Source: Wohlfahrtiimonas populi
Lineage (GTDB): Bacteria > Pseudomonadota > Gammaproteobacteria > Cardiobacteriales > Wohlfahrtiimonadaceae
Direction of reading: 5' to 3'
Assembly (NCBI RefSeq): GCF_002006795.1
Contig: NZ_MVDN01000005.1
Span: forward strand, 158,449-192,929
DNA: 34,481 nucleotides
In this document: positions 1-34,481 of the stretch, one piece after another
How positions within the stretch are numbered: position 1 is the stretch's first letter
How the letters are laid out: every line of letters starts with the position of its first letter
Notes under the pieces: generated by a model
What the model saw: the letters and a program-made list of their open reading frames with translations, nothing else
Told to the model about the DNA's origin: nothing
Database searches by the model: none
Program-made: the position numbers and the translations under genes

Positions 1-285
1 TCTCGAGATGATTTAGGCAATCCTCAGGTGATGGTGATTAATTCCGATGAAGTGGGTGAATATCGTTCTATTCAAATTGGGCAGCAATTGAATGGCTTTT
101 ATATTGTGAAGTCTGGTTTATCGGCTGATGATCAGATTGTTGTAGAAGGTTATACGCGAGCAGAAGAGCATTCGCCCATTACGATTAAACCGTGGAATCC
201 TAATCTACAAGAAAAATATCGCTTGAATGACACGATGCAAGCTCAACTCAATGAAATCATGACAATGATTCAACAAGCAGAGTAG
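1..285 (+). CDS. RND efflux periplasmic adaptor (AdeA/MexA-like), C-terminal part
   Basis: The reading frame is open from the first base, so this is the last 94 codons of a longer gene whose start lies left of the window; the GTG at 28 is internal. The visible part, with GEYRSIQIGQQLNGFYIV followed by GLSADDQIVVEG, matches the membrane-proximal end of membrane-fusion adaptors that link an RND pump to an outer-membrane channel. It stops 9 bases before the RND pump gene, whose ribosome site (AGGGA) overlaps the stop region, so the two are almost certainly co-transcribed. The pump is AdeB-like, so this is most likely an AdeA-like subunit. The lipoprotein signal and hairpin domain cannot be seen. 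Confidence 0.85.
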   Translation, partial: SRDDLGNPQVMVINSDEVGEYRSIQIGQQLNGFYIVKSGLSADDQIVVEGYTRAEEHSPITIKPWNPNLQEKYRLNDTMQAQLNEIMTMIQQAE

Positions 286-294
286 GGATGAATT

Positions 295-3200
295 ATGGCT
301 AAAATTTTTATCCATCGCCCGATATTTGCTTGGGTGATTGCAATTTTTATGGTGTTAGCAGGTGTTTTAGCAATTCCTCAGCTACCAATTGCGCGCTTTC
401 CTTCAGTTGCTCCACCCAGTGTGAGCATCAGTGTGAGTTATCCTGGCGCAACACCACAAGTCCTGAACGATAGTGTGATTAGCTTAATTGAGCGTGAACT
501 CACAGGAGTGAAAAACCTACTGTATTTCAGCTCAAGCGCGGATACTTCAGGTTCTGCAACGATTACTGCGACCTTTAAGCCCAGCACTAATGTCGAAATG
601 GCACAGATGGATGTACAGAATCAGTTGAAATCTGTAGAGCCAAGATTGCCACAAGCCGTGAGGCAATCAGGCGTAAGCGTAGAAGCTGCAAGCAGTGGTT
701 TCTTAATGTTAGTGGGTTTATCATCTCAAAATAGTATTTACTCTGAAGTTGAGCTGGGTGATTTTCTTTCTCGCAATATCGTGCCAGATATGAAGCGCAT
801 TGATGGTGTGGGTAAAGTTCAATTATTTGGCGCAGAAAAAGCCATGCGAATTTGGGTTGATCCTGATCGATTAGTGGCTTATTCGCTATCCATCAATGAT
901 TTATCAACAGCGATTGCTCAACAAAATACGCAAATTTCCCCAGGCATTGTGGGCAGTTTACCTGCTAAAAAAGGTACATTGATCACTGTGCCGTTGAATG
1001 CACAAGGTGAATTATCTACGGTTAAAGCCTTTGAAAATATCATTTTAAGAAGTGATTCAACAGGCTCAAAAGTGACGTTGAAAGATGTTGCACGAGTGGA
1101 ATTGGGCGCATCGGATTATGGTTTTGAAGTTTTCAATAATGGCAATATTTCATCTGCCATTGCAATTCAAATGAGCCCAGGTGCTAATGCGATTAAGACT
1201 TCTGATGCAGTGAAACAGCGCTTGAGTGAATTGGAATCCATTCTGCCCGCATCCATGTCATTTTCAATCTTTTCGGATACAGCACCTTTTGTGAAGCTAT
1301 CCATTGAAAAGGTTGTGATTACATTGTTTGAAGCGATGTTTTTAGTATTCATTGTGATGTATCTGTTTTTACACAATGTACGCTATACGCTGATTCCATC
1401 GATTGTGGCGCCTATTTCATTATTGGCAACATTTGCTGTGATGTATGTTTTGGGTTTTTCCATCAATGTGCTCACGATGTTTGGCATGGTGCTCGCCATA
1501 GGGATCATTGTGGATGATGCCATTGTTGTGATTGAGAACGTAGAACGCATTATGGTGATGGATGGATTATCTCCCAAAGAGGCAACCTTGAAAGCGATGG
1601 GTGAAATCACAAATCCCATCATCGGCATTACATTGGTTCTAAGCGCGGTATTTTTGCCAATGGCTTTAGCAGAAGGTTCGATGGGGATTATCTATCGTCA
1701 ATTCACAGTGACATTATCTGTATCCATCATTTTCTCAGCTTTTTTAGCATTGTCATTAACGCCTGCATTGTGCGCAACTTTATTAAAGCCATATGATGAA
1801 TCAGCTAAAAAATGGCGATTTTTTATGAAATTTGATGAGCTCTTTGAAAGATTTACTCAATATTATGGCAAGAAGGTTGCAAATATTGTGCGCTCCACAG
1901 GCAAGATGATGTGCTTATTCGTTATCTTGGTAGGGATTTTGGTGGTGGCTTTCCAATCTGTACCCACAGCATTTGTGCCAGATGAAGATCAAGGTGAAAT
2001 TTTAACATCATTCCAACTACCCTCTGATGCAGGGCAAGAGCGAACATTAGTCTTGGTTAAGCAGTATGAGGATTTAATGGAGCAATTGGGTGTTGCTGAC
2101 AAAACATTATCCATCATGGGGTATGGCTTTGGTGGTTCAGGGCAGAGTGCAGCTTTGGCATTTACAACATTGAAAGATAGTGATGAGCGCATTTTGTCAT
2201 CCAAGGATGTGACGGATATTGTGAACTACGTGATGATGAATACCGATGAAGGGCAAGTAATATCCGCGATGCCACCCAGCATTGATGAAATGGGCACAAC
2301 ATCTGGCTTTACATTGATGCTTCAAGATCGTGGCAATTTGGGGATGGAAAAATTACGACAAGCACAAGTTCAACTCTTAGCGCTCGCTAAGCAAAGTAAA
2401 CTAGTGAAGGATGTGTATTCTGATGGATTACCTTATGGCGATAGTGTGTATTTGGATATTGATCGTGATAAAGCTTATGCCTATGGCGTAAAGTTTGATG
2501 ATATCAGCAGTATGATTTCCAGCTCTGTGGGTTCCATTTATATCAACGATTTCCCACATGAAGGGCGCTTACAGCAAGTGATCTTACAAGCAGATGCTAA
2601 AAGTCGATCTACTGTTGAAGATATTCTAAAACTCTATGTGCGCAATGATCGTGATCAATTGGTGAAGTTATCTGAGTTTGTGACAGCCAAATGGGAAAAA
2701 TCGGCGCATCAATATGATCGCTACAATGGTTATCCAGCTATGAGTATCGTTGGTTCACCAGTTGCAGGCATTTCTACAGGTGATGCATTGGCTGAAATGG
2801 AGCGCTTGGTTGCTAAGCTACCAACAGGCGTTGGCTATGAATGGACAGGTATTTCTTTACAAGAGAAGAATTCAGAGTCACAAATTCTTTGGTTATTGGG
2901 GCTGTCCATTTTTGTGATCTTCTTGGTGCTTGCGGCATTGTATGAGAGTTGGTCAATTCCATTATCAGTCATTTTGGTTGTGCCGTTAGGTATGTTAGGT
3001 GCTGTATTGGCAATACTATTGCGTGATTACCCTAATGATATTTTCTTCAAAATAGGTTTAATCACAATCATTGGTTTATCTGCCAAAAATGCAATTTTGA
3101 TCGTGGAATTTGCTAAAACTTTGAGGCAAGAAGGTTTGAATTTGATCGATGCAACAGTTGCGGCAGCAAAATTACGCCTTCGCCCCATCATCATGACATC

Positions 3201-3411
3201 CATCGCATTTACATTTGGTGTGTTCCCATTAGTGATTGCAACTGGCAGTAGCTCAGAAACACAACGAGCACTCGGCACAGGTGTTTTTGGTGGCATGATC
3301 AGCGCTACAGTTTTGGCAATATTTTTTGTCCCAGTATTTTTTGTTTTTGTCATCCAGATAGTGGACAGCATCCGTGGGTGTTTCAAAAGCAAGGTTATGA
3401 AATCGAATTAA
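295..3411 (+). CDS. adeB: AdeB-like RND multidrug efflux pump, inner-membrane permease
   Basis: Full-length HAE1-type RND transporter of 1038 residues; it would export drugs by proton antiport as a trimer in the inner membrane with the upstream adaptor. The start MAKIFIHRPIFAWVIAIFMV is the usual first membrane helix. The TM4 proton-relay pair D407-D408 (in GIIVDDAIVVIENVERI) falls at the same numbers as in AcrB, and the TM10 lysine is K931 in GLSAKNAILIVEF. Many segments read like Acinetobacter AdeB, for example IARFPSVAPP, GVKNLLY, SSSGFLMLVGL, YINDFP and YEWTGISLQEK. The symbol is by resemblance recalled from memory, not by a search. No outer-membrane channel gene follows; a MATE gene does. 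Regulation may come from the AdeRS-like pair at 8676-10439. Confidence 0.93.
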   Translation: MAKIFIHRPIFAWVIAIFMVLAGVLAIPQLPIARFPSVAPPSVSISVSYPGATPQVLNDSVISLIERELTGVKNLLYFSSSADTSGSATITATFKPSTNVEMAQMDVQNQLKSVEPRLPQAVRQSGVSVEAASSGFLMLVGLSSQNSIYSEVELGDFLSRNIVPDMKRIDGVGKVQLFGAEKAMRIWVDPDRLVAYSLSINDLSTAIAQQNTQISPGIVGSLPAKKGTLITVPLNAQGELSTVKAFENIILRSDSTGSKVTLKDVARVELGASDYGFEVFNNGNISSAIAIQMSPGANAIKTSDAVKQRLSELESILPASMSFSIFSDTAPFVKLSIEKVVITLFEAMFLVFIVMYLFLHNVRYTLIPSIVAPISLLATFAVMYVLGFSINVLTMFGMVLAIGIIVDDAIVVIENVERIMVMDGLSPKEATLKAMGEITNPIIGITLVLSAVFLPMALAEGSMGIIYRQFTVTLSVSIIFSAFLALSLTPALCATLLKPYDESAKKWRFFMKFDELFERFTQYYGKKVANIVRSTGKMMCLFVILVGILVVAFQSVPTAFVPDEDQGEILTSFQLPSDAGQERTLVLVKQYEDLMEQLGVADKTLSIMGYGFGGSGQSAALAFTTLKDSDERILSSKDVTDIVNYVMMNTDEGQVISAMPPSIDEMGTTSGFTLMLQDRGNLGMEKLRQAQVQLLALAKQSKLVKDVYSDGLPYGDSVYLDIDRDKAYAYGVKFDDISSMISSSVGSIYINDFPHEGRLQQVILQADAKSRSTVEDILKLYVRNDRDQLVKLSEFVTAKWEKSAHQYDRYNGYPAMSIVGSPVAGISTGDALAEMERLVAKLPTGVGYEWTGISLQEKNSESQILWLLGLSIFVIFLVLAALYESWSIPLSVILVVPLGMLGAVLAILLRDYPNDIFFKIGLITIIGLSAKNAILIVEFAKTLRQEGLNLIDATVAAAKLRLRPIIMTSIAFTFGVFPLVIATGSSSETQRALGTGVFGGMISATVLAIFFVPVFFVFVIQIVDSIRGCFKSKVMKSN

Positions 3412-3414
3412 AGT

Positions 3415-4761
3415 ATGAATATGAACAATGAAAATATCGAGCAAAGTCCATTGGTGACTTTGCCAATTTGGCAATTATTTATGAATTACGCAGTACCCAG
3501 CGTGATTACAGTTTTATTTTTTGGTGTGCAAAATATTATTGATGGCTTAATTGTGAGCCATTATGTGGGTGAATATGCTTTAGGTGGCGTGAATATCATC
3601 ATGCCACTTTATAGTGTGATTATGGTGATTGCTTTGATCGTCGGGATTGGTAGCCAAGCATTGGTGAGTCAAGGATTAGGAGAAAAGAATCTAACCAAAG
3701 CACAAAATGGGATGTCCAGTGGATTTTGGGCATTAGTGGTTGTGAGCTTAATTGGTACATCTGTTTTATGGTTATTTGGGGATGTTTTTGTTCGCCTTTT
3801 GGGTGCAGATGAAACATTGATGTCCTATTCATTGGATTATTTGAAAGGTTTAGCACCATTCATATTGCCAATTACGCTCTGTTTTTATAATGATGCCATG
3901 CTGAAATCCATGGGTTATCCCAAGAGTTCCATGGTCATTATGCTCATTGCAGTGCTTTTGAATATTGCGTTGAGTCTGTATTTTGTCATTGAATTAAAGC
4001 TCGGCATTATGGGCACAAGCATCGCAACAGGGCTTGCGTTTACCATTAGCATGTTAATTTCTAGCACGATCACTTTTTCAAATAAGAGAGAAATTTCGAT
4101 GTTGAAAGGGCGATTTGATTATCGTTTATTGGCTCAATCTAGCTATAACGGACTTTCAGAAGGCGTTACGGAATTAGCAGCGGCGATTACGATTTTGGTG
4201 ATCAATCTCACGGTTGTAAAAATGATTGGTGCAACAGGCGTATCTGCTTTTACTGCAATCAGCTATATTGAATTCACAGGGATTTTAATTTTCTTAGGCA
4301 TTTCAGATGGTTTAATCCCCGTGCTGAGTTACAACTATGGTGCGAATCAAAAAGATCGTGTGAAGCGAATTCTATATTTTGTTGCGATCATTAACAGCGT
4401 AATTGGCGTGACAGTTTTTGCTGTGTTACAGATATTTGGCAGAGAAATTGTTCATATCTTCTTTGATGACATGAATGGTGAAGTTGCACAATTAGCAACG
4501 CAAGGTTTACACACTTATGCATTTGTCTTTTTAGTCATTGGGCTGAATATTTTGATTACTGCGTATTTCACAGCTTTAGGTGCTGCTAAATATTCTCTCA
4601 TCATTGCTGCATTACATAGCTTAGTGTTTGTTTTGATTGGCATTGCAATTTTCCCACGGATATTTGGCATTGATGGCATTTGGCTAACCAGTGTTGTGGC
4701 AGAAACGTTGACAGTTTTCATCGGATTAAAGTTAGTCAGCATCGTGAACAGAAAGATATAA
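3415..4761 (+). CDS. MATE family multidrug/Na+ antiporter
   Basis: 448-residue integral membrane protein with about 12 hydrophobic segments in two similar halves, as expected for MATE exporters. Family hallmarks near the N-terminus include AVPSVITVLFFGVQNIIDGLIVSHYVG and GIGSQALVSQGLGEKN; the second half carries GISDGLIPVLSYNYGANQ. MATE proteins export cationic drugs or metabolites in exchange for Na+ or H+; the substrate cannot be read from sequence. It starts 3 bases after the RND pump stop, so it probably shares that transcript. An RND pump and a MATE pump in one operon is not a standard arrangement. No strong ribosome site precedes the start, which suggests translational coupling to the pump gene. 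A second in-frame ATG lies two codons downstream. Confidence 0.9.
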   Translation: MNMNNENIEQSPLVTLPIWQLFMNYAVPSVITVLFFGVQNIIDGLIVSHYVGEYALGGVNIIMPLYSVIMVIALIVGIGSQALVSQGLGEKNLTKAQNGMSSGFWALVVVSLIGTSVLWLFGDVFVRLLGADETLMSYSLDYLKGLAPFILPITLCFYNDAMLKSMGYPKSSMVIMLIAVLLNIALSLYFVIELKLGIMGTSIATGLAFTISMLISSTITFSNKREISMLKGRFDYRLLAQSSYNGLSEGVTELAAAITILVINLTVVKMIGATGVSAFTAISYIEFTGILIFLGISDGLIPVLSYNYGANQKDRVKRILYFVAIINSVIGVTVFAVLQIFGREIVHIFFDDMNGEVAQLATQGLHTYAFVFLVIGLNILITAYFTALGAAKYSLIIAALHSLVFVLIGIAIFPRIFGIDGIWLTSVVAETLTVFIGLKLVSIVNRKI

Positions 4762-4797
4762 ATGATATTGTTATTACCTCAATCAAGGATCAAAAAA

Positions 4798-5592
4798 ATG
4801 ATAAACAATTTACCCATTAATATTCGTGAACATTTGGGCGATCGAGCTTATCAAATTGATAATGTTGGTATGTCGAATGCTAATGTGATGTTTTATGAAG
4901 ATTTGGTCTTGAAGATTGAAGAATCTACTGATGAAGCCCAACGTGAGCATCAAATGTATCAATGGTTACAAGGTCAGTTGCCATTACCAAACATTGTTAA
5001 AGCCATGGAGCATGAAGAACATCATTATCTTTTAATGGAAAAGTTAAAAGGTGAATATGCATGCTCTGATTTTTGGTTAAAACAACCTGAATCATTGGTG
5101 GAAATGTTGGTGCAAGCGCTACAAATGTTATGGAATATTCCGATTGGGCATTGCCCTTATGATGCGACATTGTCGCAGAAATTAAAGCATGCTGAATACA
5201 ATGTGGAACATGGTTTGTGTGATATGGATGATGCAGAAGCTGGTACTTATGGCGTAGATGGTTTTGCATCGCCCAAAGCATTATTAGAATGGCTGGAGCA
5301 AAATCAACCTGAAGAGGATTTAGTGTTTTCCCATGGTGATTTGTGTTTACCTAATGTTTTTATTGATCAGTGTAAAATCAGTGGTTTCATTGATTTAGGT
5401 CGAAGTGGTATTTCAGATCGCTATCAAGATATTGCCTTGTGTTATCGCAGTTTATTGCATAATTTCGATGGTCGATACAATGACGGTATTGCTTACCCTA
5501 ATTTTGATCCTAATATGTTGTTTGAAAAGCTCAATATCGTGCCAAATTGGGAGAAAATTCGTTATTACATTTTATTGGATGAGTTATTTTAA
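4798..5592 (+). CDS. APH(3')-type aminoglycoside phosphotransferase, divergent
   Basis: Predicted ATP-dependent kinase of the aminoglycoside 3'-phosphotransferase fold. I chose the ATG at 4798 because an AAGGA site lies about 10 bases upstream and it gives 264 residues, the length of APH(3')-IIIa as I recall it; an ATG at 4762, directly after the MATE stop, would add 12 residues. The catalytic loop is FSHGDLCLPN with D181 and N186; the metal-binding motif is GFIDLGRSG with D199; the 18-residue spacing equals that between D190 and D208 of APH(3')-IIIa. The end, NWEKIRYYILLDELF, also matches that enzyme, while the N-terminal lobe diverges. It could be a resistance enzyme or a housekeeping kinase of the same fold. 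It lies behind RND and MATE pump genes. Confidence 0.85.
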   Translation: MINNLPINIREHLGDRAYQIDNVGMSNANVMFYEDLVLKIEESTDEAQREHQMYQWLQGQLPLPNIVKAMEHEEHHYLLMEKLKGEYACSDFWLKQPESLVEMLVQALQMLWNIPIGHCPYDATLSQKLKHAEYNVEHGLCDMDDAEAGTYGVDGFASPKALLEWLEQNQPEEDLVFSHGDLCLPNVFIDQCKISGFIDLGRSGISDRYQDIALCYRSLLHNFDGRYNDGIAYPNFDPNMLFEKLNIVPNWEKIRYYILLDELF

Positions 5593-6191
5593 TGTTCAAA
5601 GATCAATTAACCACACAGCAGAAAAAACTAGTTTGTACATTTGAGGATGGTGATCCTAATGAAAATCCTTGGGTGAAAGCTAAACCTGAGCAAGTACATA
5701 TTGAAGTCGTCGCTCATGATCCTGATTGGTTTGCACGATTTGGTGTACAAAAAGAATCGATTCAGAAAGTTCTGGGTGATTTAGCATTATCGATTGATCA
5801 TGTTGGATCGACGGCAGTGATTGGTTTAGCAGCCAAACCAATCATCGATATTGATCTGATCGTGGAAAACCCTGAGAATGAAGCATCTTATGTTCCTACT
5901 TTAGAATCACTAGGTTACGAGCTAACGATTCGAGAACCTTCATGGTATCAACATCGTATGCTTAAATTGCATGATCCTATGGTGAATTTACATGTGTTTG
6001 GTAAGAACTGCCCTGAACATCATCGTCATTTGTTATTCAAAGAATGGCTACAAACTCATCCTGATGATTTGGCGGATTACGCAGCCATTAAAGAGATTGC
6101 TAAAAATGATGTGAATACGATGCAGGCGTATAACCAGAAGAAGCAAGATGTTGTGCGTGCGATTTATCAGAAAATCTTTGCCACGTTATAG
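5592..6191 (+). CDS. GrpB family protein (UPF0157, nucleotidyltransferase-like fold)
   Basis: 199 residues. The core from about residue 35 (VHIEVVAHDPDWFARF, then SIDHVGSTAVIGLAAKPIIDIDLIV) is the GrpB/UPF0157 signature, a minimal nucleotidyltransferase fold with the GS...D.D pattern. Members occur alone or fused to CoaE or acetyltransferases; the biochemical function is poorly established. Its ATG shares one base with the stop codon of the phosphotransferase gene (TAATG), so translation is probably coupled. The N-terminal 30 residues (with FEDGDPNENPWVKAKPEQ) precede the conserved domain. A partner role with the phosphotransferase is suggested only by this overlap. Confidence 0.85.
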   Translation: MFKDQLTTQQKKLVCTFEDGDPNENPWVKAKPEQVHIEVVAHDPDWFARFGVQKESIQKVLGDLALSIDHVGSTAVIGLAAKPIIDIDLIVENPENEASYVPTLESLGYELTIREPSWYQHRMLKLHDPMVNLHVFGKNCPEHHRHLLFKEWLQTHPDDLADYAAIKEIAKNDVNTMQAYNQKKQDVVRAIYQKIFATL

Positions 6192-6207
6192 TTTATAAAA
6201 GGTCCTA

Positions 6208-7101
6208 TTGAGCAGTATGCGTTATTTATTGATATTAATTCTGAGTTTCATGCCTGTTTGGGCGAATGGTGATATTGAAGCCTTTAATGATGAAATCAGA
6301 GAAGATCAATCTGTTATTACTTATTATTTAAAAAAGTCTCCTGATGTTAAAAATTTAGCGGTCATCTTGCAAGGCAGTGATTGTAATAGTATTTATAACA
6401 ATCAATTTGTGTTGGATAACTTTGCTGATTTAACGCCTGACACAGATACATTATTGGTGGACAAATATGGCATTACGCAGAGTTTGCCATATACCAATGG
6501 TGAGCGCCAAGATTGCCCAAAAGAGTATTTGGATCATGATTCAATGGCTCAGCGTGTGCAGGATTATGTACAAGTTTTAGATAAGCTGAAAGATCATTAT
6601 GAAAATATTTATCTTATCGGTGGCAGTGAAGGCGCTGTTGTCGCAGCGCTTTTATCACAACAATTAGATTATGTGGATGCAACGATTGCTATGAATGGCG
6701 GTGGGCAATATTTCTTGGATGATATTTATTTCTTCATTGAAAAAAGTGTGCAAGCCGAACATCATGAAGAAGCAAAAGAGAGTTTTAAAGAGTCATTGCA
6801 AGCTGTATTGGATGGACAATCGGAGGATTATTTATCCGAACATGGCAAAAAATGGTGGCAATCTGCAACTAAGATTGATTTTCAGCAAACCTTAGAAAAC
6901 AGTCAAAATAAAATCCTAGTGATCCAGACATTGAATGATGACAATGTGAATTGGCAAGGTGCTGTGGATATGTCAAAACGAATCCAATCTGATAAAGTTG
7001 AGTTTCACTTTATCGATGGGCAAAACCATTATTTTGAAAATGAAAAAGGTGAGCGATCAGCAGCGGCTCTCAGAATTATCATTCAAAATTGGTTAAAATA
7101 A
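6208..7101 (+). CDS. Exported alpha/beta-hydrolase-like protein
   Basis: 297 residues from a TTG start with AGG five bases upstream; an ATG at 6217 gives MRYLLILILSFMPVWANG, a plain signal peptide, and is an equally good start. The protein is therefore probably periplasmic. The nucleophile elbow GGSEGA carries Ser140 (numbered from the TTG), and the C-terminal GQNHYF near residue 275 supplies a plausible catalytic histidine; an acid in LNDDNVNW would complete a triad. This is the layout of an alpha/beta hydrolase (dienelactone hydrolase or prolyl-oligopeptidase-like). The substrate is unknown. It follows the GrpB gene by 16 bases and may be the last gene of the RND-MATE-APH-GrpB run. Confidence 0.72.
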   Translation: MSSMRYLLILILSFMPVWANGDIEAFNDEIREDQSVITYYLKKSPDVKNLAVILQGSDCNSIYNNQFVLDNFADLTPDTDTLLVDKYGITQSLPYTNGERQDCPKEYLDHDSMAQRVQDYVQVLDKLKDHYENIYLIGGSEGAVVAALLSQQLDYVDATIAMNGGGQYFLDDIYFFIEKSVQAEHHEEAKESFKESLQAVLDGQSEDYLSEHGKKWWQSATKIDFQQTLENSQNKILVIQTLNDDNVNWQGAVDMSKRIQSDKVEFHFIDGQNHYFENEKGERSAAALRIIIQNWLK

Positions 7102-7128
7102 ATATCATAAAAAATGTGAGTAATAATT

Positions 7129-7656
7129 ATGAGTAATGAATATTTGGATACTATTTTGTTTGAAAATATCAGAATTATGACTTTCCTTCGTTCACAATTC
7201 AGTAAAATTGAACAAATAGAACTTCTTGGATATTCTTTTGTAGATGCAGCTTTTGTTGAATATAGTTTGTTGATTAATCAATCCATACTTTTGGATTTTG
7301 AGTACGATACACAAAATTACGAGTTTTCTGATATTAGAGTTGAGAATGTTAAGGACTTTATTAAGAAGAATAGAATTACTACTAATGGATATAACGATAA
7401 GGAGTTTAAAAAATTTTGGGAAGCAAGGGGATATGCAGATTATTTCGCTGAATTAGAACGATATAAATACCCTGAATTATATCCTCCTTTTGTATGCCAT
7501 ATTTGCCAAAATAAAGTATTAACGACTAGATATGAAAATGAACTTTGCCCAATATGTGGGTGGATTGATGATGAAGCCCAATTTATATTTCCAGATTTGG
7601 AGAATGGTGAAAACTGTAAGAGCTTCAATCAATACTTACAACAATTTCAGTGTTAA
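7129..7656 (+). CDS. CPCC-family cysteine-rich protein with unknown N-terminal domain
   Basis: 175 residues. The C-terminal 60 residues hold two cysteine pairs, VCHICQNK and LCPICGWIDDEAQF, followed by DLENGENCKSFNQYLQQF; this resembles the Cys_rich_CPCC family, in which the pairs probably bind zinc. The first 115 residues are not recognised; they look acidic and helical and end in a Tyr/Pro-rich linker (YKYPELYPPF). CPCC proteins are usually short and often sit as single genes of unknown role. Codon use is richer in AGA and ATA than in neighbouring genes, a hint of recent acquisition. The last 21 bases overlap the convergent GNAT gene on the other strand. Confidence 0.65.
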   Translation: MSNEYLDTILFENIRIMTFLRSQFSKIEQIELLGYSFVDAAFVEYSLLINQSILLDFEYDTQNYEFSDIRVENVKDFIKKNRITTNGYNDKEFKKFWEARGYADYFAELERYKYPELYPPFVCHICQNKVLTTRYENELCPICGWIDDEAQFIFPDLENGENCKSFNQYLQQFQC

Positions 7657-8076
7657 TGTTGGATAAGGTTTGCCTGAGCCATCAACATCGCTTCTTGCTG
7701 TGATTTGGAAACCGTGATGCTGATAGAAAGCTAGCGCAGATTTATTTTGCTCATTCACATCTAGTTCATTAATCTTCAATGACTGAATCGCAAACCTTAA
7801 TAAAGCCGAGCCTGCGCCTTGACCACGAAATTGATCATCAATGAACAGCATTTCAATGCGATTAGCGTGTATGCCTAAAAAACCTAATATCTTACCATTG
7901 GCAGAAATAGCTTTATAAAGTGTAACTTGCGGGAAATAAGCAGGGATTAAGAGTTTTTGAATTTCTTTAAAATCTTCATCTTTTAAGAAATCATGGGTTG
8001 CCAATACTGAACTTTCCCAAATCTCTTGCAAGCGAGGAAAATCAGCTTCGTTTACTTTTTCAATGTGAATAGTCAT
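7636..8076 (-). CDS. GNAT N-acetyltransferase, YjaB-like
   Basis: 146-residue acetyl-CoA-dependent acyltransferase. The acetyl-CoA loop is FRGQGAGSALL; the C-terminal part reads LDVNEQNKSALAFYQHHGF and then SDVDGSGKPYPTL. The stretches SSVLATHDFL, MLFIDDQFRG and GKPYPTL resemble E. coli YjaB, a putative acetyltransferase whose substrate is not settled. It is the last gene of a - strand series (AdeRS-like pair, RimJ-like GNAT, this gene) and its 3' end overlaps the CPCC gene on the other strand by 21 bases. A resistance role is possible but unsupported. Confidence 0.82.
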   Translation of the reverse strand: MTIHIEKVNEADFPRLQEIWESSVLATHDFLKDEDFKEIQKLLIPAYFPQVTLYKAISANGKILGFLGIHANRIEMLFIDDQFRGQGAGSALLRFAIQSLKINELDVNEQNKSALAFYQHHGFQITARSDVDGSGKPYPTLTLKLL

Positions 8077-8098
8077 AATTAAGTTCCCTCAAGTTTGA

Positions 8099-8641
8099 TT
8101 ATCGATTCAAAATAGAAAGCATTTCAGCATCAACAAATTTTTCTTTCTCAAAGAAATAGTCTCTCAATAAACCTTCTGTTTCTAAGCCATTTTTTTGTAA
8201 CAGAGCGCGAGATGCATGATTTGCAGGATCAATGAATGCTTCGATGCGATGTAGTTTCAAAGTTCCAAATCCATAGTTCACAATCGCTTGGATCGCTTCT
8301 GTCATAATGCCGTTGCCCCAATGAATAGGATTCAGATCATAGCCAATTTCAGCGCGGTTATTTTCGGTAGAAAAGTTGTGAAAGCCACATGTGCCAATCA
8401 ATGCATCGCCTTGAGATTTTAATGTGATTGCCCAGCGTAATCCTGTAGATTCCTGTACGCGGTCAATCCAAATTTTTACGAGCTTTTCTGCTTCATGTAG
8501 ATGCTGAAATGTGTATAAATCATAAAATTCTGTCACACAATCTTGTGAAAAATATTCGAATAAATTAGGTGCATCTGTTGGTTGAAGTGCTCGAAGGATT
8601 AAACGATCCGTTTCTAATAAAGGCATATTGTTCGTTAGCAT
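8099..8641 (-). CDS. GNAT N-acetyltransferase, RimJ/RimL type
   Basis: 180 residues with the Acetyltransf_3 layout: LETDRLILRALQPTDAPNLFEYF at the start, AEIGYDLNPIHWGNGIMTEA in the acetyl-CoA-binding region, and KLHRIEAFIDPANHASRALLQKNGL near the end. RimJ/RimL-type enzymes acetylate ribosomal protein N-termini, but many relatives act on small molecules or peptides, so the target is open. An internal Met six residues in (MPLLETDR) is an alternative start. It lies 34 bases downstream of the histidine kinase stop on the same strand and 22 bases upstream of the next GNAT gene, so it probably belongs to the regulator operon. Confidence 0.85.
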   Translation of the reverse strand: MLTNNMPLLETDRLILRALQPTDAPNLFEYFSQDCVTEFYDLYTFQHLHEAEKLVKIWIDRVQESTGLRWAITLKSQGDALIGTCGFHNFSTENNRAEIGYDLNPIHWGNGIMTEAIQAIVNYGFGTLKLHRIEAFIDPANHASRALLQKNGLETEGLLRDYFFEKEKFVDAEMLSILNR

Positions 8642-8675
8642 TAGATGGTTCTCTTATGAATGTTGCAATTGTGCA

Positions 8676-9740
8676 TTATAGGGGTAATTGCACTTTAAAA
8701 CAGCTGCCACCATGACGAGATTTTTCGTAAGTGATTGTGCCATTGTGCGCTTCAATTAAGTGCTTGATGATGGTTAAACCTAAGCCTGTGCCTTGTTTGG
8801 ATTCTTTAGAAGGGTGATTCGCACGATAAAATGATTCAAAGATATGTGTTTGTGCCTCTTCTGAAACGCCAGGGCCTTCATCTTCAATAGTGAATTGCCA
8901 TTGATCATTTTGGATTTGGCTACTTAAATATAAGCGACCAGAATTAGCGTAGCGAATGGCATTGTCTAATAACGCTGTGAAAACTTGTTGTAATCTAAAG
9001 CGGTCACACATAATTTTTCCTGTGGCTAAACTACTGACAATTTCAAAGTCATATTTTTCAAACTCACTTGTGTATTCCACAAGTTTATCTTCAAGCAATA
9101 AGCGTAGATCTGTGGGTTCTAAAGTTAGTTGAAGGTGATTATTTTCAATTAAACTGAGCAGCCTTAAGTCTTCAATGAGCACAGATAAATTTTCTGTCTG
9201 CTTCAATAATGTGGTCACTAATTCATCATTAGGTATAAAAATACCATCTAAAATACCTTGTAATCGACCTTTTAAAATTGTCACAGGAGTGCGGAGTTCA
9301 TGTGCAATGCCTGCATTCCAAAGCATAATGTTATTTTGCTTATTCTCCAGTTGCTCTGCCATTAAATTGAAGTTCTCTTCCAACTGAATGAGCTCTGCAA
9401 AGTTGGTTTTTGGATTGCGTTGCACGCGTGTAGATAAATTGCCATCCATAATACTTTGTGAAGCTTCTGCCAATGCATTGATGGATAACATCATCTTTTT
9501 GGAGATCCTAAAAGCCAATAAAATAGATGTCATCAAGCCAATTAAAGCCATCAAAAGAATCCAAATGAAATCTGCAAACTCGAAATAGCTATCTTCTTGA
9601 GCTGCTTCTATTGCTTCATGATCAGGATAAAAGACGAGATAAACAAGATAAGCACTTAAGAATGCACTAGCAATCACAGCGAAGCATACAAGTGACATAG
9701 TGATGATCAATTGCGTATTGATGCTGACTTGTTTTTTCAT
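8676..9740 (-). CDS. adeS: AdeS-like sensor histidine kinase
   Basis: 354-residue membrane kinase. Two hydrophobic helices (about residues 8-36 and 55-80) flank a very short, acidic periplasmic stretch, followed by a HAMP domain and the dimerisation box WNAGIAHELRTPVTILKGRLQG with His147 as phosphoacceptor. The N box (DNAIRYA), G1 (DEGPGV) and G2 (GTGLGL) are intact. The H-box neighbourhood including LQGILDGIF closely resembles Acinetobacter AdeS, which with AdeR controls the adeABC pump; this supports the label but is from memory. The ATG directly abuts the regulator stop (TAGATG), so the pair is translationally coupled. Confidence 0.9.
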   Translation of the reverse strand: MKKQVSINTQLIITMSLVCFAVIASAFLSAYLVYLVFYPDHEAIEAAQEDSYFEFADFIWILLMALIGLMTSILLAFRISKKMMLSINALAEASQSIMDGNLSTRVQRNPKTNFAELIQLEENFNLMAEQLENKQNNIMLWNAGIAHELRTPVTILKGRLQGILDGIFIPNDELVTTLLKQTENLSVLIEDLRLLSLIENNHLQLTLEPTDLRLLLEDKLVEYTSEFEKYDFEIVSSLATGKIMCDRFRLQQVFTALLDNAIRYANSGRLYLSSQIQNDQWQFTIEDEGPGVSEEAQTHIFESFYRANHPSKESKQGTGLGLTIIKHLIEAHNGTITYEKSRHGGSCFKVQLPL

Positions 9741-10439
9741 CTAGAGTTTCTCCAAGCGATAGCCAACGCCACGAACGCTATTGATGGCAACAGTTGCGGG
9801 TAAAGTCGTGAGCTTTTTACGTAATTTGCTCATGTGGCTATCCACAGTTCTTTCCAATGCATCACTATCAGGCAAGCAACGATCCAAAATTTCACTGCGT
9901 GTAAAAACTTTATTGGGCGCTTGAATTAATAACAGTAAAAAGTGATATTCCGTCAATGTCAGATTCAATGTGTGAATAGCATCCGCCGTTTGAATCGTCA
10001 CTAAATGCTGTGTTTCATCAATTTTGAGATTGCCATAGCTTTTTTCAGGTACAGCCGTTGGCGTTGTTGTCACGATGCTTCGTCTTAATACAGCTTGCAC
10101 ACGAGCCATCACTTCGTTGGGATTGAAAGGTTTCACAATATAGTCATCCGCGCCCATTCTCAGCGCCATGATCTTATCAATGTCCTGATCTAAAGCTGTG
10201 AGCATAATGACAGGCACTTGGCTGAATTGACGAATGTGGCTCAATACAGCCCAACCATCTTTTTCAGGTAATTTGACATCTAGCAGCACTAAATCAATAT
10301 CATGATTATGCAATTGATTAATGGCTTCTAAACCATTAACAGCACGATGTGTTTGCATATTGTCGCGTTGAGCATATGAGATCAGGATATCTGCGATATC
10401 ATCGTCATCTTCAACAATTAAGAGCGTTAATTCTGACAT
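9741..10439 (-). CDS. adeR: AdeR-like OmpR-family response regulator
   Basis: 232 residues from the ATG at 10439, giving MSELTLLIVEDDDD; upstream in-frame extension to 10490 has no ribosome site and adds an odd basic tail, so I rejected it. The receiver domain has D54 (LVLLDVKLP) as phosphorylation site and K103 in IVKPFNPNEV. The winged-helix DNA-binding domain ends with FTRSEILDRCLPDSDALERT and SVRGVGYRL. Segments such as VIMLTALDQDIDKIMALR and SDALERTVDSHMSKLRKKL closely follow Acinetobacter AdeR. Likely target: the AdeAB-like pump at the left end, although here the genes are about 5 kb apart rather than adjacent and divergent. Confidence 0.9.
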   Translation of the reverse strand: MSELTLLIVEDDDDIADILISYAQRDNMQTHRAVNGLEAINQLHNHDIDLVLLDVKLPEKDGWAVLSHIRQFSQVPVIMLTALDQDIDKIMALRMGADDYIVKPFNPNEVMARVQAVLRRSIVTTTPTAVPEKSYGNLKIDETQHLVTIQTADAIHTLNLTLTEYHFLLLLIQAPNKVFTRSEILDRCLPDSDALERTVDSHMSKLRKKLTTLPATVAINSVRGVGYRLEKL

Positions 10440-10472
10440 ATTCCAAATATAACCTCGATGAATGATAGTCGA

Positions 10473-10478
10473 ATTATA
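10473..10478 (-). promoter_or_regulatory. Possible -10 element for the adeRS-like pair
   Basis: On the - strand the bases read TATAAT and overlap the stop codon of the EamA transporter gene, about 34 bases upstream of the regulator start. No good -35 hexamer is seen at 16-18 bases. It may give the two-component genes their own promoter inside a longer operon. Confidence 0.35.
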
Positions 10479-11397
10479 CTTTATTTTCATGATGTTGAGT
10501 GCTGAGTTTAGAAGGACGATTGGTTAAAATAATACCTGTCACAATGAATATGCTACCTAAGATGATGGATGGACTAATGGTTTCATCTAATAGTAAGTAA
10601 CCTGCAATGACAGCAGTTAATGGGTTTAATGCGATGAATGTGCCTGCATTGGCTGCACCGATTTGGTCAATGCCTTGGTAATACCAGACATAAGCCAATG
10701 CAGAACCTAAGATGCCCAAATATAGCAGGCTCAAAATATCAGTTTGTGTGAGCAGTGTGAAATGCTCCCATGAAACAGTTGGGCTAATGATGGATGCTAT
10801 TAATAATAAAATTGTGCCAACAAAGATTGAGTAAGCAACGGTATGTAATGCACCAATAGATTTAATGGTATTTTTACCTGCAACTGTATAAATGCCCCAT
10901 GTGATCACACAGCCGAAGATTGCAAAATCCCCAATGATGGATGAAGAAGCATCTTGCATATTTGTATGGCTTAACAGAACCATAATTGCACCAATGATGG
11001 ATAAAGCAATGCCATAGTTCTTCTTAATTGTAATTTTTTCGCGCCAAATTAAGAAAGATAAAAATGCAATCATCGCAGGATTGAGAGACACAATGAGCGC
11101 AGTTCTAGATGCAGGGATCAATTGTAATCCGTAAAAGAAGAATAAGTGATATAGGAAAACACCTGCAAAGCCCAATAATAAAATGGGCCAAAATTGCTGG
11201 AGGGTAATTTTCTTCCAGCCAATTTTAGGGCAGCTGAGCAAAATTAAGAAAGTGATGGAACCTAAGGAAAATCGTAATGTTGCGGATAGTAGAGAGGGAA
11301 TATCATTATGTATGAATCTTCCTGCCACAAAAGTTCCTCTCCATAAAATGGCGACAATACAGAGTTGAATGTAGACAAAAATGCATGCTTTGTTCAT
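10474..11397 (-). CDS. DMT-superfamily (EamA) exporter
   Basis: 10-TM metabolite/drug exporter with two EamA repeats, about 307 residues from the ATG at 11397. I prefer this start because GCAGGT lies about 8 bases before it; the first ATG at 11412 lacks a ribosome site. Family features: AILWRGTFVAGRFIHNDIPSLLSATLRF in the first repeat and LYLGILGSALAYVWYYQGI with ALNPLTAVIAGYLLLDE in the second. Substrate unknown (amino acids, nucleosides or toxic compounds in relatives). It is divergent from a LysR gene that probably regulates it, and lies upstream of the AdeRS-like genes on the same strand. Confidence 0.87.
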   Translation of the reverse strand: MNKACIFVYIQLCIVAILWRGTFVAGRFIHNDIPSLLSATLRFSLGSITFLILLSCPKIGWKKITLQQFWPILLLGFAGVFLYHLFFFYGLQLIPASRTALIVSLNPAMIAFLSFLIWREKITIKKNYGIALSIIGAIMVLLSHTNMQDASSSIIGDFAIFGCVITWGIYTVAGKNTIKSIGALHTVAYSIFVGTILLLIASIISPTVSWEHFTLLTQTDILSLLYLGILGSALAYVWYYQGIDQIGAANAGTFIALNPLTAVIAGYLLLDETISPSIILGSIFIVTGIILTNRPSKLSTQHHENKV

Positions 11398-11430
11398 GAA
11401 AATACCTGCCATTGAATATAATTTGGATTC

Positions 11431-11448
11431 ATTAAGTGATAAATTAAT
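11431..11448. promoter_or_regulatory. Candidate LysR-type operator between divergent genes
   Basis: An inverted repeat ATTAA-N8-TTAAT sits in the 87-base gap between the EamA transporter (- strand) and the LysR gene (+ strand). Its size fits the T-N11-A pattern of LysR boxes. The surrounding DNA is AT-rich, so a chance match is possible. Confidence 0.35.
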
Positions 11449-11484
11449 GGTTATGTTTAATCATATTCAAATGAGTATTTATTC

Positions 11485-12354
11485 ATGACATTGGCGCAAT
11501 TGCAGATTCTTAAAATTGTTGTGGAGCTGAAGAGTTTTACCTTGGCAGCATCACAATTAGGTATTTCACAATCGGCTGTATCCCATGCGATTAAATCGTT
11601 AGAAAAAGGTCTAAATGTTGTGCTGTTTCATAGGGAACAGAACCAGATTACATTAACGGCGATTGGGGAAACGATGTTGCCACATATTCGCACAATGTTA
11701 AGTTTGCATGATTTGCTGTATCAAGAAGCGCAAGCATCGAATGGTTTGAAGAAAGGCGTTGTGTGCATTGGTTCATTTGGGCCAACAGCATCATCTAAGA
11801 TCTTGCCAAATCTATTGGCAGAATACCGAGCTCAGTTTCCACACATTGAAATTCAAGTGGATGAAGGTGATGATGCAAGTGTTGCACAATGGTTGTTGGA
11901 TCAGCGGATAGATATTGGCTTTGTAACTTTGCCAGATGAACGCTTTGAAACATGGCCAATTTTACAGGATCAATGGGTGGTGATTTTGCCACATCAACAT
12001 CCTTTGGCGCAGCAAGCAAATGTGGCTTTAAAAGATTTGACGAAGTATCCTCTCAATTTAACAGGGGCAGGATCGGGTGAAAAAATCCTACAATTATTTA
12101 AAGATCAAAAGCTTTCGCCAAATATTAAATTCAGAACATTGCAATTACTGAGTACATTATCATTAGTTGAACGAGGCGAAGCGGTTTCAATTGTGGCTGA
12201 ATCAGCGATTCCTAAAGGTGCGAATATTGCCATTAAACCATTATTACCAAAAGTTGAGCGAACGGTTGCCATTGCGGTGATGAATCAAACACGATTATCA
12301 CTTGCAAGTTCGCAGTTTTTAGAAATGGTTAGAAAGAGATTTGCATTGAAATAG
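11485..12354 (+). CDS. LysR family transcriptional regulator
   Basis: 289 residues. The N-terminal helix-turn-helix is typical: LAQLQILKIVVELKSFTLAA, then LGISQSAVSHAIKSLEKGL and LFHR; the remainder is a LysR substrate-binding domain (VVCIGSFGPTASSKILPNLL, then IDIGFVTLPDERF). The start has only a weak ribosome site. LysR proteins usually control the divergent neighbour, here the EamA exporter, with a small-molecule inducer. It is convergent with the nitroreductase gene, whose stop lies 39 bases away. Confidence 0.9.
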   Translation: MTLAQLQILKIVVELKSFTLAASQLGISQSAVSHAIKSLEKGLNVVLFHREQNQITLTAIGETMLPHIRTMLSLHDLLYQEAQASNGLKKGVVCIGSFGPTASSKILPNLLAEYRAQFPHIEIQVDEGDDASVAQWLLDQRIDIGFVTLPDERFETWPILQDQWVVILPHQHPLAQQANVALKDLTKYPLNLTGAGSGEKILQLFKDQKLSPNIKFRTLQLLSTLSLVERGEAVSIVAESAIPKGANIAIKPLLPKVERTVAIAVMNQTRLSLASSQFLEMVRKRFALK

Positions 12355-12393
12355 CAATCCAAAATGGATGGATTGCTATCTGACTTTGTAGAT

Positions 12394-13041
12394 TTATAAA
12401 GTCGTAAAGATCTCATCAGCAGGTAAACGAGATTTTGGTAATTTAGCATTGTAATCATTTTCTTCGCTGGAATAGCCAATTGTTACTGCAACGATAGAAT
12501 GTAGATCTTTGCTTGGTAAATCTAAGATCTTATCCAATTCTTCTGGCAAAATGCCTTCAATTGGCGTCGCATTCACACCCATTGCCGCAGCTCCTAAAAG
12601 CAGTGTACCTAAAGCAATATAAGCTTGTTTCTCATTCCATTTATTTAAATCTTTTTGGTCATTGGAATTGAGGTCAATGAATTTTTTACGGCCAGCAGCA
12701 ACGCCTGATTTGCCTGCTTCATCTAAGAAACGCTGATCTTTATCTTCTTGCTCTGTAATGAGCTCAACATGCGCATCGCCTAATGTATTTCGTACAGCAA
12801 AAATAACAGTCAATGTGGAATCCAAAACTTTAGGGCGATTGAATTCCATGAAACCAGGTAAAACTTTCTCTTTCCCTGCTTCACTTTCAATTAAAAAATA
12901 GTGCCAAGGTTGAACATTCACAGATGATGGAGAATAACGTAGTAGCGTTTTAATATCTTCAATTTGTTGCGTTGTTAAACGGCGAGAAGCATCATAAACT
13001 TTGCATGTTTTACGAGATTTGGCGACATCAATGATATTCAT
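12394..13041 (-). CDS. nfsB: NfsB-like oxygen-insensitive NAD(P)H nitroreductase
   Basis: 215-residue FMN-dependent nitroreductase, cytoplasmic and probably dimeric. It follows E. coli NfsB throughout: the start MNIIDVAKSRKTCKVYDASRR, LLRYSPSSVNVQPWHYFL (FMN phosphate binding), DQRFLDEAGKSGVAAGRKKF, LLLGAAAMGVNATPIEG and the end AKLPKSRLPADEIFTTL. These enzymes reduce nitroaromatics and nitrofurans and in some species dihydropteridines. AAGGAG lies 8 bases before the ATG. Single gene, convergent with the LysR gene. Confidence 0.92.
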   Translation of the reverse strand: MNIIDVAKSRKTCKVYDASRRLTTQQIEDIKTLLRYSPSSVNVQPWHYFLIESEAGKEKVLPGFMEFNRPKVLDSTLTVIFAVRNTLGDAHVELITEQEDKDQRFLDEAGKSGVAAGRKKFIDLNSNDQKDLNKWNEKQAYIALGTLLLGAAAMGVNATPIEGILPEELDKILDLPSKDLHSIVAVTIGYSSEENDYNAKLPKSRLPADEIFTTL

Positions 13042-13115
13042 TTAATATTCTCCTTGAGCTATTGGGGGATGATAACTAATTCAAAATGAACAATTGTTAT
13101 AGCACATCTCAAGAG

Positions 13116-13877
13116 TTAGGAGAATGATTCTACAGGTGGAATAGTGAAAGTATGGCGCGTTAAACCATTGGCTTTATTCCATTTAATATAATCACCAGTT
13201 TGTTCCCAATCACTCAAAACCCAGCGTGTGCCATTGTGGTGCTCATGGATATTGGGCTTGTGTGTATGTCCATGAATCATAATATCAGCAGAATGCTGAA
13301 TGAGCATTGCTTCAACTGCACTATTTGTAACATCGCAATAGCATTGTTGATTCTCAATGCAAGTATGGCGTTTAGCTTTTTTGCTTGCTTCACGTAAACG
13401 CAAACTAATGCGCAGGCGAACAGATTTTGGTAATAAATGTAAGCATTTGAGCACTAAAGGATTGCGGATAATTTTGCGATAACGTTGGTATTTAACATCT
13501 GCTAGGCAGAGTTGGTCACCATGTAGAACAACAATTTCTGGTGCAAAAGGTAAAGTATAAACTTCAGGAAGAATTGTCATTTTGCACAGATTGGCGTAAT
13601 TTTTTCCGACAGCAAAGTCACGATTACCATGTTGGAAATAAATGTTGATCCCTTGTTCTGAAAGCTTTGCGAGCTCTTCAGCTACTTTAGCTGTAAAAGG
13701 TGATAAAACATCATCTCCAACCCAAAAATTAAAGAAATCACCCAAGATGAATAAATCTGTGGCATCTTCTGCAATCTTCGGTAAAAGATCAAAAAAAGCC
13801 GCACACAGTTCTGGGCGGCTTGATGCGAGATGAAGATCAGCAATGAAATAAGCAATGTGATCTTCATGTCTATGCAT
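13116..13877 (-). CDS. lpxH: UDP-2,3-diacylglucosamine diphosphatase LpxH
   Basis: 253-residue calcineurin-like phosphoesterase that hydrolyses UDP-2,3-diacylglucosamine to lipid X and UMP in lipid A synthesis at the inner membrane face. Metal-ligand motifs appear in order: FIADLHL (residues 11-17), LGDFFNFW, HGNRDF, VLHGDQL and IHGHTHKP. Length and motif spacing fit LpxH. The start is set by AAGGT six bases upstream. It lies 15 bases downstream of ppiB on the same strand, the same ppiB-lpxH order seen in E. coli. Its presence indicates a lipopolysaccharide-type outer membrane. Confidence 0.93.
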   Translation of the reverse strand: MHRHEDHIAYFIADLHLASSRPELCAAFFDLLPKIAEDATDLFILGDFFNFWVGDDVLSPFTAKVAEELAKLSEQGINIYFQHGNRDFAVGKNYANLCKMTILPEVYTLPFAPEIVVLHGDQLCLADVKYQRYRKIIRNPLVLKCLHLLPKSVRLRISLRLREASKKAKRHTCIENQQCYCDVTNSAVEAMLIQHSADIMIHGHTHKPNIHEHHNGTRWVLSDWEQTGDYIKWNKANGLTRHTFTIPPVESFS

Positions 13878-13892
13878 AGTTGTACCTTAAAA

Positions 13893-14390
13893 TTAAGCGA
13901 TTTCTACGCGTTCAATGATGATATCTTCAGCAGGCACATCGCTGTGACCACGACGAGAAGTTGTTTCAACTTTTTCGATCGCATCAATGATGTCCATACC
14001 TTCAACTACTTTACCGAATACTGCATAACCCCAACCTTGAGATGTTTCACTTTTGAAATCCAAGAAACCATTATCTACAGTGTTGATGAAGAATTGGTTC
14101 GTTGCAGAATGTGGATCCATAGTTCTAGCCATTGCTAAAGAACCACGAACATTTTTCAAACCGTTGTTTGCTTCGTTTTTGATTGGTGCGCGTTGGCCAT
14201 CCATTTTGTTGTCCATACCTGGTAACAAACCACCGCCTTGAACCATGAAACCTGGGATTACACGGTGGAACAATGTACCTTCAAAGAAACCATCTTTTGC
14301 GTATTGTTCGAAGTTAGCTGCTGAAACTGGTGCATTATCAAAATCTAATTCGATTGCAAATGTACCTTTATTTGTATGAAACTTAATCAT
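13893..14390 (-). CDS. ppiB: Cytoplasmic peptidyl-prolyl isomerase B (cyclophilin)
   Basis: 165 residues, no signal peptide. Cyclophilin hallmarks: [14 protein letters not shown] (catalytic Arg of the FHRVI motif), [16 protein letters not shown] and the C-terminal [18 protein letters not shown]. It catalyses cis-trans isomerisation of Xaa-Pro bonds during folding. AGGAGA lies 8 bases before the ATG. It sits between the exported cyclophilin gene and lpxH, all on the - strand with short gaps. Confidence 0.93.
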
Positions 14391-14418
14391 GAATATATCT
14401 CCTAAAATTCAATGAGGA

Positions 14419-15108
14419 CTATTTTTTTGTAGTGTCAGTTGTAGTTTCAGCAGGCGCTGCAACTGGTTTTTCAACTGATTCTACAGATTCTGTTGCCACT
14501 GCTGGCTTTTCAATCAATGCCATTTTTTCGATGATCACTGGTTCTACTGGAACATCATCACGGCCACGACCATGGCTAGTTGTTTGTACTTTTTCAATGG
14601 ATTCTACAACTTCCATACCATCTACAACATGCCCAAATACTGTATAGCCAGGGTTTTGTGGTCCAGTATAGTTCAAGAAATCATTATTGATTGTATTGAT
14701 AAAGAATTGGCTAGTCGCTGAGTCAGGATCCATTGTTCTAGCCATTGCGATTGTGCCTTTATCGTTTTTCAAACCATTGTCTGATTCGATATTGACAGAT
14801 TCGCGAGTTTTCTTTTGAACTAAATCTTTATCCCAACCACCACCTTGGATCATGAATCCAGGAATCACACGGTGGAAAATTAACCCCTCATAATGACCAT
14901 CCACAACATATTGGATAAAGTTGCCAACAGTATTAGGCGCTTTTTCAGGGTTGAGTTCTAAAGTAATGTTGCCTTTATTGGTTGTCATTTCTACATAAAT
15001 TGGCGCAACAACAACTGGTTCTTCGGTTGCTACTGTTTCAGGATTCGCCATAGATACTTGAAATGCTAATGTTGCAATACCTGCACAAGTCAATAAACGT
15101 TTTAACAC
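14419..15108 (-). CDS. ppiA: Exported peptidyl-prolyl isomerase A (cyclophilin) with Ala/Thr-rich tail
   Basis: 229 residues from a GTG start with AGGAG seven bases upstream. MLKRLLTCAGIATLAFQVSMA is a signal peptide; the cyclophilin domain covers about residues 38-195 with [14 protein letters not shown] and ARTMDPDSATSQFFIN. The C-terminal 30 residues are low-complexity (Pro, Ala, Val, Glu, Thr) and end in Lys-Lys; E. coli PpiA lacks such a tail as far as I recall. The protein should work in the periplasm on envelope proteins. It lies 28 bases upstream of ppiB; the two look like an old tandem duplication specialised to two compartments. Confidence 0.9.
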   Translation of the reverse strand: MLKRLLTCAGIATLAFQVSMANPETVATEEPVVVAPIYVEMTTNKGNITLELNPEKAPNTVGNFIQYVVDGHYEGLIFHRVIPGFMIQGGGWDKDLVQKKTRESVNIESDNGLKNDKGTIAMARTMDPDSATSQFFINTINNDFLNYTGPQNPGYTVFGHVVDGMEVVESIEKVQTTSHGRGRDDVPVEPVIIEKMALIEKPAVATESVESVEKPVAAPAETTTDTTKK

Positions 15109-15177
15109 AACAAACTCCTAGATTAGTTATTATAAGCGCAAGATTATCTCAATTTTGCGCTCTGAATGATACTGAAT

Positions 15178-16182
15178 TTATGATAATGAAGAAACCATTA
15201 CTGCTTTAATTGTATGTAAACGGTTTTCAGCTTGGTCAAACACAATAGAATGCTTGCTTTCAAAGACTTCATCTGTCACTTCGACACCATCTTTTAATTC
15301 AGGGAAATCCTTCATTAATTTCATGCCCTCTGTTGTTTTACCATCATGAAACGCAGGCAAGCAATGCAGGAATTTAACATTTGGATTTTGGCTTGCTTCA
15401 ATCAATGCTTGGTTTACTTGGAATGGGAAAAGAAGCTTGATGCGTTCAGCCCATTTATCTTTGGATTCGCCCATAGATAACCAAACATCTGTATAGATAA
15501 AATCAACACCTTTCACCGCTTCTTGTGCATTTGTGAAGCAAACAATATTACCGCCCGTTTCATTTGCAATCGCTTGGCACTGATCAATCAGTGCACGCTT
15601 TGGTAGCAATGATTCTGGTGCAGCAAAATGAATTGTCATACCTAATTTTGCAGCAATAATCATTAGAGAGATTGCAACGTTGTTATCTGAATCGCCAACA
15701 TAAGCTAATTTCACATCTTTTAGTGGCTTATCTGTATGCTCTAGGATAGTTAAAACATCTGCCAATGATTGTGTTGGGTGGAATTCATCTGTTAAACCGT
15801 TGAAAATAGGAACACCTGCATAATGAGCGAGATCTTCTACGATTTTATGTGCAGCACCACGGAATTCGATGCCATCATAAAAACGGCCTAAAACACGAGC
15901 TGTATCTGCAATACTTTCTTTATGTCCAACTTGTGAACTCACAGGATCCAAATAAGTTACATTCGCGCCTTGATCATAAGCAGCTACTTCAAAAGCACAG
16001 CGGGTACGTGTAGATGTTTTTTCAAAAATAAGTGCAATATTCTTGCCAACTAAGCGTTTTTCTTCTTCATTATTTCGCTTTGCAGCTTTTAAATCGCGGG
16101 CAAGATCTAAGAGATAGTTGATCTCTTCAGGAGTATGATTCAAAAGTGTGAGCAAATGGCGCTGATATAATGGAGAAGTCAT
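15178..16182 (-). CDS. argF: Ornithine carbamoyltransferase
   Basis: 334 residues from the ATG at 16182, chosen because AAAGGATC precedes it and because [20 protein letters not shown] aligns with the E. coli ArgI start; an in-frame ATG at 16257 would add 25 unlikely residues. Carbamoyl-phosphate motif STRTR is at residues 57-61, with HPTQ and the ornithine-binding [11 protein letters not shown] further on. It forms citrulline from ornithine and carbamoyl phosphate in arginine synthesis; a catabolic ArcB role is possible, but no arcA or arcC is next to it. Divergent from glmU. Confidence 0.92.
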
Positions 16183-16206
16183 GGCAAGATCCTTTCTTTT
16201 ATGGAT

Positions 16207-16220
16207 GAGATAATTATCTC
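16207..16220. promoter_or_regulatory. Perfect 14-base palindrome in the argF leader
   Basis: GAGATAATTATCTC reads the same on both strands. It lies just downstream of the predicted argF promoter and 25 bases before the start codon. It does not match the usual ARG-box consensus that I know for ArgR. It could be an operator or a small stem at the 5' end of the message. Confidence 0.4.
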
Positions 16221-16223
16221 TAC

Positions 16224-16253
16224 ATAGTATCGTGCTCGTTTTTAGATTTTCAA
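16224..16253 (-). promoter_or_regulatory. Predicted argF promoter
   Basis: On the - strand TTGAAA (16253-16248) and TACTAT (16229-16224) are separated by 18 bases, a reasonable sigma-70 promoter 40 bases upstream of the argF start. Confidence 0.5.
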
Positions 16254-16331
16254 GCATTTTTATGCCATGTCATCTTTATTTTAAAAAAATAGTGTAGAAT
16301 CGGGCGCAATCAACAACTAAAAAGAGGACGT

Positions 16332-17699
16332 ATGAAAGCATTATCAGTCGTGATTTTAGCAGCAGGTAAAGGCACAAGAATGAAATCTGCGCTACCAAAA
16401 CCTCTGCATGAGATTGGTGGCAAACCAATGTTGTCACATGTGCTATCAACTGCACGTGAATTAGATCCTGCACAATTAATTGTAATCTACGGTCATGAAG
16501 GCGAAAAATTAAAAGCAGCTTATCAAGATGAAGCCGATATTACGTGGGTTGAACAAAAGACATTTTTAGGCACAGGCGATGCAATGAAATATGCAATGCC
16601 AGCGATTTTGCCTAATAGTAACGTATTAGTGTTATATGCAGATACACCATTAATTGATGTAAAAACATTGCAAGCAATGCTTGAAAAAGTGGACGAACAG
16701 AACCTTTGCTGGTTAACAGTGGAAGCTGATCAACCATTTGGCTATGGCAGAATCATTCGTAATGATGCTGGCAACATGGTTGCAATCGTAGAAGAAAAAG
16801 ATGCGAATGATGAACAAAAAGCTATCACAGAAGTGAATAGTGGCTTATTTGCGATCTCAAGTGATGTGTTATCTACAACATTGCCACGTATTAGCGATGA
16901 CAATCAGCAAAAAGAATTCTACTTAACAGATGTTGTTAAGTTAGCGTTGGAAGATGGTTTATCCATTCAAACAACGGCAGGTGATTTTACATTATTGCGT
17001 GGTGTGAATGATCGCGTACAGTTATCCAAATTAGAAGCGATTTATCAAAACCAACAGCGTAAAAAATTAATGCTATCTGGTGTGACAATGATTGCACCTG
17101 AAACAGTTTATATCCGCGGTGAAGTGAAGCTTAAAGGGCAAGATATTATCATCGAACCTAATGTGACTTTATCAGGCGTTGTTTCCTTGGGTAATAATGT
17201 TCAGATCGGGCAAGGCTCGCACATTACAGATGCTAAATTATGTGATGGCGTTGTTGTACATCCTTACTCAATGATCGAATCTTCATTGTTATATGACAAT
17301 GTTGCGATTGGCCCTTATGCGCGTTTACGTACAAACAGCATCCTAAAAGCCAATAGTAAAGTGGGTAATTTCGTAGAAACGAAAAATATTACATTGGGTG
17401 AAGGTTCTAAAGCGAACCATTTAACGTATCTAGGTGATGCACAAATTGGTACTGGTGTGAATATTGGTGCAGGCACAATTACGTGTAACTATGATGGTGC
17501 GAATAAGCATAAGACAATCATCGAAGATGATGTTTTCATTGGCTCAAATAGTTCACTTGTTGCACCTGTTGAAATTAAAAAAGGTGCAACTGTGGGTGCA
17601 GGTAGTACAATTTCTTCATCAATTGAATCAGGGGCATTGGCGATAACCCGTGCAACACTGCGTCAAATCCAAAACTGGAAAAGACCTACAAAAAAATAA
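16332..17699 (+). CDS. glmU: Bifunctional GlmU: GlcNAc-1-P uridyltransferase / glucosamine-1-P acetyltransferase
   Basis: 455 residues, the normal length. The N-terminal pyrophosphorylase domain starts MKALSVVILAAGKGTRMKSALP, continues with GTGDAMKYA and YADTPL, and makes UDP-GlcNAc. The C-terminal left-handed beta-helix (from about residue 250) carries hexapeptide repeats and the acetyltransferase site around NHLTYLGDAQIG, GAGTITCNYDGANKHKT and FIGSNSSLVAP. UDP-GlcNAc feeds peptidoglycan and lipid A synthesis, matching lpxH nearby. AAAGAGGA precedes the ATG by a few bases. Usually followed by glmS in many genomes, but not here. Confidence 0.96.
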   Translation: MKALSVVILAAGKGTRMKSALPKPLHEIGGKPMLSHVLSTARELDPAQLIVIYGHEGEKLKAAYQDEADITWVEQKTFLGTGDAMKYAMPAILPNSNVLVLYADTPLIDVKTLQAMLEKVDEQNLCWLTVEADQPFGYGRIIRNDAGNMVAIVEEKDANDEQKAITEVNSGLFAISSDVLSTTLPRISDDNQQKEFYLTDVVKLALEDGLSIQTTAGDFTLLRGVNDRVQLSKLEAIYQNQQRKKLMLSGVTMIAPETVYIRGEVKLKGQDIIIEPNVTLSGVVSLGNNVQIGQGSHITDAKLCDGVVVHPYSMIESSLLYDNVAIGPYARLRTNSILKANSKVGNFVETKNITLGEGSKANHLTYLGDAQIGTGVNIGAGTITCNYDGANKHKTIIEDDVFIGSNSSLVAPVEIKKGATVGAGSTISSSIESGALAITRATLRQIQNWKRPTKK

Positions 17700-17802
17700 T
17701 TTTATTGGGCAAAAAGCATGAAAATGGTAATATGAGCTAAAATTGTATTACCTTTTGGTACAAATTTTTGTTTTGAATATTATTGATAAAGAGGTTGTCA
17801 TA

Positions 17803-18120
17803 ATGAAAAAACACGTTTTAACATTAGCGTTGTTAGGTTTTGGTGTAGCTTCTACACAAGCATTTGCTCAAATCGACGAAGCTTTGGCTTCTCAAAGCGG
17901 TTGTTTGGCTTGCCACAAGCAAAGCGAAAAATTAATCGGCCCTTCATATGATGAAGTTTATGAAAAATATAAAGGTGACGATGGCGCTGTTGATTACTTG
18001 ATCGAAAAAGTAACTGCAGGTGGTTCAGGTGTTTGGGGTGCAGTTCCTATGACTCCTAACGGTCACATTCCAGCAGAAGACATCGAAACTTTAGTATTAC
18101 AAATCATGCACGAAGAGTAA
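17803..18120 (+). CDS. Small soluble c-type cytochrome (c551/c5-like)
   Basis: 105 residues. MKKHVLTLALLGFGVASTQAFA is a Sec signal peptide; the mature protein has a single haem-binding CLACH motif near its N-terminus and a Met in GAVPMTPN as likely sixth ligand, with LIGPSYDEVYEKY between. This is the class I cytochrome c layout; such proteins shuttle electrons in the periplasm, for example to terminal oxidases or peroxidases. I chose the ATG at 17803, which has AAAGAGG upstream, over an earlier in-frame ATG at 17743. It stands alone after glmU and ends in a strong terminator. Confidence 0.9.
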   Translation: MKKHVLTLALLGFGVASTQAFAQIDEALASQSGCLACHKQSEKLIGPSYDEVYEKYKGDDGAVDYLIEKVTAGGSGVWGAVPMTPNGHIPAEDIETLVLQIMHEE

Positions 18121-18135
18121 TAGCTTTAGTATTCT

Positions 18136-18162
18136 AAAAACCGCACTAAGTGCGGTTTTTTT
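18136..18162 (+). terminator. Rho-independent terminator after the cytochrome gene
   Basis: CCGCAC, loop TAA, GTGCGG, then seven T; an A run precedes the stem, so it could work in both directions. It lies 16 bases after the cytochrome stop. Confidence 0.9.
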
Positions 18163-18564
18163 ATGCCTGAAGAACGCAAATATAATATTTTGAATGTTCT
18201 GTGTAGTATTTTTTCAATAACCTAGATTTTTCAGTATTGGAATTTCTCCTTATAACTACAATATTTATTATCTGGATTGAATAAATTAACTATTTTTATT
18301 TATTTAATAATAATTTAAATTATTGTTATTACTATAGTTTTTTAAAATTCCCCCTAGGTTTTCATACGATCGAATAAGAAGGTATATAATTTTGTTATGT
18401 TTGTATGATTGTCATCTTTGACTAGAATCAATAATATCCAAATGTAGCTATTTTGAAGTTTAAAAGAATAACTGTTATTTGATTATTTTTATATAAATCA
18501 ATTTGTTATATTTATAAATGAGAGTTGCTAACAATAAAATATTAATAAAAAATCGGAGGAGTTT

Positions 18565-18606
18565 ATGGTTGGCTGTAATATAGTGAGAAATCTAATTTTC
18601 AATTAA
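18565..18606 (+). other. Mini-ORF of 13 codons with strong Shine-Dalgarno (possible leader peptide)
   Basis: CGGAGGA (18554-18560) stands four bases before an ATG that opens MVGCNIVRNLIFN and stops at TAA. The ribosome site is among the best in the window, yet no longer frame follows. It lies about 210 bases upstream of the transporter start. It might be a translated leader; the residues show no obvious run of one amino acid that would mark an attenuator. Confidence 0.3.
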
Positions 18607-18669
18607 TTTTATCGTACCAACGTACAAAGAATACTTAAGTTGATTTGCCAATAAAATTGGCCATAGTTA

Positions 18670-18691
18670 TTTTTCTAGAAATCTAGAAAAA
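18670..18691. repeat. Perfect inverted repeat, 10-base arms, 2-base spacer
   Basis: TTTTTCTAGA, AA, TCTAGAAAAA. It lies about 130 bases upstream of the NhaC-family gene. The near-zero spacer favours a dimeric-regulator operator over an RNA hairpin, although a 9-base stem with a four-base loop can also form. Confidence 0.6.
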
Positions 18692-18818
18692 CGATTTTAC
18701 TTGTTCATTTTACTAGAACATTGACCTAGGAAGAATAAATATCTTTCAACTTTCAAGTTAAAAACTCAAATTAACTAAATGATTGAGCAATTTATTATTA
18801 AGTTGCATAAGGCTGTGT

Positions 18819-20264
18819 ATGGATTATACGAATGATGATGTAGCGAGAGCAGAAGTATTTGTGGAAACAGAAGTATTTGCAGAAAGAAGTAAGCCTCTTC
18901 CTAGTTTAAAAATTGCTTTAATTCCTATTGTATCTATGATGCTTTTGTTATTTGTAGGAATTTTTATTTATGGTGCAGAACCACATATTCCTGTGCTTAT
19001 TAGTGCCATTATATCTGGTGGTGTTGCTATCTATCTTAGGTATAGATGGGATGAAATAGAAAAAGCTGTAACAGCTGGTGTTGCTCTGTCAGTACCTGCT
19101 TTATTGATTTTACTTGTATTAGGTACATTGATCGCCACATGGCTAGCTGGTGGCATAGTGCCAACTATGATTTACTATGGCTTAGATATTTTATCTGCCG
19201 AATGGTTTTTACCCTTGGCAGTCATTATAACGAGTGCTGTTTCATTGACAGCAGGTAACGCATGGACAGCGGCGGGCACCGTAGGTATTGCTGTTATGGG
19301 AGTTGGTGTAATTCTAGGTTATAACCCTGCGATGGTGGCGGGTGCTGTAATTTCAGGCGCATACTTTGGTGATAAGTTATCACCACTTTCAGAAACAACG
19401 AATATGGCTCCTGGCATTATTGGAGTGAACTTATTTGAACATATCCGTTACATGCTATATACAACCATACCTGCTTGGGTCATTACGATCATTTTATTTC
19501 TAATTTTAGGCATATTTAATCAGGCAGAATCACATGATATTTCTAGTGTGAAGTTGTTGCAGGAGCAATTGGATCAAATTTTTGTGATCTCTCCATGGTT
19601 GATCTTAGTACCGATTGTTGTGTTAGTCATGATTATGTGCAAAATGCCTGCAATTCCTGGTTTAGTCGTTGGTTCATTTCTGGGTGGTGTTGTTGCTTTT
19701 TTGGTGCAGGGTGAATCCATTGGTTCCATTTTGAACATGATGATGGTGGGCTATGAAAAAGAAACAGGTAATGAAGTCATTAACACTTTACTAAACAATG
19801 GTGGAATGGTGTCTATGATGTCAACAATCTACTTAGTTATGTTAGCAATGAGTTTGGGTGGCATTTTAGAGTTGACAGGATCATTAGAAACTATTGTTAA
19901 AAACTTATTAAAGTTAGCTAAATCAACAGGTAGCCTAATTGCAACGACGGCTGCATCATCTATTACAGCAAATGTGATCGCATGTGATCAATACTTATCA
20001 ATTTTGATTCCTGGGCGTATGTATGTACAGGCCTATAAAGATAAAGGGTTAGCGCTTAAAAATTTATCACGCACAGTTGAGGATGCTGGAACGATGACGT
20101 CATCTCTCGTTCCGTGGAATACATGTGGTGCTTTTATGGCTGGGACATTAGGTGTTGCAACTGTGGATTATGCACCTTACGTATTCCTCGGGATTTTGAG
20201 CCCATGTGTTGCGATTCTTTATGGCTATACAGGATTTCGTATCGCCAAAACTACAAATACGTAG
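18819..20264 (+). CDS. NhaC-family antiporter, candidate putrescine-pathway transporter
   Basis: 481 residues from the ATG at 18819, chosen for TAAGG seven bases upstream; a TTG at 18783 would add 12 residues. About 11-12 membrane helices. NhaC-family features: SLTAGNAWTAAGTVGIAVMGVG, GAVISGAYFGDKLSPLSETTN and, near the end, DAGTMTSSLVPWNTCGAFMAGTLGV. NhaC proteins are Na+/H+ antiporters, but some relatives exchange organic substrates (MleN, malate/lactate). Because it is directly followed by patA and patD, I infer uptake of putrescine or exchange with a pathway product; this is inference from context. An acidic N-terminal tail of about 25 residues precedes the first helix. Confidence 0.85.
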   Translation: MDYTNDDVARAEVFVETEVFAERSKPLPSLKIALIPIVSMMLLLFVGIFIYGAEPHIPVLISAIISGGVAIYLRYRWDEIEKAVTAGVALSVPALLILLVLGTLIATWLAGGIVPTMIYYGLDILSAEWFLPLAVIITSAVSLTAGNAWTAAGTVGIAVMGVGVILGYNPAMVAGAVISGAYFGDKLSPLSETTNMAPGIIGVNLFEHIRYMLYTTIPAWVITIILFLILGIFNQAESHDISSVKLLQEQLDQIFVISPWLILVPIVVLVMIMCKMPAIPGLVVGSFLGGVVAFLVQGESIGSILNMMMVGYEKETGNEVINTLLNNGGMVSMMSTIYLVMLAMSLGGILELTGSLETIVKNLLKLAKSTGSLIATTAASSITANVIACDQYLSILIPGRMYVQAYKDKGLALKNLSRTVEDAGTMTSSLVPWNTCGAFMAGTLGVATVDYAPYVFLGILSPCVAILYGYTGFRIAKTTNT

Positions 20265-20330
20265 AAGAAGCTTCAAGTTTTACTGGCAATGTTTCATTAA
20301 TAACATTTAATAATTTATCAAAGGAAGTAG

Positions 20331-21698
<1,368 letters not shown>

Positions 21699-21734
21699 TT
21701 TATAAAATAATTGAATGAAGAATGGATGGATTGA

Positions 21735-21760
21735 TGAGCATCTATCATGGTAGATGTTCA
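21735..21760 (+). other. Hairpin between patA and patD (first)
   Basis: TGAGCATCTA, loop TCATGG, TAGATGTTCA: a 10-pair stem with one G-U pair 36 bases after the patA stop. No T run follows, so it is not a classical terminator; it may stabilise the upstream message or mark processing. Confidence 0.45.
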
Positions 21761-21813
21761 TTAATTATAAATCGTATAGTGAATCAGTTTAATCAAGTAT
21801 AGATAACTCTAGT

Positions 21814-21850
21814 CTCCTTCCTTTTGGGAAGGGAGCAGATAAACTTTTTT
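21814..21850 (+). terminator. Bulged hairpin with delayed T run before patD
   Basis: CTCCTTCC pairs with GGAAGGGAG (one bulged G) and a TTTT-containing loop; six T follow at 21845-21850 after a nine-base gap. It could act as a weak or conditional terminator between patA and patD. Confidence 0.35.
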
Positions 21851-21890
21851 AAATTGTCACTACTATACAAGCATTGATAGGAACATAAAT

Positions 21891-23318
21891 ATGTCTGAAG
21901 TATTAAACAATTTTGTGGGTGGTCAATATGTAACTGTTAATTCAAGCTCAACGTTTGACTTAGTTGATCCTGTTACAGGTAAAGCAAATGGTGTTTCTAT
22001 AAAATCTATGGCTGAAGATATAGATTTTGCAATTAAAACAGCTGAAAAAGCTTTTGAAACTTGGAGCCAAACAACACCTTCTCAACGCCAAAAATATTTA
22101 TTAGATTTAGCGAATGCTTTGGAAGCTAGAATTGATGATTTAGTGAATGCACAAGTTCGCAATACAGGGCAATTAATTCATATGATTCGTAATGAGGAAA
22201 TGATTCCTTCTATGGATCAAATTAGATTTTTTGCAGGTGCAGCTAGATTGCTAGAAGGTAAAGCAACAGGTGAATATATTGAAGGCTTAACATCATCTAT
22301 TCGCCGTGAACCCATTGGTGTAGTTGCACAAGTTGCACCGTGGAACTATCCTTTCATGATGGCGATTTGGAAAGTCATTCCTGCCATTGCCGCAGGTAAT
22401 ACAGTTGTTTTAAAGCCAAGTGATACAACGCCAGAAAGTACATTATTGTTTGCAGAAATTGCTGCAACAGTATTGCCAGAAGGTGTATTCAATGTTGTTT
22501 TAGGTGATGCAGAAACAGGCGCATTATTGGTGAGCCACCCTGTACCAGCGATGATATCTATTACGGGTTCTGTAAGAGCAGGTAAGGAAGTTGCATTGGC
22601 AGCTGCTCAAAATATCACTAAAGCACATTTAGAATTAGGTGGTAAAGCACCTGTGATCGTATTCGACGATACCGACATGGAAAAAACAGCTGAACACATT
22701 GCTATGACAGGTTTCTTCAATGCAGGGCAAGATTGTACTGCTGCAACTAGAGTTATTGTGCATGAATCAATTCATGATAAATTTATTCAATCACTTGTGA
22801 ATGCAACGAAGAAATTTCCATGTGGTTTGCCAGCAGATGAATCTGCACATTTTGGTCCATTGAATAATGTGAATCAATTTAATCGCATTCAAAACTTAAT
22901 GAAACAAGTACCAAGCCATGCCAAAATTGAAACAGGTGGTAAAGCAAGTTCTTTAGGTGGATTCTACTTTGAACCAACCATCATTTCGGGATTGCAGCAA
23001 AAAGATGATTTAGTACAAAATGAGATTTTTGGGCCGATCATTACGGTGCAATCATTCACTGATGAAGCTGATGCATTAACGAAAGCGAATGATATTGCAT
23101 ATGGTTTAGCATCAAGTGTTTGGACAAAAGATCACGGTCGTACTCAGCGTTTTGCTAAGCATTTAAATTTTGGTGCAGTGTGGATTAATACACATATTCC
23201 ATTAACAGCAGAAATGCCACATGGTGGCTATAAACATTCAGGTTATGGTAAAGACCTTTCATTGTATGGTCTGGAAGAATATACTCGCATCAAACATGTC
23301 ATGAGCTCTTTGGATTGA
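21891..23318 (+). CDS. patD: Gamma-aminobutyraldehyde dehydrogenase (PatD type)
   Basis: 475-residue NAD(P)-dependent aldehyde dehydrogenase. The start NNFVGGQYV, the cofactor region VVAQVAPWNYPFMMAIWKVIPAIAAGNTVVLKPS, ISITGSVRAGKEVA, catalytic E248 (LELGGKAP) and C282 (NAGQDCTAATRV) are all intact. The NAGQDCTAA context is typical of aminobutyraldehyde and betaine aldehyde dehydrogenases. Following patA, it would oxidise 4-aminobutanal to 4-aminobutyrate. No GABA transaminase is in the window, so the next step must be encoded elsewhere or GABA is exported. Ends in a strong terminator. Confidence 0.9.
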   Translation: MSEVLNNFVGGQYVTVNSSSTFDLVDPVTGKANGVSIKSMAEDIDFAIKTAEKAFETWSQTTPSQRQKYLLDLANALEARIDDLVNAQVRNTGQLIHMIRNEEMIPSMDQIRFFAGAARLLEGKATGEYIEGLTSSIRREPIGVVAQVAPWNYPFMMAIWKVIPAIAAGNTVVLKPSDTTPESTLLFAEIAATVLPEGVFNVVLGDAETGALLVSHPVPAMISITGSVRAGKEVALAAAQNITKAHLELGGKAPVIVFDDTDMEKTAEHIAMTGFFNAGQDCTAATRVIVHESIHDKFIQSLVNATKKFPCGLPADESAHFGPLNNVNQFNRIQNLMKQVPSHAKIETGGKASSLGGFYFEPTIISGLQQKDDLVQNEIFGPIITVQSFTDEADALTKANDIAYGLASSVWTKDHGRTQRFAKHLNFGAVWINTHIPLTAEMPHGGYKHSGYGKDLSLYGLEEYTRIKHVMSSLD

Positions 23319-23342
23319 TCTTTATACGAAGAATAGGTTGTC

Positions 23343-23369
23343 AAAAGAGATCTTATGGATCTCTTTTTT
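23343..23369 (+). terminator. Rho-independent terminator after patD
   Basis: AAAAGAGATC, loop TTATG, GATCTCTTTT followed by two further T: a perfect 10-pair stem 25 bases after the dehydrogenase stop. Confidence 0.9.
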
Positions 23370-23382
23370 ATGGGTAAATATT

Positions 23383-23401
23383 TATAATGATTATCATTAT
23401 C
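23383..23401 (+). promoter_or_regulatory. Fur box upstream of the ferric-reductase gene
   Basis: TATAATGATTATCATTATC matches the 19-base Fur consensus GATAATGATAATCATTATC at 17 positions. Its first six bases also read TATAAT, so Fur binding would mask a -10 element. It is 115 bases upstream of the reductase ATG. Iron-replete repression is inferred. Confidence 0.8.
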
Positions 23402-23515
23402 GAAACTTGATCAGAACTTTACAACTATTGAAATCCTCTAATATTTACAGAGCTACTATGTCACTCATGAAGTAAATATTCATTCAAACAATATCAATAA
23501 TAAGAGAGGCATGTC

Positions 23516-24841
23516 ATGAACAGAAGTCAGCGAGTCATTATAGGAATTATCGGGATTGCTATGATTGCTTGGATCATTAACTTGTATTTATATCCAATCA
23601 AACTAGATGCATTTCCCATCCGCAAAGAGCTAATCAATATCACAGGTGTGATTTCATTCTTAATGATGGGCGTGATTATGCTCTTAGCTGTTCGTCCAAA
23701 ATGGTTAGACCGCTATTTGGGCTTAGATAAAATGTACCATTTACATAAATGGGTAGGCATTTGGGCAATTGTATTTGCGGGCTTACACTATGTCGTTAAA
23801 TTGGGTAAACCGGTATTGCAATTGTTCTTTGAACAAGGTCAAAGAATGAAAGGTGCAAGACCAGAGTTAACAGGTTTACAAGGTTGGTTAGATCAATATG
23901 TTGGCTTTGCTAAAGATGTGGGTGAATATCTTGTCTATTTCTTGTTAGTCGTATTAGTTTTAACTTTATGGAATAAATTTTCTTATAAGATTTGGCGTTA
24001 TACACACAAATTAATGGCACCTGTATTCCTATTATTAGCTATTCATGCAGTTGTGTTAACACCTTGGAATTATTGGTTCCAACCTTTAGGAATATTAGTG
24101 GGATTGGCTGTGGTGATTGGATCAGTTTGTGCAGTGATATCAATGCTAGGTTTAATTGGCAAAACTTCAACGCATGCAGGCAAAGTATTAGAAGTGAAAC
24201 AACTCGGCAATTGTATTGAAGTCACTTGTAAATTATCAGGCGAATGGCAACATAAAGCAGGGCAATATGCATTTTTCAAGCATGATCGATTAGAAGGTGC
24301 ACATCCTTTCACAATTTCTTCAGCGGATGAAGGTGATAATGTCGTAAGATTTTCCATCAAAGCTTTGGGTGATTACACGAAGTATTTACAAAATAATATT
24401 CACGCAGGTGATTGTGTAGAAGTAGAAGGCCCTTATGGTTTATTCGACTACCAACGTTCACAATCATCACAGCAAGTTTGGATTGGTGGTGGTATTGGGA
24501 TTACACCATTCATCGCTTGGGTTGAATCCATGATTCAAAATAATGATCATGAAACACAAGTGGATTTCTATTACTGTGCGTGTAATGAGCAAGAAGCTGA
24601 CTATGCAAATTACTTGAAAACATTATGTGAAAGTTTACCTAATGTCAGATTACATGTGCATTGTAGTGATGTTGCAGGCTACTTAACTGCAGATAAATTG
24701 ATGCAAGATTCGAATGAGAAAATTTCAGATATTTGGTTCTGTGGTCCAAGTGGCTTTGCGAAAAAATTAAAATCTGATTTGAAAGAACGTTATGAAACGG
24801 TTGCACCTAATTTTCATCAAGAGATGTTTCAGATGCGCTAA
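23516..24841 (+). CDS. Ferric-reductase-like membrane flavocytochrome
   Basis: 441 residues. The N-terminal half has six or so membrane helices with haem-ligand histidines in HLHKWVGIWAIVFAGLHYV and YTHKLMAPVFLLLAIHAVV. The C-terminal half is a ferredoxin-NADP reductase module: FAD site HPFTISSA, nucleotide site GGGIGITPFIAW, and WFCGPSGFAKKL near the end. Relatives are bacterial ferric reductases and NADPH-oxidase-like proteins moving electrons from cytosolic NAD(P)H across the inner membrane. The Fur box supports a role in iron acquisition, probably reducing Fe(III) outside the inner membrane. GAGAGG precedes the ATG. Single gene between two terminators. Confidence 0.87.
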   Translation: MNRSQRVIIGIIGIAMIAWIINLYLYPIKLDAFPIRKELINITGVISFLMMGVIMLLAVRPKWLDRYLGLDKMYHLHKWVGIWAIVFAGLHYVVKLGKPVLQLFFEQGQRMKGARPELTGLQGWLDQYVGFAKDVGEYLVYFLLVVLVLTLWNKFSYKIWRYTHKLMAPVFLLLAIHAVVLTPWNYWFQPLGILVGLAVVIGSVCAVISMLGLIGKTSTHAGKVLEVKQLGNCIEVTCKLSGEWQHKAGQYAFFKHDRLEGAHPFTISSADEGDNVVRFSIKALGDYTKYLQNNIHAGDCVEVEGPYGLFDYQRSQSSQQVWIGGGIGITPFIAWVESMIQNNDHETQVDFYYCACNEQEADYANYLKTLCESLPNVRLHVHCSDVAGYLTADKLMQDSNEKISDIWFCGPSGFAKKLKSDLKERYETVAPNFHQEMFQMR

Positions 24842-24860
24842 TTAACAACAATGAGCAACT

Positions 24861-24887
24861 AGAGCCTTCTATCAAGAAGGCTCTTTT
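24861..24887 (+). terminator. Rho-independent terminator after the reductase gene
   Basis: AGAGCCTTCT, loop ATCA, AGAAGGCTCT, then TTTATT: a perfect 10-pair stem 19 bases after the stop. Confidence 0.85.
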
Positions 24888-24948
24888 ATTGTAAAATCAT
24901 CCCATAATTCTTCTAGATTTTTTTAAATGTATTGTGGCATCTTTTACA

Positions 24949-24976
24949 TTGACTTTATTGTGTACAAAGTTAAAAT
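24949..24976 (+). promoter_or_regulatory. Predicted promoter for the ABC-F gene
   Basis: TTGACT (24949-24954) and TAAAAT (24971-24976) with a 16-base spacer, about 90 bases before the ABC-F start codon. Confidence 0.5.
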
Positions 24977-25066
24977 ACGTGCATCTTAATTTAGAACTGA
25001 TGAGGTTTGCTGACATGAATAATTAACTTGATTTGACTTGTTATTACGATCAATCAAGGAGGTTTT

Positions 25067-26689
25067 ATGTCCAAATTTTTGCAGCTTAATCAGTTGTCTT
25101 ATGGTTTGCCAAATGGCAACACAGTTTTTTCAGACTGAACTTATACATTCTCTCAGCCAATCACAGCTTTGATTGGGCGAAATGGCGTTGGCAAAAGCTT
25201 ATTGGCACAAATCATGGCGGGGCGATTATTGCCAACGGAAGGCTCATGTATCAATAGTGATTTAGTTTATTACTTATCACAAAAAGCCCATGAAAATAGT
25301 GCCGAAACCGTTGCTGAAGCACTGGGGATTCAGTCTATATTGGATGCATTACAACGCATTGAAAATGGTAGTGTTGATCCTGATGATTTTGAAACTGTGG
25401 GTTCGCGTTGGTGCATTCAGGATGAGGCTCTGAATTTATTGGCTGATCTGTCTTTATCCCATGTTTCGTTAGCAACTGCGATGCATCAATTAAGTGGCGG
25501 TGAGCAAATGCGTATTCGCATTGCGGCTGCTTTTTTATCACAAGCGCAGATTTTGATTCTAGATGAACCCAGCAACCACTTGGATTATCACTATAAACAA
25601 GTTTTATGGTCGATGATTCAATCATGGCAAGGGCAGGTGGTCATTATCACCCATGATCGTTATTTGTTGAACCGAGTGAACGCCATTGTGGAATTATCTG
25701 CTAAAGGCTTAACAGCATACAGCGGTGCTTATCAAGATTATATTGAGCAACGAGATGCCGAATTAGCTTCTGCTATTCAGCAATTGAATGCAGTAAAACA
25801 GACAGAGAAAAAGCGCTTGGCAGTTGCACAGCAACAATTAGAACGACAAGCGAAACGATCCTCTCAAGCCAATAAACAACGTGGTGAGCAAAATCAAGCG
25901 AAGATATTGCTAGATCGCCAAAAGAATCGCAGTGAACTCAGTTCAGGCAAAGCAAAGCAGCAACGTGATCAGATTGCGGAACAAGGTAAATTAGCCATTC
26001 AATCTGCAAAAGATCGCATAGATCAAAAAGAAACTGTAGTTTTGCATGGTTACGATGTGGATGCTTTTGTGCCCAAAGTATTGGTGGAATTGAACCAGCT
26101 GATATTGCCACATTTAGCAGAGCACCTGTGCGAATTTCATGGGCAAATTGAGAAAGGCGATCGCATCGCAATTGTGGGTAAAAATGGCAGTGGTAAATCT
26201 GTATTGTTGAAAACATTAGCAGGGAAGATTTCTCCCTTACAAGGTGAAGTAAAGCATCATGTGAATTTTGCTTATTTGGATCAGCAGTTGTCTTCATTAG
26301 ATTTATCAAAATCTATTTTGGAGCAGGTTTCAGACGGGCAAACCAAAGAGAAAATTACAGATTTAAGAATGCAGCTAGCGCAGTTGGGATTGGACAATAC
26401 AGTGATTAATCAGCCGATGAAGGCTTTAAGTGGTGGCGAACAATTGAAAGCTGCTTTGATTCTGTCCTTGTATCAAAAAGAGCCTGCACAATTGCTGTTA
26501 TTGGATGAACCCAATAATCATTTGGATTTACCATCCTTACAAGCATTGGAGCAATTATTGCAGAGTTATCGAGGTGCTTTGGTGATTGTTGCACATGATC
26601 AAGAATTTTTAGAAAATATTGGTATCAATAAATATTTAGTAGCCACAGAAAATGGCTGGCAGTGGCAGGAAAGATTTCCAGCTATATAA
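25067..26689 (+). pseudogene. ABC-F family ATPase with in-frame TGA at codon 24
   Basis: A normal start (AAGGAGG, ATG at 25067) opens MSKFLQLNQLSYGLPNG, but codon 24 is TGA (25136-25138) before TYTFSQPITALIGRNGVGKS. The rest is intact to 26689: Walker A GRNGVGKS, signature LSGGEQMRIR, Walker B ILILDEPSNHLD, a basic coiled linker (about residues 230-320 of the full frame), second Walker A GKNGSGKS, signature LSGGEQLKAA and LLLLDEPNNHLDL. ABC-F proteins are soluble, bind the ribosome E site and relieve stalling; some give antibiotic protection. Restart from the TTG at 25169 would lack the first beta strands of domain one. A sense codon (for example TGG) may have mutated, or the base is a sequencing error; the intact remainder argues for a recent event. 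Confidence 0.8.
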
Positions 26690-26713
26690 TGGATAGTGCA
26701 ATAGGTTTAAAAT

Positions 26714-26738
26714 CTATCCCTCCCATTGAGAGGGATAG
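26714..26738. terminator. Hairpin between convergent ABC-F and CatB-like genes
   Basis: CTATCCCTC, seven-base loop, GAGGGATAG. It lies between two convergent genes and could end transcription from both sides; the T runs after it are short in both directions. Confidence 0.5.
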
Positions 26739-26759
26739 TTTCATTGATAGTAACAATAA

Positions 26760-27389
26760 TTAAAATGGGTAATTTTTCTCAGCTTCAATCAATGCTTCAA
26801 TATTATTTTGCGTTAAGAATGGGCGAAGTGCCTGAAATTTCTCAGGTGCCCAATCATAAATATGCAATGCTAATAACTGTTGAATGATTTCTGGAGAAAA
26901 TCTATATTTCACTAATTGAGCAGGTGATCCACCCACAATTGCATAAGGCTCAACATCTTTTGTCACAATGCTGCCTGCGGCAATGATTGCGCCTTCACCA
27001 ATTGTAATACCAGGCATGATCATCGCTCGCATGCCGATCCAAGCACCATCGTGAATGTGTGTATCACCTTTGCTTTGATAAGCTTCTTCGATTGTTTCCA
27101 TAAAAAGATATAAGCTGAACCAATCAGCACGATGTGTATGATTGCCGCCCATAAGAATCACAGCTTCTGCACCAATGCAGACATAATCACCAATGTATAG
27201 CTGATCAATATGCCATAAAGGCTCCCACTTTAAGCTTTCTTCATCGCCATATAGATAGCGCACAACAGAAGCTTCAAAGCCTTGATCCCAGCAGTCGCTG
27301 TAATAGCTATGTTGACCTTTAATGATAATGTTTGAGTTTTTAACAGTTTTGTGGAGATATTCCACTTTTGACCAATGTTTTTTTTCCAT
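26760..27389 (-). CDS. CatB-like xenobiotic acetyltransferase (hexapeptide-repeat)
   Basis: 209-residue left-handed beta-helix acetyltransferase. The order of motifs matches type B chloramphenicol acetyltransferases: HSYYS near residue 28, LYIGDYVCIGAEAVILMGGNHTHRADW with likely catalytic His86, IHDGAWIGMRAMIMPGITIGEGAIIAAGSIVTKDV and YAIVGGSPAQLVKYRFSPEII. CatB and Vat enzymes acetylate chloramphenicol or streptogramin A; chromosomal relatives often have untested substrates. A GGAG site precedes the ATG. Its leader (27390-27510) is long and can fold, and the promoter abuts the MarR operators, so regulation by that MarR is plausible. Confidence 0.85.
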   Translation of the reverse strand: MEKKHWSKVEYLHKTVKNSNIIIKGQHSYYSDCWDQGFEASVVRYLYGDEESLKWEPLWHIDQLYIGDYVCIGAEAVILMGGNHTHRADWFSLYLFMETIEEAYQSKGDTHIHDGAWIGMRAMIMPGITIGEGAIIAAGSIVTKDVEPYAIVGGSPAQLVKYRFSPEIIQQLLALHIYDWAPEKFQALRPFLTQNNIEALIEAEKNYPF

Positions 27390-27419
27390 GACAAAGCTCC
27401 AAATAAAATGGCAAATACA

Positions 27420-27462
27420 TGGAATGTTTTATCAATTCGATGCACTACATTCCAAGTGCATC
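27420..27462 (-). other. Structured leader with possible pseudoknot, upstream of the CatB-like gene
   Basis: On the message (- strand), GATGCACT and AGTGCATC form a perfect 8-pair stem around an 8-base loop TGGAATGT. Seven loop bases (TGGAATG) are complementary to CATTCCA found 12 bases downstream of the stem. Loop-to-downstream pairing gives an H-type pseudoknot. It ends about 20 bases before the ribosome site of the acetyltransferase gene. Confidence 0.45.
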
Positions 27463-27514
27463 AACCGCGAGCGATCCTCGGTTTTTTGAGTAAAGGATTA
27501 TTGATCATTGAAGC

Positions 27515-27542
27515 ATTATAAGTATTTATAAAACTAACTCAA
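27515..27542 (-). promoter_or_regulatory. Predicted promoter of the CatB-like gene
   Basis: On the - strand TTGAGT (27542-27537), 16-base spacer, TATAAT (27520-27515). This gives a leader of about 120 bases before the acetyltransferase start. Confidence 0.55.
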
Positions 27543-27549
27543 ATTTATA

Positions 27550-27599
27550 GTTAACCAGTTGACAATAAGTTGAATCAGGAATATAGTTAACTGGTAAAC
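27550..27599. promoter_or_regulatory. Paired operators overlapping the MarR promoter
   Basis: GTTAACCAGTTGAC (27550-27563) and GTTAACTGGTAAAC (27586-27599) are inverted copies of one 14-base element (12 of 14 positions agree after reverse complement). The first overlaps a -35 TTGACA (27559-27564), the second a -10 TATAGT (27582-27587); the 17-base spacing is ideal. This is a strong sigma-70 promoter for the marR-like gene that the gene's own product would cover. Confidence 0.7.
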
Positions 27600-27611
27600 A
27601 AAACTGAGATA

Positions 27612-28067
27612 ATGATTATGACAACACAAACAGAAAAAATGTATCGAACTTTAATAAAATTAACACATGCACAAGAAATTCATCGAGAGAAAAAGCGTGA
27701 AACTTTATTGAAGGATTTGGGCAATTACACATTAACGCAATTGCATATTTTGAGTTGTATTCAGCAACATGATGCTGTGAATAATAAAGTGCTCAGTGAT
27801 GCTTTAGCGTTAACAAAAGCAGCAGTTTCAAAGGCTGTGAATAAATTATTGAAGGATGAGTTAATCACAACATATCAAGTTGAGGATAACCAAAAGTCGA
27901 TTTTTTATCAGTTAACGAAAGAAGGTGAGCATATTGCAGATATTCATCATGTATTACATGAACAGGTCAAGGCGAATTATTTAAATTTTTTGGCAACGAT
28001 GGATGATGAAACATTGGCTAAAGCCCAGCTGTTCTTGGAAGCTTTAACAAATTACTTAGAAGAATAA
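27612..28067 (+). CDS. MarR family transcriptional regulator
   Basis: 151 residues with a MarR winged helix: [25 protein letters not shown], then LTKAAVSKAVNKLLKDELI (recognition helix) and the wing QVEDNQKSIFYQLTKEG. MarR proteins are dimeric repressors that let go of DNA on binding phenolic or drug-like ligands. A second ATG two codons downstream is equally possible. The operators in its promoter suggest autoregulation; the first operator is 8 bases from the -35 of the divergent CatB-like gene, which may be a co-target. The SnoaL-like gene follows by 20 bases. Confidence 0.88.
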   Translation: MIMTTQTEKMYRTLIKLTHAQEIHREKKRETLLKDLGNYTLTQLHILSCIQQHDAVNNKVLSDALALTKAAVSKAVNKLLKDELITTYQVEDNQKSIFYQLTKEGEHIADIHHVLHEQVKANYLNFLATMDDETLAKAQLFLEALTNYLEE

Positions 28068-28087
28068 TGAAAAAAGGAGATCAAAAC

Positions 28088-28477
28088 ATGCATAAATATC
28101 AGAAATTAGTGGCTGAATCATTTGAAGTATTATTCGATGCTGAAAAAACGGTGGATGATGTTAGACCTTTTTTCGTAAAGAATTATACACAATGGGTGGA
28201 TGGCAAAAGCTTGGATTATAATGGCTTTTTTCAGCATGTTGTCGCATTGAAAGAAGTGATTGCTACAGCTCATGTAGAATTCATTGAATTTATGGTGGCA
28301 GGCGATACAGCTGCGGATATTCATGATGTATTTGTGACTAAAAAGAATGGTGAAACATTGCATGTGCGAGTGATTGCATTTTTCACATTTGAAAATGATC
28401 AAATTGCTTCTGTGCGTGAAATGACACATCTATTGGAAGGTAATGAAAGCGATCACGATTTAGGTTCAAGAACCTAA
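28088..28477 (+). CDS. SnoaL/NTF2-like fold protein
   Basis: 129 residues from the ATG at 28088, chosen because AAGGAG lies nine bases upstream; an ATG at 28067 overlapping the MarR stop is less likely. The pattern YQKLVAESFEVLFDAEKTVDDVRPFFVKNYTQWVDGKSLDYNGFFQHV followed by HDVFVTKKNGETLHVRVIAFFTFENDQIASVREMTHLLEG is that of NTF2-like proteins, small cone-shaped domains used as isomerases, hydrolases or binding modules. The substrate is unknown. It is co-transcribed with the MarR gene and is probably its regulated partner, perhaps acting on or binding the MarR ligand. Confidence 0.72.
   Translation: MHKYQKLVAESFEVLFDAEKTVDDVRPFFVKNYTQWVDGKSLDYNGFFQHVVALKEVIATAHVEFIEFMVAGDTAADIHDVFVTKKNGETLHVRVIAFFTFENDQIASVREMTHLLEGNESDHDLGSRT
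28460..28477. repeat. Perfect inverted repeat at the end of the SnoaL-like gene
   Basis: TTAGGTTC, AA, GAACCTAA; the last three bases are the stop codon. It lies about 23 bases upstream of a TATAAT (28501-28506) that could be the pdxY -10, so it covers roughly the -35 area. No T run follows, so it is not a typical terminator. Confidence 0.5.
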
Positions 28478-28500
28478 TCCCAAAATTAAAATCATTGCGC

Positions 28501-28506
28501 TATAAT
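28501..28506 (+). promoter_or_regulatory. Possible pdxY -10 element
   Basis: TATAAT 40 bases upstream of the pdxY start codon. No convincing -35 hexamer is present at the usual distance, which would suit an activator-dependent promoter. Confidence 0.4.
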
Positions 28507-28545
28507 CGAGCATCAAATTAAAAGATGTAGCAAAGTGAGATCATC

Positions 28546-29421
28546 GTGACAAACCAACCAAAACGCGTTTTAACTATCCAATCCCATGTTGCTTTTGGGC
28601 ATGTTGGCAACTCGGCAGCTGTATTTACATTACAAAGAATGGGCATTGAAACGATGCCAATTAATACTGTGCAATTCTCTAATCACAGTGGCTATGATGT
28701 TTTTTCAGGGCAAGTATTCACAGCGGAGCAGATTGCGGAAGTGATTCGTGGTTTACGAGAAAATCATTTCTTAGAAAAAGTGGATGCGGTTATTTCTGGT
28801 TACATTGGTAAAGTTGGCGTAGGGCAAGTGATTCATGATGTTGTGCGCGAAATCCGCAAACACAATCCTGATGCAATGTATGTTTGTGATCCTGTGATGG
28901 GCGATAAAGAAGATGGCGTTGGCTTTTTTGTGGATGAAACGATTCCACCTTTAATGAAAGAAGCATTAGAAAGCGCAACGATCATTACACCGAACTATTT
29001 TGAATTTGAAGTGTTGTGTGGCAAGTCTGTGCGGACTTTGGAAGATGCTTGTAGCGAAGCGCGCAAACTGATTGCAAACAATCACTATTTGAAAACAGTA
29101 TTGATCACAAGTTTTAGAGTGAATGATACTGATGATGAGTTGATGACGTTAGCGATTACAGCAGATGAAGCATGGAAAGTCACAACGCCACGTTGCCATT
29201 ATGTGCCAATGCCAAGCGGCACAGGTGACACATTTACAGCATTGTATTTAGCGCATACGTTAAATGGAGATAGCGTTGAAAAAGCGATCACATATACCAC
29301 ATCGACTTTATATGCTTTGGTGAAAGATACACCGAATGGTTCGCATGATTTATCTTTAGTGCGCGAACAAGCGCAGATCATTGAGCCAAAAGAATTGTTT
29401 AAAGCAGAGAGATTACTTTAA
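28546..29421 (+). CDS. pdxY: Pyridoxal kinase PdxY
   Basis: 291 residues from a GTG start. Ribokinase-fold vitamin kinase: RVLTIQSHVAFGHVGNSAAVF at the start, INTVQFSNHSGYDVFSG, YVCDPVMGDKEDGVGFFV, IITPNYFEFEVLCG and the anion-hole/catalytic GTGDTFTALYLA. It phosphorylates pyridoxal to pyridoxal 5'-phosphate in B6 salvage. The closest family by motif is PdxY rather than PdxK. PLP is the cofactor of PhnW and PatA encoded nearby, but salvage is general. Its 3' end overlaps the small convergent gene at 29413 by nine bases. Confidence 0.92.
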   Translation: MTNQPKRVLTIQSHVAFGHVGNSAAVFTLQRMGIETMPINTVQFSNHSGYDVFSGQVFTAEQIAEVIRGLRENHFLEKVDAVISGYIGKVGVGQVIHDVVREIRKHNPDAMYVCDPVMGDKEDGVGFFVDETIPPLMKEALESATIITPNYFEFEVLCGKSVRTLEDACSEARKLIANNHYLKTVLITSFRVNDTDDELMTLAITADEAWKVTTPRCHYVPMPSGTGDTFTALYLAHTLNGDSVEKAITYTTSTLYALVKDTPNGSHDLSLVREQAQIIEPKELFKAERLL

Positions 29422-29667
29422 TCCCATTGCTTGAAGGTGTTGAACTTGCGTTGCATAAAGCTCTGTTAGGTTATGTTCATCTTCTGCTGTAGGAATGAAA
29501 CCATATTCTTGATGCCAAGCATCTGCAATTTCAGGCAAAGCCAATAATGCTTGGATGTGCTGAGTTTGTTTTAAATTCATGATGTGTTCAAAGTGAACCA
29601 TAGATAATTTTAATTCAAATGCATGAAAAACGTTAGACAAAGTATCGATGTAATGCTGAGAAATCAT
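29413..29667 (-). CDS. Small protein resembling a free-standing PhnX cap domain
   Basis: 84 residues from the ATG at 29667, chosen for CAGGTG about nine bases upstream; the open frame runs further up to 29721 without a ribosome site. Residues 12 to 80 align without gaps with the helical cap of the neighbouring PhnX: HIQALLALPEIADAWHQEYG against HIKALLALPEVSSAWAKEHG, with PT and a similar helix after. No HAD core (no DxxGT nucleophile) is present. At the column of PhnX Lys54 the residue is Gln. DNA is partly identical to phnX as well. It could be a relic of partial duplication or a working small protein; the phnX terminator lies between them. Confidence 0.6.
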   Translation of the reverse strand: MISQHYIDTLSNVFHAFELKLSMVHFEHIMNLKQTQHIQALLALPEIADAWHQEYGFIPTAEDEHNLTELYATQVQHLQAMGLK

Positions 29668-29735
29668 ATTTAAACACCTGTAGTTAAAAGATGTACTTAA
29701 TATATGCTTGGAATATGACAAGAATATGACGCGAT

Positions 29736-29768
29736 AAAAAAAGCCAATATTATTTTCATAATATTGGC
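29736..29768 (-). terminator. Rho-independent terminator after phnX
   Basis: On the - strand GCCAATATTAT, loop GAAA, ATAATATTGGC, then seven T with one more after an A: an 11-pair perfect stem, 29 bases after the phnX stop. Confidence 0.9.
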
Positions 29769-29796
29769 GAAATAGATCATAAGCCAGTATTGTTAT

Positions 29797-30609
29797 TTAC
29801 GGTTTTTCGCCAGATTGAATGCGTTGTTCAATAGCGTTTATAATAGGTTCAAGATCAGCCACAGAATCAATGATGTAATGCGCGCCTGATTTTTTCATCG
29901 CTTCAGTTGCTTGTGCACGTAATTGATCTTGTTCTGTTTTTGGTAAAGCATTCCATTCTGCTTCTGTCATGCCAACTTCATTGCCACTCACAGTGACAGC
30001 AACTGTCCAAGTGCCTGAATTTAAACCTTCTGCAATACCAACAGCTGTATCATCTACTTTGATCACAGTATGTGGATGCCAAACACCTAAATTATTAAAG
30101 GTTTGAAACATCATGAATGGTGCAGGGCGACCCATTTCAAAATCAGCTGCGCACATTACGCTTTCAGGATCAATGCCATGAGGTTGTGTCAAGCGTAGAA
30201 CTTTTTCTGCAATTTCTCTGTTATAACCAGTAGTTGAGCCAATTTTTATATTACGTTCACGTAGTTTTTTGAATAACTCAACTGCGCCAGGAATAGGATC
30301 AGAATAATCATCAATGGCTGCTAAATTCATAGGAATGAAAACATCATAGAGCATTTGTACATCTAAATCTGTTGGTGCGCTACCATGTTCTTTTGCCCAT
30401 GCTGAGCTCACTTCAGGTAAAGCCAATAATGCTTTGATATGATCTAACTTTGCAGAGCCCATTGGACCACGCGCCTGTTCAATCGTTAAAGGTACATTGA
30501 ACTTTTCAAATAATTTCACAAATGCACCCATTGGTGCACATGAACCATGATCAACGATGGTTCCTGCCCAATCAAAGACGATGGCAGAAATTTTTTGATT
30601 ATTTTGCAT
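29797..30609 (-). CDS. phnX: Phosphonoacetaldehyde hydrolase (phosphonatase)
   Basis: 270-residue HAD-superfamily enzyme that splits phosphonoacetaldehyde to acetaldehyde and phosphate. Nucleophile D13 in VFDWAGTIVDHGSCAP; cap-domain Schiff-base lysine K54 in GPMGSAKLDHI; later GSTTGYNREI, PAPFMMFQ and VIKVDDTAVGIAEGLNSG complete the HAD motifs. Length is the family norm. AGGAG precedes the ATG; the gene is 17 bases after phnW. It performs the second step of 2-aminoethylphosphonate breakdown after PhnW. Confidence 0.95.
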   Translation of the reverse strand: MQNNQKISAIVFDWAGTIVDHGSCAPMGAFVKLFEKFNVPLTIEQARGPMGSAKLDHIKALLALPEVSSAWAKEHGSAPTDLDVQMLYDVFIPMNLAAIDDYSDPIPGAVELFKKLRERNIKIGSTTGYNREIAEKVLRLTQPHGIDPESVMCAADFEMGRPAPFMMFQTFNNLGVWHPHTVIKVDDTAVGIAEGLNSGTWTVAVTVSGNEVGMTEAEWNALPKTEQDQLRAQATEAMKKSGAHYIIDSVADLEPIINAIEQRIQSGEKP

Positions 30610-30626
30610 AAGAATTCTCCTAAGAT

Positions 30627-31730
30627 TTATTTAACAACAGCCATTTGTTCTAAAACGTATTTCATACTCGCAACCACTTGGCGCATCTCTTTGTGGTTGA
30701 TTGCACCAATGCAGCCCACGCGGAAAGTTTCGATTTCGGTCAATTTGCCTGGATATAAGATAAAGCCTTCCTCTTTCACTGCGTTATAGAAAGATTTGAA
30801 ATCATATTGGTCATATTTAGGCGCTAAGAATGTCACGATGATTGGTGTAATATTTTCTTCATCTAAAAAAGGTTCTAAGCCAATTTTTGCTAAACCACTC
30901 ACAAGAGTTTTACAGTTATCTTTATAGCGCGCCAATCTTGCAGGTTGCCCACCTTTTTCTTCAAATTGATCTAAAGCTTCTGCCAAGGCAGCCACAACAT
31001 GTGTTGGTGGAGTAAAGCGCCATTGACCAGTTTTTTCCATATATTGGTATTGATCATATAGATCTAAAGATAAGGATTGGCTGTTACCTTGCATGCTTTC
31101 CAAAATCGCTTTGCGAATGAAAATAAAGCCCATGCCTGGAACACTTTCCAAGCATTTGCCACTTGCAGAAATTAATGCATCAAATTGAATTTCTCTTGTA
31201 GAAATAGGCAGAGCGCCAAATGAACTCATGGCATCAATGATTAAGCCAACATTGAACTCTTTACAGATATCACTGATTTCTTTCAATGGATTCAAAACAC
31301 CAGCGCCAGTTTCACAATGAATTAAGCCAACATGTGTAATGGAAGCATCATTGATTAACGCTTTTTTCAATGCTTCAGGTGAAACAGGCTCTCTTTCATT
31401 GAATGATAACAATGTTGCTTTACGTCCCATTTTATTGGTGAGTGTTGCCATGCGCTTACAATAAGCACCATTGTCTAAGACTAATAAATGACCATTCGGT
31501 GGCAATACGCTGTTAATAGCGGCTTCCACAGAAAATGTTCCACTGCCTTGCATCGGCACGACAACATAATCATCATGACCATGAATGATGGAGAGTAATT
31601 GAGAGCGGATTCTTTTAGTGATTTGGTTAAAATCAGCATCCCATGAACCCCAATCTTTTAACATTGCTTTTTTTGTGCGCAGTGTTGTTGTTAATGGCCC
31701 TGGGGTTAATAAGATTTGGTCGCGATCCAT
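30627..31730 (-). CDS. phnW: 2-Aminoethylphosphonate:pyruvate aminotransferase
   Basis: 367-residue fold-type I (class V) PLP aminotransferase. It transfers the amino group of 2-aminoethylphosphonate to pyruvate, giving phosphonoacetaldehyde and alanine. Motifs: ILLTPGPLTTT at the start, QGSGTFSVEAAI (phosphate cup), VGLIIDAMSSFGALP and PLP lysine K192 in SASGKCLESVPGMGF. The ribosome site AGGAG overlaps the permease stop codon region, so coupling is likely. Length and motifs match PhnW, and the PhnX neighbour confirms the pathway. Confidence 0.95.
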   Translation of the reverse strand: MDRDQILLTPGPLTTTLRTKKAMLKDWGSWDADFNQITKRIRSQLLSIIHGHDDYVVVPMQGSGTFSVEAAINSVLPPNGHLLVLDNGAYCKRMATLTNKMGRKATLLSFNEREPVSPEALKKALINDASITHVGLIHCETGAGVLNPLKEISDICKEFNVGLIIDAMSSFGALPISTREIQFDALISASGKCLESVPGMGFIFIRKAILESMQGNSQSLSLDLYDQYQYMEKTGQWRFTPPTHVVAALAEALDQFEEKGGQPARLARYKDNCKTLVSGLAKIGLEPFLDEENITPIIVTFLAPKYDQYDFKSFYNAVKEEGFILYPGKLTEIETFRVGCIGAINHKEMRQVVASMKYVLEQMAVVK

Positions 31731-31738
31731 GCTAGCTC

Positions 31739-33469
31739 CTAGTGATTAGCCCAACGATGCGTTGAGCGTTTGATCCAAAGTTCAATAAAGTAATAAATAG
31801 AGATGACAACTAGAGAAACACCAGTGATCATTACAGCCATTGCTGTTGCACCACCAACATCTCCAGCATCATCTAAGTTCAAAATGGCAACGGCAGCGAG
31901 TTCTGTTTCAGGTGAATATAAGAAGATCACGGCTGAAATCGTTGTCATCGCATTGATGAAGAAGTAGCGAGAAATATCCAATAACGTTGGCAAGCTGATT
32001 GGCAATGTCACGCGCCACATTGTTTTGTAAAAAGGAACCTTGAGGGATTGAGACACAGCTTCAAATTCCCAATCGATGGATTTTAGGGTTGAAGTCATTG
32101 TCATGTGGCTTGTGGTGTAGAAATGCACCACAGTACATAGGATCAAGATCAACATTGAATGATAGAGGAAGTTGAAAGGATTGCTTGGGCTATTAAAGAA
32201 GAAGATATAACCTAAACCTAAAACTAATCCCGGAATTGCTACAGGCAATGTTGCCATTAAACGAATGGCTAATTTAATTTTGTTAAAGCCTTTGGTTTTT
32301 TCGAGCATATAGCCATTTAAGAATACTAATGCTGTGCCAATGACGGTTGTGCCAAGTGCTAATGTTAAGCTGTTTAATAACGTTTTACCTAAACCGCTGC
32401 CAAACAATGCTGATTCATAATTCAACAAACTGAGTTTCAAGTTATATGGCCAGAAACTGACGAATGATGCATAAACTGCCATCAATAACATTGCTAACAT
32501 TAAGCAGGAAATCACGATGACATAAGCATTCATCGCTAAATCAAATTTCATATTCTTTTTAGGTGAAAAACGAACAGAGCGAGCTGACAATGTTGAAATC
32601 TGCTTTTTACGCACATGATGTTCCACCGTAAATGTAAGTAGAGCAGGGATTAACAATAACAATGCAACAGCCGCGCCTTGTTGGAAATTTTGCTGGCCGA
32701 TGATCATACGGAATAAATCTGTGGCTAATACATCAAAGTTACCACCAACAATTTTCGGAATACCAAAATCTGTGATCACTAATGTGAAAGAAACCATGCC
32801 CGCAGAAACTAAGCCATATTTAACGCTTGGCAATGTAATCGTGATGAATTTACGGAATTTACTTGTGCCTAAAGTATCTGCTGCTTCATATAAACGCTGA
32901 TCCGCCAATGTTAATGCAGTGACTAAGATCATCAATACATGTGGAAATATGGCAAAGATTTCTGCCAAGATAATGCCAGGTGCGCCATAGATGGAGCTGA
33001 ATCCTAAAGCGTTCCAAAAGGCTTTAGCTGCACCTTGGTTGCCAAACCAATAGATGATCGAAATGGCTGATAACAATGATGGTGCTAATAAAGGCAACAG
33101 GGCGATTGAGCGATAAATGCCTTTGAATCGTAAATAGCTGCGAGTTAAAGCATAAGCAAATGTGAATGCTAGTGGAATCACGATCATCGTTACGACAATT
33201 GAAACCCAAATGCTGTTCCATAAGCTTCTGAGGATAGAAGGTGATTTCAAATATTCAAAGAGCGCAGAAATGCCTGTGTGTTCACTTAACGTATTATTAA
33301 CGAATAACTGGCTTAAGATTGCGCTCAATGGTGCTACTAAAAAGAGCACAAAAAAGATGAGAGATATGATTAAAACAGAACCAATGATGATCTTCTCAAT
33401 GGGCCAACTTTTGGATTTAGGCTGAATCATCTGTGTTGTAGATTTTGCCTGTAAGGTAGAACTAGACAT
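31739..33469 (-). CDS. Putative 2-aminoethylphosphonate ABC permease (two fused permease domains)
   Basis: 576 residues with about 12 membrane helices in two binding-protein-dependent permease halves; each half shows an EAA-type loop for contact with the ATPase (AADTLGTSKFRKFITITLPSVK near residue 200 and AVSQSLKVPFYKTMWRVTLPIS near residue 475). Fused double permeases of the iron(III)/AfuB type are known in PhnT/PhnU-like 2-aminoethylphosphonate importers, and here the gene lies between the ATPase and phnW. The periplasmic binding protein is not in the window and probably lies to the right. AAGGA precedes the ATG; the ATPase stop overlaps this site. Confidence 0.88.
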   Translation of the reverse strand: MSSSTLQAKSTTQMIQPKSKSWPIEKIIIGSVLIISLIFFVLFLVAPLSAILSQLFVNNTLSEHTGISALFEYLKSPSILRSLWNSIWVSIVVTMIVIPLAFTFAYALTRSYLRFKGIYRSIALLPLLAPSLLSAISIIYWFGNQGAAKAFWNALGFSSIYGAPGIILAEIFAIFPHVLMILVTALTLADQRLYEAADTLGTSKFRKFITITLPSVKYGLVSAGMVSFTLVITDFGIPKIVGGNFDVLATDLFRMIIGQQNFQQGAAVALLLLIPALLTFTVEHHVRKKQISTLSARSVRFSPKKNMKFDLAMNAYVIVISCLMLAMLLMAVYASFVSFWPYNLKLSLLNYESALFGSGLGKTLLNSLTLALGTTVIGTALVFLNGYMLEKTKGFNKIKLAIRLMATLPVAIPGLVLGLGYIFFFNSPSNPFNFLYHSMLILILCTVVHFYTTSHMTMTSTLKSIDWEFEAVSQSLKVPFYKTMWRVTLPISLPTLLDISRYFFINAMTTISAVIFLYSPETELAAVAILNLDDAGDVGGATAMAVMITGVSLVVISIYYFIELWIKRSTHRWANH

Positions 33470-33478
33470 ATTGGTTCC

Positions 33479-34481
33479 TTAAGATGCAAAAACATTGATG
33501 CGTTCCGGTCTGAAAGCGAAAGGTAAGGATTTACCTAGCTCAATTCCTAAGTCATACACTTGATTTAAGGAAAATTGTAAGCGGATGGATTGCTTTGCAA
33601 ACGTTGGTACTTCCAATTCTGCTAAACAAGTACCACCTAAAAATTCAATGTCTTTGATGATGCCAGTGAATTGTTTTGCTGAATCATTGTGATCAAATTC
33701 AACTTTACGATCTTCAGGGCGGAGATATAAGCGAACTTTTTCGCCTTTAGGATGAGAAGGAACATCTGGCGCATGAATGATTTCATCGCCACAACGATAG
33801 TAATGATCACCTTCTGATAAAGCATCTAGTTGATTAATTTTACCCACGAAGTCCGCCACAAATGGATTAGCAGGATGATGATAAACTTCCAATGGCGTGC
33901 CAACTTGTTCAATCACACCATGATTCATAATCACAACGCGATCAGCAATTGCCAATGCTTCTTCTTGATCGTGTGTGACCATAATGGTTGTGATGCCGAG
34001 TTGCTTTTGTAAACGGCACAATTCTTCGCGTAGATGAATGCGCACAGTTGCATCAAGTGCTGATAAAGGCTCATCCAATAATAATAGGTTGGGTGATGTT
34101 GCTAAAGCACGAGCCAATGCAACACGTTGCTGTTGCCCACCCGATAGTTGGCTTGGGTATTTCTTGCCGCTATCTGGTAATCCAATCAAATGTAACAATG
34201 CATTGATTTTTTGTTCAATCGCATCTTTCTGATTTTTTTGATTCACTAAACCATAAGCGATGTTATCGCTCACAGTGAGATTGGGGAAAAGAGCATAGGA
34301 TTGGAAAACAATCCCATAATCTCTTTTCGCAGGTGGCAAGTTGGAAATCTCTTGCCCTTTTTGAAAGATCTGGCCAGATGTCTGTTCTTCAAGTCCAGCA
34401 ATAATGCGCAGCAATGTTGTTTTACCACAACCAGAAGGGCCTAAAAAACAGATAAATTCACCAGATTCAATGGCTAAATTG
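33479..34481 (-). CDS. ABC transporter ATP-binding subunit, phosphonate (PhnT-like), N-terminus cut off
   Basis: The frame is open through the right edge, so the gene start is missing. Present are Walker [10 protein letters not shown] in the last 60 bases, Q-loop region [20 protein letters not shown], signature [15 protein letters not shown], Walker [13 protein letters not shown], switch VTHDQEEAL and a C-terminal TOBE domain with [12 protein letters not shown]. This is the CUT1/PotA-like importer ATPase class. Coupling to the fused permease and phnWX identifies the likely cargo as 2-aminoethylphosphonate. An internal TTG at 34414 is not the real start. Confidence 0.9.

Follow-up and report, generated by a model that had tools for sequence, protein, structure and literature searches.

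Downstream of phnX in Wohlfahrtiimonas populi lies a small open reading frame, here named capA, whose 84-residue product is homologous to the whole cap domain of phosphonoacetaldehyde hydrolase (PhnX) and to nothing else. The gene was studied in a stretch of 34,481 nucleotides, referred to as the window. On the minus strand of the window, the phn genes are followed by capA, and pdxY converges with it from the plus strand (Table 1). An earlier reading of the DNA letters (the sequence-only reading) had given the small gene its own ribosome site and a place past the phnX terminator, and both features are found, with a ribosome-site-like AGGTG before the ATG and an intrinsic terminator between the two genes. 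A longer reading of capA from a TTG start (to 29721) is unlikely because such an ORF would lie across the -10 of the capA promoter. Upstream of pdxY, genes for a MarR-type regulator and a SnoaL-like protein are paired (window 27612-28477).

Table 1. Features of the capA locus in window coordinates
Feature	Position	Strand	Evidence or remark
pdxY, pyridoxal kinase	28546-29421	plus	convergent with capA, 9-base overlap; syntenic anchor of capA in G000, G001 and G003
capA, 84-aa stand-alone PhnX-type cap domain	29413-29667, stop codon included	minus	TIGR01422 cap-only match, five-helix model; ORF 29416-29667, stop 29413-29415
AGGTG/CAGGTG ribosome-site-like sequence and ATG start of capA	29665-29680	minus	direct reading
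Proposed -10 of the capA promoter, TATATT	29699-29704	minus	last six bases of the promoter
Pho-box promoter of capA	29699-29730	minus	0 mismatches; 26.3 bits with a matrix holding no capA site
Intrinsic terminator after phnX	29736-29768	minus	11-pair stem and T run
phnX, full-length phosphonoacetaldehyde hydrolase, parent family of the cap	29797-30609	minus	TIGR01422 329 bits, cut-off 220
phnW, 2-aminoethylphosphonate-pyruvate transaminase	30627-31730	minus	family profile match
phnU2-type AEP transporter permease	31739-33469	minus	TIGR03262
phnT2-type AEP transporter ATPase, gene cut off by the end of the window	33479-34414	minus	TIGR03265 431.6 bits, below the cut-off of 457.7 in the piece scanned

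The match of CapA to the PhnX profile TIGR01422 is limited to profile positions 22-86 of 251 (E 2.6e-9, 36.7 bits), and the phnX of its own genome is matched at E 3.5e-7; given these two values, the likeness is not a matter of chance. The score lies below the curated cut-off of 220 bits, as do those of four cap-only relatives (20.2-34.1 bits), and a single-sequence search of PDB sequences gave a weaker match to PhnX (E 0.01). CapA aligns with the window PhnX without gaps at an offset of 20, with 21 of 65 core residues identical. Compared with PhnX (TIGR01422; PDB 1fez, 1swv, and 3iru), it has the whole cap domain in common, whereas the catalytic core, the DWAGT nucleophile motif, and the Schiff-base lysine are absent, K54 of PhnX being replaced by Q34. 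Because both the lysine and the core are lost, CapA is no phosphonatase. These results bear out the sequence-only reading, which had described a free-standing, catalytically empty paralogue of the PhnX cap, aligned without gaps and carrying Gln in place of Lys54. No Pfam family was found for CapA at E up to 1. A likeness to UgpB, the periplasmic glycerol-3-phosphate binding protein, was probably due to chance (E 0.018 by profile, 0.5-0.7 in PDB).

The same reading had reported identical DNA in the two genes, and the 16-mer AAAGCCAATAATGCTT does occur both in capA (29537-29552) and in phnX (30419-30434). It is somewhat longer than the two proteins alone predict, as 1.4% of 5000 simulations that recoded both proteins synonymously contained a run of at least 16 identical bases (P 0.014), and the same codon is used at 13 of 19 shared residues against 8.8 expected. 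As evidence for recent duplication, the 16-mer is weak; a small gene-conversion tract is a possible source. Recent duplication from the adjoining phnX was rejected, given that nucleotide identity over the core is 99/195 and that the five cap-only proteins group apart from PhnX, in a placement that is not firm (98/94).

These five proteins come from a comparison of six Wohlfahrtiimonas genomes, one per species, numbered G000 (that of the window) to G005. Cap-only genes occur in three of the six, namely one in G000 and two each in G001 and G003. In all three, capA is convergent with pdxY and overlaps its end, by 9 bases in G000 and by 27 bases each in G001 and G003. The second gene of G001 and G003, capB, lies ~8 kb and 16 kb from capA, respectively, and has no pdxY directly beside it. 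The gene after capB is presumably esterase-like, a name given by reading only, and had no match at E 1e-20 in the other four Wohlfahrtiimonas genomes. A small tree joined the five cap-only proteins in one group (98/94) attaching beside the Wohlfahrtiimonas PhnX caps; this placement, drawn from long branches and a short alignment, is not firm, and the window's own CapA sat on a long branch of 1.48 changes per site. The five proteins agree with PhnX in ten invariant columns (H, F, F, L, L, L, W, G, P, and T). The lysine of the PhnX active-site segment has been lost in all five; read back without gaps from the HI/RV position, the Schiff-base position holds Ser in the capA proteins of G001 and G003 and Phe in capB. 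Phosphate genes also stand beside pdxY in two outgroup genomes from another genus of the family (G007 and G008; loci L029 and L030), where pdxY is convergent with what we take, by reading only, to be a phoU-like gene next to a pstB-like gene.

The closest relative of the window genome, G002 (PdxY 96% identical), has phnX and pdxY and lacks capA; the DNA that would separate the phnX terminator from the end of pdxY is missing there. Since capA is present in G001 and G003, its absence in G002 is best explained by loss, and since a close relative lives without it, the gene is dispensable. The sequence-only reading had held that a frame broken or absent in sister strains would refute its interpretation, and this applies by half, as the frame is absent in G002.

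No cap-only gene was found outside Wohlfahrtiimonas in scans of the order, the class, and species contigs. Eight of 32 genomes of the order matched; only G000, G001, and G003 had cap-only frames, the other five having PhnX frames of 270-279 residues. The class search, run with a narrow profile, matched eight of 369 genomes, and the seven besides that of the window matched in frames of 280-356 residues. Contigs of 84,980 species were scanned with a pattern that reaches close relatives only; 88 stretches fitted it, of which four encode a relative, all in Wohlfahrtiimonas. On plasmids, there was no match for capA, and capB matched five places at 31-39% identity, one annotated as phnX and four without annotation. 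In viral contigs, a single locus (L050 4574-4627) showed an 18-residue likeness inside a 508-residue frame and was taken as chance; this frame holds PEIANAWQQQYGYTP, close to a cap motif, with no other likeness seen. Three proteins were searched against PHROGs, and the sole match was at E 0.11. In the open-licence literature, which does not prove absence from the wider literature, we found nothing joining Wohlfahrtiimonas and phosphonate and nothing on a stand-alone cap domain of the HAD superfamily.

A feature that the sequence-only reading did not contain is the Pho box between the phnX terminator and capA. Each of the three genomes with capA has a Pho box upstream of the gene, with a -10 at fixed spacing, and the pstS promoters read in five of the six genomes have the same layout. 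A pattern built from the pstS and capA sites, to which the phn sites were new, occurred without mismatch at 11 places in the six genomes, namely six pstS, two phn-operon, and three capA promoters; with up to two mismatches it gave 30 matches, against five for the reversed control. Ten genes from behind these places were compared with protein families: seven are PstS, PhnS2, UgpB, or HpnW, and three gave no family. Because this first pattern had seen capA, a second matrix was made without capA sites, from six pstS and three phn-operon sites. It scored the capA promoters at 26.3 (G000), 29.7 (G001), and 27.3 (G003), compared with a maximum of 15.4 in 3 Mb of random sequence from a first-order model, read on one strand. 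Apart from the capA and phn-operon sites, the top scores in six real stretches were 19.9, 15.9, and 13.3, the first two from the HpnW side of the phn operon. PhoB itself exceeded its family cut-off in five of the six genomes, the exception being G002, where it fell below. The capA promoter thus has the site that marks the PhoB regulon of the genus, and capA belongs to that regulon with high probability. As judged from the promoter, induction of capA by PhoB at phosphate starvation is very likely.

No Pho box was found at capB, where the score with the capA-free matrix was below zero, so PhoB control is not a trait of the whole cap-only family. Close to the gene, the leader of capB (L007 1229-1475 and its counterpart in L008) hardly differs between G001 and G003, and the dyad TTGACGGTCAA is part of what is conserved; this conserved leader may serve a regulator other than PhoB. 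In G000, G002, and G005, a gene for an HpnW-type FAD oxidoreductase (TIGR03364) is divergent to the phn operon with Pho-box-like sites between them. G004 keeps the HpnW-type gene with a Pho-box-like site (two mismatches) though phnX and phnW are absent; the TIGR03364 family test was run on this G004 copy only.

Taken as a whole, the explanation that we favor, by a modest margin of belief, is that CapA consists of a cap alone, has no catalytic activity, is induced by PhoB, and probably binds another protein. The first alternative is that the free cap joins PhnX itself and, upon induction of the phn operon, inhibits it or adjusts its activity. The position of capA directly after phnX in the window, the Pho box in common with the phn operon, and the attachment of the cap-only group beside the PhnX caps agree with such a modulator, and a CapA-PhnX interaction may occur in the window's own species. 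The distribution of the genes speaks against it. Full-length phnX is present in G000, G002, and G005, and in these genomes phnW also exceeds its cut-off. Both genes are missing from G001 and G003, which keep capA and capB. Among the six genomes, too few for statistics and with G005 only 81% complete, capA accompanies phnX once (G000), stands alone twice (G001 and G003), is missing beside phnX twice (G002 and G005), and is absent together with phnX once (G004). As both cases are seen, capA and phnX can each exist without the other. Among the TIGR01422 matches in G001 and G003, none was above the cut-off and none looked like a PcrP-type core. The loss of the active-site-segment lysine from every cap-only protein also speaks against the modulator. 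The suggestion of the sequence-only reading that the cap is a regulator, chaperone, or inhibitor of the phosphonatase is therefore weakened by this distribution, and we consider the modulator unlikely.

The sequence-only reading had also offered a decaying duplication, and capA might be a relic of a duplicated phnX whose frame has, by chance, not yet closed in the window's species. Its long branch, its absence from G002, and its lack of catalytic residues would suit a relic. With 0.2 substitutions per site, a neutral frame of capA length stayed open in 753 of 5000 simulations. This number fell to 277, 156, and 103 at 0.4, 0.6, and 0.8 substitutions per site, respectively, in simulations that leave indels uncounted. 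Selection was measured between G001 and G003. For capA, dS was 0.78 and dN 0.16 (dN/dS 0.20), with 78 of 102 residues identical, whereas capB had 18 synonymous changes to one non-synonymous (dN/dS 0.011), with 97 of 98 residues identical; five neighboring genes gave dN/dS of 0.044-0.105. None of 2000 neutral simulations for either gene was as poor in amino-acid changes, a result that holds for capA minus its overlap with pdxY and for capB when the count begins at codon 17, which directly precedes an inner GTG, a candidate for the true start of the gene. The cap-only relatives are under purifying selection, as measured between G001 and G003; the window's own copy has no close orthologue among the six genomes. 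Together with the promoter kept in all three capA genomes, this selection does not support a decaying duplication, which we rate slightly below the PhnX modulator. Homology and the purifying selection on the relatives likewise reject a chance ORF. The cap-only genes are almost certainly a real gene family; selection maintains capA in some species, and the gene is open to loss.

The AlphaFold2 model of CapA has five helices with a mean pLDDT of 83.5 and a pTM of 0.70, and the model of capB is alike (mean pLDDT 83.1). The CapA model was built on only six aligned sequences and is not independent of homology because one of these six rows is the PhnX cap. With this model, the first eight Foldseek matches were PhnX chains at E values of 0.0025 to 0.09, none reaching 0.001, and the TM score for 1swv was 0.82 by query length. 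VIA placed PhnX chains in its first seven rows (Z 12.3-13.7), the best being Bacillus cereus PhnX 1swv, residues 20-102 (Z 13.7, rmsd 1.7, 83 residues), although helical bundles readily give high Z. Other HAD caps followed below the PhnX rows at Z of about 10; these C1 caps, of beta-phosphoglucomutase-type HADs, have a similar helical fold and about 5-14% identity. CapA is thus predicted to take the C1 helical cap fold, on a model from a shallow alignment that includes the PhnX cap.

HAD caps are normally tethered to their own core, and this counts against a further alternative, in which CapA docks in trans on the core of another HAD phosphatase and alters its substrate range. The complete cap fold of the predicted model would allow it, and caps are stated to set substrate specificity in HAD enzymes (PMC12632274); we regard it as improbable, somewhat more so than the relic. 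Least credible of all is that the Pho-box transcript, running convergently into pdxY, is the unit that matters and lowers pyridoxal kinase by antisense at phosphate starvation with the peptide secondary, for although the two genes overlap in all three genomes and a terminator scan of window 29300-29850 finds none between capA and pdxY, selection on the capA amino-acid sequence persists without the overlap and capB has no pdxY directly beside it.

Our preferred reading of CapA as a PhoB-induced binding protein has a counterpart in PcrP of Pseudomonas aeruginosa. According to PMC12632274, PcrP is a PhnX relative without catalysis that has PhoB bound at its promoter, is induced at low phosphate, has protein partners, for one of which docking on the cap is predicted, and is described as shifted from enzyme to protein binding. 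Like this PcrP/PA2803 subfamily (NF053741; PSPTO_2114, PDB 2oda), CapA is a non-catalytic PhnX relative, and its Pho box would likewise place it under PhoB. However, PcrP keeps the core with an abbreviated cap, and CapA is the reverse truncation, with the cap only; moreover, neither CapA nor its four cap-only relatives were listed for NF053741 (cut-off 240 bits) at E up to 1. Because the truncation is reversed and the family match is lacking, CapA is PcrP-like by analogy only and not a member.

We propose that capA arose early in the history of the Wohlfahrtiimonas group, when a copy of phnX lost all but its cap domain, with the single origin and the date both presumed. PhoB would then switch capA on from its own promoter at phosphate starvation, and CapA would fold as a five-helix C1 cap devoid of phosphonatase chemistry. 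It would serve in the phosphate-starvation response as a small binding module, such as an adaptor or inhibitor of some other protein, rather than as a PhnX subunit. CapA most likely works by binding because it is a small helical module, has a phosphate-starvation promoter, and outlives its parent enzyme; that it binds a protein in a manner unrelated to PhnX is about an even prospect.

Tentatively, capA and capB could form a family of HAD cap domains that stand free of a core, the first of its kind to be described, in which the lid has outlived the enzyme. Under PhoB, capA would have become a binding module of the phosphate-starvation response, and PcrP, with its retained core and shortened cap, would be its mirror image. 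If this is true, parts of the phosphonatase would have been recruited twice, in CapA and in PcrP, for non-catalytic roles at phosphate starvation. HAD caps are known as specificity lids of an enzyme core, and a lone cap that is under selection in relatives, has a Pho box, and occurs in genomes without the parent enzyme would clearly illustrate how, in nature, an enzyme domain can turn into an independent regulatory or binding protein.
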